From positions 1 through 64,000 of the forward strand of contig NZ_JAJNAL010000011.1 in NCBI RefSeq assembly GCF_022271405.1: a DNA stretch of 64,000 nucleotides, written 5' to 3'. Positions within the stretch are counted from its first letter, which is position 1. Every line of letters begins with the position of its first letter. Positions 1 through 64,000 of the stretch are shown piece after piece. The stretch comes from Rhodopseudomonas infernalis (GTDB lineage: Bacteria; Pseudomonadota; Alphaproteobacteria; Rhizobiales; Xanthobacteraceae). A model generated the notes under the pieces. That model was not told where the DNA came from, did no database searches, and saw nothing but the letters and a program-made list of their open reading frames with translations. Made by a program: the position numbers and the translations under genes.

Positions 1-69
1 CCGCGAGGCCGTGAGTAGCTTTAACAGTGCAAAGACGCTCGACTAACCGAAGGGCTCGGCAGCGCGGAG

Positions 70-126
70 GCGCCCCCTCACCCGACCGGCTGCGCCGGTC
101 GACCTCTCCCCGCGCGCGGGGAGAGG
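70..126. repeat. Palindromic intergenic repeat, family A (copy 1)
   Basis: The copy contains a CCCTCACCCGACC block, a short GACCGGCTGCGCCGGTC palindrome and a CCTCTCCCCGCG / CGCGGGGAGAGG inverted repeat. The same elements recur at 5416-5489 and 5560-5603, on the other side of the sulfur cluster. It looks like a REP/BIME-type element. The rest of 1-140 holds no recognisable gene. Confidence 0.8.
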
Positions 127-140
127 TTCGGATCGGCCGC

Positions 141-1148
141 TCACCGCCCCCCGAACAACTGATCCAGCTTCGCGCCCGACGCCAGGTGGTCGGCGTTCAG
201 CTTGTCCCAGCCGCCGAACTCGTCCTCGACGCGATACAGCTTCACCTCGGGGAACTTGTCCTTGAACTTTTCGACCACGGCTTTGTCGTGCACGCGATTA
301 TACGCCTTGGCCAGGATGGTCTGGCCCTCCGGTGAATACAGATATTCGAGATAAGCGGTGGCGAGTGCGCGGGTGCCGTGCTTGTCGGCGTATTTGTCGA
401 CGACTGTCACCGGGAATTCGGCCAGCAGGCTGGTCGGCGGCACCACCACTTGATACTTGTCGGCGCCAGCGAGATCGCGGATGGCGCTGGTTTCGGCCTC
501 GAAGGTGATCAGCACGTCGCCGGTCTGGCGCTCGACGAAGGTGGTCGTCGCGGCGCGGCCGCCGGTGTCGAAGACGGGGACGTTGGCGAACAGCTTCTTG
601 ATGAAAGCGTCCGCTTCGGCCTCGTTACCGTATTTATGCTTCGCGAAGGCATAGGCGGCGAGATACGTGTAGCGCGCGTTGCCTGAGGTCTTCGGATTGG
701 GGAAGATCACCTTGACGTCCGGCTTCACCAGATCGTCCCAGTCCTTGATGCCCTTCGGATTTCCGGCCCGCACCAGGAACGCCGGCAGCGAGTAGTAGGG
801 CGATGAATTATTAGGCAGCCGCTTTGCCCAGTCGGCTGGGATCAGCTTGCCCTTGTCGTGCAGCACCTGAACATCGGTCACCTGGTTGAAGGTGACGACG
901 TCGGCCTCGAGGCCTTCGAGGATCGAGCGCGCCTGCCGCGACGAGCCGCCATGCGACTGGTTGATGGTGATGTCCTGGCCGCTCTTCTGCTTCCAATAGG
1001 GCACGAACGCGGCGTTGATCTCGACATAGAGTTCCCGCGCGATGTCGTAAGAGACATTGAGCAGCGTGTTCGGCGTTTGCGCCTGAGCCGGCAGCGCAGT
1101 CGTCAATGCGCCGAGGCCGGCGAGCAGGACAAGGGCGAAACGGTTCAC
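141..1148 (-). CDS. sbp: Sulfate/thiosulfate ABC transporter periplasmic binding protein
   Basis: This 335-residue protein is the periplasmic receptor that delivers sulfate to the CysTWA importer. The N-terminus is a signal peptide ending near ALPAQAQ (residues 1-24). The mature part carries the family signatures NQSHGGSSRQARSI (about 64-77), VTFNQVTDV and FPNPKTSGNARYTYL (about 150-164), and has the usual length. The start is GTG at 1146-1148, preceded by a good AAGGAG five bases away. It is divergent from the cysG operon across 334 bp, which fits joint control by sulfur supply. The cysT, cysW and cysA genes would be expected further left, outside the window. Sbp versus CysP cannot be separated from sequence alone. 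Confidence 0.93.
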   Translation of the reverse strand: MNRFALVLLAGLGALTTALPAQAQTPNTLLNVSYDIARELYVEINAAFVPYWKQKSGQDITINQSHGGSSRQARSILEGLEADVVTFNQVTDVQVLHDKGKLIPADWAKRLPNNSSPYYSLPAFLVRAGNPKGIKDWDDLVKPDVKVIFPNPKTSGNARYTYLAAYAFAKHKYGNEAEADAFIKKLFANVPVFDTGGRAATTTFVERQTGDVLITFEAETSAIRDLAGADKYQVVVPPTSLLAEFPVTVVDKYADKHGTRALATAYLEYLYSPEGQTILAKAYNRVHDKAVVEKFKDKFPEVKLYRVEDEFGGWDKLNADHLASGAKLDQLFGGR

Positions 1149-1482
1149 GAGAACTCCTTATTGATGGCCTTGAATGACGATCAGGCGCGTGTCCGCGCGA
1201 GTAAGGCGACGGGCGTGCGCGAAAGACGCGTTTCGTGGTCAGATAGTCGAGATAACTACGAGTGTGAAGCGGGCGCCGACGGAACGTAGGCGCGCTTTCA
1301 ATGGTTGGACTCGGAGGCGCGCGAAGCGCGGAGAATGGTTGCCTCCGTTGACCCTTCGGAAGGGATAGAAATTCCCCCCTGCGCGCTGCAGGCGCAAAGG
1401 ATTGGTTTTCTTCCGGCGCGACTTGTAAGAATTCCACGTAGAAAATAATTCTGGCAGACCCGAAAGGGACAACGGAGCGGGC
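1149..1482. promoter_or_regulatory. Divergent promoter region between sbp and cysG
   Basis: These 334 bp contain no plausible gene. A candidate LysR-type site TAGT-N7-ACTA lies at 1244-1258, embedded in GATAGTC/GATAACT half-repeats about 90 bp upstream of sbp. Small hairpins (CCCTTC-GG-GAAGGG-like near 1350, TGCGC...GCGCA near 1380) precede cysG. A CysB-like regulator is the natural suspect, but I cannot assign it from the site. Confidence 0.35.
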
Positions 1483-2919
1483 ATGCGGTTTCTTCCGGTC
1501 TTTCTCGATCTTGCGGCAGGGCCGGTTGTGCTGGTCGGTGCCGGGGAGATGGCGCGCGCCAAATTGCGGCTGCTGCTGTCTGCCGGCGCGACGATCCGTT
1601 GGTACGTCGTTGATGGCGATCGCGACCTGTCCGGGGTGAGCGAGGCCGATCGCGCGCGCATCAGCTTTGCCGATGGTGATCCGCGCGATGCCGATCTCAG
1701 CGGCGCGATCGCGCTGCTGTGCGCGGGCGCCGGCGATCTGGCCGCGCCGCTTGCGGCCCGGGCCCGCGAGATCGGCGTGCCGGTCAACGTCATGGACGAG
1801 TTGTCGCATTCGACGTTCATCTTTCCGGCCATCGTCGATCGCGGCGATGTGGTGGTCGCGGTCGGCACCGGTGGTTCGTCGCCAGTGGTCGCACGGCGTG
1901 TCCGTGAGATGATCGAGGCCGTCGTGCCGGCCCGGATTGGCGATCTTGCCGGGCTGATCGGACGCTGGCGTCATCCTATGAAGGAGCGCCTCCCCGAATT
2001 CCCGCTGCGCCGCCGGTTCTGGGAACGCGTGGTCGACGGCCCGATCGGCGCCGCCGTGCTCGAAGGGCGAGGCACCGACGCCGAAGATCAGCTCAAGGCG
2101 ATCACCGATCCGTCCGCTTATGCGCGCGCATCCGAAACCGGCCATGCGCAAGGTCACGTCACGCTGGTCGGCGCCGGCCCCGGCGATCCGGATCTGTTGA
2201 CGATCAAGGCGCTGCGCGCGCTGCAGGATGCCGACGTCGTGTTCTACGATGAGTTGGTGTCTCCAGAGATCTTAGATCGCATCCGACGCGACGCCGCGCG
2301 CGTGCCGGTCGGCCGCCGCGTCAACAAGCCCGGCATCGGCCAGGATGCGATCAACAAATTGCTGGTCGAAGCCGCGCAGGCCGGCCAGCGCGCCGTGCGC
2401 CTGAAGGGCGGCGATCCGTTCGTGTTCGGCCGCGGCGGCGAGGAAGTGCAAGCCCTTCGTGAAGCCGGCGTGTCCTATTCGGTGGTGCCCGGCATCAGCG
2501 CCGGCTTCGGCGCCGCGGCGCAATTCGACGTGCCGCTGACCTATCGGCACGAGGCGCTGCGCATCACGTTCCTCACCGCGCACAAGGCCACGGACGCCGA
2601 GGCGGTCGACTGGTCGGCGCTGACCGACACGAAGATGACCGTCGTCGTCTATATGGGCATGAGCGCCGCGCCGACCGTCCGCGCCGGCCTCCTGCAAGCC
2701 GGTCGTTCGCCGCAGACGCCGGTCGGCGTCTTCGCGCGTGTGACGCGGCCGGATTCCAAGGCTGCGGTGGGGGTGCTGGACGATCTGCCGGCTCTGGTCG
2801 AGCAGGTCGAAGGCGGCCCGGCGATTCTGGTGATTGGCGACGTCGTCGCCCATTCGGCGCCGTGGCGCCGACAACAACTTCAACAACTCGTTTCGACCTA
2901 TCAGGTGGCCGCCGAATGA
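1483..2919 (+). CDS. cysG: Siroheme synthase (uroporphyrinogen-III C-methyltransferase / precorrin-2 dehydrogenase / ferrochelatase)
   Basis: This 478-residue fusion protein makes siroheme, the cofactor of the sulfite reductase encoded two genes downstream. Residues 1-150 form the NAD-binding dehydrogenase/ferrochelatase half (FLDLAAGPVVLVGAGEMARAK at the start). Residues about 225-470 form the SAM-dependent methyltransferase half, with VTLVGAGPGDPDLLTIKALRAL, the conserved VRLKGGDPFVFGRGGEE and VVPGISAG. The size and domain order match E. coli CysG. The ATG start follows a CGGAGCGG box. It opens an operon cysG-DUF2849-cysI-DUF934 and its stop overlaps the next start. Confidence 0.96.
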   Translation: MRFLPVFLDLAAGPVVLVGAGEMARAKLRLLLSAGATIRWYVVDGDRDLSGVSEADRARISFADGDPRDADLSGAIALLCAGAGDLAAPLAARAREIGVPVNVMDELSHSTFIFPAIVDRGDVVVAVGTGGSSPVVARRVREMIEAVVPARIGDLAGLIGRWRHPMKERLPEFPLRRRFWERVVDGPIGAAVLEGRGTDAEDQLKAITDPSAYARASETGHAQGHVTLVGAGPGDPDLLTIKALRALQDADVVFYDELVSPEILDRIRRDAARVPVGRRVNKPGIGQDAINKLLVEAAQAGQRAVRLKGGDPFVFGRGGEEVQALREAGVSYSVVPGISAGFGAAAQFDVPLTYRHEALRITFLTAHKATDAEAVDWSALTDTKMTVVVYMGMSAAPTVRAGLLQAGRSPQTPVGVFARVTRPDSKAAVGVLDDLPALVEQVEGGPAILVIGDVVAHSAPWRRQQLQQLVSTYQVAAE

Positions 2920-3230
2920 CGTCTCCGCTGCAACAGAAAATTCGGATCACCGGCCCTTCGGTCGTGACCGCCAACCGCACCTTCGACGGCGTGGTGATCT
3001 ATCGCACCGGCAAAGGCGATTGGTCGACGGATCTCGCCGACGCAGCGATCGTGCGTGAGGCCGAGCCGGCGCGCGCATTGCTCGCCGAGGCGGTTGCCGA
3101 CGATGTCGGCGCGGTTGGCGCCTACATCGCTCCGGTGAAAGTTGACGACGCCGGCACCATCACTCCCGGCAATCTGCGCGAACAGATCCGCAAGACCGGC
3201 TTGACCATCGCGCTGACCGCTCAGGCCTGA
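2916..3230 (+). CDS. DUF2849 domain protein of the sulfite-reductase operon
   Basis: This 104-residue protein of unknown function belongs to the DUF2849 family, which in alphaproteobacteria usually sits between cysG and cysI. The ATG at 2916 overlaps the cysG stop (ATGA), which fixes the start and implies translational coupling. No signal peptide or membrane segment is visible, so it is probably cytoplasmic. Its constant position suggests an accessory role in siroheme delivery or sulfite reduction, but that is inference. Only 11 bp separate it from cysI. Confidence 0.85.
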   Translation: MTSPLQQKIRITGPSVVTANRTFDGVVIYRTGKGDWSTDLADAAIVREAEPARALLAEAVADDVGAVGAYIAPVKVDDAGTITPGNLREQIRKTGLTIALTAQA

Positions 3231-3241
3231 GGCTGCTTTCA

Positions 3242-4897
3242 ATGTATGTTTATGATGATATCGACCAGACGCTGGTCAACGAACGCGTCGCCGAATTTCG
3301 CGACCAGGTGCAGCGCCGGCTCTCCGGCGAATTGACCGAGGACGAGTTCAAATCGCTCCGGCTGATGAACGGCGTCTATCTGCAATTGCACGCCTACATG
3401 TTTCGCGTCGCAATCCCTTACGGCACGCTGTCTTCCGCGCAGCTGCGCAAGCTTGCACATGTGGCGCGCAAATACGACCGGGGCTACGGCCACTTCACCA
3501 CGCGCCAGAACATCCAGTTCAACTGGATCGCGCTGAAGGATCTGCCCGACGCGCTCGCCGATCTCGCCGAAGTCGGCATCCACGCGATGCAGACCTCGGG
3601 CAACTGCACCCGCAACGTCACCGCCGACCAGTGGGCCGGTGTGGTGCCCGACGAGGTCGAAGACCCGCGGGTCTGGGCCGAGATGCTGCGTCAGCACACC
3701 TCGCTGCACCCGGAATTCTCGTTCCTGCCGCGCAAGTTCAAGTTCGCCATCACGGCGGCCGATCACGACCGCGCGGCCATCAAGGTGCACGACATCGGCC
3801 TGCGGCTGCGAAAGAACGAGCAGGGCGAGACTGGGTTCGAGGTGCTGGTCGGCGGCGGTCTCGGCCGTTCGCCGTTCATCGCCAAGACGATCAAATCGTT
3901 CGTCCCCGGCCGCGATATCCTGAGCTATGTCGAGGCGATCCTGCGCGTCTACAATCAGTACGGCCGCCGCGACAACATCTACAAGGCGCGCATCAAGATC
4001 CTGGTGCACGAGCTCGGCATCGAGAAATTCGCCGCCGAGGTCGAGCAGGCCTGGCAGCCGCTCGCCGAAGGGCCGCTGACGCTCGACGACGAGATGATCG
4101 AGGAGATCCGCTCGCGCTTCGTCTATCCGGCCTACGAGAAGCTGTCGGCTGATCCAGCCGAGCTGCGCGCTGCGGCGTCCGATCCGAAGTTCGAGGCGTG
4201 GCGCAAGAATTCTGTCGCGCCGCATCGTCAGCCCGGCTACGCCATCGTCACGCTGTCGCTGAAGCCGGTCGGCGGCCCGCCCGGCGACGCCACCGCCGAG
4301 CAGATGGATGCGATCGCCGATCTCGCCGACAAGTACTCGTTCGGCGAAATCCGCGTCGGCCACGAGCAGAACCTGGCGCTGCCGCATGTTGCGCAGCGCG
4401 ATCTGCCGGCGCTGTGGAAGGCGCTCGACGCGATCGGCGTCGCCACGCCCAACGTCAATCTGGTCAGCGACATCATCGCCTGCCCGGGGCTGGATTACTG
4501 CTCGCTCGCCAACGCCCGCTCGATCCCGATCGCGCAGGAGCTGACGCGGCGTTTCGCCAATCACGAGACCGCCAATCTGATTGGCCGGCTGCACGTCAAT
4601 ATCTCAGGCTGCATCAACGCCTGCGGCCATCACCATGTCGGCCATATCGGAATTCTCGGCGTCGAGAAGAACGATCAGGAGGTCTATCAGATCACCATCG
4701 GCGGCCGCGCTGACGAGCACGCCAAGCTCGGCGACCTGATCGGGCCGGCGGTGCCATACGCGCAGGTCGCGGACGTGGTCGAGGACATCGTCGAGGCTTA
4801 TCTGGCGTTGCGCGAGCGGCCGGAAGAGCTGTTCGTCGACACCGTCAAGCGGCTGGGCGTCGAGCCCTTCAAGGAGCGCGTCTATGCCACTCGTTAA
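3242..4897 (+). CDS. cysI: Siroheme-dependent sulfite (or nitrite) reductase, hemoprotein
   Basis: This 551-residue protein reduces sulfite to sulfide in the cytoplasm with a coupled siroheme and [4Fe-4S] centre. The ligand motifs are intact: C414-x5-C420 (CPGLDYC) and C457-x3-C461 (CINAC). The two ferredoxin-like repeats (near 60-130 and 330-400) and the TSGNCTRNVT siroheme loop (about 119-128) are present. Nitrite reductases share this fold, but the operon with cysG, DUF2849 and DUF934 beside sbp favours the sulfur role. It overlaps the next gene by 14 bp. Confidence 0.92.
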   Translation: MYVYDDIDQTLVNERVAEFRDQVQRRLSGELTEDEFKSLRLMNGVYLQLHAYMFRVAIPYGTLSSAQLRKLAHVARKYDRGYGHFTTRQNIQFNWIALKDLPDALADLAEVGIHAMQTSGNCTRNVTADQWAGVVPDEVEDPRVWAEMLRQHTSLHPEFSFLPRKFKFAITAADHDRAAIKVHDIGLRLRKNEQGETGFEVLVGGGLGRSPFIAKTIKSFVPGRDILSYVEAILRVYNQYGRRDNIYKARIKILVHELGIEKFAAEVEQAWQPLAEGPLTLDDEMIEEIRSRFVYPAYEKLSADPAELRAAASDPKFEAWRKNSVAPHRQPGYAIVTLSLKPVGGPPGDATAEQMDAIADLADKYSFGEIRVGHEQNLALPHVAQRDLPALWKALDAIGVATPNVNLVSDIIACPGLDYCSLANARSIPIAQELTRRFANHETANLIGRLHVNISGCINACGHHHVGHIGILGVEKNDQEVYQITIGGRADEHAKLGDLIGPAVPYAQVADVVEDIVEAYLALRERPEELFVDTVKRLGVEPFKERVYATR

Positions 4898-5393
4898 AAA
4901 CGGGCAGATCGTTGCCGATGAGTTCGTCACGGTCGCGGACGACGCTGAGCTGCCGGCCGACGGTGCGGTCCTGATGTCCGCGGCGCGTTTCCTCGCGGAT
5001 GCGGAGACGCTGAGCAAGGTCAATCGCCCGCTCGGCGTGGCATGGCCGAACAATCGCGACGTTGCCGAACTCGAGCCCTGGCTCGACCGGCTGGCGCTGA
5101 TCACGCTGGTCTACCCCAACTTCAGGGATGGCCGCGCCCACAGCCAGGCGCGCCGGCTGCGCGAGATCTACGGCTATCGCGGCGAATTGCGGGCCACCGG
5201 TCAGGTGCTGCGCGACCAGTTCACCTTCCTGCTGCGCAACGGCTTCGACGCCTTCGACGTCAAGAAGGACGCCGACGCCCGCGCCTTCGGCGAGGTGACG
5301 CAGCGCTACACCGAGTTCTATCAGCCGACCGGCGACGGCCACCTCAGCGCCCTGCAGCTGCGCAAGCAGCGGCACAAGGTGGCGGCGACTTAG
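4884..5393 (+). CDS. DUF934 domain protein, sulfite-reductase accessory
   Basis: This 169-residue protein is in the DUF934 family, which almost always follows cysI and usually precedes cysH in alpha- and betaproteobacteria. The conserved core LVYPNFRDGRAHSQARRLRE lies at about 71-90 and a LRNGFDAFDV segment follows. The start codon lies inside the end of cysI, so the two are translationally coupled. No catalytic motif is recognisable. Here the operon stops after this gene: a repeat cluster and then glutaminase follow, and no cysH is seen. Confidence 0.88.
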   Translation: MPLVKNGQIVADEFVTVADDAELPADGAVLMSAARFLADAETLSKVNRPLGVAWPNNRDVAELEPWLDRLALITLVYPNFRDGRAHSQARRLREIYGYRGELRATGQVLRDQFTFLLRNGFDAFDVKKDADARAFGEVTQRYTEFYQPTGDGHLSALQLRKQRHKVAAT

Positions 5394-5700
5394 CTGTCGT
5401 AAAAACAAGCACGGCCCGACCTCTCCCCGCGTGCGGGGAGAGGTCGACCGGCAGAGCGCAGCGAAGCCGGGTCGGGTGAGGGGGCGCCTCCGCGAGTCTG
5501 AGCGCTTCCAGTGATACGTCACCTGTCCAGCATCTGACGGGCGCTCGGCCCTGTGGAGACGCCCCCTCATCCCACCCTTCTCCCCGCACGCGGGGAGAAG
5601 GAGCAGACCGTGCTAGGGACGACGGTCTCACATCATCAGCCGCCTCTTGCTTCCTCTTTGAACTTGCTTTGCCGCGGACCTTGCCTTTCTCTCCGCCGTC
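5394..5700. repeat. Intergenic region with two family A palindromic repeats
   Basis: Two copies of the repeat seen at 70-126 lie here, at 5416-5489 (CCTCTCCCCGCG / CGGGGAGAGG plus GTCGGGTGAGGGGGCGCC) and 5560-5603 (GCCCCCTCATCCC then TTCTCCCCGC / GCGGGGAGAA). They are separated by 70 bp of unassigned sequence. No gene is seen. The remaining 100 bp before glsA should hold its promoter, which I cannot pick out. Confidence 0.8.
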
Positions 5701-6636
5701 ATGAACCCTGATCATCTCGACCAAATCGTCGCCGAGATCTCCGGCGAGATGGCGCAGCGCGTCGACCGTGGCGAGGTCGCGAGCTACATCCCCGAACTGG
5801 CTGGCGTCGATCCGCAGCGCTTCGGCCTCGTCGTGATCGACGCGAACGGTCATGTTGCGGCCGGCGGCGATGCCGACGTGCCGTTCTCGATCCAGAGCAT
5901 CTCCAAGGTGTTCACGCTGACGCTGGCGCTCGGCAAATCGGGCGATCGCGTGTGGCGGCGGGTCGGGCGCGAACCCTCAGGCTCGGCCTTCAATTCCATC
6001 GTGCAGCTCGAGCGTGAGCGCGGCATCCCGCGCAACCCTTTCATCAACGCCGGCGCGATCGCCGTCACCGATCTGATCCTGTCCGGCCATCTGCCGCGCG
6101 AAGCTCTCGGCGAGATCCTGCGGTTCATGCAGTTCCTGGCGGGCGACTCCTCTATCGTGATCGATGAGGCGGTGGCCGCCTCCGAGCAGCGCACCGGCTT
6201 TCGCAACGCGGCGCTCGCCAACTACATGAAGTCGTTCGGCGTGCTCGACAATCCGGTCGAGTACACGCTTGGCGTCTATTTCCATCACTGCGCGATCGCG
6301 ATGAGCTGCCGCCAGTTGGCGATGGCCGGGCGCTTCCTGGCCCATAACGGCCGTAACCCGTCGACCGGGCATAATGTCGTCTCCACCCAGCGCGCCCGCC
6401 GCATCAACGCGCTGATGCTGACCTGCGGGCACTACGACGGCTCGGGCGAATTCGCCTATCGGGTCGGCCTGCCTGGCAAAAGCGGGGTCGGGGGAGGGGT
6501 ACTGGCGGTGGCGCCGGGCAAGGCGTCGATCGCGGTGTGGTCGCCGGGGCTCGATGCCGCGGGCAATTCTCATCTCGGCCGGATCGCGCTGGAAGCGCTG
6601 ACCAAGCGGCTCGGCTGGTCGATCTTCGGCGTTTGA
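5701..6636 (+). CDS. glsA: Glutaminase A
   Basis: This 311-residue serine-dependent enzyme hydrolyses glutamine to glutamate and ammonia. It has the beta-lactamase-like fold of the family: the S-x-x-K motif in [12 protein letters not shown] (about 62-73), [10 protein letters not shown] (about 114-123), the ANYMKSFG stretch and the PGKSGVGGG loop (about 258-266). The length is normal. There is no signal peptide, so it is cytoplasmic. It lies 740 bp from glutamine synthetase, which runs the opposite reaction direction. The ATG at 5701 is the only sensible start, though no strong ribosome-binding site precedes it. Confidence 0.95.
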
Positions 6637-6664
6637 GCCGGGGACGCAGGTCCGGGCGAAATGA

Positions 6665-6692
6665 AGGGCCGAAACGTTCGCACGTCGGCCCT
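6665..6692. terminator. Hairpin between the convergent glsA and DUF2735 genes
   Basis: The perfect 8-bp arms AGGGCCGA (6665-6672) and TCGGCCCT (6685-6692) enclose a 12-base loop just after glsA. There is no clear T-run, so its role as a terminator serving one or both converging genes is inferred from position. Confidence 0.5.
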
Positions 6693-6739
6693 CTGTCAGA
6701 TCGTCTCGACGATGCCCTGAACCGGCTCAGGCTGGGAGA

Positions 6740-6916
6740 TCATTGCGGCTTTCGCGGCTGATCATCGAGCATTGCGGCTTCGTGATACCAGCTTGAGCTG
6801 GCGACCACGGCCCGGTCGACGATCTCGGTCGCCTTCTGTTCGCGCCGAGCCAATCCGCTGCGGCCGCCGACGGGAAATTGGTAGATTTTCGCAGATGTCT
6901 GCTCCAGGCTACTCAC
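6740..6916 (-). CDS. DUF2735 domain small protein beside glnII
   Basis: This 58-residue protein of unknown function carries the family core TSAKIYQFPVGGRSGLARRE near its N-terminus. DUF2735 genes typically sit next to glnII in Rhizobiales. I place the start at GTG 6914-6916, because AAGGAG stands six bases before it; the longer frame to 6967 has no such site. The gene is divergent from glnII and converges with glsA. The conserved neighbourhood suggests a role tied to nitrogen status. Confidence 0.75.
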   Translation of the reverse strand: MSSLEQTSAKIYQFPVGGRSGLARREQKATEIVDRAVVASSSWYHEAAMLDDQPRKPQ

Positions 6917-7379
6917 GCTGTTCTCCTTCTCTCGCTTGTTTTGCTCCGTCATGCGTCTCGATTGCACGGCTTGAGAATATTGGCCCCGCCTAGGGCGGGT
7001 GCAATATGCTCAAGGAAAAATCATCGTTTGCCCGATAAGTAGGCAAACAGGCGGATGCTTCGCCCGTAGTCATCCCGGACGGTGAGCTTCCGTGTGCGCT
7101 GCAGCGAATCCGGCTGCTGGTCCAAGTCTGCGCTCCAATCGTTAAGATTGTTTACGAATGGCGGCCGGGTCGATTCCGGCTGGATTCCCCGGTTTTGAAC
7201 CCTAAGTGCCGCGAGGGGATCAAAGTTCCGTTCCCAGGCGTCAGCTTTTGACGGATTTGCGCCGCCAAGCCGGCTGTTGGCATGACAAATGCTTCCGTGA
7301 CAGCCGGATGTCGGCCGCCGGGTAGAGCGGTTCCGTATCCGCTTCGGGTCCCGACCCTTTGCATAACAGAGAGAACCGC
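6917..7379. promoter_or_regulatory. Regulatory region upstream of glnII
   Basis: These 463 bp carry no convincing gene. A hairpin (GTTTGCC at 7026-7032 with GGCAAAC at 7042-7048) lies midway, and a sigma-54 promoter lies 90 bp before glnII. The left end must also hold the promoter of the divergent DUF2735 gene. I found no clear NtrC dyad, though partial GCGCC/GGC sequences precede the -24 box. Confidence 0.5.
7277..7294 (+). promoter_or_regulatory. Sigma-54 (-24/-12) promoter of glnII
   Basis: The sequence TTGGCATGACAAATGCTT has GG at 7279-7280 and GC at 7291-7292, exactly ten bases apart, as sigma-54 RNA polymerase requires. It matches the TGGCAC-N5-TTGC consensus at most positions. It lies about 90 bp before the glnII start, and glnII is a known NtrC/RpoN target in rhizobia. 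Confidence 0.75.
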
Positions 7380-8414
7380 ATGACCAAGTACAAGCTCGAG
7401 TACATCTGGCTCGACGGCTATACGCCGGTGCCGAACCTGCGCGGCAAAACGCAGATCAAGGAATTCGAAGTCTATCCGACGCTCGAGCAACTGCCGCTGT
7501 GGGGTTTCGACGGCTCCTCGACCAATCAGGCCGAAGGCCGCAGCTCGGATTGCGTGCTCAAGCCGGTCGCGATGTTCCACGACGCCACCCGCAAGAACGG
7601 CATCCTGGTGATGTGCGAAGTGATGATGCCCGACGGCGTTACCCCGCATGCCAGCAACACCCGCGCCACCATCCTGGACGATGAGGGCGCCTGGTTCGGC
7701 TTCGAGCAGGAGTACTTCTTCTACAAGGACGGCCGTCCGCTCGGCTTCCCGGAGGCCGGCTATCCGGCGCCGCAGGGTCCTTACTACACCGGCGTCGGCT
7801 TCAAGAACGTCGGCGGCGTCGCCCGAAAGATCGTCGAAGAGCATCTCGACCTCTGCCTCGCGGCCGGCATCAACCACGAAGGCATCAACGCCGAAGTGGC
7901 GAAGGGCCAGTGGGAATTCCAGATCTTCGGCAAGGGCTCGAAGACCGCCGCCGACCAGATGTGGATGGCGCGCTATCTGATGCTGCGCCTGTGCGAAAGC
8001 TACGGCATCGACATCGAATGGCACTGCAAGCCGCTCGGCGACACCGACTGGAACGGCTCGGGCATGCACGCGAACTTCTCGACCAAGTTCATGCGCGAAG
8101 TCGGCGGCAAGGATTACTTCGAATCGCTGATGAAGCAGTTCGAGACCAACCTGCACGACCACATCGCAGTGTATGGTCCGGACAACCACATGCGCCTGAC
8201 CGGCAAGCACGAAACCGCGCCGTGGAACAAGTTCTCCTACGGTGTGGCCGATCGCGGCGCCTCGATCCGCGTGCCGCACTCGTTCGTCAACAACGGCTAC
8301 AAGGGCTATCTGGAAGATCGCCGCCCGAACTCCATGGGTGACCCCTACCAGATCGCTTCGCAGATCCTGAAGACGATTTCGGAAGTCCCCACCTCGAAGG
8401 CCGCTGCGGCCTGA
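7380..8414 (+). CDS. glnII: Glutamine synthetase, type II (eukaryote-like)
   Basis: This 344-residue ATP-dependent ligase joins ammonia to glutamate in the cytoplasm. Its length and the motifs LEYIWLDGYTPVPNLRGKT (residues about 6-24), WGFDGSSTNQAEG, DDEGAWFGFEQEYF, GINHEGINAEV and NDNHMRLTGKHET-like GPDNHMRLTGKHE identify the short type II form rather than GlnA (about 470 residues). The ATG at 7380 matches the family start; a weak GAGAAC box precedes it. The sigma-54 promoter indicates induction under nitrogen limitation. Type II enzymes lack the adenylylation site used to control GlnA. Confidence 0.97.
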   Translation: MTKYKLEYIWLDGYTPVPNLRGKTQIKEFEVYPTLEQLPLWGFDGSSTNQAEGRSSDCVLKPVAMFHDATRKNGILVMCEVMMPDGVTPHASNTRATILDDEGAWFGFEQEYFFYKDGRPLGFPEAGYPAPQGPYYTGVGFKNVGGVARKIVEEHLDLCLAAGINHEGINAEVAKGQWEFQIFGKGSKTAADQMWMARYLMLRLCESYGIDIEWHCKPLGDTDWNGSGMHANFSTKFMREVGGKDYFESLMKQFETNLHDHIAVYGPDNHMRLTGKHETAPWNKFSYGVADRGASIRVPHSFVNNGYKGYLEDRRPNSMGDPYQIASQILKTISEVPTSKAAAA

Positions 8415-8460
8415 TGAAGCCTTGACCACGCGAGCGCCTCCTCCTCCAGGGCGCCCGCAG

Positions 8461-8495
8461 ACGGCCCGGACGAAAGTCCGGGCCGTTGTCGTTTG
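8461..8495 (+). terminator. Rho-independent-like terminator of glnII
   Basis: A perfect 11-bp stem (ACGGCCCGGAC at 8461-8471 with GTCCGGGCCGT at 8476-8486) is closed by a GAAA tetraloop and followed by the T-rich TGTCGTTT. It lies 46 bp after the glnII stop. Confidence 0.8.
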
Positions 8496-8515
8496 GGGGA
8501 GAGCCGCCGCAGAAA

Positions 8516-8646
8516 ATGACGGTCATCGCCCGGCTTGTCCGGGCGACCAAGTATTCCAGAGCGCCGCTGAGAAGGTGCAGTGTCAGCGCTGCAGCCCAAT
8601 CGATGACTCTGGAATACTGGATCCCCGCACGCGCGGGGATGACGGC
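8516..8646. repeat. Palindromic intergenic repeat, family B (copy 1)
   Basis: The outer ends ATGACGGTCATCGCCCGG and GCGCGGGGATGACG surround inner inverted parts GTATTCCAGAGCG and CTCTGGAATACTGGAT. A second full copy is at 23508-23640 and a shorter relative at 11400-11490. It is non-coding. Confidence 0.75.
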
Positions 8647-8762
8647 AGAGAGCGGAGGCGCTCCGTCGCCGATGACACCGTCCGTCTTCACCTTTCAGCC
8701 ACTCTTGATGTGCAACAACATTCGCGCGCCGCGAAGCCGATGGGGTCGGCTCGCATGCGCGG

Positions 8763-9290
8763 ATGGGGAACTGCTGGATGTTGCGTGGGGTGATGGCCGT
8801 GCTCGGCCTCTTGTTGCTGGCGGGGTGTGCCGGCGAGGTGGCGCCGACCGTCGAAGCGCCGTCGATGTATGCCAGCATGGCGCGTGAAGGCGCCAAGGTC
8901 GACTCGTTCGCCGCGGCGACGATGATCTCGCAGTATCGCCAGAACAACGGGCTCGGACCGGTTGTGGTCGATCCGGCGCTCACGCGGCTTGCCGAAGACC
9001 AGTCCGCCAACATGGCGAGGCGCAACAAGCTCGACCACGACGCCAAGGCGCCGCTGGCGCAGCGGCTCAACGCGTCGGCCTATCCGGCGTCGGTCGCGGT
9101 CGAGAACGTCTCGGCCGGCTATCACACGCTCGCGGAAGCCTTTTCGGGCTGGCGCGACTCGCCGCCGCATCGGGCCAACATGCTGAAGAACGGCGTCACC
9201 AAGCTGGGCATTGCCGCGGTCTATGCGCCGAATACTAAATATAAAGTCTTTTGGACGTTGATTCTGGCGTCGACCGAGCCCGCGCGATAA
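8763..9290 (+). CDS. CAP (SCP/PR-1-like) domain lipoprotein
   Basis: This 175-residue protein starts with a lipoprotein signal (VMAVLGLLLLAGC, cleavage before about Cys21), so it should be anchored in the membrane. Residues about 45-170 form a CAP domain: INQYR-like SQYRQNNGLGPVVVDPALTRLAEDQSAN is split across about 55-82, followed by LDHDAKAPLAQRL, ENVSAGYHTLAEAFSGWRDSPPHRANML and a C-terminal VFWTLILAS strand. The function of bacterial CAP proteins is mostly unknown. The start could instead be ATG 8778, which has GGGGAA upstream. It stands alone between a repeat and a lipase gene. Confidence 0.85.
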   Translation: MGNCWMLRGVMAVLGLLLLAGCAGEVAPTVEAPSMYASMAREGAKVDSFAAATMISQYRQNNGLGPVVVDPALTRLAEDQSANMARRNKLDHDAKAPLAQRLNASAYPASVAVENVSAGYHTLAEAFSGWRDSPPHRANMLKNGVTKLGIAAVYAPNTKYKVFWTLILASTEPAR

Positions 9291-9377
9291 CCCGGGCGTG
9301 ATCGGGTTTGACCGGGCGCGCGATTGACGCCGCAAATGCGGAGCGCCACGGTGCCCGTCCTGTCCGCGGCGAGCCTC

Positions 9378-10511
9378 ATGACGTCCCACCACCATCCCAA
9401 GCCCAGTTCTAAACCGCGTCGCGTGCTCGTTCTGCAGGGCGGCGGCGCGCTCGGCTCGTATCAGGCCGGCGCCTACCAGGCGCTGTGCCATCATGATTTT
9501 GAGCCCGAATGGCTCGCTGGCATTTCCATCGGCGCGATCAACGCCGCGATCATCGCCGGCAATCCACGCGAGAAGCGCGTCGAGAAGCTGAAGCAATTCT
9601 GGGAGATGGCGTCGTCCCCGGTGCCATGGCAGCCGATGCTGCACACCGACCACGCGCATTCGCTGTTCAACGAAGCCAGCGCCGCGGTGATCGCGACGTT
9701 CGGCGTGCCGGGCTTCTTCACGCCGCGCTTTCCGCCGGCGCATCTGATGCCGACGGCCGATCCGGAAACGCTGAGCTATTACGACACGCGGCCGCTGCGC
9801 GCGACGCTCGAACGCCTGGTCGATTTCGATCTGCTCAACACCAACGGCATCCGCCTCAGCGTCGGCGCCGTCAACATCGTCACCGGTAATTTCGAGTATT
9901 TCGACAACACCAAGATGACCATTCGCCCCGAGCACATCATGGCATCGGGAGCGCTGCCGCCAGGATTTCCGGCGATCGAGATCGATGGCCATTACTACTG
10001 GGACGGCGGCATCGCCTCCAACACGCCGCTCGACTACGTTCTCGACAGCGAGCAGCGCGACGATCTGCTGATCTTCCAGGTCGATCTATTCAGTGCCCAT
10101 GGCCGGCTGCCGCAGACGCTGCTCGAAGCCGCCGAGCGCGAAAAGGACATCCGCTTCTCCAGCCGCACCCGGCTCAACACCGACAAGAACAAGCAGATTC
10201 ACAACACCCGCAAGGCGCTGCGTCATCTGATCGATCGGCTGCCGGACGAGCTGCGCAACGACCCGGCCTATGCGATCCTGCACGAGGCGGCGAAGGAAAA
10301 CGCCGTCACCGTGGTGCACCTGATCTACCGCAAGCGCGACTACGAAGCGTCTTCCAAGGACTACGATTTCTCCCGCCTGAACATGATCGAGCACTGGAAA
10401 TCCGGCGAGCAGGATGTCTATGTCTCGATGCGTCACCAGGAATGGCAGCGTCCGCCGCAGGACGGCGAGACCATGGTGACCTGGGACCTCACCCGGGATG
10501 CGTTCAAATAG
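9378..10511 (+). CDS. Patatin-like phospholipase with DUF3734-type C-terminus
   Basis: This roughly 377-residue enzyme is a lipid acyl hydrolase of the patatin family. It has the oxyanion hole QGGGALGSYQAG (about 20-31), the nucleophile elbow GISIGA (G-x-S-x-G) and the catalytic dyad Asp in WDGGIASNTPL (about 209-219). The C-terminal 150 residues resemble the DUF3734 extension found in alphaproteobacterial members. The frame is open back to a TTG at 9324, and ATG 9378 is chosen as the first ATG close to the conserved domain; the ribosome-binding site is weak for all candidates. It lies just upstream of 3-hydroxybutyrate dehydrogenase, a pairing also seen in polyhydroxybutyrate-making relatives. 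Confidence 0.88.
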   Translation: MTSHHHPKPSSKPRRVLVLQGGGALGSYQAGAYQALCHHDFEPEWLAGISIGAINAAIIAGNPREKRVEKLKQFWEMASSPVPWQPMLHTDHAHSLFNEASAAVIATFGVPGFFTPRFPPAHLMPTADPETLSYYDTRPLRATLERLVDFDLLNTNGIRLSVGAVNIVTGNFEYFDNTKMTIRPEHIMASGALPPGFPAIEIDGHYYWDGGIASNTPLDYVLDSEQRDDLLIFQVDLFSAHGRLPQTLLEAAEREKDIRFSSRTRLNTDKNKQIHNTRKALRHLIDRLPDELRNDPAYAILHEAAKENAVTVVHLIYRKRDYEASSKDYDFSRLNMIEHWKSGEQDVYVSMRHQEWQRPPQDGETMVTWDLTRDAFK

Positions 10512-10557
10512 CGGCAGCTCGACGCCGCGTCTTCAGACGATCGAACAGGAGCAGATG

Positions 10558-11346
10558 ATGGCTAATCTCACGGGCAAGACCGCGGTCGTGACCGGCTCGA
10601 CTTCGGGCATCGGCCTGGCCTATGCGCGCGCCTTCGCCAAGGCCGGCGCCAATGTGGTGCTGAACGGCATGGGCGACGCGGATGCGATCGAGAAGGAGCG
10701 CAAGTCGATCGAGACCGATTTCGCCGTCAAGGCGGTTTACTCGCCGGCCGATATGCTGAAGCCGGCCGAGATCGCCGGTATGGTCGCGCTCGGCGAGACC
10801 ACCTTCGGTTCGGTCGACATCCTGGTCAACAACGCCGGCATCCAGTTCGTGTCGCCGATCGAGGATTTCCCGATCGAGAAGTGGGATGCGATCATCGGCA
10901 TCAATCTGTCGTCGGCCTTCCACGGCATCCGCGCCGCGGTGCCGGGCATGAAGAAGCGCGGCTGGGGCCGCATCATCAACACCGCCTCGGCGCACTCGCT
11001 GGTGGCGTCGCCGTTCAAGTCCGCCTATGTGGCCGCCAAGCACGGCATCGCCGGCCTGACCAAGACCGTGGCGCTCGAAGTCGCCACCCACAAGATCACC
11101 TGCAACTGCATCTCGCCCGGCTACGTGTGGACGCCGCTGGTCGAAAAGCAGATCCCCGACACCATGAAGGCGCGCGGACTCACCAAGGAGCAGGTGATCA
11201 ACGACGTGCTGCTGCGGGCGCAGCCGACCAAGGAGTTCGTCACGGCCGAGCAGGTCGCCGCTCTCGCCGTCTATCTGTGCGGCGACGACGCCAGCCAGAT
11301 CACCGGCGCCAATCTGTCGATGGACGGCGGCTGGACGGCTGCGTAA
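10558..11346 (+). CDS. bdhA: D-3-hydroxybutyrate dehydrogenase (SDR family)
   Basis: This 262-residue short-chain dehydrogenase oxidises 3-hydroxybutyrate to acetoacetate with NAD during use of polyhydroxybutyrate. It has the TGSTSGIG cofactor loop (about 12-19), NNAGIQ (about 89-94), catalytic Ser in INTASAHSLVASPFKSAY with YVAAK (Tyr/Lys about 157-161), and the family-specific SPGYVWTPLVEKQIPD. The length equals known BdhA. The start is the second of two adjacent ATGs, six bases after AGGAG. It overlaps nothing; the patatin stop is 46 bp upstream, so cotranscription is likely. Confidence 0.93.
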   Translation: MANLTGKTAVVTGSTSGIGLAYARAFAKAGANVVLNGMGDADAIEKERKSIETDFAVKAVYSPADMLKPAEIAGMVALGETTFGSVDILVNNAGIQFVSPIEDFPIEKWDAIIGINLSSAFHGIRAAVPGMKKRGWGRIINTASAHSLVASPFKSAYVAAKHGIAGLTKTVALEVATHKITCNCISPGYVWTPLVEKQIPDTMKARGLTKEQVINDVLLRAQPTKEFVTAEQVAALAVYLCGDDASQITGANLSMDGGWTAA

Positions 11347-11399
11347 CTGCGCCGTCGCGCGCAGCCTGGTTATTCATCGGAGCTACCACATCATCAAAC

Positions 11400-11490
11400 G
11401 TCATTCTCTGCGAAAGCGGAGGATCCAGTATCCCAGAGCATCGCGTCTCTGGGGTACTGGATCGCCTGGTCAGGCCGGGCGACGACGTGG
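11400..11490. repeat. Palindromic intergenic repeat, family B relative
   Basis: The GGATCCAGTATCCCAGAGC and CTCTGGGGTACTGGATC parts form an inverted repeat flanked by GTCATTC and GGCCGGGCGACGACG. It is a diverged, shorter version of the elements at 8516 and 23508. Confidence 0.6.
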
Positions 11491-11520
11491 TCACTAACAG
11501 TTAGTTAACGAACCCCATAT

Positions 11521-11604
11521 GTAGGGTGGGCAAAGGCGCGCAGCGCCGTGCCCACGCGTGCGGTGTGCGGTCGACGTGGGCACGCTTCGCTTTGCCCACC
11601 CTAC
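11521..11604. repeat. Palindromic repeat, family D, reaching into the flippase gene
   Basis: Perfect 15-bp outer arms (GTAGGGTGGGCAAAG at 11521-11535, CTTTGCCCACCCTAC at 11590-11604) plus inner GCCGTGCCCACG / CGTGGGCACG arms. This GTAGGGTGGGCAAAG element is widespread between genes in bacteria of this group. Its right end supplies the stop codon of the flippase gene. Confidence 0.8.
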
Positions 11605-12971
11605 GGGCTTTTGCGTTTTTTCCCGAACGCCAGCACATGCAACCCGAGCCGGCGCCGCACGATCCAGAACAGCAGCACGGTCTCAAAAGTCAGCGCCGTT
11701 GACGTCGCCGCCGCTGCGCCGTAGCCGCCGAACTTCGGCACCAGCACGAGGCACAGCGCGAGGTTGACGCCGAACGCCAGCGCGTAGGCGAGGGCGCAGA
11801 CGTTCTGGTGACCCAGCATGTTGAGCAATCGTTCGACCGGGCCGATCGCGGCGCGGACCACGAGGCCGATCGCAGCGACGAACATGATGCCGTAGCCCTC
11901 GGTGAACTGCGGGCCGAACAGCCACAGGATCGGTTTGCCGAGCGCGAGCAGCAGCACGGTGGCGCCGAGCGATGGCCAGAACGTCCACACGATCGCGTGC
12001 CGCACATAGGCGGCGAGCCGCTCCTTGTCGCCGGCTGCGTGATACTCGGTGAAGCGGTGGGCGGTCGTCGCCGACATCGCGTAGTGAATAAACGACACCA
12101 GCGCCAGCGTCTTCACTACCGCGTAGTACACGCCGACGTCCTCGGCCGGACGAAACTGCTGCAGCACCAGCACGTCGGTGTAGGACAGCAGCAGATAGAA
12201 GCTCTCGACCAGCAGGATCGGTAGCGAGGTCGCCAGCCAGCCGCGGAAATCGTAGGCGCGTGGGCCGGCCGGGACATGGCCGCGCAGCTTGCGGTTGAGC
12301 GCGATCATCTGGCCGATCATCGCAATCCAAACCGCCGCGCAGCTCGCCGCCATCGCGGCGACCGCTCCGAGCCGGAAGCCGAGCACGAACAGCCCCGCCG
12401 TGAAGCCGATGATCAGGCCCTGGCGGATGATGAACTGCGGCATCAGGCCGAGCTTCATCCAGTCGTGTGAGCGGGCGATCCCGTCCTGGGTGTTGGCGAC
12501 GACGAAGGCCGGCAGCGTCAGGCAGCCGAGATACAGCGGCAGCACTGTCGCGGGATCGATCGATGCCGACAGCCCAAACACCAGCGCGGCGAGCAGCAGC
12601 GCCACCAGGCTGGAGGCCGCCAGCGTCGCCCAGCGGCTGCCCGAGAGAAACCCGCGCAACCGGTCGTCGGCGCCGCTGGCGCGATATTCGGGGATGATCT
12701 TCTGGGCGGAGGCCGAGATGCCGAAGTCGAGCATCGAGCCGAGCAACAGCACCCAGGTCCAGACATAGACATAGACGCCGTAGTCGGAGCCGCCCATCCA
12801 GCGCGCCAGCAGGATCTGCGCGAGGTAGGCCATCGCAGCGCTCGCCACGCGGATCAGAAAGATCGTACCTGCGAGGCGGTTGGTGAGCGATCGCTCGTTG
12901 GAGCCGCCAAACAGGCCGGACAGGCGCGCCTTCAATCCGGCGAGCAGAGATGTGGCCGGAGGAGCATCCAT
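11601..12971 (-). CDS. Polysaccharide / lipid-linked oligosaccharide flippase (Wzx-like)
   Basis: This 456-residue integral membrane protein has about 12-14 hydrophobic segments spread over its length, typical of the polysaccharide biosynthesis (RfbX/Wzx, MOP superfamily) transporters that flip lipid-linked sugars across the inner membrane. The N-terminus shows the usual SLTNRLAGTIFLIRVASAA and LARWMGGSDYGVYVYVWTW. ATG 12969-12971 is preferred over the long upstream extension, which lacks protein-like sequence. It stands alone; no glycosyltransferase or polymerase gene is nearby. The stop codon lies inside a palindromic repeat, so the last few residues (GKKRKSP) may be remodelled. Confidence 0.85.
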   Translation of the reverse strand: MDAPPATSLLAGLKARLSGLFGGSNERSLTNRLAGTIFLIRVASAAMAYLAQILLARWMGGSDYGVYVYVWTWVLLLGSMLDFGISASAQKIIPEYRASGADDRLRGFLSGSRWATLAASSLVALLLAALVFGLSASIDPATVLPLYLGCLTLPAFVVANTQDGIARSHDWMKLGLMPQFIIRQGLIIGFTAGLFVLGFRLGAVAAMAASCAAVWIAMIGQMIALNRKLRGHVPAGPRAYDFRGWLATSLPILLVESFYLLLSYTDVLVLQQFRPAEDVGVYYAVVKTLALVSFIHYAMSATTAHRFTEYHAAGDKERLAAYVRHAIVWTFWPSLGATVLLLALGKPILWLFGPQFTEGYGIMFVAAIGLVVRAAIGPVERLLNMLGHQNVCALAYALAFGVNLALCLVLVPKFGGYGAAAATSTALTFETVLLFWIVRRRLGLHVLAFGKKRKSP

Positions 12972-13220
12972 GACAGCCAAAGCGATCCCCAATGCGCGCG
13001 ACCGCGGGGCATTGCGGTAGCATGATCCACTTAGCAACCAGATGTTACGATTCGGTTGGACGGCAGGGCGCGCTGTCGTCAATAATTGGTAAAAGCAGAA
13101 GCCTCGCACTCGCACGAGGGGAACCGGGAACCCATCGCATGGTTGGGTTTCGACGCAGCGCTCGGCCCGGCAGGCCATCGATCGAGCGGTACTCCAGTCG
13201 GCCCATTCAGGAGATGTTCG

Positions 13221-13430
13221 ATGCCGAAGCTGAACTTGCAGACCATGGGCCGTTTTGCCCTCGCGGGTCTCGCTGCCATTGCGGCAGCTGGCCTGCTCTA
13301 CGTGGTCACGCGGAGCGCGCTCGGCTTTCCGAGTGATGGGATTCGCATCGCGGCTTTGAACATCGCCAGCCTCGTCGTCGCCTTCCTGCTGATCGCCGGT
13401 ATCGGACGCCGGCCGAAGGACGAGCGCTAG
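13221..13430 (+). CDS. Small two-segment membrane protein, unknown function
   Basis: This 69-residue protein has two hydrophobic stretches, about residues 11-30 (FALAGLAAIAAAGLLYVV) and 43-60 (ALNIASLVVAFLLIAGI), and a charged C-terminal tail GRRPKDER. AGGAG eight bases before the ATG supports the start. The frame is divergent from the flippase. I do not recognise a family; membrane location is the only firm statement. Confidence 0.6.
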   Translation: MPKLNLQTMGRFALAGLAAIAAAGLLYVVTRSALGFPSDGIRIAALNIASLVVAFLLIAGIGRRPKDER

Positions 13431-13739
13431 CGTCTGTCTTCTAACAATTGAGGGACGTGGTCTTCACGGTCAGAGTCCCTCGGACGTCAGGAAATACCTG
13501 ACGCAGTTGCCTTGGAAATCATCATTGATCGTCGAATAACGACTTTCGTCGGTAAGTCCGGCCTGCCTTCTGTATTCTGGTGTGGGCGCGGCGCTTGAAG
13601 TCTTCCTTTCCAACTCGTTTGGGATAGCAGCGGCATTTGTCGAGCGAACTAACTATTAAGTCTCCGCCTCGTATTTGTGCGGGGCCGGAATGGTGGTCTT
13701 CCGGTCTGTTAGTTTGAATTTTTCAGTCTGGAAATCGCC
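13431..13739. other. Intergenic region upstream of the PAS/chemoreceptor pair
   Basis: These 309 bp contain a hairpin GTCAGG-AAATA-CCTGAC near 13488-13504 and a smaller GTCG/CGAC inverted repeat near 13530. No gene or clear promoter motif is visible. Confidence 0.4.
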
Positions 13740-14261
13740 GTGCACCAGTCCGTCACGCCGACCAGCGTCGAGGTTTTCTTCGACGCCGACGATATCATCG
13801 TCTCCAAAACAGATCTCAAAGGGCGCATCACCTACGCCAATAAGGTGTTCACCGACATCTGCGGATATAGCGAAGCCGAATTGATCGGACAGCCGCACTC
13901 GATCGTGCGGCATCCCGACATGCCGCGTTGCGTGTTCAAGCTGTTGTGGGACACGCTCGCGGACGGCCGCGAGATCTTCGCTTATGTCAAGAACATGACA
14001 CGGCGCGGCGACTACTATTGGGTCTTCGCCCATGTCACGCCGTCGTTCGATGCCGCCGGCAAGGTGATCGGCTATCACTCCAATCGGCGGGTGCCGGATC
14101 GCCAGGTCGTCGCAGCGCTGGCGCCGGTCTACAAGCAACTCGCCGACATCGAAGCGCAGCATCGCAACGGCAAAGACGGCCTCGCCGCCAGCACCCGGCA
14201 GATGATCGATTTCGTCAAATCGAAGAGCGTTTCCTATGACCAATTCGTCTTCTCTCTTTAA
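13740..14261 (+). CDS. PAS-domain sensor protein (Aer-type PAS), soluble
   Basis: This 173-residue cytoplasmic protein is mostly one PAS domain (about 10-125) of the kind that opens the aerotaxis receptor Aer: [39 protein letters not shown] and [27 protein letters not shown] short helical tail (about 126-173) follows. In Aer the PAS domain binds FAD and is fused to a membrane signalling module; here the gene ends and overlaps the next one, which encodes that module, by 26 bp. The start is GTG 13740 with only a weak GGAAA upstream. Whether it binds FAD, haem or nothing is not visible. Confidence 0.85.
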
Positions 14262-15558
14262 CGCGGGCGTTTGCCTGATCGCCGTCGCACTATCGATTGT
14301 CGCGGCATTCGCCGGGGCGGTGACCGGCGTGCCGCTGTTGCTGCTGGTCGGGCTCGGCACCGCACTGCTTGCCGCAGCGCTGCTCGGCCTGATGCTGTTA
14401 CGGATCGACCGGTTGCTGAGCAATCTCGAAACGGTCTGCCAGCGCGTCGCCAATGGTGACTTCGAGGCGCGGATCATCGGCTGTCGCGACGGCGGTCGGA
14501 TGGCCGTGCTGACCCACACCTTCAATGACATGATCGACCGCTGCGACGCGTTCGTGCGCGAAGCAAGCGCCGCCATGGGCGCTATCCGGGACGACAAGTA
14601 CTATCGTCACATCCTGCCGGCAGGCCTGCGCGGTTCACTGCTGATCGCCTCGCGCACCATCAACGATGCGATGCAGGCGATCGAGACCCGGGTGGCGGCG
14701 TTCAATGCCAACACGGCCGATTTCGAGGGAGCGATCGGCGCGGTGATCGAAACGGTTTCAAGCGCATCGAGCAACATGGGCGAGACCGCCGGCAGCCTCA
14801 ACCACGGCGTGGTAGCCACCCGCGAGCGGGCGCTGGCGGTGTCGGCGGCATCCGAGCAGGCTTCGGCCAATATGGAGTCGGTTGCCGCAGCGACGGCCGA
14901 ACTGACGGCCTCGGCCAACGAGATCCTCGGCAGCGTCAACCGGTCGGCCACGATCGCCAGAACTGCGGTCAGCGCCTCGGATCATGCGCGTGACACCGTC
15001 GGCAGCCTGTCGACCGCGACCGAGCGGATCGGCACCATCGTGCAACTGATCGAGGAGATCGCCGCGCAGACCAATCTGCTGGCGCTCAATGCGACCATCG
15101 AGGCGGCACGCGCCGGCGAGGCGGGCAGGGGCTTTTCGGTGGTGGCGCAGGAGGTGAAGTCGCTGGCGCAGCAGACCGCCAAAGCCACCCACGACATTTC
15201 CGTCAGCATTGCCGAAGTGCAGGAGACGACACGCGCGGCCGTGGATGCGATTTCCAGCATCGGCCAGAGCATTGGCGAGGTCGACGCCATCACCGGTCAG
15301 GTCGCCGTGGCGGTCGAGGCGCAGACCGCCGCGACCGGTGAGGTCGCGCGCAACATCGAGCAGGCCTTCGCGGGCATTCGCGACATCTCGTCCAACATCC
15401 AGAGCGTCAGCAGCAACGTCGCCGACACCGAACAGCACGCCGGAACCACGTTGACCGCATCCGGCACGCTGGCGCATCAGGCTGCCACGCTCGGTGACGC
15501 CGTGCGTGACTTCCTGCGCTCGCTACGCACCGGCGAGGCCAAGCGTCGCGCCGCCTGA
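14236..15558 (+). CDS. Methyl-accepting chemotaxis protein lacking a periplasmic sensor
   Basis: This 440-residue chemoreceptor has two closely spaced hydrophobic segments (about 8-30 and 33-54) with almost no loop between them, then a HAMP-like region ([21 protein letters not shown], about 60-80) and a long coiled coil. The signalling tip is canonical: [22 protein letters not shown] and [18 protein letters not shown] (about 273-312). With no periplasmic domain it cannot sense ligands outside the cell. It probably takes its input from the PAS protein encoded by the overlapping upstream gene, making a split Aer-like receptor. The ATG lies inside the PAS gene. Confidence 0.92.
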
Positions 15559-15610
15559 TACTTGGCGGCGCGCCGAGCGTCGCGGTAGCGCGCGAGCGTC
15601 GCGGCAAACA

Positions 15611-15650
15611 CTCCGTAACCTTACGGAGAGTTCATCAAGATGAACTCCGT
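15611..15650 (+). other. Two overlapping, mutually exclusive hairpins
   Basis: Hairpin 1 is CTCCGTAA (15611-15618) with TTACGGAG (15621-15628). Hairpin 2 pairs ACGGAG (15623-15628) and TTCA (15631-15634) with TGAA and CTCCGT (15641-15650). Both use ACGGAG, so only one can form at a time. They lie after the chemoreceptor stop and about 75-115 bp before the next gene. They may be a terminator or a leader switch; no T-run follows. Confidence 0.4.
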
Positions 15651-15724
15651 CGTCAGCCCTCATTCACCTGAAACTTCTTAAGCTGATCGCAGTTTTCGGA
15701 GTTGGATTGAAGGAGGTAGATCCG

Positions 15725-16021
15725 ATGAAACTCAAACTAGCTGTTGCCGCCGCAGCCACTCTCGGCGCTGTCGCTCTCACCTCGGGCACTGCTTCAGCTG
15801 CGATGCCCAACGGTCTCGCCGGCGCGGCTAATGCGGTCGCGAACCAGGCCGCCAATATCGATCAGGTGCGTTATGTCTGTAACGCCTGGGGACGCTGCTG
15901 GTGGCGCCCGAACTACTACGGCGCCTATGCGTACGGGCCGCGTCCGTATTACGGCCCGCGGTTCTACGGCGGCCCGCGCTACTATGGCCCGCGTTGGCAC
16001 GGCGGCTACCGCCGTTGGTAA
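15725..16021 (+). CDS. Small secreted Tyr/Gly/Arg-rich protein
   Basis: This 98-residue protein begins with a clear signal peptide (KLAVAAAATLGAVALTSGTASA, cleaved near residue 25). The mature part has a conserved-looking VRYVCNAWGRCWWRPN (two cysteines that may pair) and then a tail of repeated YYGPR/FYGGPR units rich in Tyr, Gly and Arg. Such proteins are common in Rhizobiales and of unknown function. AGGAGGT seven bases before ATG 15725 is the best ribosome-binding site in this part of the window, suggesting high expression. Confidence 0.85.
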   Translation: MKLKLAVAAAATLGAVALTSGTASAAMPNGLAGAANAVANQAANIDQVRYVCNAWGRCWWRPNYYGAYAYGPRPYYGPRFYGGPRYYGPRWHGGYRRW

Positions 16022-16044
16022 CAGCGTGGTTGCATGAATGGATC

Positions 16045-16070
16045 GCGGGGCCTTCGGGCCCCGCTTTTCG
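16045..16070 (+). terminator. Rho-independent terminator after the secreted protein gene
   Basis: An 8-bp GC stem (GCGGGGCC at 16045-16052, GGCCCCGC at 16057-16064) with a TTCG tetraloop is followed by TTTT. It lies 23 bp after the stop. Confidence 0.9.
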
Positions 16071-16081
16071 TTGACGAAACG

Positions 16082-16564
16082 TTAAGCCTGCGGCGTTTCC
16101 AACCGGATCTCGCTGACGTCGACCCATTCGGCGCCGACCAGGTCGGCCATCCGCTGCGGCGCGATCCGCACGGCACTGTGGGCAGATCCCGCCGCGGGCA
16201 CGACGACGTCGAACGCCTGCAATGAAATGTCGCAGTAGATCGGCAATGGCTGCTTCAATCCGAATGGGCAGACGCCGCCGACCTCGTGGCCGGTGAGGTC
16301 GGCCACTTCATCCAAGCCGAGCATTTTCGGCTTGGCACCGAAGGCGGCTTTCGCCTTCTTGTTGTCGAGCCGCGCCGTTCCGCTGGTGACCACCAGCACG
16401 ACCCGCTCGCCGAGGCGTAGCGACAGGGTCTTGGCGATCTGTTCGGGCGGCACGCCGTAGGCTTCCGCCGCAAGCGGCACGGTGGCCGAACTCTTGTCCG
16501 ATTGTTCGACCGTGATGTCGGGAGCGTGCTGCGCAAACCATGCGCGAACGGAGTCCAGGCTCAT
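16082..16564 (-). CDS. YbaK/EbsC-family aminoacyl-tRNA deacylase
   Basis: This 160-residue protein belongs to the YbaK/ProX family, which hydrolyses wrongly charged tRNA (for example Cys- or Ala-tRNA-Pro). The pattern AEAYGVPPEQIAKTLSLRLG (about 33-52, with the conserved Lys), VVTSGTARLDNKKAKAAFG, and GHEVGGVCPFGL (about 91-102) is typical. The length is normal. The ATG start is 16562-16564. It is monocistronic and converges with the small secreted protein gene across the terminator. Substrate cannot be told from sequence. Confidence 0.88.
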   Translation of the reverse strand: MSLDSVRAWFAQHAPDITVEQSDKSSATVPLAAEAYGVPPEQIAKTLSLRLGERVVLVVTSGTARLDNKKAKAAFGAKPKMLGLDEVADLTGHEVGGVCPFGLKQPLPIYCDISLQAFDVVVPAAGSAHSAVRIAPQRMADLVGAEWVDVSEIRLETPQA

Positions 16565-16599
16565 TCCAAACCCTCGACCGGCGAGCGTGCCGGCTTTCA

Positions 16600-16680
16600 G
16601 TGAGCGTCATCGCAACAGCGGAGCGACGAAGCAATCCAGTTTTCATAGTTCAGAATCGCTTCGCTTCTCTCGTGCCGAAG
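16600..16680. repeat. Degenerate family E repeat
   Basis: The CGTCATCGCAACAGCGGAGC, GACGAAGCAATCCAG and GAATCGCTTCGCTTCTCTCG blocks match, with changes, the better-preserved elements at 37443-37564 and 62009-62124. Confidence 0.6.
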
Positions 16681-16687
16681 CCGAATA

Positions 16688-17557
16688 TCAGATCCCGAGC
16701 AGCTTGCGGGCGTTCTGCTTCAGCACCTTCGGCCGCACTTCGTCGCGGATCTCGAGTTTGGCGAAATCGGCGAGCCAGCGGTCCGGCGTGATCACCGGCC
16801 AATCCGAGCCGAACAGCATTTTGTCCTGCAACAGACCGTTGATGTAGCGCACCAGGATCGGCGGGAAGTACTTCGGCGACCAGCCCGACAGGTCGATGTA
16901 CACGTTCGGCTTGTGGGTCGCCACGGACAGCGCCTCCTCCTGCCAGGGGAAGGACGGATGTGCCAGGATGATCTTCAGGTCGGGAAAATCGACTGCGACG
17001 TCGTCCATGTACATCGGGTTGGAGTATTTCAGCCGCATGCCCATGCCGCCCGGCATGCCCGAGCCGACGCCGGTCTGCCCGGTGTGGAACAGCGCGATCG
17101 CGCCGCCTTCCTGAATCGCCTCATAGAGCGGATAGGCCATCCGGTCGTTGGGGTAGAAGCCCTGCATGGTCGGGTGGAACTTGAATCCCTTGATGCCGTA
17201 GTCGGCGATCAGCCGCTTGGCCTCGCGCACGCCGAGCTTGCCCTTGTGCGGATCGATCGAGGCGAACGGGATCAGCACGTCGGAGTTTTGCCGCGTGAGC
17301 TCGATCATCTCGTCGTTGTTGTAGCGGCGGAATCCGGTCTCGCGCTCGGCATCGACCGGGAAGATCACCGCGGCGATCTTCTTGGCGCGATAATACGCCG
17401 CCGTCTCGGGCACGGTCGGCGGATGCTTGTGCGGCGACTTGAAGTACTCGGCCATCTGCGCCTGGAAATCGTCGTAGCCGTCGTCCGGGTGTGTGCCGCA
17501 GGGCTCCTCGGCATGGGTGTGAATGTCGATGGCGACGAGATCGTCGGGATTGATCAT
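16688..17557 (-). CDS. Amidohydrolase family 2 metal-dependent hydrolase or decarboxylase
   Basis: This 289-residue TIM-barrel protein has the metal-binding D-x-H-x-H motif in IDIHTHAEEP (about 9-18), a KFHPTMQGFYPND strand with the third ligand (about 150-162), ILAHPSFPWQ (His, about 195) and FGSDWPVITP (Asp, about 250-259). This set belongs to the amidohydrolase_2 family, which includes many decarboxylases of aromatic acids as well as hydrolases, so the reaction is open. The start is ATG 17557. It is alone in its transcription unit and a palindrome 40 bp upstream may be its operator. Confidence 0.87.
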   Translation of the reverse strand: MINPDDLVAIDIHTHAEEPCGTHPDDGYDDFQAQMAEYFKSPHKHPPTVPETAAYYRAKKIAAVIFPVDAERETGFRRYNNDEMIELTRQNSDVLIPFASIDPHKGKLGVREAKRLIADYGIKGFKFHPTMQGFYPNDRMAYPLYEAIQEGGAIALFHTGQTGVGSGMPGGMGMRLKYSNPMYMDDVAVDFPDLKIILAHPSFPWQEEALSVATHKPNVYIDLSGWSPKYFPPILVRYINGLLQDKMLFGSDWPVITPDRWLADFAKLEIRDEVRPKVLKQNARKLLGI

Positions 17558-17595
17558 CGGGCGTTTCCTTCAGGGCCGTCTTAGGGCGGGAGAAT

Positions 17596-17614
17596 TGGTT
17601 ATGGTCTATAACCA
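17596..17614. promoter_or_regulatory. Palindromic candidate operator upstream of the amidohydrolase
   Basis: The inverted repeat TGGTTAT (17596-17602) and ATAACCA (17608-17614) is separated by five bases. An overlapping TGGT-CTATA-ACCA core resembles GntR/FadR-type operators. It lies about 40-57 bp before the amidohydrolase start. No regulator gene is adjacent. Confidence 0.45.
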
Positions 17615-17691
17615 TTTTCTGAAGCTGTGAAGCGCGACCGCGGGCCTCGTTCATAGAGTGCGGCGGCAACTCCTCAGGTTGGCAAAGTCGA

Positions 17692-17729
17692 AACTTTCTC
17701 GCCGGCAGATAACTTTCTCGCCGGCAGAT
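17692..17729. repeat. Perfect tandem 19-bp repeat
   Basis: AACTTTCTCGCCGGCAGAT occurs twice with no gap, at 17692-17710 and 17711-17729, in the gap before rpmJ. Confidence 0.95.
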
Positions 17730-17873
17730 GGGGAAGGGTGGCTCGGCTCGATTGACAGCCCGGGCCCCGATGGTTAGAAACCGACCGTCCCCGGCGGGCT
17801 GCCGCCGCGGGTAAGGTATGTTTTACACCTTCGGCCAGTCCCAAACGGCCTTTCAAACAGTCAGGATAGACCC

Positions 17874-17999
17874 ATGAAGGTCCGTAACTCGCTGAAGTCG
17901 CTGCGTTCCCGTCATCGGGACAACCGTCTGGTGCGCCGCAAGGGCCGCCTGTACGTGATCAACAAGGTGCAGCGCCGGTTCAAGGCCCGCCAGGGCTGA
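17874..17999 (+). CDS. rpmJ: 50S ribosomal protein bL36
   Basis: This 41-residue basic protein begins [10 protein letters not shown] and ends RRFKARQG, the hallmarks of bL36. It binds 23S rRNA late in large-subunit assembly. The four zinc-ligand positions (three Cys and one His in the zinc-binding form) are not cysteine here, so it is the zinc-free C-minus type normal for alphaproteobacteria. AGGA precedes the ATG by nine bases. It is monocistronic; a short GC hairpin (CGCCGGG-TTC-CCCGGCG, 18006-18022) follows the stop. Confidence 0.95.
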
Positions 18000-18097
18000 G
18001 ACGGGCGCCGGGTTCCCCGGCGGCCACCGCTTTCCATCACGCCTGTGTGACGCGCGCGCTGCTTTGCAGCGCGTTGTGCTGCGTCTAGACTTTGCGG

Positions 18098-18769
18098 ATG
18101 GTCATAGCCCTCTCTGCTCGCCCGTTGCTGCTGCTCGTCGCTGTGTTTGCCGTCTCGCTGCCGCTCGTCGCGCAGGCGCAGGGGCCCGATTCGCAGCCGA
18201 AGAACGCGCCGCCTAAGCATCATCTCGAAAAGCCGCTCGAGCGTCCGCCGACACCGCCGGCGAAGCTTCCGCGCGTTGCTGGCGATCAGACCCGCGGGCT
18301 TGATTTCCTGTTCGGCGCGCTGAAGGCCGCGCCGGACGAGGCCAGCGCCAAGCACGTCGAGGCTCGGATCTGGGCGCTGTGGACACAGACCACCAGCGAC
18401 ACCACCGCGTTGCTGATGGCGCGCTCGAAGGTGGCGATGGACGCCAAGCAATACGACGTCGCCGTGAAGTTGCTCGATGCCGTCGTCAAGCTCCGCCCCG
18501 ACTATATCGAAGGCTGGAATCGTCGCGCCACGATCTATTATCTGCAGAACGAATACGCCCGTTCGCTCGGCGACATCGAGCAAGTGCTGTCGCGTGAGCC
18601 GCGGCATTTCGGTGCGCTCGCCGGCCTCGGCATGATCATGCAGGAGCTCGGCGACGACAAGCGCGCGCTCGACGCCTTTCGCAAGGCTCTGATGATCAAT
18701 CCGCACCTTGAGAAGGTTCCGGACCTGGTCAAGACGCTGTCCGAGAAGGTCGAAGGCCGAGACATCTGA
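18098..18769 (+). CDS. Tetratricopeptide-repeat protein, secreted or periplasmic
   Basis: This 223-residue protein has a signal peptide (LSARPLLLLVAVFAVSLPLVAQAQ, about 4-27), a Pro-rich linker (about 30-60) and TPR-type helical repeats from about 95 to 210: YDVAVKLLDAVVKLRPDYIEGW, YARSLGDIEQVLSREPRHFGAL and KRALDAFRKALMINPHLEKV. TPR arrays mediate protein-protein contacts; the partner is unknown. ATG 18098 is preferred to a TTG two codons earlier. It is followed closely by a hydrolase gene and may be cotranscribed with it. Confidence 0.87.
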   Translation: MVIALSARPLLLLVAVFAVSLPLVAQAQGPDSQPKNAPPKHHLEKPLERPPTPPAKLPRVAGDQTRGLDFLFGALKAAPDEASAKHVEARIWALWTQTTSDTTALLMARSKVAMDAKQYDVAVKLLDAVVKLRPDYIEGWNRRATIYYLQNEYARSLGDIEQVLSREPRHFGALAGLGMIMQELGDDKRALDAFRKALMINPHLEKVPDLVKTLSEKVEGRDI

Positions 18770-18812
18770 TCCGGCCGCGGAAACATTCTCGCCGCTTCGG
18801 CGTAGCTGTCGG

Positions 18813-19805
18813 GTGCGCAAGTCTGTCCGGGTTTCTTCTTTGATTGCTCTCGCTGCCCTCGCATTGCTGGCCGCGCTGGCGCTGCTGACGCAGGCCGGCG
18901 TGCTATGGATCAACAGCCGGTTTCCGCCACAAGGCGAGATCCTCGCCACGACGGCAGGCCCGATCCATGTGGTCGACCTCGGACCAAGGCACGGTGATCA
19001 GCTTCCCGTGGTGATGGTCCACGGCGCGAGTTCGAATCTCAACGCCATGCGCTCGCCGCTCGCTGACAATCTGGCGAAGACTCGCCGTGTCATTTTGATC
19101 GACCGCCCGGGCCACGGCTGGACTCCGCGCGACCCGGCGCAGAATTGGTCACTGGCATCGCAAGCGCACGCCATCACAGCTGTGCTTGACCGGCTGGGCA
19201 TCCCCCGCGCCGTTGTGGTCGCGCATTCGCTCGGCGGCGCCGTCGCCACGCGGCTGGCTCTGGATGAGCCACAGCGCGTCGCCGGCCTCGTTGTGCTGGC
19301 CGGCGCGACTCACCCTTGGCCGGGCGGAGGCGTCGGCCAGCTCAACAAGCTTCTGACGACAACGCTGATCGGGCCGTTGCTGGCCTACACCGTGACCTTG
19401 CCGGTGGGCCTTTTCCTGGTCGAGCCCGGCGCCCGGACGGTTTTCTCGCCCCAGACGATGCCGGACGGCTATGTCGACGCGACCGCGACGCCGCTGCTGT
19501 TGCGGCCGCGCGAGATGCTGGCGAACGCGTGGGACCTCATCGCCCTGAATGCCGAGCTGGGGGCTCAGGTCGTGCGCTACGCGCAGATCACGGCGCCGAC
19601 CGTCGTGATCCACGGCGATGCCGACGAGGTTGCGTCGCTCGACATCCATTCGCGTGCGCTCGCCGCCGAGATCCCCGGCGCGAGACTCATCGTGCTGCCC
19701 GGCGTTGGTCACATGGTGCCGAACGCCGCGTCCGATCTCGTGCAACGCGAATTAGAGAATCTCACAGCGGCTTCCGTCACCAAATCGCACGCGACGATGC
19801 GCTAA
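18813..19805 (+). CDS. Alpha/beta hydrolase, membrane-anchored
   Basis: This roughly 330-residue protein begins with a hydrophobic anchor or signal (LIALAALALLAALALLTQAGVLW). The alpha/beta-hydrolase fold follows: VVMVHGASSN oxyanion strand (about 70), nucleophile in VVAHSLGGAVA (about 135), Asp in VIHGDADEV (about 270) and His in VLPGVGHMVPN (about 300). The substrate is unknown; esterase or lipase activity is likely. The start is uncertain: GTG 18813 puts the anchor at the N-terminus, while the frame is open to 18708 inside the TPR gene. Confidence 0.82.
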   Translation: MRKSVRVSSLIALAALALLAALALLTQAGVLWINSRFPPQGEILATTAGPIHVVDLGPRHGDQLPVVMVHGASSNLNAMRSPLADNLAKTRRVILIDRPGHGWTPRDPAQNWSLASQAHAITAVLDRLGIPRAVVVAHSLGGAVATRLALDEPQRVAGLVVLAGATHPWPGGGVGQLNKLLTTTLIGPLLAYTVTLPVGLFLVEPGARTVFSPQTMPDGYVDATATPLLLRPREMLANAWDLIALNAELGAQVVRYAQITAPTVVIHGDADEVASLDIHSRALAAEIPGARLIVLPGVGHMVPNAASDLVQRELENLTAASVTKSHATMR

Positions 19806-19848
19806 CGTCGCATCACCGATTTCCCCACCACCAACCCAGGAGTGACTC

Positions 19849-20277
19849 ATGAGCGTGACATCCGGTTCGGCCAAATGGCAGGGCGGCATCAAGGACGGCA
19901 AGGGCGCGATCTCGACCAAGAGCGGCGCGCTGTCCGACTATCCCTATGGCTTCGCCAGCCGATTCGAGGGCAAGCCCGGCTCCAATCCGGAAGAGCTGAT
20001 CGGCGCGGCGCATGCGGCGTGTTTCACCATGGCGCTGTCGCTGATTCTCGGTGAGGCCAAGCTGACCGCCGAGCACATGGAAACCAAGGCCGACGTCACG
20101 CTCGAGAAGCAGGGCGACGGCTTCGCCATCACCGCCGTGCATCTGACCCTCAACGCCAGGATCCCGGGCGCCGACGACGCCACCTTCCAGGAGCTTGCCG
20201 GCAAGGCCAAGGCCGGCTGTCCGGTGTCGAAGCTGCTGAATACCAAGATCACGCTGGACGCGACGCTGGCGAGCTGA
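19849..20277 (+). CDS. osmC: OsmC-family organic hydroperoxide peroxiredoxin
   Basis: This 142-residue cytoplasmic protein uses two cysteines to reduce organic hydroperoxides. Both are present: GAAHAACFTMALSL (about Cys59) and KAGCPVSKLL (about Cys124), together with the family start VTSGSAKWQGGIKDGKG and NPEELIGAAHA. The length is typical of OsmC rather than the Ohr subgroup. AGGAG precedes ATG 19849 by eight bases. It lies 44 bp after the hydrolase gene. Confidence 0.92.
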   Translation: MSVTSGSAKWQGGIKDGKGAISTKSGALSDYPYGFASRFEGKPGSNPEELIGAAHAACFTMALSLILGEAKLTAEHMETKADVTLEKQGDGFAITAVHLTLNARIPGADDATFQELAGKAKAGCPVSKLLNTKITLDATLAS

Positions 20278-20291
20278 CGCGCAAACAAGGG

Positions 20292-20405
20292 CGTCATTCC
20301 GGGGCGCGAGCGCAGCTCGCGAACCCGGAATCCAGAGGTTATGACACCTCAGTGCAGAACATCTCGAGATTCCAGTTTCGCGCTTCGCGCGCCCCGGAAT
20401 GACGA
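20292..20405. repeat. Palindromic intergenic repeat, family C
   Basis: The outer ends CGTCATTCCGGGGCGCG and CGCGCCCCGGAATGACG surround inner GAGCGCAGCTCGCGAACCC, AATCCAGAGG and AGATTCCAG parts. It sits between osmC and pyruvate kinase, whose stop is 40 bp further on. Confidence 0.75.
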
Positions 20406-20446
20406 TCGTTGACGTTGTGGGTGATAAGTTTGGCTAACTACGCGCG

Positions 20447-21880
20447 TTACACATCCGCATCCGTCGGCCCGACATAGGCGATGCGCACCATGTTGGTGGC
20501 GCCCGGCGTGCCGAGGGGAACGCCGGCGACGATGATGACGCGCTGCCCTGATTTGGCGAAGCCGTCGCGGAAGGCGATGCGGCCGGCGCGGTCGACCATG
20601 TCGTCCTGATCGCGCGCATCTTCCGCCACGACGCAGTGGACGCCCCACACCGCCGATAGCTTGCGGCCGGTGTTGAGATTCGGCGTGATCGCCACCACCG
20701 GCACTTTCGGCCGCTCGCGCGCGACGCGCAGCGCGGTCGAACCGGACGACGTCCAGCAGATGATAGCCGACAGATCGAGCGTTTCGGCAATCTGCCGCGC
20801 AGCGCCCGCGATCGCGTCGCCGGCGGTCGCCTCGGGCTCCGGTCGCTGCGCGGTCAGCACGCCGCGATACAACGTGTCGCGTTCGACCTCTTCGCCGATG
20901 CGGTTCATCGTCGACACCGCTTCGACCGGATACTTGCCGGCGGCCGATTCGGCAGAGAGCATGATCGCGTCGGCACCCTCATAGACCGCGGTGGCGACGT
21001 CCGAGACTTCGGCGCGGGTCGGCACCGGGCTCGAGATCATCGACTCCAGCATCTGCGTCGCGACCACCACCGGCTTGCCGGCGCGCCGTGCCATGCGGGT
21101 CATCTGCTTTTGCAGACTCGGCACGCGCTCCAGCGGCATTTCAACGCCAAGGTCACCGCGCGCGACCATCAGCGCATCCGAGACGTCGAGAATTTCCTGC
21201 AGCCGATCGATGGCCTGCGGCTTTTCGATCTTGGCCATCACCGCCGCGCGGCCGCGGATCATGCGCTTGGCCTCGGCGACATCCTCGGCGCGCTGCACGA
21301 ACGACAGCGCCACCCAGTCGATGCCGGTCTCGCAGGCCGCTTCGAGATCGGCGCGGTCCTTGTTGGTCATCGCCGACATCGGCAGGTCGGTGTCGGGCAG
21401 GCTGACGCCCTTGCGGTCCGACATTTTGCCGCCGATCACAACCCGGGTCACAGCACGGCTCGGCGAGGCTTCCTCGCAGATCAGCCGCACCTTGCCGTCG
21501 TCGAGCAGCAGCGCGTCGCCCACCTTCAGGGCGGACAGAATTTCAGGATGAGGCAGGCAAACCCGCTCGGCATCGCCCGGCTCCTTGACCGAATCGAGCA
21601 CGAAGGTCGCGCCGTTATTGAGCTGGACCGGCCCGTTAGCAAACGAGCCGACGCGCAGCTTCGGTCCTTGCAGGTCGACCAGAATGCCGATCGGGCGGCC
21701 GTAGCTGCTCTCGACGTTGCGGATCGTCCTCACCAGCTCCCGCATCTTGTCGTGCGAGGTGTGGCTCATGTTGATACGAAACACGTCGGCGCCGGCTTCG
21801 AACAGCTTCCGAATCATCGTGCTGTCGGAAGAAACGGGGCCCAGCGTCGCGAGAATCTTGATCCTGCGGAGTCGCCTCAT
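20447..21880 (-). CDS. pyk: Pyruvate kinase
   Basis: This 477-residue glycolytic enzyme makes pyruvate and ATP from phosphoenolpyruvate and ADP. Signatures are RRIKILATLGPVSSDSTMIR and FRINMSHTSHDKM at the N-terminus, the catalytic MAKIEKPQAIDRL (about 218-230), VARGDLGVEMPLERVP (about 243-258) and VATQMLESMISSPVPTRAE. The C-terminal regulatory domain is complete. The start codon overlaps the stop of the DUF1036 gene upstream (ATGA at 21877-21880), so the two are one operon. Confidence 0.97.
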   Translation of the reverse strand: MRRLRRIKILATLGPVSSDSTMIRKLFEAGADVFRINMSHTSHDKMRELVRTIRNVESSYGRPIGILVDLQGPKLRVGSFANGPVQLNNGATFVLDSVKEPGDAERVCLPHPEILSALKVGDALLLDDGKVRLICEEASPSRAVTRVVIGGKMSDRKGVSLPDTDLPMSAMTNKDRADLEAACETGIDWVALSFVQRAEDVAEAKRMIRGRAAVMAKIEKPQAIDRLQEILDVSDALMVARGDLGVEMPLERVPSLQKQMTRMARRAGKPVVVATQMLESMISSPVPTRAEVSDVATAVYEGADAIMLSAESAAGKYPVEAVSTMNRIGEEVERDTLYRGVLTAQRPEPEATAGDAIAGAARQIAETLDLSAIICWTSSGSTALRVARERPKVPVVAITPNLNTGRKLSAVWGVHCVVAEDARDQDDMVDRAGRIAFRDGFAKSGQRVIIVAGVPLGTPGATNMVRIAYVGPTDADV

Positions 21881-22491
21881 GGCTTCGCTCCGGCATCGCC
21901 CGGCTTGGCCCCGGTGTCGCCGGGGACGGGCGCGGGCGTGACCGGCGCGGTGCGGCCCGGCGTTGGTGGAATGCCAGGCAGGCCGGTGCCGGGCGGCGGT
22001 CCGCCTGGCAATCCCGGTAGCTTCTGTGAGTTCTGTTCGTTGCTCTCGGTGAGCTGCACCGTCCAGGCGCGCTGTTCGCCGGTGTCGACCTCGAAGAAGC
22101 CGGTGCGATCGAAGCCGCGCGCCAGGCAGTTTTCGGTGCCCTTGATGGTGAACTCCTTATCGCGCGAGCACATGAAGGCCTGACCGGACCATTCACCGCC
22201 GCGGTCGTAGTCGAGTGCGTAGATGTAGTAATAGCGCGCCACCAGCGTGCCGCGGAGCAGCGTCTCGCAGCTGCGCGACGCCACGTTCCACCAGCCCTCG
22301 GTGGTCCAGCCGTCGACGTCCTTGTAGCCCAGGGCGATGCCGACCCGGCTCGACGTGTTGTTGCACAGCCGGAAGTCGGCCGCAGCCGGCGAGGTGGCCA
22401 GCAGCAACGCGCCGAAAGCCAGCGCGGCCGCGGCGATCGTCGGCGCACGGCTTGGTTGTGCGGTGCAGGGGAGGGTATCTGTGCTGATCAT
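21877..22491 (-). CDS. DUF1036 membrane-exported protein with Pro/Gly-rich tail
   Basis: This 204-residue protein has an N-terminal signal or anchor (AAAALAFGALLLATSPAAA, about 20-38) followed by a DUF1036 domain (about 39-150): FRLCNNTSSRVGIALGYKD, WWNVASRSCETLL and ARYYYIYALDYDRGGEW, with conserved cysteines. The last 50 residues are a low-complexity tail of GLPG/PPPG/GAKPGDAG units, reminiscent of collagen-like repeats. The function is unknown. It is translationally coupled to pyruvate kinase downstream, a pairing common in Rhizobiales. Confidence 0.87.
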   Translation of the reverse strand: MISTDTLPCTAQPSRAPTIAAAALAFGALLLATSPAAADFRLCNNTSSRVGIALGYKDVDGWTTEGWWNVASRSCETLLRGTLVARYYYIYALDYDRGGEWSGQAFMCSRDKEFTIKGTENCLARGFDRTGFFEVDTGEQRAWTVQLTESNEQNSQKLPGLPGGPPPGTGLPGIPPTPGRTAPVTPAPVPGDTGAKPGDAGAKP

Positions 22492-22674
22492 GCCGGCAAG
22501 CTATAACAGAAAGGGAATTGTTTCGCGTGACATGACGGACCTGTCAACGGTTGCCGCGGCGGCCGGGCCCGAACGCGGGATGATCGAGCGGTCCGTTGTA
22601 GGTGCAAGATATGGCAAAAACGGAGACAGCGCCCATCTGATCGGGATAGCGGCGTGCACGAGAAGGTGAGAGCG

Positions 22675-22968
22675 ATGGACGATAAGACCCGAACCGAACT
22701 CGAAGCCGCGGCGTTTCGCCGGTTGGTGGGACATCTGCGCGAGCGCACCGACGTGCAGAATATCGACCTGATGAATCTCGCCGGCTTCTGCCGCAACTGT
22801 CTGTCGAACTGGCTGAAGGATGCAGCCGACGCGCAGGGCGTGGCGATGACGAAGGACGAGAGTCGCGAGGCGGTCTACGGCATGCCCTACGACGAGTGGA
22901 AGGCGAAGCATCAGGGCGCCGCCACGCCGGCTCAGGCCGAGGCCTTCAGCAAGACCCATAATCATTGA
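22675..22968 (+). CDS. DUF1244 domain protein
   Basis: This 97-residue protein is a member of the DUF1244 family, recognised by NIDLMNLAGFCRNCLSNWL (about 32-50) with its C-x2-C pair and MPYDEWKAKHQ near the C-terminus. The family forms small helical dimers and has no assigned role; the two cysteines could bind metal. ATG 22675 follows AAGGTGAG. It is divergent from the DUF1036-pyk operon. Confidence 0.88.
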   Translation: MDDKTRTELEAAAFRRLVGHLRERTDVQNIDLMNLAGFCRNCLSNWLKDAADAQGVAMTKDESREAVYGMPYDEWKAKHQGAATPAQAEAFSKTHNH

Positions 22969-23179
22969 GGCAAACCTGAGGCACGCGTTTCGCCGCTGGG
23001 AGATGCGCGGCGGAAGTCCAGCGCCGAATCTCAGCGAGTGATTTTGTCTGTGCGGTCGCTGTGGACGAGCACGTGGGGTCTTGACGAGAGGGGCCGCGGC
23101 GAAGACTGTCCGGCGCAAACGCGGCGCGACGCGACCGTCCCCCGCCTTTCCCGATCATCAGTTTCCAGGAGTGAGAACG

Positions 23180-23452
23180 ATGGCCACCACTGCTGCCGCC
23201 GTCCAAGACGAGCCCGCGACCCGATTCGCCAAGGACCAGCTCAAGGCCATCATCGAGCGCATCGAGCGGCTGGAAGAAGAGAAGAAGACGATCTCCGACG
23301 ATATCCGCGACGTCTATGCCGAGGCCAAGGGCAACGGCTACGACGTCAAGGCGCTGCGCACCATCGTCCGGATGCGCAAGCAGGACGCCAACGAGCGTGC
23401 CGAGCAGGAGACGATCCTCGAGACCTACATGCAGGCGCTCGGAATGCTGTGA
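23180..23452 (+). CDS. gapR: GapR-type nucleoid-associated protein (DUF2312)
   Basis: This 90-residue DNA-binding protein matches the DUF2312/GapR family: [21 protein letters not shown] (about 15-35), a coiled-coil helix, then [20 protein letters not shown] (about 41-60) and [14 protein letters not shown]. In Caulobacter GapR binds overtwisted AT-rich DNA ahead of polymerases and helps topoisomerases. The long first helix and basic face are visible here. AGGAG stands eight bases before ATG 23180. An imperfect hairpin follows the stop at about 23472-23496. Confidence 0.92.
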
Positions 23453-23507
23453 GGCGAGGCCTCATCTCAACGATCGGCGAGCCTGAGTCTCGCCGATAAC
23501 AAAAAAA

Positions 23508-23640
23508 CGTCATCACCCGCCTGCGCGGGTGATCCAGTATCGCAGAGCGCCGCTGATCGAAGCAGCGTTGCGGCGATGACTGCTCAGTCCATCAGCGCTC
23601 TGGAATTCTGGTGTCGCCCGCCTGCGCGGGCGATGACGCT
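23508..23640. repeat. Palindromic intergenic repeat, family B (copy 2)
   Basis: The parts CGTCATCACCCGCCTGCGCG, GTGATCCAGTATCGCAGAGC and AGCGCTCTGGAATTCTGGTG close with CGCGGGCGATGACG. It aligns with the element at 8516-8646 over its whole length. Confidence 0.75.
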
Positions 23641-23695
23641 GGATGCGTATGTCCCCGCGCCATTCATAGCGCGGCGACGTGCGAAGCGACTGCGC

Positions 23696-25357
23696 TCAGC
23701 GCAGTGCTGCGGTGGTGAAGGTGGTGGTGGACACTGCGCTGACCGCGGGGCCGCTGAAGCTGTCGGCGAACAGGTCCGGGTGCGGGTCGTCGCAGAACGT
23801 CATCTTCACGGTGACGGTGGGCTTGGCGAAGTGCTTGCTCAGCAGCGTCATGTCGGCGTCGCCGATCGCGGTGGCGGCGGTGGTAACGGCGCTCGGCATC
23901 AGGATCATCGCGCGCATCCAGACATCGCTGTCGCGGCTGCCGGCGGCGGTGATACGCGCCGAGTTCGCGACCAAGCCGCCCTTGGCCTGAGCGGTCTTGC
24001 CGACCACGGTGTCGATCTTGGTCGAGACCACCGGATGGCGGGCCAGCGAGGCGGAGCGCATGCCGCTCGGAATCGGGGCGCTGGCGGTAACGACGTGCGG
24101 ATGCGATTGCGCCTGCGGCTTGGCGGGCTTTTCGGCGGCGCTCGATGCGAACGCCAACGCGTTGAACGGCGATTGCGGATCGGCGGCCTCGAGCGCCTGA
24201 CGGGCGCTGATCGCGGCCACCTGGGCCGGGCTGGCCTGCTTCGGTGCCACCGGGATGTCGTCCCAGAAGCCGCGGGCATTGATGATGTCGGCCGGCGTCT
24301 GCGGCTTCGACGAATCCGATTTGGCAGCCTGTCTGACCGCGGGCTTGGCGGTCGGCAGCGGCACGGCGTCGCCCGCTGAGGCGACCTGGACCGTCTGGGC
24401 CGCAGCGGCCTGAACCGGGGTGGCCGGTTTGGCGCGCGGCATCGGCACCGCGCCGCTGACCGCGAGCTTGTCCTCTACCGCCTGAACCTCGGCGACCTTG
24501 ATGTCCGGCAGCTTGCCGACCGGCTTGGCGCTCGCTGCGGCGGTGGTCGCCGGCGCCGCGCTCTCGTCATCCTCGTCGGTCGACTTGCCGCCGAACAGCG
24601 CGGCCAGGAATTTCGGCTTGGACGAGCCGGCGTCGCTGCCGCTGCCGCTGCCGCGGCGCTGAATGTCGGCCATCGCCAATTCATAACCGCGCAGCGGCCT
24701 GCCATCGGTCGGCACATGCACGGTGCGGCCATCCGGGAAGACCCGGGCGAGCTGATCGGGCGTCATGCGCGGCCAGTGGCGGATCCGGCCGGTGTCGAGA
24801 TGCACGAAGGGCGAGCCGGAGGTCGGGTAGAAGCCGACGCCGCCGCGCTGCATGCGCAGGCCGGCGAAGCGGATCTTCTCCAGGGCGACGCCCGGGATGA
24901 AGAAGTCCATCGCGTGCCCCATGGTGTGCTGGCTGTGCCGCGCCACACCGGACGACCGGCGACGGAGCATCGCGTTGGTACCAGGAGAACGATAGGCGGA
25001 AATGATCTGGATCGGCTGCTTGGCGTCCACGTCGCGATAGACTTCCCAGATGATGTCGAACAGCGTCCGATCCATCGTGATCTGGTCCTGGCTCCGCCAG
25101 TCGCGCAGGAAATAATTGAGCTTTTTCAAAGCCTCTTCGTCATAGCGCCCGTTGCGCTTGAAGGTGACGGTGAGGTCTTCGCGGGAATGGGTGTGGTGGA
25201 AGGACAGCGTGCGGGTGTCGCCCACCGCGGAAGCATCCTGAACCGAGCCGGCTCCTGCGAGCAGGAGCGCGGAGGTCAGGACCGCGCCGGTGCCGAATTT
25301 GGGCAGCGACAAAGATTTCAGACGACGCGTAAGTCCAGCTAGCACGAGAAGCCCCAC
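23696..25357 (-). CDS. DUF882 (YcbK-like, M15-type) cell-wall protein with long disordered tail
   Basis: This roughly 553-residue exported protein has an N-terminal hydrophobic segment (about 20-42) and a DUF882 domain (about 45-210) related to M15 D,D-peptidases and YcbK. Zinc ligands are visible in RHSQHTMGHAMDFF (His...Asp, about 140-153) and SPFVHLDTGRIRHW. Residues about 230-450 are Ala/Pro/Lys-rich and probably disordered. The annotated start is GTG 25355-25357 with no strong ribosome-binding site; GTG 25343-25345 is an alternative. It likely acts on peptidoglycan stem peptides, next to an L,D-transpeptidase on the same strand. Confidence 0.85.
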   Translation of the reverse strand: MGLLVLAGLTRRLKSLSLPKFGTGAVLTSALLLAGAGSVQDASAVGDTRTLSFHHTHSREDLTVTFKRNGRYDEEALKKLNYFLRDWRSQDQITMDRTLFDIIWEVYRDVDAKQPIQIISAYRSPGTNAMLRRRSSGVARHSQHTMGHAMDFFIPGVALEKIRFAGLRMQRGGVGFYPTSGSPFVHLDTGRIRHWPRMTPDQLARVFPDGRTVHVPTDGRPLRGYELAMADIQRRGSGSGSDAGSSKPKFLAALFGGKSTDEDDESAAPATTAAASAKPVGKLPDIKVAEVQAVEDKLAVSGAVPMPRAKPATPVQAAAAQTVQVASAGDAVPLPTAKPAVRQAAKSDSSKPQTPADIINARGFWDDIPVAPKQASPAQVAAISARQALEAADPQSPFNALAFASSAAEKPAKPQAQSHPHVVTASAPIPSGMRSASLARHPVVSTKIDTVVGKTAQAKGGLVANSARITAAGSRDSDVWMRAMILMPSAVTTAATAIGDADMTLLSKHFAKPTVTVKMTFCDDPHPDLFADSFSGPAVSAVSTTTFTTAALR

Positions 25358-25542
25358 CAGAAGGACGATCGAACGGGAGCCTGTCTCAACCCCAAGTTTG
25401 TGAGACAGGGTCAGTCACCACCGGAACCTTAACCGAACCGAGAGTGACGCCCGTTTTCCCCAAGTCGATCGTCAACCATAAGCTGCGGACTATGGCAAAA
25501 GAGAGCCCGCTGCCAGCATCCTGATGGACAATGGTTAATAGA

Positions 25543-25568
25543 AAGGGCCCATCCGCGGATGAGCCCTT
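25543..25568 (-). terminator. Terminator of the L,D-transpeptidase gene
   Basis: Twelve-base arms (25543-25554 and 25557-25568, one mismatch) form a stem 40 bp past the stop of the transpeptidase gene. On the minus strand the stem is followed by TTTCTATT. Confidence 0.7.
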
Positions 25569-25608
25569 GTTCCATTTCAGCTTTTCGTCTTAACGGCGGG
25601 ACCGCGGA

Positions 25609-27777
25609 TCAGCGGGTGTAGCGCTGCTGACGGCGATATTCCTGGGGCGGCGGTGCCTGCTGGCCGCCGAACAGCCGCTCGAAGAAGTTAAGTCCCTGCT
25701 GCGGGGCGGAGCCGGTGTAGTCGCCGGCGACATTGACCCCCGGCGGCAGCCGGGTCGGGCGGGCGTAGCTCGGCTGGGCGTGCGCGACCACGGCTTCGAG
25801 GTTCTTGCCCTTGTCATTGCGCAGCAGCGCCATCATCGCCGCGTCGCGGCCGTAGATGTCCTTGCGCAGCTGCAGCTTGCCGTCATCGTCGACGAACGCG
25901 GTCTGGTAGGTGATGTTGACCGGGATCGCGGTCGGGAATTTCAGATCGACCTCGCTGCGACCGTACATCGAACGGATCTTCGCCGGGGTGTAGTCCTTCT
26001 CCGGCATCGTGATGTTCAGCAGGGCGGCGGCATACTGATCGGGATTCTGCACCCGCATGCAGCCGTGGCTGAAGGCGCGCTCGTCGCGGCCGAACAGGTT
26101 CTTGTCCGGGGTGTCGTGCTGATACACCAGGAATTTGTTCGGGAAGTTGAAGCGGATGCGGCCGAGCGCGTTGGCTTCGCCGGGCGGCTGCGAGATGTGA
26201 ATCGAGCCGTCGCGGTTGCGCGACATCTTCAGACCCATGCGGTCGAGCACGGTCGGATCCTGCGCCAGCGCCGGCAGGTACTCGTTGTTGATGATCGACG
26301 GCGGCACGTTCCAGGTCGGGTTGACGGTGATGTACTTCATCGTCTCCGTCAGCAGCGGCGTGGCGTGTTTGCCGGGCTTGCCGACCACCACGCGCGTCGT
26401 CCAGACCTGCCCGCCGTTCTGCATCAGCTTCAGCGTGTAGTCCGGAATATTGAGGATCACATAGGCGTTGCCGAGCGAGGCGGCGCCGAGCTGGCGCGGC
26501 ACCCAGCGCCAGCGCTCCATGTTGACCACGATGGTGTCGATGGTGCGGTCACGCTTCGGCGTGTTCATCGCCTTCACGGTGCGGTCGTCGAGCACGCCGG
26601 TCGCCTTGAGATCGGCGCTGCGCTGGAATTTGCGCACTGCGTCGGCGACGTCGGCATCGTAGGTGGTGCTGTCGGGATTATGGGCGACGCCGAGCTTGGC
26701 GCGCAGCTGCGGCACGCGCGGATCGTCCATCGTCACCGCCTGCCGCTTCTTGCGCGCCGGCACGTATCTCAGCGTTTCGCCCTCGGCGATCTTGACCACC
26801 GGCCCTTCGCTTTCGCCGCGCAGCTGGGCGAGCTTTTTCTTCAGCTCCTTGTAGAGCTTGTGCGGCGGGTTGTAGCTGTCGAGCGCTGCCGAGGCGTCCT
26901 TGGCGGTGGTGACGTTGGCCAGAACCTCGGCGGGATCGATCGGGTGCTCCGGATACTGGATGTCGGCCGAGGCCTGCGACCAGTGCATCCGCCCGCTCTG
27001 CGCCTGGCGCGCATAGTCCATCATGCTCTCGGTCAGCCGCAGTTCGGCTTCGGCGAGCGTCTCGGGCGATGTCGCGGCAGCAAAATCCGGCACCGGGTAA
27101 TCGGTCGGATCGAGGCCGTCCGACGCGGCGTCCTTGAGCCGCGCGATCACGCCCTTGCCGGCGGCGGTCAGCGCGCCTGCGCTGGTCCAGACCGGCGCGT
27201 ATTCGCGTGCCTCGTAGAACTTCTCGACCGCGGCGCGTTCGGCCTTGCGGTCGAAATAGCGCGAGCCCTTGGCGGCGATCGTCTCGCGCAGCTTGTCGGC
27301 GACGCCCTGATCGGCGGCCGGCACCGTGCTGGCGGCCTTCTGCGGCTCGGCCGGCTGATCCTTGGTGGCCTGCTCCTTCGCAGGCTCCTTGGCGGGCTCG
27401 GTGGCGGGAGCCGTCGCGGTCGCGGCCGGAGCCGCCTCGGGAGCCGCGGCGGTCGGAGCCGGTGTCGGGGCTGCTTCGGGAGCAGCTGTAGTGGCAGCCT
27501 TGGTGTCCGAAGCGGGGGTGGACTCGATCTTGGCTTCCGTCTTGGTGTCGGTCGAAGTTGCCGGTGCAGCGACAGTCTCGGGCTTGAAGTCGGCGATCGA
27601 GGGCGGCGGCAGATCGACCGGCTGCGGTACCGGCACGGCGGCATCGATGGCGAGATCGGAGGCGGATTTCGGAGTGGACTGCGCGATCGCGGAGCTTGCC
27701 GACACGGTGAGGAAGGTGGCCGCGACAGCCATCAGCACACCTTCGAATCCACGGCGGCCAGTCGAGTGATCTCGCAT
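25609..27777 (-). CDS. L,D-transpeptidase (YcbB/LdtD type)
   Basis: This 722-residue periplasmic enzyme cross-links peptidoglycan through 3-3 bonds. It has a signal peptide (GVLMAVAATFLTVSASSAIAQ, about 12-32), a 120-residue Ala/Pro/Glu-rich linker, a scaffold region, a peptidoglycan-binding domain (about 340-410, VADAVRKFQRSADLKATGVLD) and a YkuD domain with the catalytic SHGCMRVQN (His571, Cys573). ATG 27775-27777 after AGGGG is chosen; the frame continues to 27858 without signal-like sequence. The linker length is unusual but the catalytic residues are intact. Confidence 0.92.
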   Translation of the reverse strand: MRDHSTGRRGFEGVLMAVAATFLTVSASSAIAQSTPKSASDLAIDAAVPVPQPVDLPPPSIADFKPETVAAPATSTDTKTEAKIESTPASDTKAATTAAPEAAPTPAPTAAAPEAAPAATATAPATEPAKEPAKEQATKDQPAEPQKAASTVPAADQGVADKLRETIAAKGSRYFDRKAERAAVEKFYEAREYAPVWTSAGALTAAGKGVIARLKDAASDGLDPTDYPVPDFAAATSPETLAEAELRLTESMMDYARQAQSGRMHWSQASADIQYPEHPIDPAEVLANVTTAKDASAALDSYNPPHKLYKELKKKLAQLRGESEGPVVKIAEGETLRYVPARKKRQAVTMDDPRVPQLRAKLGVAHNPDSTTYDADVADAVRKFQRSADLKATGVLDDRTVKAMNTPKRDRTIDTIVVNMERWRWVPRQLGAASLGNAYVILNIPDYTLKLMQNGGQVWTTRVVVGKPGKHATPLLTETMKYITVNPTWNVPPSIINNEYLPALAQDPTVLDRMGLKMSRNRDGSIHISQPPGEANALGRIRFNFPNKFLVYQHDTPDKNLFGRDERAFSHGCMRVQNPDQYAAALLNITMPEKDYTPAKIRSMYGRSEVDLKFPTAIPVNITYQTAFVDDDGKLQLRKDIYGRDAAMMALLRNDKGKNLEAVVAHAQPSYARPTRLPPGVNVAGDYTGSAPQQGLNFFERLFGGQQAPPPQEYRRQQRYTR

Positions 27778-28087
27778 TCTTACACCCCTGGGAGAGAGCT
27801 GCCGCAAGGCAGTTCGTGTTGCTGGATCGACCCGCGCGAAGGGGGCGCGGCTCAACATGTTACCGGCGCGGACGATACCAGCGCCTTTTCACAGCAGCCA
27901 GCGCCCGCCGGTTTGGTTCACAACAAACTGACAACGCAGAGCTACGGCGCGGAGCGGCGGCCGCTCCGGACCCGTTGTTTGTGACACGTGTTGCCGGCTT
28001 TGTCTGTCACTACGCCGCAACGGTTCGAAATGTTCCGGTATGGCAAGACCATGGCGGTTTTTGCGCCCTGTTCGTGCCACAATTTCC
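27778..28087. other. Intergenic region between the response regulator and the transpeptidase
   Basis: These 310 bp include a perfect inverted repeat CGGAGCGGC (27950-27958) / GCCGCTCCG (27960-27968). The transpeptidase promoter must be here; I cannot name a -35/-10 pair with confidence. No gene is visible. Confidence 0.4.
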
Positions 28088-29581
28088 TCAAGGCGCGTCG
28101 TTAGCGGCCTGCGCGGCGCGCGCCGCTTCCATTTCGTCGAGTTTGCGATACAGCGTCGAGCGGCCGATCTTCAGCCGACGCGCCACTTCGGACATTTGGC
28201 CGCGGTAGTGCGAAATCGCGAAGCGAATGATTTCGCTCTCCAGCTCATCGAGCGGCCGCACTTCGTCGCCGCTGAGCATCGGTAGCTGGCCGTAAGTCGA
28301 CAAAGGCGCGATCGGTGCCTCGTTGGCGGCGACGAACTGCGCAGCGTTCGGTGACTCCAGAATCAGCGGCTCGCCATCGGCTTCGCCGGTCGGCACCGTC
28401 GAGGGCGCGCTGGCCAGCGGGAAATCGTCGATGCCGAGCTGATCGCTCTCGCTCATCACGACGGCGCGATACACCGCGTTTTCGAGCTGGCGGATATTAC
28501 CCGGCCAGTCGAGCTGGGCCAGGCGGGCCATCGCTTCGCCGCTGATGCCGCCGATGTTGCGATTCTCCTCCGCGCAGAACCGCACCAGGAAATGCCGGAG
28601 CAGTGGCGGGATATCCTCGCGCCGCGTTCGCAGCGGCGGCACCGTCAGCGGCAGCACGTGAAGGCGGTAGAACAGGTCTTCGCGGAATTGCCCGGCCTTC
28701 ACCCGGTCGAGCAACCGGCGATTGGTCGCCGAGACGATGCGGACGTCGACCTTCTGCGGCTTGCGTCCGCCGACCGCCTCGACTGCACCCTCCTGCAGCG
28801 CGCGCAGCAGCTTGACCTGTGCGGCCAGCGGCAGCTCGCTGACTTCGTCCAGAAACAGGGTGCCGCCGGAGGCTTCGACGAACTTGCCGATGTGCCGGTC
28901 GGTGGCGCCCGTGAAGGCGCCCTTCTCGTGACCGAACAGGATTGATTCGACGAGGTTGTCGGGGATCGCGCCGCAGTTCACCGCGACGAACGGCTTGGCG
29001 CGGCGGTCGCTCGAGCCATGAATGGCGCGGGCGAACATCTCCTTGCCGACACCGGACTCGCCTTCGATCAAGACCGGGATGGACGAGCCCGCGGCCTTCT
29101 CGGCGGCGCGCAGCACGGCGGCCATCGAGTCGCTGCGGGTGATGATATCGGAAAACGTCAGCACACCGTCGCGGCTGTGGCGGATGCGCTGCAACTCGCC
29201 CTTCATCGCGCTGGCGTTGAGGGCGTTGCGCAGGCTGACCTGCAGCCGCTCGATGCCGACCGGCTTGACGACGAAGTCGTGCGCGCCGGCGCGCATCGCC
29301 GACACCACATTGTCGATGCCGCCATGCGCGGTCTGCACGATGACCGGCACGTTGAGGCCGAGTTCGCGGATCTTGCCGAGCACGCCAAGGCCGTCGAGGC
29401 CCGGCATCACCAGATCGAGCACCATCACGTCGATCGCGGCCGCATCCGGCGCGGTGAGAAGAGCGATCGCGGCGTCGCCGCTGTCGGCCAGGACGGCTTC
29501 ATAGCCGCACTTCTGCACCATGTTCTCGACGAGCCGGCGTTGCACCGGATCGTCGTCCGCAATCAAAACGCGCTCAACCAT
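28088..29581 (-). CDS. Sigma-54-dependent response regulator (NtrC family), orphan
   Basis: This 497-residue transcription activator has three parts. The receiver domain (1-125) has the acidic pocket DDD (9-11), phospho-acceptor Asp56 and Lys106. The AAA+ domain (about 145-385) has Walker A GESGVGKE (174-181), the sigma-54-contacting GAFTGA (221-226) and GGTLFLDE. A Fis-type helix-turn-helix closes the protein (MSEVARRLKIGRSTLYRKLDE). It should open sigma-54 promoters when phosphorylated. No histidine kinase lies nearby, so its partner and targets are unknown. Confidence 0.95.
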   Translation of the reverse strand: MVERVLIADDDPVQRRLVENMVQKCGYEAVLADSGDAAIALLTAPDAAAIDVMVLDLVMPGLDGLGVLGKIRELGLNVPVIVQTAHGGIDNVVSAMRAGAHDFVVKPVGIERLQVSLRNALNASAMKGELQRIRHSRDGVLTFSDIITRSDSMAAVLRAAEKAAGSSIPVLIEGESGVGKEMFARAIHGSSDRRAKPFVAVNCGAIPDNLVESILFGHEKGAFTGATDRHIGKFVEASGGTLFLDEVSELPLAAQVKLLRALQEGAVEAVGGRKPQKVDVRIVSATNRRLLDRVKAGQFREDLFYRLHVLPLTVPPLRTRREDIPPLLRHFLVRFCAEENRNIGGISGEAMARLAQLDWPGNIRQLENAVYRAVVMSESDQLGIDDFPLASAPSTVPTGEADGEPLILESPNAAQFVAANEAPIAPLSTYGQLPMLSGDEVRPLDELESEIIRFAISHYRGQMSEVARRLKIGRSTLYRKLDEMEAARAAQAANDAP

Positions 29582-29658
29582 TTACGCTCACACACCCACG
29601 TTTTTCCGGGCTCAACTGTCCCGAATTGGAGCACCATGGGCGTGAAAGCGTTAATGCT

Positions 29659-30303
29659 TCATGAAAGTTTCGAAAATGCCGTGAAGGCGTGCGGCCATAC
29701 TTCGAGCGCGCCGCGATAGATCATGTCGCCGGCGACATAGAGAATGATGGCGAGGCCCACATAGGCGATCCAGCGATGCTTCTGCAGCAGCTTCGCGATG
29801 AAGCTGGCGGCGAGTCCCATCAGCGCGATCGACAGGCCAAGGCCGAACACCAGGATGATCGGATGCTCGCGCGCGGCGCCGGCGACGGCCAGCACGTTGT
29901 CGAGCGACATCGAGACGTCGGCGAGGGTGATCTGCCACACCGCCTGACCCAGCGTCTTGCTCGGCGCCGCGGCGGTGCCGGCCTCGATGTCTTCTTCGCT
30001 CGGATGCTCGGTGCGCAACTCGCGCCACATCTTCCAGCACACCCACAGCAGCAGCACGCCGCCGGCGAGCAGCAGGCCGAGGATCTGCAGCAGTTGCACG
30101 GTGACGCTGGCGAAGGCGATGCGCAGCACGGTGGCGGCGATGATGCCGATCAGGATCGCCTTGCCGCGCTGCTCCTTCGGCAGGCCGGCAGCGGCGAGGC
30201 CGATGACGACGGCATTGTCGCCGGCGAGCACCAGGTCGATCATGATGACCTGAGCCAGCGCGGTCAGACCTTCGGGCGTAAAGACGGCGAGCAATTCGTT
30301 CAT
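29659..30303 (-). CDS. TerC-family integral membrane protein (YjbE-like), candidate Mn2+ exporter
   Basis: This 214-residue inner-membrane protein has about seven hydrophobic segments and the TerC signatures VIMIDLVLAGDNAVVIGLAA (about 18-37) and ITLADVSMSLDNVLAVAGAA (about 118-137), whose acidic residues line the likely metal path. Several TerC proteins (Alx, MeeY and relatives) export manganese or help metallate exported proteins, so a metal-handling role is the best inference. The start ATG 30301-30303 is preceded by AGAGAGG, which lies inside the 3' arm of a predicted leader pseudoknot. It lies downstream of a small membrane protein gene on the same strand. Confidence 0.9.
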   Translation of the reverse strand: MNELLAVFTPEGLTALAQVIMIDLVLAGDNAVVIGLAAAGLPKEQRGKAILIGIIAATVLRIAFASVTVQLLQILGLLLAGGVLLLWVCWKMWRELRTEHPSEEDIEAGTAAAPSKTLGQAVWQITLADVSMSLDNVLAVAGAAREHPIILVFGLGLSIALMGLAASFIAKLLQKHRWIAYVGLAIILYVAGDMIYRGALEVWPHAFTAFSKLS

Positions 30304-30304
30304 C

Positions 30305-30381
30305 GGGGCCTCTCTGTTTGAACGTCCAGTCCGACATCACAGTTCGTGAGAACTGCCAGAGGGGCCCGGTCCTTGGACGTT
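30305..30381 (-). promoter_or_regulatory. Structured leader (predicted H-type pseudoknot) of the TerC gene
   Basis: Read on the minus strand the order is A, B, hairpin C, A', B', ATG. A (AACGTCCA, 30381-30374) pairs perfectly with A' (TGGACGTT, 30328-30321). B (GGGCCCCTCTG, 30367-30357) pairs with B' (CAGAGAGGCCC, 30316-30306) at 10 of 11 positions. C is a 6-bp hairpin, CAGTTC/GAACTG (30355-30340). The order A-B-A'-B' makes a pseudoknot, and B' contains the ribosome-binding site. This layout suits a translational riboswitch; I recall a published terC RNA motif in alphaproteobacteria that it may belong to, and it does not resemble the yybP-ykoY aptamer. Confidence 0.65.
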
Positions 30382-30418
30382 ATCAATGCGGGACGCCGGC
30401 GGCGCCCCGGGGACTAAC

Positions 30419-30715
30419 TCACTCAGACCCGCCGGATGGCGCCACCAGGCGCACCAGCTGGTCGGGATCGATCAGAATCGAAACGGCGACACCTGCACAG
30501 ACCAGCAACCCGGCCGCGTCGAGCCACGGGAAGCCATTGCGGCGTCCGTATAGCGCAAGACCGGCGATGGCGATGACGGCGGCGACCGCGAACAGCACGG
30601 TCACCACGGCAGGTGTCAGGGCTTCCGGGGCGACCTGCGTCCGCAGGGCGAGCGTGAGGCCGAGCAGGGCCGCGAGGGCGCCGACGACAGCAAGCTTCAC
30701 CTGATCTGCAGACAT
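30419..30715 (-). CDS. Small membrane protein with three hydrophobic segments
   Basis: This 98-residue protein has hydrophobic stretches at about 6-24 (KLAVVGALAALLGLTLAL), 34-54 (AVVTVLFAVAAVIAIAGLAL) and 65-82 (AAGLLVCAGVAVSILI). GAGGAA stands four bases before ATG 30713-30715. I do not recognise a family. It lies upstream of the TerC gene on the same strand, 115 bp from it, so the TerC leader could be transcribed from here. Confidence 0.65.
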   Translation of the reverse strand: MSADQVKLAVVGALAALLGLTLALRTQVAPEALTPAVVTVLFAVAAVIAIAGLALYGRRNGFPWLDAAGLLVCAGVAVSILIDPDQLVRLVAPSGGSE

Positions 30716-30919
30716 GTCTTCCTCAAAGCCGTGCGGGGAGTCGTAGTGGCCGCGCCGACTGCGTTCAAGCGACGCAGGGCGCGCCGCCTTGTCGCAGGGG
30801 GAATCCGAGGGTGCGAGCATCGCGCCGCATGGAACTGCGCCTTGAAACAGCCGCTTGCGGAGGCCACGTTGTCGCGGGTAGCGTTTTGCAAAGCAATTGA
30901 AGCCTCGACGAAAGTTTCC

Positions 30920-32875
30920 ATGCCGAAATCAGCCTCCTCCCGCGTCGCCAAGAAATCCGCCAAGCAGTTCCCGAAGCCCTCCGCCAAGCCGGCCAAGTCG
31001 CTGAAGACCGCCGCCAAGACCTCCGGCAAAGCGGCCGTTCGCAAGGCCGCGCCGGTCAAGCCCGCGGCAAAGCCGGCCAGGAAGGTCGCTGCACCGAAGC
31101 CGGCCAAGCTGCCGGAATGGAATCTCGCCGACCTCTACCCGGCGATCGACGCGCCCGAGGTCGCGGCCGATCTCGACAAGCTCGACGCCGACTGCGCGTC
31201 GTTCGAGCTGGACTATAAAGGCAAGCTCGCCGAACAGAGCGCCGGGGAAAATGGTGGCGCCTGGCTCGCAGGCGCGGTGAAGCGCTACGAGGCCATCGAG
31301 GATCTCGCCGGGCGGCTCGGCTCCTATGCGGGCCTGGTCCATGCCGGCGACAGCGTCGATCCGGTGAAGTCGAAATTCTATGGCGACATCTCCGAGAGGC
31401 TGACCGCCGCGTCGATCCATCTGCTGTTCTTCACGCTGGAGCTCAACCGCGTCGAGGATGCGGTTCTGGAGCAGGCGATGCAGACGCCGGAGCTCGGCCA
31501 CTACCGGCCGTGGATCGAGGATCTGCGCAAGGACAAGCCGTATCAGCTCGAGGATCGCGTCGAGCAGCTGTTCCACGAGAAGTCGCAGACCGGCTACGGC
31601 GCCTTCAACCGGCTGTTCGATCAGACCATTTCGGCGCTGCGCTTCAAGATCGGCGGCAAAGAGCTGGCGATAGAACCGACCCTGAACATGCTGCAGGATC
31701 GCGCGCCGGCGACGCGCAAGACCGCCGCCGATGCGCTGGCCAAGACCTTCAAGGCGAACGAGCGCACCTTCGCGCTGATCACCAACACGCTCGCCAAGGA
31801 CAAGGAAATCTCCGACCGCTGGCGCGGCTTCGAAGACGTCGCCGACTCGCGGCATCTGAACAATCGCGTCGAGCGCGAGGTGGTCGACGCGCTGGTGGCT
31901 TCAGTGCGCGCCGCCTATCCGAAGCTGTCGCACCGCTACTACAAGCTCAAGGCCGGCTGGTTCGGCAAGAAGAAGCTGCCCTACTGGGATCGCAACGCGC
32001 CGTTGCCGTTCGCCACGACCGGCACGATCGCCTGGCCCGAAGCCCGCAACATGGTGCTGACCGCCTACAATGCGTTCTCGCCCGAGATGGCGCGGATCGC
32101 CGAGCGGTTCTTCACCGATCGCTGGATCGACGCCCCGGTGCGGCCCGGCAAGGCGCCGGGCGCGTTCTCGCACCCGACCACGCCCTCGGCGCATCCCTAT
32201 GTACTGATGAACTATCAGGGCAAGCCGCGCGACGTGATGACGCTCGCCCACGAGCTCGGCCACGGCGTGCACCAAGTGCTCGCCGCCGGCAACGGCGCGC
32301 TGATGGCGCCGACGCCGCTGACGCTGGCCGAGACCGCCAGCGTGTTCGGCGAGATGCTGACCTTCCGCCGGCTGTTGTCGCAGACCAAGAACGCCAAGCA
32401 GCGCCAGGCGCTGCTCGCCGGCAAGGTCGAGGACATGATCAACACGGTGGTCCGGCAGATCGCGTTCTATTCGTTCGAGCGCGCGATCCACACCGAGCGC
32501 CGCAGCGGCGAACTCACCGCGCAGCGGATCGGCGAGATCTGGCTGAGCGTGCAGGGCGAAAGCCTCGGGCCGGCGATCGAGATCAAGCCGGGCTACGAGA
32601 GCTTCTGGATGTACATCCCGCACTTCATCCATTCGCCGTTCTACGTTTACGCCTACGCGTTCGGCGACTGCCTGGTGAACTCGCTCTACGCCGTCTACGA
32701 GCACGCCCAGGAAGGCTTCGCCGAGCGTTACCTCGCGATGCTCTCGGCCGGCGGTACCAAGCACTATTCCGAACTGCTCGCCCCGTTCGGCCTCGACGCC
32801 AAGGACCCCAGCTTCTGGGACGGCGGCCTGTCGGTGATCGCCGGCATGATCGACGAGCTGGAGGCGATGGGGTAG
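30920..32875 (+). CDS. pepF: Oligoendopeptidase F (M3 metallopeptidase) with basic N-terminal tail
   Basis: This 651-residue zinc peptidase degrades short peptides in the cytoplasm. The catalytic HELGH is at 444-448 (MTLAHELGHGVHQ), followed by ETASVFGEML with the third ligand about 25 residues on, and the usual FMYIPHFI-like WMYIPHFIHSPFYVYAYAFG near the C-terminus. Residues 1-65 are an added low-complexity tail of Lys/Ala/Pro units (KPSAKPAKSLKTAAKTSGKA), similar to AlgP or histone H1 tails; ordinary PepF starts at about LPEWNLADLYP. ATG 30920 is the last start that keeps this tail. Confidence 0.93.
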   Translation: MPKSASSRVAKKSAKQFPKPSAKPAKSLKTAAKTSGKAAVRKAAPVKPAAKPARKVAAPKPAKLPEWNLADLYPAIDAPEVAADLDKLDADCASFELDYKGKLAEQSAGENGGAWLAGAVKRYEAIEDLAGRLGSYAGLVHAGDSVDPVKSKFYGDISERLTAASIHLLFFTLELNRVEDAVLEQAMQTPELGHYRPWIEDLRKDKPYQLEDRVEQLFHEKSQTGYGAFNRLFDQTISALRFKIGGKELAIEPTLNMLQDRAPATRKTAADALAKTFKANERTFALITNTLAKDKEISDRWRGFEDVADSRHLNNRVEREVVDALVASVRAAYPKLSHRYYKLKAGWFGKKKLPYWDRNAPLPFATTGTIAWPEARNMVLTAYNAFSPEMARIAERFFTDRWIDAPVRPGKAPGAFSHPTTPSAHPYVLMNYQGKPRDVMTLAHELGHGVHQVLAAGNGALMAPTPLTLAETASVFGEMLTFRRLLSQTKNAKQRQALLAGKVEDMINTVVRQIAFYSFERAIHTERRSGELTAQRIGEIWLSVQGESLGPAIEIKPGYESFWMYIPHFIHSPFYVYAYAFGDCLVNSLYAVYEHAQEGFAERYLAMLSAGGTKHYSELLAPFGLDAKDPSFWDGGLSVIAGMIDELEAMG

Positions 32876-32903
32876 GGCGGACAAGGATACCGTAAAACAA
32901 ATG

Positions 32904-32933
32904 TTGAACGGATTGCCAAGCGCGTGTTATACA
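32904..32933 (+). promoter_or_regulatory. Promoter of the AbrB/Doc operon
   Basis: TTGAAC (32904-32909) and TATACA (32928-32933) are separated by 18 bp and match the sigma-70 consensus at most positions. The -10 box lies inside the palindrome at 32920-32949. Confidence 0.6.
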
Positions 32934-32949
32934 GATGTATGACACGCGC
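32920..32949. promoter_or_regulatory. Long palindromic operator of the toxin-antitoxin operon
   Basis: Outer arms GCGCGTGT (32920-32927) and ACACGCGC (32942-32949) and inner arms ATACA (32929-32933) and TGTAT (32936-32940) form a 14-bp dyad with one mismatch and a two-base centre. It covers the -10 box about 77 bp before the antitoxin gene, as expected for AbrB-type autorepression. Confidence 0.7.
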
Positions 32950-33025
32950 TTTTGTATTTTCAGATCGATTTTCAGCCGGCTTGGTTTTCCAATCCCCGCA
33001 ACTGTGCGCACCCCATGAGGCCCAC

Positions 33026-33250
33026 ATGAAAATCGAGATCAAGAAGATTGGAAATTCCGACGGCTTGTTGCTGCCGAAGGAGCTGATGCAGCGGCTCGAC
33101 CTCAAGCGTGGGCAGGAGCTGCACATCACCGAACTTCCCGGCGGTGGCTTTCAGGCGATGCCCTACGATCCGGACTTCGAACGGTCGATGGAGATCGCCG
33201 ACGAGGTGATGGACAAATACAAGGACACGCTCGCCGCTCTGGCGAAATGA
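33026..33250 (+). CDS. AbrB/MazE-type antitoxin
   Basis: This 74-residue protein has a SpoVT/AbrB swapped-hairpin DNA-binding domain at the N-terminus: KIEIKKIGNSDGLLLPKELMQRLDLKRGQELHI is spread over residues 2-35 with the telltale IGNS-x-G-LPKE pattern. The acidic C-terminal helix (about 45-74, FERSMEIADEVMDKYKDTLA) would bind and block the toxin. It lies 12 bp before the doc gene. Most doc partners are Phd-type, so an AbrB-type partner is a recognised but less common combination. Confidence 0.9.
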   Translation: MKIEIKKIGNSDGLLLPKELMQRLDLKRGQELHITELPGGGFQAMPYDPDFERSMEIADEVMDKYKDTLAALAK

Positions 33251-33262
33251 CGGGGGCTGTCG

Positions 33263-33658
33263 ATGAGCGAGCCATCCGAGCCGCTCTGGATCACTTACGA
33301 GCAGGCGATCGCGATGCATGCCCGGCAGTTGCGCCGCTTTGGCGGCGCGGCCGGCTTGCGCGATGAGGGAATGCTGCGGTCGGCGCTCGAGCGTCCGATC
33401 AACAAATGGCGCTATGAGCAGGCCGAATCGCCGGAGCTGGCCGCCGCCTATGCGTTCGGGCTGGCGCGCAACCACGCCTTTGTCGACGGCAACAAGCGGA
33501 TCGCCTTCATGGCGATGATGGTTTTCCTGCACAAGAACGGCGTCGCCTTCGCGCCGGACCCGGCTCATGCGACCTCCATCATCCTCTCCCTCGCCGCCGG
33601 CGAAGTCAGCGAGCAATCGCTGACGCAGTGGATCAGGGATAACTGGCCGGCTGCTTGA
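33263..33658 (+). CDS. doc: Doc-type toxin (Fic fold)
   Basis: This 131-residue protein is a death-on-curing toxin. The motif HAFVDGNKR lies at 71-79; the Lys in place of the second Gly of Fic enzymes marks Doc, which phosphorylates elongation factor EF-Tu and stops translation. The N-terminal WITYEQAIAMHARQLRRFGG and RDEGMLRSALERP are also typical. The start ATG 33263 follows GGGGCTGTCG. All catalytic residues are present, so it should be active when free of antitoxin. Confidence 0.92.
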   Translation: MSEPSEPLWITYEQAIAMHARQLRRFGGAAGLRDEGMLRSALERPINKWRYEQAESPELAAAYAFGLARNHAFVDGNKRIAFMAMMVFLHKNGVAFAPDPAHATSIILSLAAGEVSEQSLTQWIRDNWPAA

Positions 33659-34121
33659 CCTGATTGGTGCACTGCATTCGTCGTGGCCGCGCTCGTCCCG
33701 CCTGCGCGGCCGAAGCCGCTTCGGCGCGGCGAAGGCCCGGCCAGCCACGCCTTTGGGGCATCTCCAGCAGCGAGGCGCGGATGACCGGCACAAGGCCGGG
33801 CATGACGGAACAGGCGGTGGCTAATCGCCGCCAATGGGGGAGCGTCCTAGGGCCGGAGGGATTTGCTCAGCCTCGAAACGTGGCTCGTGTCTTCCTTCTG
33901 CTCATCGCACCGCACCACGGAATCATCATCTAGCTGTTGCAAGCGCTTCGTAAGTGCTTGTTCTCCTCGCGTGTTCCGATCACACTGCGGTATGGGAGGA
34001 GCGGATAGACTTTGGGATGAACCCAAAGTGGCTAGGCTGTTAATTGCTGCAGTGCCGTTGCTCCCGCAATAAGATTGCGCTAATTGCATCCCCGCTTCTC
34101 GAACATTGTCCGGAGAGACGA
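33659..34121. other. Intergenic region after doc: family F repeat and a hairpin
   Basis: These 463 bp hold a palindromic repeat at 33678-33808 and a perfect 8-bp hairpin at 34009-34029 (ACTTTGGG / CCCAAAGT). Short frames across 33860-34070 have no ribosome-binding site or family likeness. The promoter of the oxidase-subunit gene should lie near the right end. Confidence 0.5.
33678..33808. repeat. Palindromic intergenic repeat, family F (diverged copy)
   Basis: GGCCGCGCTCGTCCCGCCTG at the left and GATGACCGGCACAAGGCCGG plus CATGACGG at the right resemble the element at 51229-51322, with an inserted GC-rich middle. Confidence 0.6.
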
Positions 34122-34274
34122 ATGGCAGAGCATCGCGAAGTCGCCTACACGACCGCCGCTGGTAACGACTACGCCGCGCATGAGCAAACCTATGAAGGGT
34201 TTATCAAGCTGGTGAAGTACGGCACCGTCGCCGTCATCGTGATCGTGGCGATGATGGCGATTTTCCTGACTTGA
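34122..34274 (+). CDS. aa3-type cytochrome c oxidase subunit IV (small)
   Basis: This 50-residue protein matches the bacterial aa3-oxidase subunit IV family: a short soluble part ending DYAAHEQTYEGFIKL and one transmembrane helix (about 31-49, YGTVAVIVIVAMMAIFL). In Paracoccus this subunit packs against the oxidase core. The gene is regularly found next to pntAA in alphaproteobacteria rather than with the oxidase genes. GGAGAGACGA precedes ATG 34122. Confidence 0.88.
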   Translation: MAEHREVAYTTAAGNDYAAHEQTYEGFIKLVKYGTVAVIVIVAMMAIFLT

Positions 34275-34467
34275 TTTGTACTGGAGTGCGCCGTTACACG
34301 CGGCGCTCTCCTGGAGCAGGTCTCGGCAACGTGGTGTCCGGGTTGCCGTCCAGACTTGCTCCTTCACTGAACTGAGCGCGCATTCCGGGTCAAAACCGGT
34401 CCCACTTTTGCGGGGTGCGTGCCGATCTCGCTCGCTCACGCGCGTGCTTCGCGCCGCCGGAGGCCTC

Positions 34468-35598
34468 ATGAAGATTGCTGTTGCCAAAGAACAAGACCCT
34501 GCCGAGCCGCGCGTCGCTGCGACGCCGGACACGGTGAAGAAACTCAAAGCGCTCGGCGCCGAGGTCGCGGTGGAGCCCGGTGCGGGCATCAAGTCGGGCC
34601 TGCCGGACGCCGATTTCGCCGCCGCCGGCGCCACCGTCTCGGCCGACGCGCTGAACGGCGCCGACGTCGTGCTGAAGGTGAAGCGGCCGGAAGCTGCCGA
34701 GCTCGGCGCCTACAAGCGCGGCGCGCTGGTGCTGGCGATCATGGATCCCTACGGCGCGGACGCCGCACTGAAGAGCATGGCCGATGCCGGCGTCACCGCT
34801 TTCGCGATGGAGCTGATGCCGCGCATCACCCGCGCGCAGGTGATGGACGTGCTGTCGAGCCAGGCCAACCTCGCCGGCTATCGCGCCGTGATCGACGGCG
34901 CCGAGGCGTTCGGCCGCGCCATGCCGATGATGATGACCGCGGCCGGCACCGTGCCCGCCGCCAAGGTGTTCATCATGGGCGTCGGGGTCGCCGGTCTGCA
35001 GGCGATCGCCACCGCGCGCCGTCTCGGTGCCATCGTCACCGCGACCGACGTGCGTCCCGCCACCAAGGAACAGGTCGAGTCTCTGGGCGCCAAATTCCTC
35101 GCCGTCGAGGACGAGGAGTTCAAGAACGCCCAGACCGCCGGCGGCTACGCCAAGGAAATGTCCAAAGAGTATCAGGCCAAGCAGGCCGCGCTCACCGCCG
35201 AGCACATCAAGAAGCAGGACATCGTCATCACCACCGCGCTGATCCCGGGCCGGCCCGCGCCGCGCCTGGTCACCGCCGAGATGGTGAAGTCGATGAAGCC
35301 CGGTTCGGTGCTGGTCGATCTCGCGGTCGAGCGTGGCGGCAACGTCGAAGGTGCGCAGCCCGGGCAGGTGGTCGAAACCGACGGCGTCAAGATCGTCGGC
35401 TACACCAATGTCGCCGGCCGTGTCGCGGCCTCGGCCTCGAGCCTCTACGCGCGTAACCTGCTGAGCTTCTTCGAGACCATGGTCGACAAGAACAGCAAGG
35501 CGCTGGCGGTGAACTGGGACGACGAGCTGGTCAAGGCGACCGCGCTGACGCGCGACGGCGCCGTGGTCCACCCGAACTTCCAGCCCAAGTCGGCTTAA
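34468..35598 (+). CDS. pntAA: NAD(P) transhydrogenase subunit alpha part 1 (NAD-binding domain I)
   Basis: This 376-residue soluble subunit binds NAD(H) in the proton-translocating transhydrogenase, which makes NADPH using the membrane proton gradient. It opens with the alanine-dehydrogenase-like [20 protein letters not shown], and has the [20 protein letters not shown] stretch and the Rossmann [18 protein letters not shown] (about 171-188). In Rhodospirillum rubrum and relatives the alpha chain is split in two, as here. GGAGG stands six bases before ATG 34468; the upstream open frame is not coding. Confidence 0.95.
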
Positions 35599-35621
35599 CG
35601 CGACCGCTAAGGAGAGTTGTG

Positions 35622-35945
35622 ATGGAGCATATGGTTCAGGCGGTCGATCCGTTCGTGTTTCGGCTGTCGATTTTCGTTCTCGCCGTTTTCGTCGGCTATT
35701 TCGTGGTGTGGTCGGTGACCCCCGCGCTGCACACCCCGCTGATGTCGGTCACCAACGCGATCTCTTCGGTGATCGTGGTCGGTGCGCTGCTCGCGGTCGG
35801 TGTGTCGCTGGCCGGCAGCGATAACGGTCCGTGGTGGGCGCGCGGCTTCGGCTTCGTGGCGCTGATCTTTGCTTGCGTGAACATCTTCGGCGGCTTCCTT
35901 GTCACCCAGCGCATGCTGGCGATGTACAAGAAAAAGCAGAAGTGA
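35622..35945 (+). CDS. pntAB: NAD(P) transhydrogenase subunit alpha part 2 (membrane part)
   Basis: This 107-residue membrane subunit supplies the first transmembrane helices of domain II. Hydrophobic segments lie at about 12-34, 43-62 and 72-92, and the C-terminus is basic (MYKKKQK). The start is ATG 35622 after AAGGAG; a GTG three bases earlier is less well spaced. It lies 23 bp after pntAA and 13 bp before pntB. Confidence 0.94.
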
Positions 35946-35958
35946 GTAGGGGCCGTCG

Positions 35959-37362
35959 ATGAACGCCAATCTTTCCGCATTTCTGTATCTGGTCGCCGGC
36001 GTCTTGTTCATTCTAGCGCTGCGCGGCCTGTCGTCTCCGGCCACCAGCCGTCAGGGCAACCTGATGGGCATGACCGGCATGGCGATCGCGATCGTCACCA
36101 CGCTGGCCGGCCATCCGCCTGCTGATTTCCTCGGCTGGGTGCTGGTGATCGCCGGCATCGCCATCGGCGGCGGCATCGGCGCGGTGATCGCCAAGCGCGT
36201 GCCGATGACCTCGATGCCCGAACTGGTCGCGGCCTTCCACTCGCTGGTCGGCATGGCGGCGGTGCTGGTCGCGGCCGGTGCGTTCTATGCGCCCGCTGCG
36301 TTCGACATCGGCGAGCCGGGCAACATCCACGCCCAGAGCCTTGTCGAAATGTCGCTCGGCGTCGCCATCGGCGCCCTGACCTTCACTGGCTCGGTGATCG
36401 CCTTCATGAAGCTGTCGGGTCGGATGAGCGGCGCGCCGATCATCCTGCCGGCGCGGCACGCGGTGAACATCGCGCTCGGCGTGATCATGTTCGCGGCGAT
36501 CATCTACATGGTCATCACGCAGAGCGAAGTCGCGTTCTGGGTGATCACCGCCGTCGCGCTGCTGCTCGGCATCCTGATCATCGTCCCGATCGGCGGCGCC
36601 GACATGCCGGTCGTCATCTCGATGCTCAACTCCTATTCGGGGTGGGCCGCGGCCGGCATCGGCTTCACGCTCGGCAACTCGGCGCTGATCATCACCGGCG
36701 CGCTGGTCGGCTCCTCGGGTGCGATCCTGTCCTACATCATGTGCAAGGGCATGAACCGCTCCTTCATCTCGGTGATCCTCGGCGGCTTCGGCGGCGAGAC
36801 CGCCGCGGCGGGCGGCGGCGGCGGCGAACAGCGTCCGGCCAAGCTCGGCTCGGCCGACGACGCGGCCTTCATCATGAAGAACGCCCAGAAGGTCATCATC
36901 GTGCCGGGCTACGGCATGGCGGTGGCGCAGGCCCAGCACGCCCTGCGTGAAATGGCCGACACGCTGAAGAAGGAAGGCGTCGAGGTGAAGTACGCGATTC
37001 ATCCGGTCGCCGGCCGTATGCCGGGCCATATGAACGTGCTGCTCGCCGAAGCCAACGTGCCCTACGACGAGGTGTTCGAACTCGAGGACATCAACTCCGA
37101 GTTCGCGCAGGCCGACGTGGCGTTCGTGATCGGCGCCAACGACGTCACCAACCCGGCTGCCGAAGACGACAAGACGTCGCCGATCTACGGCATGCCGGTG
37201 CTGCAGGTCTGGAAGGCCGGCACCGTGATGTTCATCAAGCGCTCGCTCGCCTCCGGCTACGCCGGCATCGACAACCCGTTGTTCTATCGCGACAACACCA
37301 TGATGCTGCTCGGCGACGCCAAGAAGATGACCGAGAACATCGTCAAGGCGATGAACCACTGA
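35959..37362 (+). CDS. pntB: NAD(P) transhydrogenase subunit beta
   Basis: This 467-residue subunit carries the remaining membrane helices (about 1-270, including HSLVGMAAVLVA with the conserved proton-path His) and the NADP-binding domain III: VIIVPGYGMAVAQAQHAL (about 312-329), AIHPVAGRMPGHMNVLLAEA, IGANDVTNPAA and the terminal RSLASGYAGIDNPLFY. The length equals the known subunit. It closes the operon and is followed by a strong terminator. Confidence 0.96.
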   Translation: MNANLSAFLYLVAGVLFILALRGLSSPATSRQGNLMGMTGMAIAIVTTLAGHPPADFLGWVLVIAGIAIGGGIGAVIAKRVPMTSMPELVAAFHSLVGMAAVLVAAGAFYAPAAFDIGEPGNIHAQSLVEMSLGVAIGALTFTGSVIAFMKLSGRMSGAPIILPARHAVNIALGVIMFAAIIYMVITQSEVAFWVITAVALLLGILIIVPIGGADMPVVISMLNSYSGWAAAGIGFTLGNSALIITGALVGSSGAILSYIMCKGMNRSFISVILGGFGGETAAAGGGGGEQRPAKLGSADDAAFIMKNAQKVIIVPGYGMAVAQAQHALREMADTLKKEGVEVKYAIHPVAGRMPGHMNVLLAEANVPYDEVFELEDINSEFAQADVAFVIGANDVTNPAAEDDKTSPIYGMPVLQVWKAGTVMFIKRSLASGYAGIDNPLFYRDNTMMLLGDAKKMTENIVKAMNH

Positions 37363-37385
37363 GCTTTCGCAACGGCGAAAACGTC

Positions 37386-37420
37386 AACGCCCGGCCGCAA
37401 GGCCGGGCGTTTTTGTTTTT
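37386..37420 (+). terminator. Rho-independent terminator of the pnt operon
   Basis: An 11-bp stem (AACGCCCGGCC at 37386-37396, GGCCGGGCGTT at 37401-37411) with a GCAA loop is followed by TTTTGTTTTT, 24 bp after the pntB stop. Confidence 0.95.
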
Positions 37421-37442
37421 CGGCGATGGCTGACGCCACATC

Positions 37443-37564
37443 CGTCATTGCGAGCGAAGCGAAGCAATCCATAGCTCGGTGCACGGTGCTTCTGGATTGC
37501 TTCGTCGCTGAGCCTGTGCCCGGACGGCGCGAAGCGCCGATCCGGGTGCTTCTCGCAATGACGG
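37443..37564. repeat. Palindromic intergenic repeat, family E (copy 1)
   Basis: Ends CGTCATTGCGAGCGAAGCG and CTTCTCGCAATGACG enclose GAAGCAATCCA, TGGATTGCTTCGTCGCTGAG and a GGCGCGAAGCGCCGATCCGG part. The copy at 62009-62124 is nearly identical but in the opposite orientation. Confidence 0.85.
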
Positions 37565-37577
37565 AGCGCGTGGTTGC

Positions 37578-37955
37578 TCACCCCATCGGGTGCATCACGC
37601 AGAGCTTGTTGCCGTCGGGATCGCGCAAGTAAGCGAGGTACAGCTTCCGCTCGCCCATCGCGCGCACGCCGGGCGGGTCCTCGCAGGGGGTGGCGCCATT
37701 GGCTACGCCGGCGGCGTGCCAGGCGTCGGCTTCCTCCTGCGATTTGGCGAGGAAGCCGATCGTGCCGCCGTTGGCGGCGGTCGCCGGCTCGCCGTTGATC
37801 GGCTTCGACACCGCGAAGGTCCCGGTCTTGGTCCGGTAGAAGATCCGGTGCCTATCGACCACAGCGGGCGCCACGCCGAGCGTGCCGAGCAGCTTGTCGT
37901 AAAACGACTTGGCGGCTTCGAGGTCGTTAGTGCCGATCATGACGTGTGAAAACAT
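37578..37955 (-). CDS. VOC-family (glyoxalase/bleomycin-resistance-like) protein
   Basis: This 125-residue protein has the paired beta-alpha-beta-beta-beta units of the vicinal-oxygen-chelate fold: MFSHVMIGTNDLEAAKSFYDKLL at the N-terminus and LYLAYLRDPDGNKLCVMHP at the C-terminus, where the conserved metal-site residues lie. The actual reaction (dioxygenase, isomerase, resistance) is not predictable. ATG 37953-37955 has AGGA six bases upstream. It stands alone and converges with the pnt operon across a repeat. Confidence 0.87.
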   Translation of the reverse strand: MFSHVMIGTNDLEAAKSFYDKLLGTLGVAPAVVDRHRIFYRTKTGTFAVSKPINGEPATAANGGTIGFLAKSQEEADAWHAAGVANGATPCEDPPGVRAMGERKLYLAYLRDPDGNKLCVMHPMG

Positions 37956-38264
37956 GGCGTTCCTGTCCTTTTCTTGCAGTTCTTCATTGAGGTGGGACGG
38001 CAATGGCACAAGCCGGATATGGCGTGCCGTTCGCTTTTAGCACCGTTCCGCCGGCATGCTCCACGCAGCGTTTGCGATCGGGCGCAACCCTTGGTGGATT
38101 TCGGCGCGCCGTTGCCTAATCGGCGCCTGTGCGCGACTATCCGGGCTTCCATCGCCATCGGACGCGACACCATGGCTGCGTCTGCGACACGGTGGGGGCG
38201 CCGGCCCTCTGCCGATGCTCGTGGGCATTCTCCCTTTGCGGCGCTTGCGGGAATTGGCCCTGAC
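37956..38264. other. Intergenic region between VOC and epimerase-like genes
   Basis: These 309 bp separate two divergent genes. I see no repeat, hairpin or clear promoter motif. The epimerase frame stays open through it, but the sequence is not protein-like and ATG 38265 is preferred. Confidence 0.4.
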
Positions 38265-39143
38265 ATGTCTGATCTGGTTGTTTTCGGATTTGGATACAGT
38301 GCTCGATACTACCTTGCGGCCGATCGCGCACGGTGGCGCGAGGTGGTGGTCACTGTGCGTGACGAGGCGCGCGCGACTGCGCTGAACGCGCAGGCCGGCG
38401 GCGGTGTCCGCGCCATCGCATTCGACGGGGCCGGACCGTCGGCCGAGTTGGCCGCAGCGCTCGAACAGGCCGACGCACTTCTTGTCTCGGTGCCGCCGGG
38501 GGACGACGGCGATCCGGTGCTCGATCGCTGTGCGGACATGCTGGTCGGCGCCGGCCGTGTGCGGGACATCGTGTATTTGTCGACGCTCGGCGTCTACGGC
38601 GACCATGATGGCGGTTGGGTCAACGAGAGCAGTGACTGCCGCGCCACCGAGCGCCGTTCGCTCAGGCGTGTCGAGGCCGAGCGGGGCTGGTCAGCGCTTG
38701 GTTCTCGCCTCGGCGCCTGTGTCAGCATCCTGCGGCTCGCGGGCATTTACGGGCCCGGACGCAGCGCGTTCGAGACGCTGCGGAATGGCAACGCGCGGGT
38801 CGTCGACAAGCCGGGCCAAGTCTTCAATCGGGTTCATGTCGAGGACATCGCGCAGGCGATCAAGGCTGCATTCGAGCGGCGGGCCGGCGGACTATTCAAC
38901 GTCGCCGACGACCTGCCGTCGCCGCCGGGAGATCCCATTCTGTTCGCCGCCGGGCTGCTGGGAATGAAACCGCCCCCGGTGGTCCCGTTCGAATTGGCTC
39001 GACAATCTATGTCGCCGATGGCGCTGAGCTTCTATTCGGCGTGCCGCCGGGTTCGCAACGACCGGCTTAAAGCGCTGCTCGCCGTGCAATTGCGTCACCC
39101 CAATTATCGCGACGGCCTTGCGTCGATCCTCCGCGGCTCGTAG
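38265..39143 (+). CDS. NAD-dependent epimerase/dehydratase-like SDR (YeeZ-type)
   Basis: This 292-residue protein is an extended short-chain dehydrogenase with an atypical cofactor loop, VVFGFGYSARYYLA (about 5-18, G-x-G-x-x-A). It has YLSTLGVYGDHDGGWVNES (about 102-120), in which the catalytic Tyr-x-x-x-Lys is not clear, and LRLAGIYGPGRSAF. This matches the YeeZ/YlxR-context SDR group, whose substrates are not known. The cofactor-binding half looks functional; catalysis is doubtful. Confidence 0.82.
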   Translation: MSDLVVFGFGYSARYYLAADRARWREVVVTVRDEARATALNAQAGGGVRAIAFDGAGPSAELAAALEQADALLVSVPPGDDGDPVLDRCADMLVGAGRVRDIVYLSTLGVYGDHDGGWVNESSDCRATERRSLRRVEAERGWSALGSRLGACVSILRLAGIYGPGRSAFETLRNGNARVVDKPGQVFNRVHVEDIAQAIKAAFERRAGGLFNVADDLPSPPGDPILFAAGLLGMKPPPVVPFELARQSMSPMALSFYSACRRVRNDRLKALLAVQLRHPNYRDGLASILRGS

Positions 39144-39256
39144 CGGCGGCTGCGCACGGGGCACGCCCCGGATGCGCCGTGGGGCCTGTTCAGGCTGGTA
39201 AGTTCGATGGTACCGATGTCGAGCTGCCAACCCGAAGATGAGGGAAATGCCACACC

Positions 39257-39544
39257 ATGACACTCGCCGCCAAGTCCGATGTTCAGATCGACAATGACGA
39301 GGTGCGGGTCACCGAATGGCGGCTGGCGCCGGGCGCCGCCACCGGTCACCACCGCCACGGCATGGACTACGTCATCGTTCCGGTGGCGGACGGCACCATG
39401 ACCATCGTGGCGCCGGACGGCAGCCGCTCGACCGCCCAGCTCCAGGCCGGCCAGTCCTATTTCCGAAAGGCCGGCGTCGAGCACGACGTGCTCAATGAAT
39501 CCACAGCCGAGATCGTATTTCTCGAGGTCGAGCTCAAGGCTTAA
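39257..39544 (+). CDS. Small cupin-domain protein
   Basis: This 95-residue protein is a single cupin barrel. Metal-ligand candidates appear in GAATGHHRHGMDYVIVPVADG (about 32-52, split His-x-His) and GQSYFRKAGVEHDVLNES (about 72-89). The family ranges from dioxygenases to binding proteins, so no reaction is assigned. The ATG at 39257 is preceded by a spaced GAGGGAA. It lies alone between the epimerase gene and a gene for an anchored protein. Confidence 0.85.
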   Translation: MTLAAKSDVQIDNDEVRVTEWRLAPGAATGHHRHGMDYVIVPVADGTMTIVAPDGSRSTAQLQAGQSYFRKAGVEHDVLNESTAEIVFLEVELKA

Positions 39545-39690
39545 CTGCGCGTTAAGGCCCGAGGCAGAGCTATAGACACGCGACGCGGATGGCGTCGGGC
39601 GGGCGCGTCCGATGTCACCGAGAGGTCGCAGTTGATCCCTGAATCAGCCTCAAATATCGAGCATCAAGCGCACGGGGAAGAGGCCCGTTC

Positions 39691-40572
39691 ATGCTGAAAT
39701 ACATCACCGAAAAACTGATCGGGCAGATTTTGCCGTCGGTGGTCGCCACCGTGCTCGGCGCCTATGTCGTGAACGTCTACATCGTCAGGCCGAACACGGC
39801 GCCCGCCGCCCAGGAAACCCGCACCGACTCGGCCAAGGCCGAGCCCGCGAAGCCGGCGTCCGCCGCCCCCGCGATGAGCGCCGCGATTCCCGAGGCCGAA
39901 AAGGCCGACTTCATCAAGGCCGATCCGGTCAAAGCCGACGCGAAGGCGAAGGCTGCGGACAAGCCGTCGCTCCGTCACAGCATTGCCCGCGATAAGGCCG
40001 CGGCCGAGAAGGCTGCCGCCGATAAAGCGGCTAACGACAAGGCTGCGGCCGACAAGGCGCTCGCCGACAAGGCCGCGGCGAAGCCGTCGCTCGCCACCGC
40101 GACGCCCGACCCGAAGGCTTCGGAAGATCGCCGCGAGGCCGCTCGCGATCCCAACGACGTCGTCCGTGCCGCGGTCGAGCGGCTGCGCGCCGCCGAGCAG
40201 AGCAAGCCGGCGACCGACGTCGCGGCCCGCGCGCCCGAGCCGCTGAAGGCGCCCGAGACCGTCAAGGCCGCCGAGCCGTTGAAGACCGAAGCGCTCCGCA
40301 TTCAGGAGCCGCCGCGCAGCACCGGCGCGCTGCAGCCGTTGCCGCCCCCGGTGAACGTCGCGGGCCCGGCCGCGAATGCGACCGCCGGAACGAGCATCGT
40401 CGGCGCCGCGCCAGTGCCGCGGACGGTGGACGCGAGCTACGATGCCTCGCGGATCACGCCGCCGGCCGACATTCCGTCGGCGATCGAGACGGCTCCGGCG
40501 CAGAAGCCGTCGGTGGTCGATGATGTGCTGTTCGGCGCGAAGTCAGTCTTCCACGCGGTGCTGCCGCGGTGA
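39691..40572 (+). CDS. Membrane-anchored Ala/Lys/Asp-rich repeat protein, TolA-like
   Basis: This 293-residue protein has one N-terminal membrane segment (about 9-32, IGQILPSVVATVLGAYVVNVYIV) followed by a long low-complexity region. Between about 105 and 135 it repeats five- to seven-residue units of the type AADKAA, giving a long charged helix like the TolA stalk. Residues 160-290 are Pro/Ala-rich. No catalytic domain is present. It may span part of the periplasm, but that is inference. ATG 39691 follows a loosely spaced GGGGAAGAGG. Confidence 0.75.
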   Translation: MLKYITEKLIGQILPSVVATVLGAYVVNVYIVRPNTAPAAQETRTDSAKAEPAKPASAAPAMSAAIPEAEKADFIKADPVKADAKAKAADKPSLRHSIARDKAAAEKAAADKAANDKAAADKALADKAAAKPSLATATPDPKASEDRREAARDPNDVVRAAVERLRAAEQSKPATDVAARAPEPLKAPETVKAAEPLKTEALRIQEPPRSTGALQPLPPPVNVAGPAANATAGTSIVGAAPVPRTVDASYDASRITPPADIPSAIETAPAQKPSVVDDVLFGAKSVFHAVLPR

Positions 40573-40616
40573 TTTCCGAAGCGTGATTCTTCGCTCGCAG
40601 GCTTGCTGATCTGCTG

Positions 40617-40639
40617 ATGCCCGGGCTGGTCCCGGGCAT
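40617..40639 (+). terminator. Hairpin after the Ala/Lys-rich protein gene
   Basis: Perfect 9-bp arms ATGCCCGGG (40617-40625) and CCCGGGCAT (40631-40639) with a five-base loop lie 44 bp past the stop. The T-run is poor (TCTTG). Confidence 0.55.
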
Positions 40640-40710
40640 TCTTGCGTGAGCCAGGCACAGCGGCGAACCAGGCTCACTCAGCCAAGCAGATGGACTGTGC
40701 CCCAAACGCA

Positions 40711-40735
40711 AAACGCGGGCGCAGGGCCCGCGTTT
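40711..40735 (-). terminator. Rho-independent terminator of rpsU
   Basis: A 10-bp stem (AAACGCGGGC at 40711-40720, GCCCGCGTTT at 40726-40735), read on the minus strand, is followed by TTTTGCGTTT, 35 bp after the rpsU stop. Confidence 0.85.
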
Positions 40736-40769
40736 GAAATCGGATCGTCGAAGGCGAGCGGCTGATTAA

Positions 40770-41066
40770 TCAGCGCGGGCCGCGCGGGGCACCAGCGCCA
40801 GCGCCGGCACCAGCAGCGCCGGGGCGACGGTCGGCGCCGAAAGCCGGCTTCGGCTTCATCGGCAGAAGGCCTTCGCGCTGCAGCTTCTTGCGGGCCAGCT
40901 TGCGGGCGCGGCGAACGGCCTCGGCCTTTTCTCGGGCCTTCTTCTCGGACGGCTTCTCGTAATGACCGCGGAGCTTCATCTCGCGGAAAATGCCCTCGCG
41001 CTGCATCTTCTTCTTGAGCGCCTTGAGAGCTTGATCGACGTTGTTATCGCGAACGAGAACCTGCAC
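40770..41066 (-). CDS. rpsU: 30S ribosomal protein bS21
   Basis: This 98-residue basic protein of the small ribosomal subunit starts [21 protein letters not shown] and continues [24 protein letters not shown], the signature of bS21, with an alphaproteobacterial C-terminal extension rich in Gly/Ala ([16 protein letters not shown]). GTG 41064-41066 is chosen because AGAGGA stands six bases upstream and the family begins at this residue; an ATG at 41084 lacks a ribosome-binding site. A terminator follows. Confidence 0.95.
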
Positions 41067-41322
41067 GCGGCATCCTCTTTTCAATCAACCGGAATGTGAA
41101 ATCTGGCGGGCAGGGGGCGACATCGGCCGTTTCCCTCACCTCAGGCGCGCGGATATATCAGATAGGTCCGGGCATGTCCACAGCGCCCCCGGGCCCGTCA
41201 AAGGTATCTCGTAGCCGTAAAAAGACTTTTCCGAATCTTTTTTTAGTTCCAAGAGGCATTGGAACCCAAGGTTCCAGATTGCACGCGGAAGATGAAAGAT
41301 TGGGAAAGCAGGAGCGCCGATT

Positions 41323-42045
41323 ATGAGTTTCCAGAAATATGCGGCCGAATTCATCGGTACGTTTTGGTTGACCTTCGCGGGATGCGGCAGTGCCGTGATT
41401 GCAGCGGGTTTTCCGCAGGTCGGCATCGGCCTGGTTGGCGTCTCGCTCGCGTTCGGCCTCAGCGTGATCACGATGGCCTATGCGATCGGGCATGTGTCCG
41501 GCGCGCACCTTAACCCGGCTGTGACCCTTGGTCTGGCCGCGGGCGGCCGGTTTCCGGCGGGCCAGATCGTCCCCTATGTCATCGCCCAGGTGGTCGGCGC
41601 CGTCGTCGCCGGCGCCGTCCTCTACGTGATCGCCAGCGGAACCGCCGGTTTCGATCTTGCCAAGGGATTCGCCTCGAACGGCTATGGGGAGCATTCGCCG
41701 GGCGGCTACAGCCTGACGGCCGCTCTCGTCAGCGAAGTGGTGATGACCATGATGTTCCTGTTCGTCATCATGGGCGCCACCCACGGCAAGGCGCCAGCCG
41801 GTTTCGCGCCGCTTGCCATCGGGCTGGCGCTGACGCTGATCCATTTGGTCAGCATTCCGGTCACCAACACCTCGGTCAACCCGGCGCGCAGCACCGGTCC
41901 TGCCTTGTTCGTCGGTGGATGGGCGATCCAGCAGCTGTGGCTGTTCTGGGTGGCGCCGTTGATCGGCGGCGTGCTCGGCGGGCTGCTTTACCGCTGGCTC
42001 AGCCCCGATTCGCCCTCCGGCGTCATCGAGGGCAATCGGAGCTGA
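41323..42045 (+). CDS. aqpZ: Aquaporin Z
   Basis: This 240-residue inner-membrane channel has six membrane helices and both pore motifs, HLNPAVTLG (about 62-70) and SVNPARSTG (about 185-193). The selectivity filter fits a water channel (Arg after the second NPA, no glycerol-type Asp). The start ATG 41323 has AGGAG eight bases upstream. It is divergent from rpsU and converges with purK, 23 bp away. Confidence 0.95.
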
Positions 42046-42068
42046 CCTTCACGATCGAGGCGGAGGCA

Positions 42069-43178
42069 TCACGTCTTGTGTGAAGTGTCCGCCTCGACCA
42101 CTGTGACGTGGCCCATCTTGCGGCCCGGTAGGGCGGTGCGCTTGCCGTAAAGATGCACCGTCGCGCCCGGCACCGTCAGCCACTCCGCATAGTCGTCGAC
42201 GTCATGGCCGATCAGATTGGTCATGGTCACGGTGCCGTGGCGCAGCGGCTGGGCCAGCGGCCAGCCGGCGATCGCCCGGATATGCTGCTCGAACTGCGAC
42301 ACCGAGGCGCCGTCCAGCGTCCAATGCCCGGAATTGTGCACCCGGGGCGCGACCTCGTTGACCAGCACTCGTGCGCCACTGCCGTCCGGCACCACGAACA
42401 TCTCGACGCCGAGCACGCCGACATAGCCGAGCGCGTCGGCGATGCTGGTGGCGATTCGCCGGGCTTCTTCGGCGATCGCGTCGCTGACCGGGGCCGGGGC
42501 GTGCGACACCTTGAGAATGTGGTCGCGATGCTCGTTCTCGGTGACGTCGTAGCAGACCACCTGGCCGTCGGCGCCGCGCGCGGCGATCACCGAAACTTCG
42601 CGCTCGAACGGCACGAAAGCTTCGAGAATGGCGGCCCGGGTTTCAAGGCGCTGCCATGCGGCCTCGGGATCGTCTCCCTCGCGCAGTATCGTCTGGCCCT
42701 TGCCGTCGTAGCCGAAGCGGCGGGTCTTCAGCACGGCCGGCAGGCCGAGCTTGGCGATCGCGGCGCGCAGTGTCTGCGGCGAGGTGACGTCCGCATAACC
42801 CGCGGTGCCGATGCCGAGCTTGCTGACGAAGTCCTTTTCGGCCAGCCGGTCCTGGGTGGTCTCCAGGATCTTGTAGTCCGGCAGCACCGGCGTGCGGGCG
42901 GCCAGCACCAGAGCGGCAGAGGCCGGCACGTTTTCGAACTCGTAGGTGATGACGTCGACGTCGGCGGCGAACATCTCCAGCGCTTCGACATCGGCGTATT
43001 CGGCGCAGGTCGCGTTCTGCACCACGTCGAACGCCGGCGAGTCCGGATCGGGCGAAAACACGTGGCAACGCAGGCCGAGCCGCGCGGCGGCGAGCGCCAG
43101 CATCCGGCCGAGCTGGCCGCCGCCGAGAATGCCGATGGTGTCGCCGGGCTTGAGGACTTTCTGGGTCGGGCCGCTCAC
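42069..43178 (-). CDS. purK: 5-(carboxyamino)imidazole ribonucleotide synthase
   Basis: This 369-residue ATP-grasp enzyme carboxylates AIR at nitrogen in purine synthesis. It has [20 protein letters not shown] at about 12-31, the ATP-grasp strands [13 protein letters not shown] (about 153-165) and [13 protein letters not shown], and [17 protein letters not shown] (about 268-284). Its start overlaps the purE stop by four bases (43175-43178), so purE and purK are translationally coupled. Confidence 0.96.
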
Positions 43179-43663
43179 GCCGAGCCCTCCGGGCGTTCGG
43201 CGATCGCGTCGGTCTGCTTCGTCCGCCAGGCGGTCAGCCGCTGCGCCAGGGCATCATCGCCCAGCGCCAGCACGCTCGCCGCCAGCAACGCCGCATTGAT
43301 CGCGCCGGCCTTGCCGATCGCCAGCGTCCCGACCGGGATGCCGGCCGGCATCTGCACGATCGAATACAGCGAATCGACGCCCGACAGCGCCTTCGACTCG
43401 ACCGGAACCCCGAAAACCGGCAGCTCGGTCAGCGCTGCGGTCATGCCCGGCAGATGCGCCGCACCGCCGGCCCCGGCGATGATGACCTTGTAACCAGCGG
43501 CTTTCGCCGCTTTGGCGAAGCCGTAAAGCCGGTCGGGTGTGCGGTGGGCGGAGACGATCCGAGCCTCATGGGCAACGCCGAGCGCGGTCAGGGTTTCGGC
43601 GGCGTGCCGCATCGTTTCCCAGTCCGACTGGCTGCCCATGATGATCGCAATGGGGGCTGTCAT
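43175..43663 (-). CDS. purE: N5-carboxyaminoimidazole ribonucleotide mutase
   Basis: This 162-residue mutase moves the carboxyl group of the PurK product to carbon. The family start [19 protein letters not shown] and the [15 protein letters not shown] and [17 protein letters not shown] motifs are intact. The ATG at 43661-43663 matches the usual N-terminus; the open frame beyond it is not coding. A GAAAGA box lies upstream. It is divergent from a diguanylate cyclase gene. Confidence 0.97.
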
Positions 43664-43780
43664 TCGAGCGATTCTTTCGCGAATCCAGAAGCATAAGAGG
43701 GGGAATATAGAGCCGGCCACCAACTGCGGCCAAGGCGCCGGGAATGCACTATCCTTTCTTGGTGAAGACCGGCAAGGGTT

Positions 43781-44539
43781 GTGGTGGCTCTCACGTTGAT
43801 TCTGATGAAAAAGACGCCCCCCCGATCCCTGGCGGCGCGGCCCCCCGGGCGCAAGACCCGGACCGGCGCGGCTGCCAAGAAGCCGGCGCGCACCGCCAAG
43901 CCGCTCGCCGAGCCGCCCGGCAAGCCTGCGCCGCGCAGCCGCGTGGCGTCTGGTCGGGCGCCGGTCGGCGCCGAGGCGAAGATCCGGCGGCTGAAGGCGC
44001 AGCTTGCGGCCGCGCTGGCGCAAATCGACGAGCTCCGCGCCTCCGCCGACACCGATTATCTGCTTGGCATCGCCAACCGCCGCGGGTTCGAGCGCGAGCT
44101 CGACCGTGCACTGGCCTATATCAAGCGTTATGACGCCAGCGGGGCGCTGATCATGCTCGACGTCGATGGCCTCAAGCCGGTCAACGATCGGTTCGGCCAT
44201 GCCGCCGGCGATGTCGTGCTGAAGGCCGTGGTGGAGGCGCTGCTCGGCCACGTCCGGGCGTCGGACCTGATCGGACGGCTCGGCGGCGATGAATTCGCAC
44301 TTCTGCTGTGGAACCTCAGCGAAGCCGACGCCCGCAAGAAAGCGGCGGCGTTGGAAGAAGCGGTGGACCGGCTGCCGATCCAGTTCGGCGCCCACACCGT
44401 GTCGGCCGGCATATCGGCCGGCGTGGCGATGCTGACCGGTGACATGGATGCGGCCGAGGCGCTCGCCAGCGCGGATCGGGCGATGTACGTCCGCAAGGCG
44501 CAGCGGCGCGCTGCGTCCGGCCGATCGGTCAGGCGATGA
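43781..44539 (+). CDS. Diguanylate cyclase (GGDEF domain only)
   Basis: This 252-residue protein makes cyclic di-GMP. Residues 1-60 are basic and Pro/Ala-rich; a short coiled coil (about 64-90) leads into the GGDEF domain (about 90-250). The active-site motif GGDEF is at 168-172 and the inhibitory site RASD at 159-162, five residues before it, so product feedback is expected. The start is uncertain: GTG 43781 (or 43784) has AAGGG nearby, ATG 43805 has none. The stop overlaps the stop of the convergent DUF465 gene by 11 bp. Confidence 0.9.
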
Positions 44540-44735
44540 TGTCGGGCGTGATCTGATCTTCGATGAACGCGATGCGGTCACGCAGCGCCAGCTTGCGCTT
44601 CTTCAGCCGCTGCAGCCGCAACAGATCGGGGGCCGGCGAATGTTGCAGCGCATCAATCGCCGCATCGAGATCGCGGTGTTCCTGCTGCAGCTTCGCGAGC
44701 TCGGCACCGAACTCGCCTTCGTCTTCGTCGGTCAT
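44529..44735 (-). CDS. DUF465 (YdcH-like) small coiled-coil protein, copy 1
   Basis: This 68-residue protein is a DUF465 member, seen in [19 protein letters not shown] and [19 protein letters not shown], which form an antiparallel helical hairpin. The function is unknown. ATG 44733-44735 gives the usual family length; a GTG upstream at 44762 would add a few residues. A second member lies 400 bp away, divergently oriented. Confidence 0.83.
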
Positions 44736-45135
44736 GACCTGGAACAGCTTGGATAGGTCCACGGAGCACGGACCATCGCGGGAGAGTGGGAACGGTTTCG
44801 CCCGATTATCGCCTTTGCGCTCTGTGTGAGCAAGCGGCGCAGCTGCATCGTTCGTCGAACGAGACCTTAGGCGAAACAATCATTGCGAAGACGTTAACAC
44901 GCCGTCAGCCGAGAATGGCCGGCGCCACAATCGCGGCGAGACTGTGCGTGAACCGTGTAGCTGTGCGTCGCAGCACGTGTATCTCCGCGCGCGTATCGAC
45001 CGGGCTGATCCAGAATCGTTTCAGTCAGCCGAGTAATTGTGACGCAGATATTTCAAAGCCATCGACAGCCGCGCTGAGAGATGTACACTCACTCGTCCGG
45101 ATGGAATCTAGTCTCACTCACAGAGGAGGTTTCGT
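44736..45135. other. Intergenic region between the two DUF465 genes
   Basis: These 400 bp separate divergent DUF465 genes. I see no gene, repeat or strong hairpin. Promoters for both must lie here; the only clear signal is AGAGGAGGT directly before the right-hand gene. Confidence 0.4.
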
Positions 45136-45318
45136 ATGGCACTTCAGTCGCATCTCGTCGAACTTGAACGTAAGCACAAAGTTCTAGAGTCCCAACTGCA
45201 CGAAGCGCTCGCCCATCCCTCCACGGACGATATTCGTATCGCCGAGCTGAAACGTCGCAAACTCATGGTACGGGACGAAATCAACCGGCTGAAGCAAGGC
45301 TCTGCCACGATCCACTGA
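45136..45318 (+). CDS. DUF465 (YdcH-like) small coiled-coil protein, copy 2
   Basis: This 60-residue protein is a second DUF465 member: LVELERKHKVLESQLHEAL (about 7-25) and IAELKRRKLMVRDEINRLK (about 35-53). GAGGAGGT lies seven bases before the ATG, so it is probably well expressed. Its function is unknown. Confidence 0.85.
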   Translation: MALQSHLVELERKHKVLESQLHEALAHPSTDDIRIAELKRRKLMVRDEINRLKQGSATIH

Positions 45319-45576
45319 CCGAACTGCTGCAGCACATCGCATCGTTGCGCGCATGTTCGGCGCTTAGGCGCTGATAGCATCGCAACTAACGAGGTCTCGC
45401 AGGGCACGTGACGGTCTCCGGTCTGCGCCATCTATCCGGGACGCTTCGGCGTCGGCGCATCGACCGGGGATCTGCCACGGTGCAGTACCTGGCGATCAAT
45501 TGGCCGATCATCGGCCGCGCTGATCAACGGCTCGCGCGATCATCTTCCTCATATTTGCTGATCTGACCCTCGCGCA

Positions 45577-46692
45577 TCAGGCGCGATCGGCTGCTTGCGC
45601 CAGGTCGACCACATAATCGGCGATCGCCAACGAGGCGGTCAGGCCCGGCGACTCGATCCCGAACAAATTGATCAGACCGGCCACGCCGTGCTCGCGTTGG
45701 CCCTGGATGACAAAATCCTGTACCGCGACGGCAGGCGGAACAATCTTTGGTCGAATTCCTGAGTAGCCCGGCGCCAGCGCGCCGTCGGGCAGGCCAGGCC
45801 AATATTTGCGGATGGCCGGATAGAACCGCTCCGCCCGCGCCGGGTCGACGACGTAGTCGATGTGGTCGATCCATTCGACGTCCGGCCCGAACCGTGCCTG
45901 GCCCGCCAGGTCCAGCGTTAGATGCACCCCAAGTCCACCGGGCTCCGGCACCGGATAAATCAGGCGTGAGAAAGGCGCACGGACGCCGCAACTGAAGTAA
46001 TTGCCTTTCGCCAAGTAAGCAGTTGGGATCTGCGCCGGCGGCATCGGAGCGATTGCGCCTGCTATCGCCGGCGCGTTCAGTCCCGCGGCGTTGATCAGCA
46101 AGCGGCATCCCAGCGTCATCGGGGCCTCGCCGCCGACTTCCAGAACCAGTCCGTCGGCGCCGGCCGTGGCCCCGAGCAATGGCGCATGGAAGGCGAAAGC
46201 CGCGCCGGCATCCTCCGCGTCGCCGCGCAGCGCCAGCATATAAGCATGGCTGTCGATGATTCCGGTCGACGGCGACAGCAATGCCGCAACGCAGGTCAGC
46301 GCCGGCTCGAGCGCACGCGCCGCCGCGCCGTCGAGCACGCCGAGATCGTCGACGCCGTTCGCCGCCGCATGGGCCCGGATCGCCGCGAGCTTGTCCGCTT
46401 CTGCCGACGTCGTCGCAACGATCAGCTTGCCGCAATTGCGGTGAGGGATGCCGTGCTCGCGGCAATACGAATACAGCGCCTGTTTGCCGGTGACGCAGAA
46501 CTGCGCCATCAGGCTGCCGGCGCGGTAGTAGATTCCCGCATGAATGACTTCGCTGTTGCGCGATGACGTGCCGGTGCCGATGCCCTCAGCGGCTTCCAAC
46601 ACGATCACTTCGCGTCCCGAGCCCGCGAGCCGCCGCGCGATTGCCAGGCCGACCACCCCGGCGCCGACCACGACGCACTCCACCGTATCCAT
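45577..46692 (-). CDS. FAD-dependent oxidoreductase, L-2-hydroxyglutarate oxidase-like
   Basis: This 371-residue protein has the FAD-binding Rossmann motif [17 protein letters not shown] (about 7-23) and the DAO-family layout. The [14 protein letters not shown] segment (about 43-56) and the C-terminal GIRPKIVPP and [20 protein letters not shown] are typical of L-2-hydroxyglutarate oxidase (LhgO/YgaF) and relatives. It would oxidise a 2-hydroxy or amino acid. ATG 46690-46692 is preferred to the GTG just before it because GGAG is better spaced. It is monocistronic. Confidence 0.87.
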
Positions 46693-46860
46693 CACCGCCG
46701 CTCCGTCACACCGCTTCGAGAAGAGCGGAGTGTTATCGGAGGATTAACCATCGGACGTCAATTGATGAAAGGACGGCACGATCTGGATGACAGACCTGCG
46801 GTGTTTACGCGTTCAAAATGAGTTGCAGGCCAGATTCCATCAGAAATTGTTGGGTGTTGC

Positions 46861-49545
46861 ATGGTGCCGAGGGTTTGGACGACAAGCAGCGGGGCAGCGT
46901 CAGCTGCGGCGGTGGCTTGGCTGTTCGCCTCCAGCACCGTGGCGTTGGCTGAATCCGGCTTTCAGCCGACCAGCTATGTGGGCGCGCTGGAGCCGGAGCT
47001 GGTCTGGGAACTGCTGATCGGCGGCCTGGTGCTCGCCTGCGCCACCAGCGGAATCGCGCTGTGGGCCACCGCTGTGATCCGCCGTCAACGTCGCGCCGAA
47101 CGTCGCAAGAACGTGCTGGTCGATTCCATGCTGAACAAGCTGCAGCAGGGCGTCGTCATCATCGACGCCAAGGGCCGGCTGGTGTTCTGCAACGATCCCT
47201 ATTTGGAGATGTACGGTCTCTGCCGCGCCGACGTGCGGCAAGGCATGGACGGTCGCGATCTGCTGGCGCTGCGCCGGGCGCGCGGCATGCTCGATCTCAG
47301 CAACAAGGAGTTTCTGAGGAGCGCCGCAACGCCGGAGGGGCTCATCAGCGAACTGCCGGACGGCCGCTTCATCCAGGTCAAGTTTTCGAAGCTCGCCAAT
47401 GGCGGCACGATCTCGACCCATAACGACTGCACCGAACTGCGCCGGATCTCGAAGCAGCTTTCGACCACCAGCCAGTTCCTGGAATCGGTGATCGACAACA
47501 TTCCGGTTTGCGTGGCCGCCAAGAGTATCGAAGACGGGCGCTACATCCTGGCGAACCGCGCATTCGAACGACTGTCGCGGCTGCCGCGCGAAAAGATCAT
47601 CGGCTCCACTGCCGAAGATCTGTATGCGCCAGAGTCCGCGGCGGCGATCCGGGCTGCTGATGAAGCGGCACTCGCCTCGGGTAAAGGCGAGTATCGCTCC
47701 GACCTCGCGATCGCACTCGGCAATCGCAATGTCGTCCTCGCGTCGGAGCGCGTCGTGGCCCGCAACGAGCGCAACGAACCCGAATTCATCATCGCTCTGT
47801 TCCAGGACGTCACCGACCGTCTGGCGCTGGCGCGCGAACTCGACAAGACCCGGAAATTCCTCGAGCTGGTGATCGACAACATCCCGGTCGGGCTCACCGT
47901 TCAGAACAGCGGCACCGGCCGCTACGTGCTGGCCAATCGCGGCGCCGAAGTCATCCTCAACCGCCGCCGCGAAGACGCGCTCGGTCTGACCTCGGGCGAG
48001 ATCTTCAATGCCAAGGAAGCACGGCTGATCGCCGAGCGCGACGACCTCGCGATCCGCAAGGGTGGGCTGATGGTCGAGGAGCATCCGATCAGCACCAAGG
48101 ACGGCCTCCGGCTGTTCGTCACCCGGCGCATCACGGTCGCCGACGAGGCGGGCGCCGAAAACTATCTGATCAAGACCCATGTCGACGTCACCGACCGCCG
48201 CCAGACCGAGGCGCGGATGGCGCATATGGCGTATCATGACGGCCTCACCGGCCTGCCCAACCGGCCGGCTTTCCTGAAATCGCTGTCGCAGATGATCGAG
48301 GCCTGCGACTGCTCGGCCGACGAGTTCGCGGTGCTCACCGTCGATCTCGACGGACTGGCTGAGATCAACGACGTGTTCGGTCACGCCATCGGCGACAAGC
48401 TGCTGGTCGAGGTCGCGCATCGGATCGAAGCAGCCTCGCGCGGCGGCGTGGTGGCGCGGCTCAGCGGCGATGAATTCGGACTGCTGATCGACGGCGCCCA
48501 GCCGGCTGCCGGCTATGAGCTCGCCCAACGCGTTTTGCACGAACTCGCCACCGGTTTCGAGATCGAAGGCAAGAGGGTCCGCACCGGCGCCACCACCGGG
48601 ATCGCGCTGTTCCCGCGCGACGGTCGCGATGCCGCCTCGCTGCTCGCCAACGCGGGCGCGGCACTGTTTCGCGCCAAGGGCCGCGCGCGCGGCACCATCA
48701 GCGTGTTCGCGCCCGAAATGGACATGCAGATCCGCGGCCGCCGCGCATTGCATCAGGATCTGTCGAGCGCGATCCGCAACGGCGAACTGTCGCTGCACTA
48801 TCAGCCGCAGGCGTCGAGCAGCAAACAACTGGCCGAGAGTAACGTCGTCGGCTTCGAGGCCCTGGCGCGGTGGCTGCATCCGAGCCGCGGCTTCGTGCCG
48901 CCGTCCGAATTCATCCCGCTGGCGGAAGAGAGCGGCCTGATCGTCGAGATCGGCGAGTGGATCCTGCGCGAGGCCTGCCAGCAGGCGGCGTCGTGGCCGA
49001 AGCCGCTGCAGATCGCCGTCAACCTCTCGCCGGCGCAATTTCTCAACAGCGATCTCGTCACCTTCGTGCATCGCGTGCTGCTCGAGACCGGGCTGCAGCC
49101 GGGGCGGCTCGAGCTCGAAATCACCGAAGGCGTGCTGATCGAGGATTTCGAGCGGGGCCTGTCGCTGCTGCGCCGGCTCAAGGCGCTCGGCGTGCGCGTC
49201 TCGATGGACGATTTCGGCAGCGGCTACTCGTCGCTGACCTATCTGCAGGCGTTCCCGTTCGACAAGATCAAGATCGACCGCGCCTTCATCATGAACCTCG
49301 GCCGAAACGTGCAGTCGGCCGCGATCGTGCGCGCCGTGATCGGGCTCGGCCACGGTCTCGGCGTGTCGCTGGTGGCGGAAGGCGTCGAGACCCAGGAGCA
49401 GCTCGACTTCCTGGTCGACGAAGGCTGCGACGCGGTTCAGGGCTATCTGATCGGCCGCCCGGCACCGATCGACGACTATCCCTGGCTGATCGGATTGCCG
49501 CCGCGCGCCGGCAGCTCTGTCGCCCGGTCGCGGCAGGTGAGCTGA
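46861..49545 (+). CDS. Membrane PAS-GGDEF-EAL cyclic di-GMP protein
   Basis: This 894-residue protein has an N-terminal signal or first membrane segment, a second one at about 50-70, then three PAS domains (about 85-200, 205-320 and 330-450). The GGDEF domain (about 455-615) has a changed active site, SGDEF at 535-539. The EAL domain (about 630-885) is intact: EAL at 666-668, DDFGSGYSSL (about 783-792) and VAEGVETQ, so phosphodiesterase activity is likely and the GGDEF part may only bind GTP. It is the largest intact gene in the window. Confidence 0.92.
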   Translation: MVPRVWTTSSGAASAAAVAWLFASSTVALAESGFQPTSYVGALEPELVWELLIGGLVLACATSGIALWATAVIRRQRRAERRKNVLVDSMLNKLQQGVVIIDAKGRLVFCNDPYLEMYGLCRADVRQGMDGRDLLALRRARGMLDLSNKEFLRSAATPEGLISELPDGRFIQVKFSKLANGGTISTHNDCTELRRISKQLSTTSQFLESVIDNIPVCVAAKSIEDGRYILANRAFERLSRLPREKIIGSTAEDLYAPESAAAIRAADEAALASGKGEYRSDLAIALGNRNVVLASERVVARNERNEPEFIIALFQDVTDRLALARELDKTRKFLELVIDNIPVGLTVQNSGTGRYVLANRGAEVILNRRREDALGLTSGEIFNAKEARLIAERDDLAIRKGGLMVEEHPISTKDGLRLFVTRRITVADEAGAENYLIKTHVDVTDRRQTEARMAHMAYHDGLTGLPNRPAFLKSLSQMIEACDCSADEFAVLTVDLDGLAEINDVFGHAIGDKLLVEVAHRIEAASRGGVVARLSGDEFGLLIDGAQPAAGYELAQRVLHELATGFEIEGKRVRTGATTGIALFPRDGRDAASLLANAGAALFRAKGRARGTISVFAPEMDMQIRGRRALHQDLSSAIRNGELSLHYQPQASSSKQLAESNVVGFEALARWLHPSRGFVPPSEFIPLAEESGLIVEIGEWILREACQQAASWPKPLQIAVNLSPAQFLNSDLVTFVHRVLLETGLQPGRLELEITEGVLIEDFERGLSLLRRLKALGVRVSMDDFGSGYSSLTYLQAFPFDKIKIDRAFIMNLGRNVQSAAIVRAVIGLGHGLGVSLVAEGVETQEQLDFLVDEGCDAVQGYLIGRPAPIDDYPWLIGLPPRAGSSVARSRQVS

Positions 49546-49583
49546 TCGCCCACCTGCTTTCGCGCAGCTTCGGCTCTGTCAGT

Positions 49584-50531
49584 TCACGCCTTGGCCTTGT
49601 CGGCGCTGCTGCCGAACGCCACCGGCGTCTGCGGCCGCTCATCGACATGCAGCGTGAACAGGTCCGGCCGCGCATAGTGCCCGACCGCGTCGAAATCCAG
49701 CGTGGCGCCGAGAATGTCGTCGGTGTCGATGTCGGCGGTGAGGATGCCTTCTTCGTCGAGCAGCGGGCCGGCGAGCACTTCGCCGAGCGGCCCGACGATC
49801 ACCGAGCGGCCGTGCATCATCCACTCGTCCGCGCCCGCCTCGATCCGGCTGGCGTAGTCGGCCGGGAAATCCGAGCGCCGCATCACCTGGCAGGCGCCGA
49901 TCACGAAGCAGCGGCCTTCCAGGGCGATGTGGCGCATGGTGGCGATCCAGCTCTCGCGGTCGTCGGCGGTGGGCGCGGCCCAGATCTGCACGCCCTTGGC
50001 GTAGTACGCCGCGCGCATCAGCGGCATATAGTGCTCCCAGCAGATCGCGCCGCCGAGCCGGCCGTACGGCGTGTCCACCACGGTGAGGGTCGAGCCGTCG
50101 CCGAAGCCCCACACCAGCCGCTCCGAGCCGGTCGGCATGATCTTGCGGTGAATGCCGAGCAGGCCGCCCGGCGCCAGATACAGCGCCGTGCAATACAGCG
50201 TGCCGCCCTCGCGCTCGATCACGCCGACCACGGCGTGGATATCGTGCTCGGCGCAGGCGGCGACGAGCTGGTCGACTTCGGGCCCCGGAATGGCGATGGC
50301 GCCGCGGACGTAGCGGGCGAAGTCCTCACGGCCTTCCGGCGTACGGCGACCGACCGAGCAGCCGAAGTCGAGGCCCTTCGGATAGCCGCCGATGAAGGCT
50401 TCGGGAAACACCGCGATCTGTACGCCCTTGGCGGCGGCTTCGCCGAGCAGCGCGACGGTGCGGGCGGTCGCGGCCGCGGCGTCGAACGGAATGGTAATCG
50501 CCTGAACGGCCGCGACTTTCAACTTGGCCAT
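49584..50531 (-). CDS. Nitrilase / carbon-nitrogen hydrolase
   Basis: This 315-residue enzyme belongs to the nitrilase branch. The catalytic Glu-Lys-Cys triad is present: FPEAFIGGYPKG (Glu, about 46), HRKIMPTGSERLVWG (Lys, about 131) and GGAICWEHYMPL (Cys, about 166), with the WEHYMP pattern typical of true nitrilases that turn organic nitriles into acids and ammonia. ATG 50529-50531 follows an open frame that is not coding. It is the last gene of a run with a flavin-reductase-like protein 11 bp upstream and an ABC importer before that. Confidence 0.92.
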   Translation of the reverse strand: MAKLKVAAVQAITIPFDAAAATARTVALLGEAAAKGVQIAVFPEAFIGGYPKGLDFGCSVGRRTPEGREDFARYVRGAIAIPGPEVDQLVAACAEHDIHAVVGVIEREGGTLYCTALYLAPGGLLGIHRKIMPTGSERLVWGFGDGSTLTVVDTPYGRLGGAICWEHYMPLMRAAYYAKGVQIWAAPTADDRESWIATMRHIALEGRCFVIGACQVMRRSDFPADYASRIEAGADEWMMHGRSVIVGPLGEVLAGPLLDEEGILTADIDTDDILGATLDFDAVGHYARPDLFTLHVDERPQTPVAFGSSADKAKA

Positions 50532-50542
50532 CTGATGAGTCC

Positions 50543-51214
50543 TTATGATGCGGTGGTGGGAGTGATCTGCGCGTCCCGCCACAGCGGACGGTCGAGATCG
50601 AACAAATCGCGGGTGCGGGTGTAGGCGGAGGCGCCATGCATCCTGCCGACGAGATCGAGCGCGGCGGGATCGACGCGCGGGCGCTCCGGATCGCCGGTCA
50701 GGACGTGCTGGGCGTAGTGCGCGTGGAGCACTTCGCCGACCACCATCACCTGGCCGGGGCCGGTGTCGAGCCAATGCGTGCGGCGGCATTCGAACGCGAC
50801 CGGCGAGGCCGCGATGCGCGGCGGCCGGATCGCGACGCTCGGGAGGGTTTCCAATCCTGCGAGATCGAGTTCATCGATCTCGGGCGGAGCTTCGACGCAG
50901 GTGGCGTTCATCGCCTCGACCAAACCGAACGGCACGAGATTGACGACGAATTCGCCACTCGCGCGGATGTTTGCGGCCGTATCCTTCGGCGCGTCGGGGC
51001 GCGCCAAAATGCCGAGTGCGATCACCGGCCGGTCAGAGCCGAACATGTTGAAGAACGAGTAGGGCGCCGCGTTGATGCAGCCATCGGGCGCACAGCTGAC
51101 GACCCATGCGATCGGGCGTGGCATGATGGTCGAGGCCATCAACCGGTAGCGATCCGCGCCGGACATCTGGGCGAAGTCGAAGTGACGCTGCGGTGGTGAT
51201 ACCAAGTCGTGCAT
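50543..51214 (-). CDS. Flavin-reductase-like FMN-binding protein
   Basis: This 223-residue protein has the split-barrel flavin reductase fold: YRLMASTIMPRPIAWVVSC (about 22-40), INAAPYSFFNMFGSDRPVIALG (about 47-68) and KDTAANIRASGEFVVNLVP (about 77-95). Such proteins supply reduced FMN to monooxygenases or act alone. It is 11 bp from the nitrilase gene and clearly cotranscribed with it. No monooxygenase is seen nearby, which leaves its partner open. Confidence 0.87.
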   Translation of the reverse strand: MHDLVSPPQRHFDFAQMSGADRYRLMASTIMPRPIAWVVSCAPDGCINAAPYSFFNMFGSDRPVIALGILARPDAPKDTAANIRASGEFVVNLVPFGLVEAMNATCVEAPPEIDELDLAGLETLPSVAIRPPRIAASPVAFECRRTHWLDTGPGQVMVVGEVLHAHYAQHVLTGDPERPRVDPAALDLVGRMHGASAYTRTRDLFDLDRPLWRDAQITPTTAS

Positions 51215-51228
51215 TTTGGCTAACGGTT

Positions 51229-51322
51229 CTCGTCATGGCCGGGCTCGTCCCGGCCATCCACGTTCTTACTTGGGGTAGTCGCTCAAAGGCGTGGATGGCC
51301 GGCACAAGGCCGGCCATGACGA
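51229..51322. repeat. Palindromic intergenic repeat, family F
   Basis: The ends CTCGTCATGGCCGGGCTCG and GGCACAAGGCCGGCCATGACGAG and inner CGGCCATCCACG / CGTGGATGGCCGG arms form a long palindrome. It separates the flavin-reductase gene from the ABC binding-protein gene on the same strand. Confidence 0.85.
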
Positions 51323-51347
51323 GGTCAGACGTGCAGCCTGAGCCCGT

Positions 51348-52403
51348 TTACGCGCGGGTGATCTTCACGCTCTTGGGGTCGAAGCCCTCAGCGGCGGCTT
51401 CCTTGTCGACCGCGCTGGCGATCGTGGTGTCGACGAACTTGGTCACGTCGGGCACGCGCGGCAGCAGCTTGTTCTCGACGCCCCATTTGGCGAGCAACTC
51501 CATCTTGGCGATCTGCGCCGGAGTCAGCGTCGCCTTGATGTCGGTGTAAGCCTTGGCGCTCCACGCCGGATCGTAGCTCGACGCCTTTTGCAGCACCTCG
51601 ACCGGGATGTTCTTGGCGGGCTCCAGCGTGCGAAACCAGCCGTTGACCAGATCGTTGTTCTGGCTGGCGAAGAACAGCGCTTCGGAGTTCGCCTTCAGCA
51701 TCCGCTTCAGCACCGCGGGGCGATCCTTGAAGAAGCGGTTGTTGGCGGCCAGCACGATCACCGGGGTGACGTTCTGCGAGACCACTTTCGCGTGGCCGGA
51801 GTTCTCGAAGAACGACACGAACGGATCGTAGGTGAAGAAGGCGTCGATGCGCTGCGAGCCGACCGCGTCGGCGAGTTCGGCGGGGCCGACGTTGACGAAA
51901 GTGACGTCCTTGCCCGGCACCAGCCCGGCCTTCGACACCGCTTCCTGCGCATTCTGGAACGCGGTGATGCCGAAGGTGCCGAACACCTGCTTGCCCTTGA
52001 GACCGGCGAGATCAGTGATGCCGGACTTATTGGTGGTGAGCACCGCCGAGCGGAAGATCGCCTGCGACGACACCGTGGTAACCGGCGCGCCGATCGCCAT
52101 GGTGGTGACGGCGGCAAAGTCGGACAGTGTGCCGATATCGGCGGCGCCGGAGACCAGCGCCTCGGTGATCGCCGGCGAGGCGGCGAGCTGGATCATCTCC
52201 ATCTTCAGGCCGTTGCGTTCCGCGATGTCGGTCCGCATCAGCACATGGGCGATCTGGGCCGACACCGTCGTGGTGTTGAACCAGGCCATCTTGACGACGT
52301 CGCCCTGCTGCGCGCGCAGGATCGACGGCGCCGCGAGCGGCAAAGTGGCGGCAAAGCCGGCGGCGAGCTGTCCGAAGCGGCGGCGCGATAGATTGATTGT
52401 CAC
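51348..52403 (-). CDS. ABC transporter periplasmic binding protein (nitrate/sulfonate/taurine class)
   Basis: This 351-residue protein has a Tat-type signal (SRRRFGQLAAGFAATLPLAA, twin Arg at 7-8) and an NMT1/SsuA-like solute-binding domain: NGLKMEMIQLAASPAITEAL, SGAADIGTLSDFAAVTTMA and FFTYDPFVSFFENSGHAKVV. This class delivers small anions or organosulfur or organonitrogen compounds. It is the third gene of the importer (permease, ATPase, binding protein) and is followed by the nitrilase pair. Confidence 0.9.
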   Translation of the reverse strand: MTINLSRRRFGQLAAGFAATLPLAAPSILRAQQGDVVKMAWFNTTTVSAQIAHVLMRTDIAERNGLKMEMIQLAASPAITEALVSGAADIGTLSDFAAVTTMAIGAPVTTVSSQAIFRSAVLTTNKSGITDLAGLKGKQVFGTFGITAFQNAQEAVSKAGLVPGKDVTFVNVGPAELADAVGSQRIDAFFTYDPFVSFFENSGHAKVVSQNVTPVIVLAANNRFFKDRPAVLKRMLKANSEALFFASQNNDLVNGWFRTLEPAKNIPVEVLQKASSYDPAWSAKAYTDIKATLTPAQIAKMELLAKWGVENKLLPRVPDVTKFVDTTIASAVDKEAAAEGFDPKSVKITRA

Positions 52404-52406
52404 GGC

Positions 52407-53261
52407 TTATTCCCCTTTTTGCCATTCAGGCTTCAGCGTCTCCCACAGGTCTTTGACCGTGGAGACGAACCATGGATCGGATCGCATCTCGGCAGTGCGG
52501 GGCCGCGGCAGCGGCACCAGCACTTCGTCGCGCACCCGGCCGGGGCGCGGACTCATCACCACGACGCGGTCGGCGAGGAACACCGCCTCGTCGATGCCGT
52601 GGGTGACGAAGATGACGGTCTTGCCGGCCTCGGTGGAAATGCGGGCGATCTCTTCCTGCAGCAGCACGCGGGTCTGCGCGTCGAGCGCGCCGAACGGCTC
52701 GTCCATCAGCAGGATGTCGGGATCGGGCGCCAGCGCGCGGGCGATCGCGGCGCGCTGCTTCATGCCGCCGGACATCTGGTGCGGATATTTGTCTTCGAAG
52801 CCGGACAGATGCACGGTGGCGATCAGCGCGCGGGCGATCTCGGCACGCTGCGCCTTCGGCATGCCCTTCGCCTTGAGGCCGAACTCGACGTTCTGTTGCA
52901 CCGTCATCCAGCCGAACAGTGCGTAGTCCTGGAAGACGACGGTGCGCGAGGCGTCGGGCTTGGAGATCGGCCGGCCGTTCTGCAGGATCTGGCCGGTCGA
53001 GGCCGACTGGAAGCCCGCGATGATGCCGAGCAGCGTCGACTTTCCGCACCCGGAGGGGCCGAGCAGCGAGATGAACTCGCCTTTCTTGATGCGCAGCGAC
53101 ACGCCGTCGAGCGCGATCACCGCCTGGTGGGTTGTCTTGGAGTCGTAGACCTTGCCGACATTGCGGATGTCGATCTGGACTTCGGCGGCTGCGGCACTGG
53201 CGGCTGAGGCCGGCGCGGCAGCGGAGATAGCTGGAATAGCCAATGCGAGATTTGCGGTCAT
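52407..53261 (-). CDS. ABC transporter ATP-binding protein (SsuB/TauB-like)
   Basis: This 284-residue cytoplasmic ATPase has Walker A GPSGCGKST (about 69-77), the signature MSGGMKQRAAIARAL (about 161-175) and Walker B DILLMDEPFGALD (about 182-194). The first 30 residues are an Ala-rich leader (AISAAAPASAASAAAAE) not needed for the fold, so the true start may be later. It lies 3 bp upstream of the binding-protein gene and 9 bp after the permease gene. Confidence 0.92.
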   Translation of the reverse strand: MTANLALAIPAISAAAPASAASAAAAEVQIDIRNVGKVYDSKTTHQAVIALDGVSLRIKKGEFISLLGPSGCGKSTLLGIIAGFQSASTGQILQNGRPISKPDASRTVVFQDYALFGWMTVQQNVEFGLKAKGMPKAQRAEIARALIATVHLSGFEDKYPHQMSGGMKQRAAIARALAPDPDILLMDEPFGALDAQTRVLLQEEIARISTEAGKTVIFVTHGIDEAVFLADRVVVMSPRPGRVRDEVLVPLPRPRTAEMRSDPWFVSTVKDLWETLKPEWQKGE

Positions 53262-53270
53262 GGGATTGCC

Positions 53271-54104
53271 TCAGCTGCGCTCGGAAGGAGCCCACGCGTT
53301 CACGCGCCGCTCGATGCGTTCAAGGATCGCCGACATTGCGAAGCCGATCAGTCCGATGGTGACCATGCCGGCCACGACGTTGTTGATCTGGAAGAGCATG
53401 CGCGACTGCTGGATCAGGTAGCCGAGGCCGGTCTGGGCCGCGATCAGCTCGGCGGTGACGACGCACATCCAGCCGACGCCGAGGGCGATCCGCAGGCCCG
53501 GCAGGATGATCGGCAGCGAGGCGGGGATCAGCACGTCGGTGAACAGCTGCCAGGGCTTGGCACCGAGGCACAGCGCGGCGTTCATCTGATTGCGGTCGAG
53601 GCCGCGGATTGCCGTGTAGGTGGCGATGAACACCGGGAATACGGCGCCGAGGAAGACCAGGAAGTAGGAGGCGGCGTCGCCGAGCCCGAACCACAGGATG
53701 GTGATCGGGATCCAGGCCAGCGGCGGGATCGGCCGCAGCGCCTCGATGACCGGCCGCACATAGTCCGACACGGTGCGCCACCAGCCGCAGAGCAGGCCGA
53801 GCGCCAGCCCGACGATGCAGGCGAACAGAAAGCCGACCGCGACGCGCTGCAGGCTGGCGCCGAGATGAATCCACAGCGAGCCGTCGAGCGCGAGCTCCCA
53901 CAGCGCCTCGGCGATCGCCACCGGCGACGGCAGCAGGAAGCCGTCGACCAGGTTGAGCTGGGTCACCGCCTGCCAGATTGCAAAGAATGCCGTCAGACCG
54001 ACCGCGGCCCGCATCGGCCGGCCCGAAAAGGCGGTCTGCAGCATCGTGGTTTTCGGCCTCGTGGCGTCGACCGGCAGGCGGCCCGCATCGGCTTCCGCTT
54101 CCAT
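53271..54104 (-). CDS. ABC transporter permease (SsuC/TauC-like)
   Basis: This 277-residue inner-membrane protein has about six hydrophobic helices and the coupling-loop motif EAA-like LCLGAKPWQLFTDVLIPASLP (about 176-196). AAAGGAG stands nine bases before ATG 54102-54104; the open frame reaches much further upstream, across the promoter region, without coding likeness. It is the first gene of the importer-nitrilase run. Confidence 0.9.
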   Translation of the reverse strand: MEAEADAGRLPVDATRPKTTMLQTAFSGRPMRAAVGLTAFFAIWQAVTQLNLVDGFLLPSPVAIAEALWELALDGSLWIHLGASLQRVAVGFLFACIVGLALGLLCGWWRTVSDYVRPVIEALRPIPPLAWIPITILWFGLGDAASYFLVFLGAVFPVFIATYTAIRGLDRNQMNAALCLGAKPWQLFTDVLIPASLPIILPGLRIALGVGWMCVVTAELIAAQTGLGYLIQQSRMLFQINNVVAGMVTIGLIGFAMSAILERIERRVNAWAPSERS

Positions 54105-54360
54105 CTGCACTGCTCCTTTGGTCGTGCCCTCCACAACGAGGCACCATTGGAGCATGGTTATGTCGGACAATTCCGTCAATCTTGAATCGGCGGCTGTCGG
54201 AATATAATTCAGGCATAACCCACCAAATACTGCACATAGTGACGCCAGTTGCCGGCTATGCGCGCAGAGACATGGGAAATGACTATAAAGTATCGGATAA
54301 ATCCGACAATAGACGTAGCGGTCCGGATCGGACATGGTCGGCCTGCCGGCGCTGTGGGGA
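54105..54360. promoter_or_regulatory. Divergent promoter region with TCGGA-N4-TCCGA sites
   Basis: TCGGA-CAAT-TCCGT lies at 54163-54176 and TCGGA-TAAA-TCCGA at 54293-54306, with a related TCGGAATATAATTC at 54197-54210 over an AT-rich, -10-like patch. The two clear dyads flank the region, one near each gene. They are good candidate operators for the regulator encoded to the right. Confidence 0.55.
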
Positions 54361-55140
54361 ATGATGGTGGATATCGAAGCGAAACTGGCCCGGATCGGCA
54401 TCACGGGATCGCTGTACAAGCTGTACCTGACCGCCGTAGGCCTCGGCGGCGCGTCGGTGACGGCGGTTGCGGCCAAGGCCGGCCTGCCGCGGACCACGGC
54501 CCACGATGCGTTGGCGAAGCTGGAATCCGAGGGGCTGGTGCGCTTCGTCGACCACGGCAAGCGGCGCTTTGTGGTCGCGCAGGAGCCCGGCATCCTGCTG
54601 GAGCGGCTCGAGGCGCGCCGGCAGATGCTGGAAGACGTCATGCCGGTGCTGCGCTCGATGTATCATCACGAGAGCGGCCAGCCGAACGTGCGCTTCCATC
54701 CGGGGCCCGAGGGCATCCGCACGACGCTGTGGGATACGCTGTCGGGCGGCGACAAGGTACTGCGCGCGACGCTGTCGATGCGCGAACTGATGGCCGAGCC
54801 CGGCCTGGAGGAGATAGAGCGCTATCTGATCGAGCGCGCCCGCCGCGGCATCTGGCTGCGGGTGATCCGCTCCGCCGAGCGCGACATCGCGCCGATCTGG
54901 CCGTCGAGTGAGGAGCACCGCCGCGAGCTGCGCTACGCGCCGCAGGCGCACACCTTGTCGATGACCTGCTTCATCTACGGCAACAAGGTGTGCCTGATCT
55001 CGTCGGCGCGGGAGAGCTACGGCCTGATCATCGACAGCGCCGAATTTGCGGCGTTTCAAGCGTCGATGTTCGACGCGATGTGGAGCCTGAGTACGCCCGA
55101 CGCGCAGGCGGTGATCGCGACTGACGAGACCGAAGACTGA
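54361..55140 (+). CDS. TrmB-like winged-helix transcription regulator
   Basis: This roughly 259-residue protein has an N-terminal winged helix: LYKLYLTAVGLGGASVTAVAAKAGLPRTTAHDALAKLESEGLV spans about 20-60, with a coiled coil (about 75-95) and a C-terminal effector domain of the TrmB/DUF group. It most likely binds the divergent region and controls the importer-nitrilase genes. The start is uncertain among ATG 54334, 54361 and 54364; GGGGA just before 54361 is badly spaced for all. Confidence 0.82.
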   Translation: MMVDIEAKLARIGITGSLYKLYLTAVGLGGASVTAVAAKAGLPRTTAHDALAKLESEGLVRFVDHGKRRFVVAQEPGILLERLEARRQMLEDVMPVLRSMYHHESGQPNVRFHPGPEGIRTTLWDTLSGGDKVLRATLSMRELMAEPGLEEIERYLIERARRGIWLRVIRSAERDIAPIWPSSEEHRRELRYAPQAHTLSMTCFIYGNKVCLISSARESYGLIIDSAEFAAFQASMFDAMWSLSTPDAQAVIATDETED

Positions 55141-55242
55141 CGCGAGCGCGCCGGCGTCGCGTGGCGTACTGAGCCCGAGCTTCGCGGCTGTTGAGCCGCC
55201 CGCGATTGGCCGCTACAGCTTTGCGGTTGTGATCGGATCAGG

Positions 55243-56409
55243 ATGGGGGCGGATACCGGGGATATGACTGAGCACGCTGGGGATGCCACGCCGGCCGAGA
55301 TCGCCGGTGCGCCGCTATTGCGGATCGAGGCGGTGGAGAAGCGCTTCGGCGGCTTCGTCGCGGTGGACGGGCTGTCACTCGATATCAAGGCCGGCGAGTT
55401 CTTTGCGCTGCTCGGGCCGAGCGGTTGCGGCAAGACCACGCTGCTGCGGATGCTCGCGGGCTTCGAGACGCCCGACAGCGGACGCATCCTGCTCGGCGGC
55501 GACGACATCGCGCCGGTGCTGCCGCACGAGCGCCCGGTCAACATGATGTTCCAGAACTACGCACTGTTCCCGCATCTGTCGGTGGCGAACAACATCGCCT
55601 TCGGGCTGAAGCGCGCCGGCCTGCCGCGCAAGGAGATCAAGCAGCGCGTCGCCGAGATGGTGGCGCTGGCGAAGCTCGAAGGCATGGAGAAGCGCCGGCC
55701 CGACCAGCTCTCCGGCGGTCAGCAGCAGCGCGTCGCCCTGGCCCGCGCGCTGGCGCGGCGGCCGAAGCTGTTGCTGCTCGACGAGCCGATGGCGGCGCTC
55801 GACAAGAAACTGCGCGAAAACACCCAGCTCGAACTGATCGCGCTGCAGAAGAAGCTTGGGACCACCTTTGTCATCGTCACCCACGATCAGGACGAGGCGA
55901 TGACGGTGGCCGATCGGATCGGCGTGATGCGGGCCGGCAAGCTCGAACAGGTCGCCACGCCGCGCCGGCTGTACGAGACCCCGGCGTCGCGCTGGGTCGC
56001 GGAGTTCGTCGGCGACGTCAACATCCTGGACGGCAGCATCACGTCGCGTGAGCACGGGCGGCTGACTGTGGCGACAAGCGGTGCGGGCGCGGTGACGGCG
56101 ACCGCGCCGGCTCAGCCGATCGATGCGGCGTCGGTCGCGCTGGCGATCCGGCCCGAAAAAATCAAGCTGTCGCGGCGCGGTCCGGCGACCGATCCGGGCC
56201 ATGCCGATGCGATGAACCGGCTGGGTGGCGAGGTCGTGGAGGTCGGCTATGTCGGCGGCCTGACGAGCTACAAGGTGCGGCTCGATGCCGGCGCCGTGCT
56301 GCATGCCAAGATGGCCAATACCACGCGGCTCGACAGCGACGTGTATCAGGCCGGCCAGCATGTGGTGGCGTGGTTCGCCCCCGACGATTGCGTGGTGCTG
56401 GACAGATGA
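55243..56409 (+). CDS. potA: Spermidine/putrescine-type ABC transporter ATP-binding protein
   Basis: This 388-residue ATPase has Walker A GPSGCGKTT (about 63-71), the signature LSGGQQQRVALARAL (about 157-171), Walker B LLLLDEPMAALDKK and a C-terminal TOBE domain (about 290-385, SVALAIRPEKIKLSRRG). The sequence between the motifs (HERPVNMMFQNYALFPHLSV) is that of polyamine importers (PotA/PotG). ATG 55243 is taken as start; ATG 55264 is possible. No binding-protein gene (potD/potF) is seen next to it. Confidence 0.9.
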   Translation: MGADTGDMTEHAGDATPAEIAGAPLLRIEAVEKRFGGFVAVDGLSLDIKAGEFFALLGPSGCGKTTLLRMLAGFETPDSGRILLGGDDIAPVLPHERPVNMMFQNYALFPHLSVANNIAFGLKRAGLPRKEIKQRVAEMVALAKLEGMEKRRPDQLSGGQQQRVALARALARRPKLLLLDEPMAALDKKLRENTQLELIALQKKLGTTFVIVTHDQDEAMTVADRIGVMRAGKLEQVATPRRLYETPASRWVAEFVGDVNILDGSITSREHGRLTVATSGAGAVTATAPAQPIDAASVALAIRPEKIKLSRRGPATDPGHADAMNRLGGEVVEVGYVGGLTSYKVRLDAGAVLHAKMANTTRLDSDVYQAGQHVVAWFAPDDCVVLDR

Positions 56410-56433
56410 GGGCAGCGCGATGAGAGCTTGGCG

Positions 56434-57351
56434 ATGAGCGGCGCACGCGAGATATTCACCCGACCGGCGCGGCTCGCGGTGATCGCACCGTATCTGTGGA
56501 TGGCGCTGTTCTTCCTGGTGCCGTTCGGCTTCGTGGTCAAGATCAGCCTGTCGCAGAGCGCGATCGCGCAGCCGCCTTACACGCCGGTGTTCGATCTCGC
56601 CGCCGGCTGGGACGCTCTGATGGCGGCGTTCGCGGCGCTGTCGCTGGACAATTTCCGGCTGCTGATCTCGGACAACCTCTATGTGCTGTCCTACCTGCGC
56701 AGCCTTGTCGTGGCGGCGGTGTCGACCGCGATCCTGCTGCTGATCGGTTATCCGATCGCGTACGCGATGGCGCGGCTGCCGCGCCGCTGGCAGCCGCTCG
56801 CGATGATGCTGGTGATCGTGCCGTTCTGGACCTCGTTCCTGATCCGGATCTACGCCTGGATCAACATTCTCCAGCACGACGGCCTGCTCAACAAGACGCT
56901 GCTGGCGCTGCATCTGATTTCCGCGCCGCTGGTGTGGCTGTCGACCGACACTGCGATGTATGTCGGCATCGTCTATTCCTATCTGCCGTTCATGGTGCTG
57001 CCGCTGTATGCGACGCTGGCCAAGCTGCCGCATGCGCTCGGCGAGGCCGCGGCCGATCTCGGCGCCTCGCCGCGGCAGGCGTTCTGGCTGGTGACGTTTC
57101 CGCTGTCGCTGCCCGGCATCGGCGCCGGCGTGTTGCTGTGCTTCATCCCGATCGTCGGCGAATTCGTGATCCCCGATCTGCTCGCCGGCTCCGGCTCGCA
57201 GATGATCGGGCAGACGCTGTGGCTGGAGTTCTTCACCAATCGCGACTGGCCGGTGGCCTCGGCGATCGCGGTCGTCCTGCTCGGCGTTCTGCTGCTGCCG
57301 CTCTTGATCTACGAACGCGTGCAGCGCCGTCAGCTCGAAGGAGGACGGTGA
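56434..57351 (+). CDS. potB: Spermidine/putrescine-type ABC transporter permease 1
   Basis: This 305-residue permease has six hydrophobic helices and the family motif EAAADLGASPRQAFWLVTFPLSLPGI (split; about 210-235). FTNRDWPVASAIAVVLL near the C-terminus is typical of PotB/PotH. ATG 56434 is used; an in-frame TTG six bases earlier is less likely. It lies 24 bp after potA. The expected partner potC is 3.8 kb away, beyond four unrelated genes. Confidence 0.9.
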   Translation: MSGAREIFTRPARLAVIAPYLWMALFFLVPFGFVVKISLSQSAIAQPPYTPVFDLAAGWDALMAAFAALSLDNFRLLISDNLYVLSYLRSLVVAAVSTAILLLIGYPIAYAMARLPRRWQPLAMMLVIVPFWTSFLIRIYAWINILQHDGLLNKTLLALHLISAPLVWLSTDTAMYVGIVYSYLPFMVLPLYATLAKLPHALGEAAADLGASPRQAFWLVTFPLSLPGIGAGVLLCFIPIVGEFVIPDLLAGSGSQMIGQTLWLEFFTNRDWPVASAIAVVLLGVLLLPLLIYERVQRRQLEGGR

Positions 57352-57483
57352 TAGCTGCGATGGCTCAGCCCATCCGGCTCTCACCCCGGACGCGGAATGC
57401 GGCCGCCCGGTGGATAAGTCATCGATAGCAGAGCGACTTCCTCGACCGCGTGGTCAGCCTGTCCGCATCCGTGCGAATCCCGA

Positions 57484-57504
57484 TCGGTCCATCAGATGGA
57501 CCGA
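57484..57504. promoter_or_regulatory. Palindromic candidate operator of the inserted module
   Basis: Nine-base arms TCGGTCCAT (57484-57492) and ATGGACCGA (57496-57504) with a three-base centre lie 100 bp before the binding-protein gene. A TTGACA -35 box follows at 57518-57523, and a second dyad ATCCGC-CGGA-GCGGAT lies at 57523-57538. An IclR-family regulator gene lies downstream. Confidence 0.55.
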
Positions 57505-57602
57505 CGGTTCATTTCTTTTGACATCCGCCGGAGCGGATGCAAAGACATCGATCGGAAGAGCCTGCATTGAAACGCCGGGCTCACTTCGTCGGGGAGAACA
57601 CC

Positions 57603-58799
57603 ATGTTGAGATTTGCTCTGCTGCTTGGCGCGACGGTTTCGATCGCAGTGATGCCGGGCGCGAAGGCGCAGGAGCAACCTTTCAAGATCGGCGTTTCGAA
57701 CGATCAATCCGGTCCTTATGCGGACCAGGGCGGCCCGGGATCGGCGCTTGCCGCGCGCATGGCTGTCGAGGATTTCGGCGGCAAGGTGCTTGGACGAACG
57801 ATCGAGGTCGTTGTCGCGGACAATCAGAACAAGCCCGATCTCGCGTCGCAGATCGCGCGGCGCTTCTTCGAGGTCGAAGGTGTCAGCGCCATCACCGACG
57901 GCGGCACGTCGGCAGCAGGGCTTGCGGCGCAGAGCATGGCGACGCAACTCAACAAGACGATGCTCAACACCGCGGGCACCGCGCCGGGCTTCAGTGGTGC
58001 TCTTTGCTCCCCGTCGGGTACGCAATGGGCCACCAGCTCCTACGCACTCGCAAACACGGTGGCGAAGGATCTGGTCCGCGAAGGCGGCAAGAAGTGGTTC
58101 TTCGTGACGACGGATTCCGCCTTCGGCAACGCCCTCGAGCCGGAAACCGTGAAGGCCATCAAGGCCGCGGGTGGAACGACGCTCGGCAGCGTCAAGCATC
58201 CGATCAATACGGCGGACTTCTCGTCGTTCCTGCTGCAGGCGCAAGGATCCGGCGCGGATGTCGTCGCCCTTGCTGTGGGCGGATCCGATCTGATCACCGC
58301 CATGAAGCAGGCCAAGGAATTCGCGATTCCCGGCCGCATGGTGGCGCTCTATGTCAGCCAGCCCGAAGTCGACTCGATGGGGCCGGAGACCGCGCAAGGC
58401 CTGCATTTCGCGACGCCGTTCTACTGGAATCTCAACGAGACCACGCGTGCCTGGTCGAAGCGTTTCGTCGAGCGGCACAAGAAGATGCCGAGCATGATCC
58501 ACGCCAACACCTATGTGGCGGTCACGCATTATCTGAAGGCCGTTGCGGCCGTCGGATCGGACAAGGGTGCCGATGTGGTCGCGAAGATGAAAGAGCTGCC
58601 GATCGGCGACAAGGCGCTGATCCAGAACGCATCGATCAAGGGCAATGGCCGCGTGATCATGGACATGTACGTCGCGCGCGCCAAGAAGCCGGGTGCGGCG
58701 ACCATGCCGGGCGACAGCTTCGAGATCGTCGGTACCGTGCCGGCGAACGAAGCCTTCGAGGACATCGCTGTGTCCGGATGTCCTCTCATCAAGAACTAA
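57603..58799 (+). CDS. Periplasmic binding protein, branched-chain amino acid (LivJ/LivK) class
   Basis: This 398-residue protein has a signal peptide (LRFALLLGATVSIAVMPGAKA, about 2-22) and a type I periplasmic-binding fold: FKIGVSNDQSGPYADQGG (about 27-44), ITDGGTSAAGLAAQSMA, WFFVTTDSAFGNALEP and a terminal IVGTVPANEAFEDIA. Members bind amino acids, amides or aromatic acids. No Liv permease or ATPase is nearby. ATG 57603 gives the signal peptide. It starts a module with IclR, GST and SDR genes. Confidence 0.9.
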   Translation: MLRFALLLGATVSIAVMPGAKAQEQPFKIGVSNDQSGPYADQGGPGSALAARMAVEDFGGKVLGRTIEVVVADNQNKPDLASQIARRFFEVEGVSAITDGGTSAAGLAAQSMATQLNKTMLNTAGTAPGFSGALCSPSGTQWATSSYALANTVAKDLVREGGKKWFFVTTDSAFGNALEPETVKAIKAAGGTTLGSVKHPINTADFSSFLLQAQGSGADVVALAVGGSDLITAMKQAKEFAIPGRMVALYVSQPEVDSMGPETAQGLHFATPFYWNLNETTRAWSKRFVERHKKMPSMIHANTYVAVTHYLKAVAAVGSDKGADVVAKMKELPIGDKALIQNASIKGNGRVIMDMYVARAKKPGAATMPGDSFEIVGTVPANEAFEDIAVSGCPLIKN

Positions 58800-59635
58800 C
58801 GACCTTGCCCGACGCAGCGAAGATGCCCGTCAACGCTCTGTTGCGCGGGCTTCTCGTTCTTGAAGCCGTGAACGCTTACGGTCCGGTCGGTCTGTCGGAA
58901 GTCCGCGACATCACCGGACTGCCGAAAGCGACGACGTTGCGGCTGCTCGAAAGCCTGCGGCAGGTGGGGTATCTTTCGTTCGACGAGACGGCGCGCACCT
59001 ACACGGTCGGGCTGCGCGCGCTGGCCTTGTCGAACAACATCTCTCACGAAAATCATCTGGTGGAGACAGCGCGGCCGATCATGGAGCGGCTGCGCCTGAA
59101 ACTCGGCTGGCCGTCCGATCTGGCGATTTTCCAGCTCGACAAGATGGTCATCGTCGACACCAACCGAAAACCCGGCATGCTGTCGAGCAATCGCTCGATC
59201 GGGTCGCGCGTGCCGATGCTGGCGTCGGCAACCGGACGCGTCTATCTCGCCAATATGGCGCCGGACGAACGCGCCGATTTGCTCGCGAGGTTGCGTCTGT
59301 CGAGCGATCCGTTCGAGAAGCTGGCGCGCAACGCGAAGGCTGTCGACAAAATCGTCAAGACCACGCTGGAGCGCGGCTACGCGGTTTCCGATCAGGAGTT
59401 TTTGAAGACCAACCGTGGCGCTGCCGTTGCGGTCAAACACGGCGACGAAGTCATCTGTGTCATCAACCTGATCGCCATCGCGTCACTGGCGACACTCGAG
59501 GATATCGAGCGCCGCTATATTCCCATGCTGTTCGAGGCTAAGGCTGAACTCGAAGAGCAGATGCGCGGCGCTTTCCGTCCGCGAGACACAAACGCAGCGC
59601 GGGCCACGCGCGTGATGGCGAAAGCTGACAAATGA
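58778..59635 (+). CDS. IclR-family transcription regulator
   Basis: This 285-residue regulator has an N-terminal winged helix (LLRGLLVLEAVNAYGPVGLSEVRDITGLPKATTLRLLESL spans about 20-60) and an IclR effector domain (about 95-265: SRVPMLASATGRVYLA and GYAVSDQEFLKTNRGAAVAV). IclR proteins usually control catabolic genes for aromatic or small acids. The ATG at 58778 lies inside the end of the binding-protein gene; ATG 58823 is an alternative. The stop overlaps the GST start. Confidence 0.9.
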   Translation: MSSHQELTTLPDAAKMPVNALLRGLLVLEAVNAYGPVGLSEVRDITGLPKATTLRLLESLRQVGYLSFDETARTYTVGLRALALSNNISHENHLVETARPIMERLRLKLGWPSDLAIFQLDKMVIVDTNRKPGMLSSNRSIGSRVPMLASATGRVYLANMAPDERADLLARLRLSSDPFEKLARNAKAVDKIVKTTLERGYAVSDQEFLKTNRGAAVAVKHGDEVICVINLIAIASLATLEDIERRYIPMLFEAKAELEEQMRGAFRPRDTNAARATRVMAKADK

Positions 59636-60252
59636 AACTCTATCATTCAACCGCATCTCCGTTCGTTCGCAAGGTGATGGTGCTTGCCCATGAAACCGGC
59701 CTTGCCGATCGGCTCGAGCGGGTGTCGGCGGTTGTCAGTCCGGTCGCACGTGCTGCAAGCGTCGTCGCCCACAATCCGACGGGCCACATCCCAACCCTGG
59801 TTCTGGATGACGGCACCGCCCTCTACGACAGTGGGGTGATCTGCCAGTATCTCGACACGTTGCATGATGGGCCGCCGTTACTTCCCGCAGGACCTCTTGA
59901 ACGCGCGCGTGCGCTTTGCCTGCAGGCGCTAGGCGACGGAATCATGAACGCGGGCGTATTGGTCCGTTTCGAGAATGCACTGCGCCCGCCCGAGCTGCGC
60001 TGGCAGGCCTGGCTCGACGGGCAGACCGCGAAAATTCAATCCAGCCTTGATGTGCTGGAGCGCGACTGGCTGGCATATCTGGAGCAACCGATCGATATCG
60101 GGACCGTCACGGTCGCCTGTGCGCTCGGCTATATCGATTTTCGCGAGCTTTGCCCGGGTTGGCGGGACACGGTGCCGTCGCTTGCCGACTGGTATGCACG
60201 CTTCGCGGAGCGACGCTCGATGCAGCAGACGCAACTTCGCGCCATTGCGTAA
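59632..60252 (+). CDS. Glutathione S-transferase family protein
   Basis: This 206-residue protein has an N-terminal thioredoxin-like domain (KLYHSTASPFVRKVMVLAHE with the SPFVRK catalytic-Ser region, about 2-21; GHIPTLVLDDGTALYDSGVI, about 51-70) and a helical C-terminal domain. It may conjugate or open an aromatic or chlorinated substrate. The ATG overlaps the IclR stop (ATGA), so the genes are coupled. Confidence 0.9.
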   Translation: MKLYHSTASPFVRKVMVLAHETGLADRLERVSAVVSPVARAASVVAHNPTGHIPTLVLDDGTALYDSGVICQYLDTLHDGPPLLPAGPLERARALCLQALGDGIMNAGVLVRFENALRPPELRWQAWLDGQTAKIQSSLDVLERDWLAYLEQPIDIGTVTVACALGYIDFRELCPGWRDTVPSLADWYARFAERRSMQQTQLRAIA

Positions 60253-60285
60253 CCTCGTGAGAAACCGGATCGAACAGGAGACATC

Positions 60286-61020
60286 GTGAGCGGCATGTTC
60301 AAGGACAGCGTCATTCTCATCACCGGCGGAGCGGCCGGCATCGGACGAGCGACAGGCGAACTGCTCGCGCAGCAGGGCGGCCGCATCAACATCCTCGATC
60401 TCACCGTCGACAAGGTGCCGGCTGATTGGACCGCCTATCAGGGCAGCGTGACGGACGACGCCGCAATCAGCTCCGCGGTCGACGACATCGTCGCGCGCGA
60501 AGGCCGCATCGACATCCTCGTCAACAATGCGGGTATCAGTTTCTACGGCAGCATCGAAGACGGAACGATGGACGATTGGTCGCGCGTGATCGATGTCAAT
60601 CTCATCAGCGTGGCGCGGGTCTCGCGTCTGGTGCTGCCTCACCTGCGGAAGTCGCGCCATCCGGCCATCGTGAACATCGCGTCGTGCCTGGCACAGACCG
60701 GCCTGGCGCGGCGTGCTCTGTATTCGGCGACGAAAGGCGGGGTCGAGGCGCTGACGCGGGCGATGGCCGCAGACCTGGTTTCAGAAGGCATCCGCGTCAA
60801 TTGCGTCAATCCCGGCACGGTCGATACGGATTTCGTGCGCGGTCTCGCGACACAGACCGGTCGGGACGTCAGCGAATTCGCCGCCCGGCAGGCGACCGGA
60901 CACATGGTATCTCCGGACGAGGTTGCCCACGCGGTCGCCTATTTGGCGCGTCCCGGCGCGAGGTCCACCATCGGATCGGTCCTGACTGTCGAAGCTGGCT
61001 TCGGTCAACTGCATAGCTAG
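60286..61020 (+). CDS. Short-chain dehydrogenase/reductase (SDR)
   Basis: This 244-residue protein has the cofactor loop TGGAAGIGRATG (about 14-25), NNAGISF (about 82-88), catalytic Ser in NIASCLAQTG and the YSATKGG Tyr-Lys pair (about 146-152), and closes with the usual GSVLTVEAGFGQ. It is a classical SDR; the alcohol or ketone it acts on is unknown. GTG 60286 follows AGGAG six bases away. It is the last gene of the inserted module. Confidence 0.9.
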   Translation: MSGMFKDSVILITGGAAGIGRATGELLAQQGGRINILDLTVDKVPADWTAYQGSVTDDAAISSAVDDIVAREGRIDILVNNAGISFYGSIEDGTMDDWSRVIDVNLISVARVSRLVLPHLRKSRHPAIVNIASCLAQTGLARRALYSATKGGVEALTRAMAADLVSEGIRVNCVNPGTVDTDFVRGLATQTGRDVSEFAARQATGHMVSPDEVAHAVAYLARPGARSTIGSVLTVEAGFGQLHS

Positions 61021-61196
61021 CGCGGTTCTGCTTCTGACAGAAACACCGCCTCTTAGGATGACGAGGCCGCAGTTGAGGATCTGGGAGGCTTCAAGCGATC
61101 GATAACGCGCTTGAAACCGGCGAGTAGGCCGCACATAGATGAGGACTTCTGCGCTACTTGGAAACGGTGGCGACGAAGGAGAAGGCCGGCCTACCC

Positions 61197-61997
61197 ATGA
61201 AACTCTCGCGCTTCAACCTCGTCTCGTTGACGCTCGGTCTGGCGTTTCTGTATCTGCCGATCGTCATCATGGTGATCTATTCGTTCAACGACTCGCGCCT
61301 GGTGACGGTGTGGGGCGGCTGGTCGCTGCGCTGGTATCGCGAATTGTTTCAGGACGAGGCGATGCTCGCCGCGGCGTGGATGAGCCTGCGCGTGGCGATC
61401 GCCTCGGCGACGGCGGCCGCGGTGCTTGGTACGCTGGCGGCTGTAGCGCTGTCGCGCGCCGGGCACTTCCGCGGCCGCACGCTGTTCTCGGGCATGCTGT
61501 ATGCGCCGCTGGTGATGCCGGAAGTGATCACCGGGCTGTCGCTGCTGCTGCTGTTCGTCGCGCTGAATGCCGAGCGCGGATTCTGGACCGTGATGATCGC
61601 CCACACCACGCTGACGATGTGCTTCGTCGCGGTGGTGGTGCAGTCGCGCCTGCACGCGCTCGACCGCAGCGTCGAAGAGGCCGCAATGGACCTCGGCTGC
61701 GGCCCGGTCGAAGCATTTCTGCGCGCCACCGTGCCGCTGATCTGGCCGGCGATTGCGGCCGGCTGGATGCTGGCGTTTGCGCTGTCGCTCGACGATCTGG
61801 TAATCGCCAGCTTCACCACCGGCCCCGGCTCGGCGACGCTGCCGATCCGGATCTACTCGGAGGTCCGCCTCGGCGTGAAGCCGCAGATCAACGCGATCTG
61901 CACGCTGATCGTCGCGGTGGTGACGGTCGCCATCGTGATTGCGTCGCTGGCGGCGAAACTGTCGAAGACCCAGGCCGACAACGCCGCGCCGATGTGA
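61197..61997 (+). CDS. potC: Spermidine/putrescine-type ABC transporter permease 2
   Basis: This 266-residue permease has six hydrophobic helices and the family motifs LAFLYLPIVIMVIYSFNDSR (about 11-30), EEAAMDLGCGPVEAFLRATVPLI (about 161-182, split) and ALSLDDLVIASFTTGPGSATLP (about 200-221). It pairs with potB, from which it is separated by the four-gene module. ATG 61197 matches the family start; the frame also has GTG 61167 upstream. No ribosome-binding site is well spaced, as if it had once been coupled to a preceding gene. Confidence 0.9.
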   Translation: MKLSRFNLVSLTLGLAFLYLPIVIMVIYSFNDSRLVTVWGGWSLRWYRELFQDEAMLAAAWMSLRVAIASATAAAVLGTLAAVALSRAGHFRGRTLFSGMLYAPLVMPEVITGLSLLLLFVALNAERGFWTVMIAHTTLTMCFVAVVVQSRLHALDRSVEEAAMDLGCGPVEAFLRATVPLIWPAIAAGWMLAFALSLDDLVIASFTTGPGSATLPIRIYSEVRLGVKPQINAICTLIVAVVTVAIVIASLAAKLSKTQADNAAPM

Positions 61998-62008
61998 AGC
62001 CTTTCCAC

Positions 62009-62124
62009 CGTCATTGCGAGGAGTACCCGGATCGGCGCTTCGCGCCGTCCGAGCACAGGCTCTGCGACGAAGCAATCCAGCGTAGTGCGCGGGACTGGAT
62101 TGCTTCGCTTCGCTCGCAATGACG
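62009..62124. repeat. Palindromic intergenic repeat, family E (copy 2, inverted)
   Basis: This copy reads CGTCATTGCGAGGAG...GGCGCTTCGCGCCGTCC...GACGAAGCAATCCAG...GGATTGCTTCGCTTCGCTCG...CAATGACG. It is the reverse complement of 37443-37564 with few differences. A short family F tail (GCCCGGCCATGACGGCG) follows at 62151-62166. Confidence 0.85.
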
Positions 62125-62184
62125 GAGGAGGGGGCTCGCTCTCTCGACAAGCCCGGCCATGACGGCGTTGTGAGTTCGGTGAAA

Positions 62185-64000
62185 CTAATTCGCCTTCGGC
62201 TCGGTGGCCGGTGCGGTGGCGGCTGGCGCTGCCGGGGGCTCGGCTGCTGTGTCCGGCTCGCTCTTGCGGCCGCCGCCGGTGATGCGCTCGAGCACGGAGC
62301 GGACGGCGTCGCGGGTCTTCTTGTCCTTGACGGCGTCGAGCAGGGGCGCGGAGGCGGGGGAGCGGCGGATCAGGCTTTCCGGATCGGGGAAGATCAGGGG
62401 ATCGTCCCAGGGGCCCTCGACGATAAACGGCAGTTCGAAACCGGCCGCCGCGCCGGAGGCGTTGGCGAGGCTGGCGACGCCTTTAAGATCGTATTCCCGC
62501 GACGGCACCGAGGCCGTGCCGGTCAGCGAGATTTTCGCGGTGGGGCCGTCGATGCGGATGTCGTCGGCGGTGGCGACGCCGTCGCTGAAGCGCACTGCGA
62601 CGTTGAGGGTGGTGAACGGCGTCTTGCCGTTGCGGAAATTGCCGCCGCCCGACAGCGGCCGGCGCTCCAGCCGCTTCAGCAATTGCTCGACGTTGAAGCC
62701 GGTGATGGCGCCGTCATGGCCGGTGAGCAGCGCCGAGCCGTCGAGCGACTGCGCCAGCCCGAACGGACTGGAGCCGGTGGCTTCCAGCGAAATACCAAGA
62801 TTGCCGCGGCCCGACAGATTGCGCACGCCGAGCAGGTCGGAGGCGCAGGCTTGGAGATCGACGTCCCTGAACTGGAACTGGGTCTTGATGTTGGCAACGT
62901 TGTCGCGCCGCGACACGCCGAGCGTGCCCTGGACGATGCCGCCATAGATCTGCGCCTCGCCGACGCTGAGCGCCAGCGCGCCCCCGCGCAGATTGGCGCT
63001 GAGCGCGGTGCGCCCCAGCGTCGAGGAGCCGAGCACGACCTTGGCGGCCGACAGCCGTACGTCGAGGTCGATCGGGTTGGTGGAGCCGAGGTCGAACAGC
63101 TGCCTGTTCCAGTCGCGGGCGCCGCTGGCGAGCAGCCGGACCGTCGAGATGTAGGGCGTGGCGTCGATCGAACCGGCGGCGAGCGTCGCCTGCAGGCCCT
63201 GATGGCCGCCGGCGATGGTGTAGGTCATCACGCCTTCGGCGACGTTCTTGTCGAGCTCGATATTGACGTTGGTCAGCGCCACGGCGGGCCCGACCAGGCT
63301 GGCGCGCGCCTTCATGGCGAAACGGCCGAAGCCGCCGGCGCCGGGCGGTTCCTGGCCGGCCCAGCGCAGTGCGTTGCGCAGCGAGGCGCTGTCGGCCGAC
63401 AGCGTGCCTTCGAGCACGAGGCTCGACTTATTGGCGATCGCGCCGTCGAACGCGAGCTTCATCGGCGCGCCGGCGAGCCGCAGCTTGAGGCCGGAGCGCT
63501 CCCCCGCCAGCGCCGCGATGAAGTCATTGACGCTGATGCTGCCGTCGATGCGCTCGCCGCGCCAGTCGAACTGGCCGGCGGCCGCGAAGGTGCGCGAGAT
63601 CGACGGCCAAGCCAGCGCCAGATCGATGTCGCTGATGTGCTCCAACACGTTGCTGGCGTCGTCCCGATAGGTCAGCGTGCCGTCCTGCAGCCGGATTTCG
63701 GAGAACGACACCTGATCGTCGAGCCCCGGCTTCATCGTCCGCGTCAGGCTCTTGATGAAAGGCGTCCAGTTGCTGCCACCGTCGGCATCGCGGACCACCC
63801 GGATGGTCGGCCGGATCAGTGCGATGTCGGCGATCTCGAAGCGGCGCAGCAGCAGCGGCAATAATCGCAGATTGGCCGTGAGTGTCTCGACGCTGAGGGC
63901 GGTTTCAGGTCCGCCGTCGCCGTTGCCCTTCAGCCGGACTGCGTTGAAGGTGACATAACTGCGCGGAAACACTGCAACGTCGATATCGCCGTCGACCGCA
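62185..64000 (-). CDS. AsmA-family protein (partial, runs off the right edge)
   Basis: The visible 605 residues are the middle and C-terminal part of an AsmA-like protein; the reading frame is open through base 64000, so the N-terminus is outside. Typical features are VFPRSYVTFNAVRL at the left of the visible part, LPLLLRRFEIADIALIRPTIRV, repeated beta-strand-rich blocks, and the AsmA C-terminal segment GNLGISLEATGSSPFGLAQSL and DGAITGFNVEQLLKRLE. AsmA proteins span the periplasm and are thought to carry lipid between the membranes. The extreme C-terminus is Ala/Pro-rich. Confidence 0.9.
   Translation of the reverse strand, partial: AVDGDIDVAVFPRSYVTFNAVRLKGNGDGGPETALSVETLTANLRLLPLLLRRFEIADIALIRPTIRVVRDADGGSNWTPFIKSLTRTMKPGLDDQVSFSEIRLQDGTLTYRDDASNVLEHISDIDLALAWPSISRTFAAAGQFDWRGERIDGSISVNDFIAALAGERSGLKLRLAGAPMKLAFDGAIANKSSLVLEGTLSADSASLRNALRWAGQEPPGAGGFGRFAMKARASLVGPAVALTNVNIELDKNVAEGVMTYTIAGGHQGLQATLAAGSIDATPYISTVRLLASGARDWNRQLFDLGSTNPIDLDVRLSAAKVVLGSSTLGRTALSANLRGGALALSVGEAQIYGGIVQGTLGVSRRDNVANIKTQFQFRDVDLQACASDLLGVRNLSGRGNLGISLEATGSSPFGLAQSLDGSALLTGHDGAITGFNVEQLLKRLERRPLSGGGNFRNGKTPFTTLNVAVRFSDGVATADDIRIDGPTAKISLTGTASVPSREYDLKGVASLANASGAAAGFELPFIVEGPWDDPLIFPDPESLIRRSPASAPLLDAVKDKKTRDAVRSVLERITGGGRKSEPDTAAEPPAAPAATAPATEPKAN

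Follow-up and report, generated by a model that had tools for sequence, protein, structure and literature searches.

A terC RNA leader with a recurrent 3' strand complementary to its linker precedes a TerC-family gene in Rhodopseudomonas infernalis, and its sister RNAs precede a wider set of genes

The terC RNA (Rfam RF03067) is a catalogued family of small RNAs found before TerC genes, whose discovery paper is reportedly that of Weinberg et al. from 2017, and no published ligand for it was found in the openly licensed literature searched. Like the terC RNA, the yybP-ykoY RNA (RF00080) sits before TerC/Alx-type genes, but the two differ in size, with a model of 177 positions as compared to 59 for the terC RNA. 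The pH-responsive element of E. coli alx differs in working by transcriptional pausing. Pseudoknot riboswitches of the SAM-II and preQ1 type have four strands in the order A-B-A'-B', with the ribosome-binding site placed in B'. Cation-responsive RNAs are also present ahead of antiporter genes, as in the case of the Li+ (nhaA) riboswitch and the Na+-I (DUF1646) riboswitch (PMC9337991).

The leader described here lies on the minus strand, at positions 30305-30381, of the window, i.e. the whole stretch of 64,000 nucleotides of the R. infernalis contig NZ_JAJNAL010000011.1 that was analysed. When this window was scanned against all Rfam, RF03067 was the only family above its cut-off, with a match that covers the full length of the model (E 2.7e-06, and 5.5e-08 when the genome was searched with RF03067 alone) and ends 18 nt before the start of the TerC gene. 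Membership in a terC RNA motif, which the original prediction had raised as a possibility, is thus confirmed by the covariance model (Table 1). The complete set of terC RNA elements, comprising P1, a near-invariant linker, the P2 hairpin and the GAUG junction, is present, and hence the leader is a genuine terC RNA at the expected place. It departs from the catalogued family in that an internal loop of four by two bases leads to a longer outer stem in this lineage, and in that the relatives precede a gene set wider than TerC. As no other Rfam family reaches its cut-off in the window, the leader is distinct from the Na+-I and Li+ riboswitches, and its likeness to SAM-II and preQ1-type riboswitches is one of form only. 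Membership in yybP-ykoY was rejected, as RF00080 matched nothing in 30250-30700 even with E values of up to 1 allowed. A search of 30280-30900 for promoter and terminator patterns, including a sigma-70-like promoter, returned none.

Direct reading of the minus strand established the A-B-A'-B' order with a hairpin between B and A', the pairing of A with A' over 8 of 8 bases and of B with B' over 10 of 11, and the location of AGAGAGG within B' just 5' of the ATG (30303-30301), all as had been predicted, with CG between B' and AUG.

Table 1. Positions of the terC RNA elements and of the downstream gene in the window
Feature	Position	Strand	Basis
terC RNA, RF03067, full-length match	30322..30377	-	52.9 bits, cut-off 39.9
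A strand AACGUCCA, 8/8 pairs with A'	30374..30381	-	read directly, pairs listed; lineage comparison
Inner P1 5' strand CCGG, partner 30331-30334	30366..30369	-	Rfam structure line; in A1, pairing in 96.6% of the cells of P1 as a whole
B strand GGGCCCCUCUG, near-invariant linker, can pair with B'	30357..30367	-	conserved A1 columns; pairing tests
P2 hairpin 5' strand GCAGUUC	30350..30356	-	6/7 pairs changed on both sides in A1
P2 hairpin 3' strand GAACUGU	30339..30345	-	A1 pair changes
GAUG junction and inner P1 3' strand UCGG, near-invariant	30331..30338	-	Rfam alignment; A1 conservation
A' strand UGGACGUU	30321..30328	-	read directly; GACGUU alternatively pairs with GAUGUC
B' strand CAGAGAGGCCC, holds ribosome-binding site AGAGAGG (30309-30315)	30306..30316	-	beyond Rfam model end
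TerC-family gene, YjbE type, 214 aa	29659..30303	-	PF03741 158.4 bits; TIGR03717 (YjbE family) 229.1 bits, cut-off 134.8

In the Rfam structure, P1 consists of the inner helix CCGG/UCGG (30369-30366 with 30334-30331) and three positions outward of it. A/A' is the outward continuation of P1, separated by the internal loop AGGA/AC, and B shares two bases (30366-30367) with inner P1. For comparison, 327 leaders were collected, 247 from Rfam searches, with the window leader among them, and 80 among the listed pattern matches; 325 had enough flank and 273 were left after dereplication. Among these, the set A1 comprises 59 dereplicated window-like leaders picked solely by an A'-like start (ACTG, ATTGG or ACAGG), with B' disregarded. 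Counted outward from the inner helix, positions 2 to 5 form pairs in 93, 85, 74 and 59% of the 273 leaders, which corresponds to z values of 18, 12, 11 and 7, respectively, against re-dealt partners. The first outside position carries a free base opposite a usual A (at least 232 of 273) and is paired in 42% (z 1.0), and beyond position 5 no pairing signal is found in the whole set. In A1, 88.2% of structure cells are paired and sliding of the partner lowers pairing to 28-43%, while 79 cells are changed on both sides as compared to 20.6 in shuffles, with none of 500 shuffles as high. Six of the seven A1 pairs with double changes fall in P2, and as a count of pairs these seven, out of 22, do not exceed the shuffles (6.0; 176 of 500 reach 7). 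These pairing and double-change statistics lend good support to P2 and to the core of P1 as RNA structure. The predicted A/A' helix is upheld in so far as the core of P1 covaries, whereas its longer form of eight pairs is traced by eye and with RNAduplex within the window lineage, where the outer stem is longer and relatives such as L290 and L325 keep seven to eight pairs with some bases differing. Linker B and the GAUG junction are near-invariant in A1 and P2 is free to vary.

The original prediction had also called for compensatory changes in related leaders, and these were found in P2 and in four P1 pairs outside the inner helix but not in B/B', where none of seven pairs shows one in A1. 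B is almost invariant among relatives and covariation of B/B' is therefore hardly to be expected. The Rfam model stops before B', and the recurrence of this strand was examined by searching each of the 273 leaders for a nine-base partner of GGGCCCCUC within 70 nt downstream, allowing at most one mismatch and two G-U pairs. Such a partner was found in 72 leaders, whereas 20 shuffled sets averaged 24 and reached 35 at most, and controls placed upstream and further downstream gave 12 each; mismatch-free partners occur in 13 leaders (shuffled mean 1.5, maximum 3). With 100 letter permutations of B a mean of 28 partners was obtained, and since one permutation reached 61, part of the signal must be non-specific. 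Duplex energies of B/B' gave a similar picture, in that the 59 window-like leaders average -14.5 kcal/mol against -10.1 for shuffles and ten Pseudomonas-like leaders -18.8 against -11.4, with a small excess in the 162 other leaders (-12.7 against -11.2) and no excess in the 42 dereplicated leaders of the ACCGCAUCG class (-12.0 against -12.0). The energy excess holds against both shuffles and permuted linkers.

At the place of B', the majority consensus of the 59 A1 leaders is GGAGUGGCCC, and for six of seven B/B' column pairs between 45 and 51 of these leaders show pairing. At the remaining column pair, where the partner faces a C that never varies (column 22), only four of the 59 do, with U in 30, C in 18, A in 7 and G in 4, so that recurrent partners mostly carry a central mismatch, which is C.U in most close partners and C.A in the window. 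Among 15 YjbE-type leaders of the same genus, nine read GAGAGGCCC and six GGAGCGCCCG (B' kept partly). Several window-like relatives keep B' even though the next gene is predicted to begin about 100-270 nt beyond it, and hence B' is not merely a mask for the ribosome site. Most of the 42 leaders of the ACCGCAUCG class continue into a hairpin GCAUCGRG...CYCGRUGY, which overlaps with its 5' arm the 3' strand of P1, suggesting that the same aptamer is coupled there to another output module. B' represents a 3' strand absent from the Rfam model of an orphan riboswitch candidate. What is added here to a known family is this recurrent strand and the wider gene set, neither of which was found described in the openly licensed literature searched; the strand may already be known from the published drawing of the terC RNA. 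In L290 and L325, an ATG just 3' of B' opens a frame of six codons (MKPSTA* and MQPSSA*, respectively), about 100-140 nt ahead of the predicted TerC start, and this frame could be a leader peptide.

The fold of the window leader is more stable than that of shuffled sequences (z-score -3.2; one of 200 shuffles folds as well). In the minimum-energy nested fold (-34.2 kcal/mol), the B/B' helix encloses the hairpin and GAUGUC serves as the partner of A', with the program restricted to nested structures, such that the pseudoknot cannot form in the model. The ribosome-binding site is predicted to be 14% unpaired in the free ensemble and 94% unpaired when P1, A/A' and P2 are forced. As the forced fold reaches only -21.2 kcal/mol, a ligand or co-transcriptional folding would be needed to attain it. 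In the reading we favour, the terC RNA would be a small cis-regulatory aptamer built of P1, linker, P2 and GAUG junction, which governs translation of the TerC gene. In the ground state B/B' would mask the ribosome-binding site, and a signal that stabilises the P1-P2 fold would allow P1 to reclaim A' and two bases of B, freeing the site and constituting an ON switch. Alternatively, the same elements may act as an OFF switch, in which the signal leads to a pseudoknot and the site is thereby closed. The ON switch is preferred over the closing pseudoknot, because the site is predicted to be hidden in the free fold and exposed once P1 forms. Of the pseudoknot riboswitch form originally predicted, the order of elements, the site within B' and, in the window-like and Pseudomonas-like classes, a complementarity of B' beyond chance stand, but compensatory change in B/B' does not. 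The signal to the ON switch would most likely be alkaline pH or a disturbed proton/cation balance, and to the reading as a whole, aptamer control of TerC translation through the B/B' mask with such a signal, we assign a probability of about 0.6.

With E up to 0.001 and strict filters, own genome included, 74 of 150 relatives have an RF03067 match, as do 52 among 385 genomes from the class and 64 among 398 from the phylum, and one of 14 named control genomes, that of Caulobacter vibrioides, has a match. A pattern scan yielded at least 119 stretches with the terC RNA pattern, and among the matches listed nearly all belong, by record titles, to Alphaproteobacteria or Pseudomonas-like Gammaproteobacteria. 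RF00080 is above its cut-off in two of the 150 relatives, with a weaker match in five more, and gives no match at E up to 0.001 in the genome of R. infernalis itself. This genome holds three TerC genes, and the stretches around the other two lack any Rfam match at E up to 1. The pattern was also observed before a DUF475 gene in a record titled Bacillus subtilis SK6B4 (L353), whose assembly is probably contaminated or wrongly labelled. At L042/L166, L051/L195 and L167, two terC RNAs lie on opposite strands at a distance of about 115-130 bp, with TerC following one of them and DUF4112 the other, and pattern matches in tandem on one strand, about 270-310 nt apart, were observed at L370 and L346.

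Downstream genes were named by phmmer against representatives checked in Pfam/NCBIfam, with gene starts taken from predicted frames and several singletons left unnamed; shadow frames are possible in this census, as for CitMHS in L026. In the sample of 247 leaders from Rfam searches (sample A), TerC is the first gene in 165 and stands in an apparent operon behind a preceding gene in 20, together 185 or about three quarters, with DUF475 of the TerC superfamily in 6 and other or unassigned genes in 56. The pattern sample (120 leaders among the matches listed, from 119 stretches) comprises TerC in 64, 12 of these behind a preceding gene, DUF475 in 13, other genes in 33, and 10 too short or unassigned. 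Genes named in the census include, by Pfam/NCBIfam check of the representative, a calcium/sodium antiporter (L089), NhaA (L032, and L275 behind a DUF465 gene), the Mrp subunits E, F and G in Tateyamaria (L294), beta and alpha carbonic anhydrases (L184 and L236, respectively) and a zinc-ribbon protein with HtpX behind (L061). Further cases are the F1-ATPase inhibitor zeta (L158; Pfam only) and a cation P-type ATPase (L141), whose frame is cut by the end of the stretch and which is nearest to the PMR1 type, below the cut-off of that model. Bax-inhibitor family, Tim44-like, TerB, DUF533, DUF4112 and DUF465 proteins, as well as CitMHS, a YegS-type lipid kinase and YdjM, were also named, while a 74-aa frame matching FtsH in L332 is a fragment only. 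A family of small proteins of about 100-135 aa was further observed after terC RNAs at L131, L140, L142, L161, L280, L287 and L363, in Rhizobium, Roseomonas and Microvirga among others, and those of L131 and L287 have no Pfam match.

As a control, genes matched at a threshold of 40 bits were counted around all 327 leaders in 1300 nt downstream on the same strand and in 1300 nt upstream on both strands. This control leans toward the downstream side, since its representatives were drawn from downstream genes, and gave downstream/upstream counts of 14/0 for DUF475, 14/0 for zinc-ribbon, 15/1 for lipid kinase, 12/3 for DUF4112, 5/0 for cation ATPase, 4/0 each for Bax-inhibitor and zeta, 6/2 for Na/Ca exchanger, 3/1 for CitMHS, 2/0 for carbonic anhydrases, and 1/13 for LysR. 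Several families stand out in these counts; NhaA (2/1) and Tim44-like (8/7) are not enriched, and therefore neither supports the reading of the signal.

A search of plasmids with the window leader matched 35 records. Ten of these were inspected, and in the eight that came with a gene table the leader is followed by TerC five times and by DUF465, DUF4112 and an amidoligase gene once each. The DUF4112 case is the mobilizable plasmid pMPPM01 of Methylorubrum populi P-1M (L378, NZ_AP014810.1 40000-58000), on which five terC RNAs above the Rfam cut-off are distributed over about 10 kb. They precede a hypothetical gene by 37 nt, ftsH by 28 nt, DUF4112 by 98 nt, the gene for cytochrome ubiquinol oxidase subunit I (cytochrome bd) by 48 nt and, as the weakest assignment, the ATPase inhibitor zeta gene by 278 nt. 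After DUF4112, 527 nt on and on the same strand, follow nhaA and a calcium/sodium antiporter gene. Comparable clusters on Microvirga plasmids comprise cydAB, TerC, DUF4112, ftsH and Bax-inhibitor (L379) and DUF4112, ftsH, DedA and Tim44 (L380). The five-copy Methylorubrum plasmid offers a natural test system for the terC RNA. With the leader of the NhaA locus L032 as query, 17 plasmid records were retrieved, none covering 80% of it.

Mrp, carbonic anhydrases, the ATPase inhibitor, FtsH, cytochrome bd and TerC/Alx have in common a relation to the proton gradient and alkaline stress, and apart from TerC/Alx these lie outside metal export. The reading of the signal as alkaline pH or proton/cation imbalance derives from the exchanger, Mrp, carbonic anhydrase, FtsH and cytochrome bd genes that stand behind sister RNAs; gene context of this kind suggests such a stress, each non-TerC type behind it (Mrp, carbonic anhydrases, ATPase inhibitor, FtsH, cytochrome bd) being represented by a handful of loci or fewer. 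Metal sensing, which the original prediction considered plausible alongside pH sensing, is possible, but the genes that follow other terC RNAs speak no less for pH and proton/cation balance, shifting the guess for the signal in that direction. TerC, calcium/sodium antiporters and cation ATPases are by themselves compatible with a Mn2+ or Ca2+ signal, and since about three quarters of downstream genes are TerC, a metal signal fits as well. Sensing of Mn2+ or another divalent metal, with the terC RNA as the alphaproteobacterial counterpart of yybP-ykoY and pH effects being indirect, is accordingly a serious if rather improbable alternative: TerC predominates among the targets, which also include calcium/sodium antiporter and cation P-type ATPase genes, and among the 150 relatives RF00080 is rare where the terC RNA is frequent, but the genes for Mrp, carbonic anhydrases, the F1-ATPase inhibitor, FtsH and cytochrome bd do not serve metal export, and the two further TerC genes of the genome lack an Rfam-recognised leader. 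Reporters of the E. coli alx and mntP riboswitches, which belong to yybP-ykoY and hence to another family, respond to Mn2+ and alkaline pH together (PMC9603457), which favours the metal alternative and also means that the two signals are maybe inseparable by gene context. A tentative extension of the proton reading, about on a par with metal sensing in our estimate, is that of a riboswitch for alkaline pH or the proton gradient that runs a regulon of TerC, Mrp, occasionally NhaA, Ca/Na exchangers, carbonic anhydrases, ATPase inhibitor, FtsH/HtpX/Bax-inhibitor and cytochrome bd, including the five-copy plasmid island. As a speculation, protons might be sensed through the central B/B' mismatch, since a C.A pair can be protonated.

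The near-invariance of linker and GAUG junction next to a freely varying P2 is the pattern of a ligand pocket, and could reflect binding of a small metabolite or alarmone arising from membrane or proton-gradient stress; this seems unlikely, as no gene for synthesis or import of a single metabolite is prominent among the nameable downstream genes. That the leader is the binding site of a regulatory protein and not a ligand-sensing RNA is less probable still, for although a small RNA with a near-invariant single-stranded stretch would suit such a site, its spread over Alphaproteobacteria and Pseudomonas-like bacteria demands an equally widespread partner. A different doubt concerns B/B' in the window, which might be nothing but the complementarity that C-rich stretches usually show to ribosome-binding sites, with control exerted otherwise, e.g. 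by premature termination. The absence of covariation, the lack of excess in the ACCGCAUCG class and its small size in the 162 other leaders, and the permuted B that nearly equals B itself agree with this; however, the partner reaches beyond the purine-rich site (GGCCC), it is the majority consensus in 59 dereplicated leaders chosen regardless of B', and its energy excess persists against shuffles and permuted linkers, which makes chance likeness doubtful, though somewhat less so than a metabolite.

Two further features of the window were observed. On the minus strand, an ORF for a small membrane-protein-like product (30419-30820) terminates roughly 40 nt before strand A begins, and as it lies on the same strand as the leader, read-through into the leader is possible. 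Homology of this ORF with the small ORF downstream of the terC RNA at L023 was considered and is unsupported (E 21), and neither of them has a match in Pfam. On the plus strand, a MazE-type antitoxin gene (33026-33247; PF04014, 24.9 bits, barely above cut-off) adjoins a Fic/Doc gene (33263-33655; PF02661), and the two likely constitute a Doc-type toxin-antitoxin pair.
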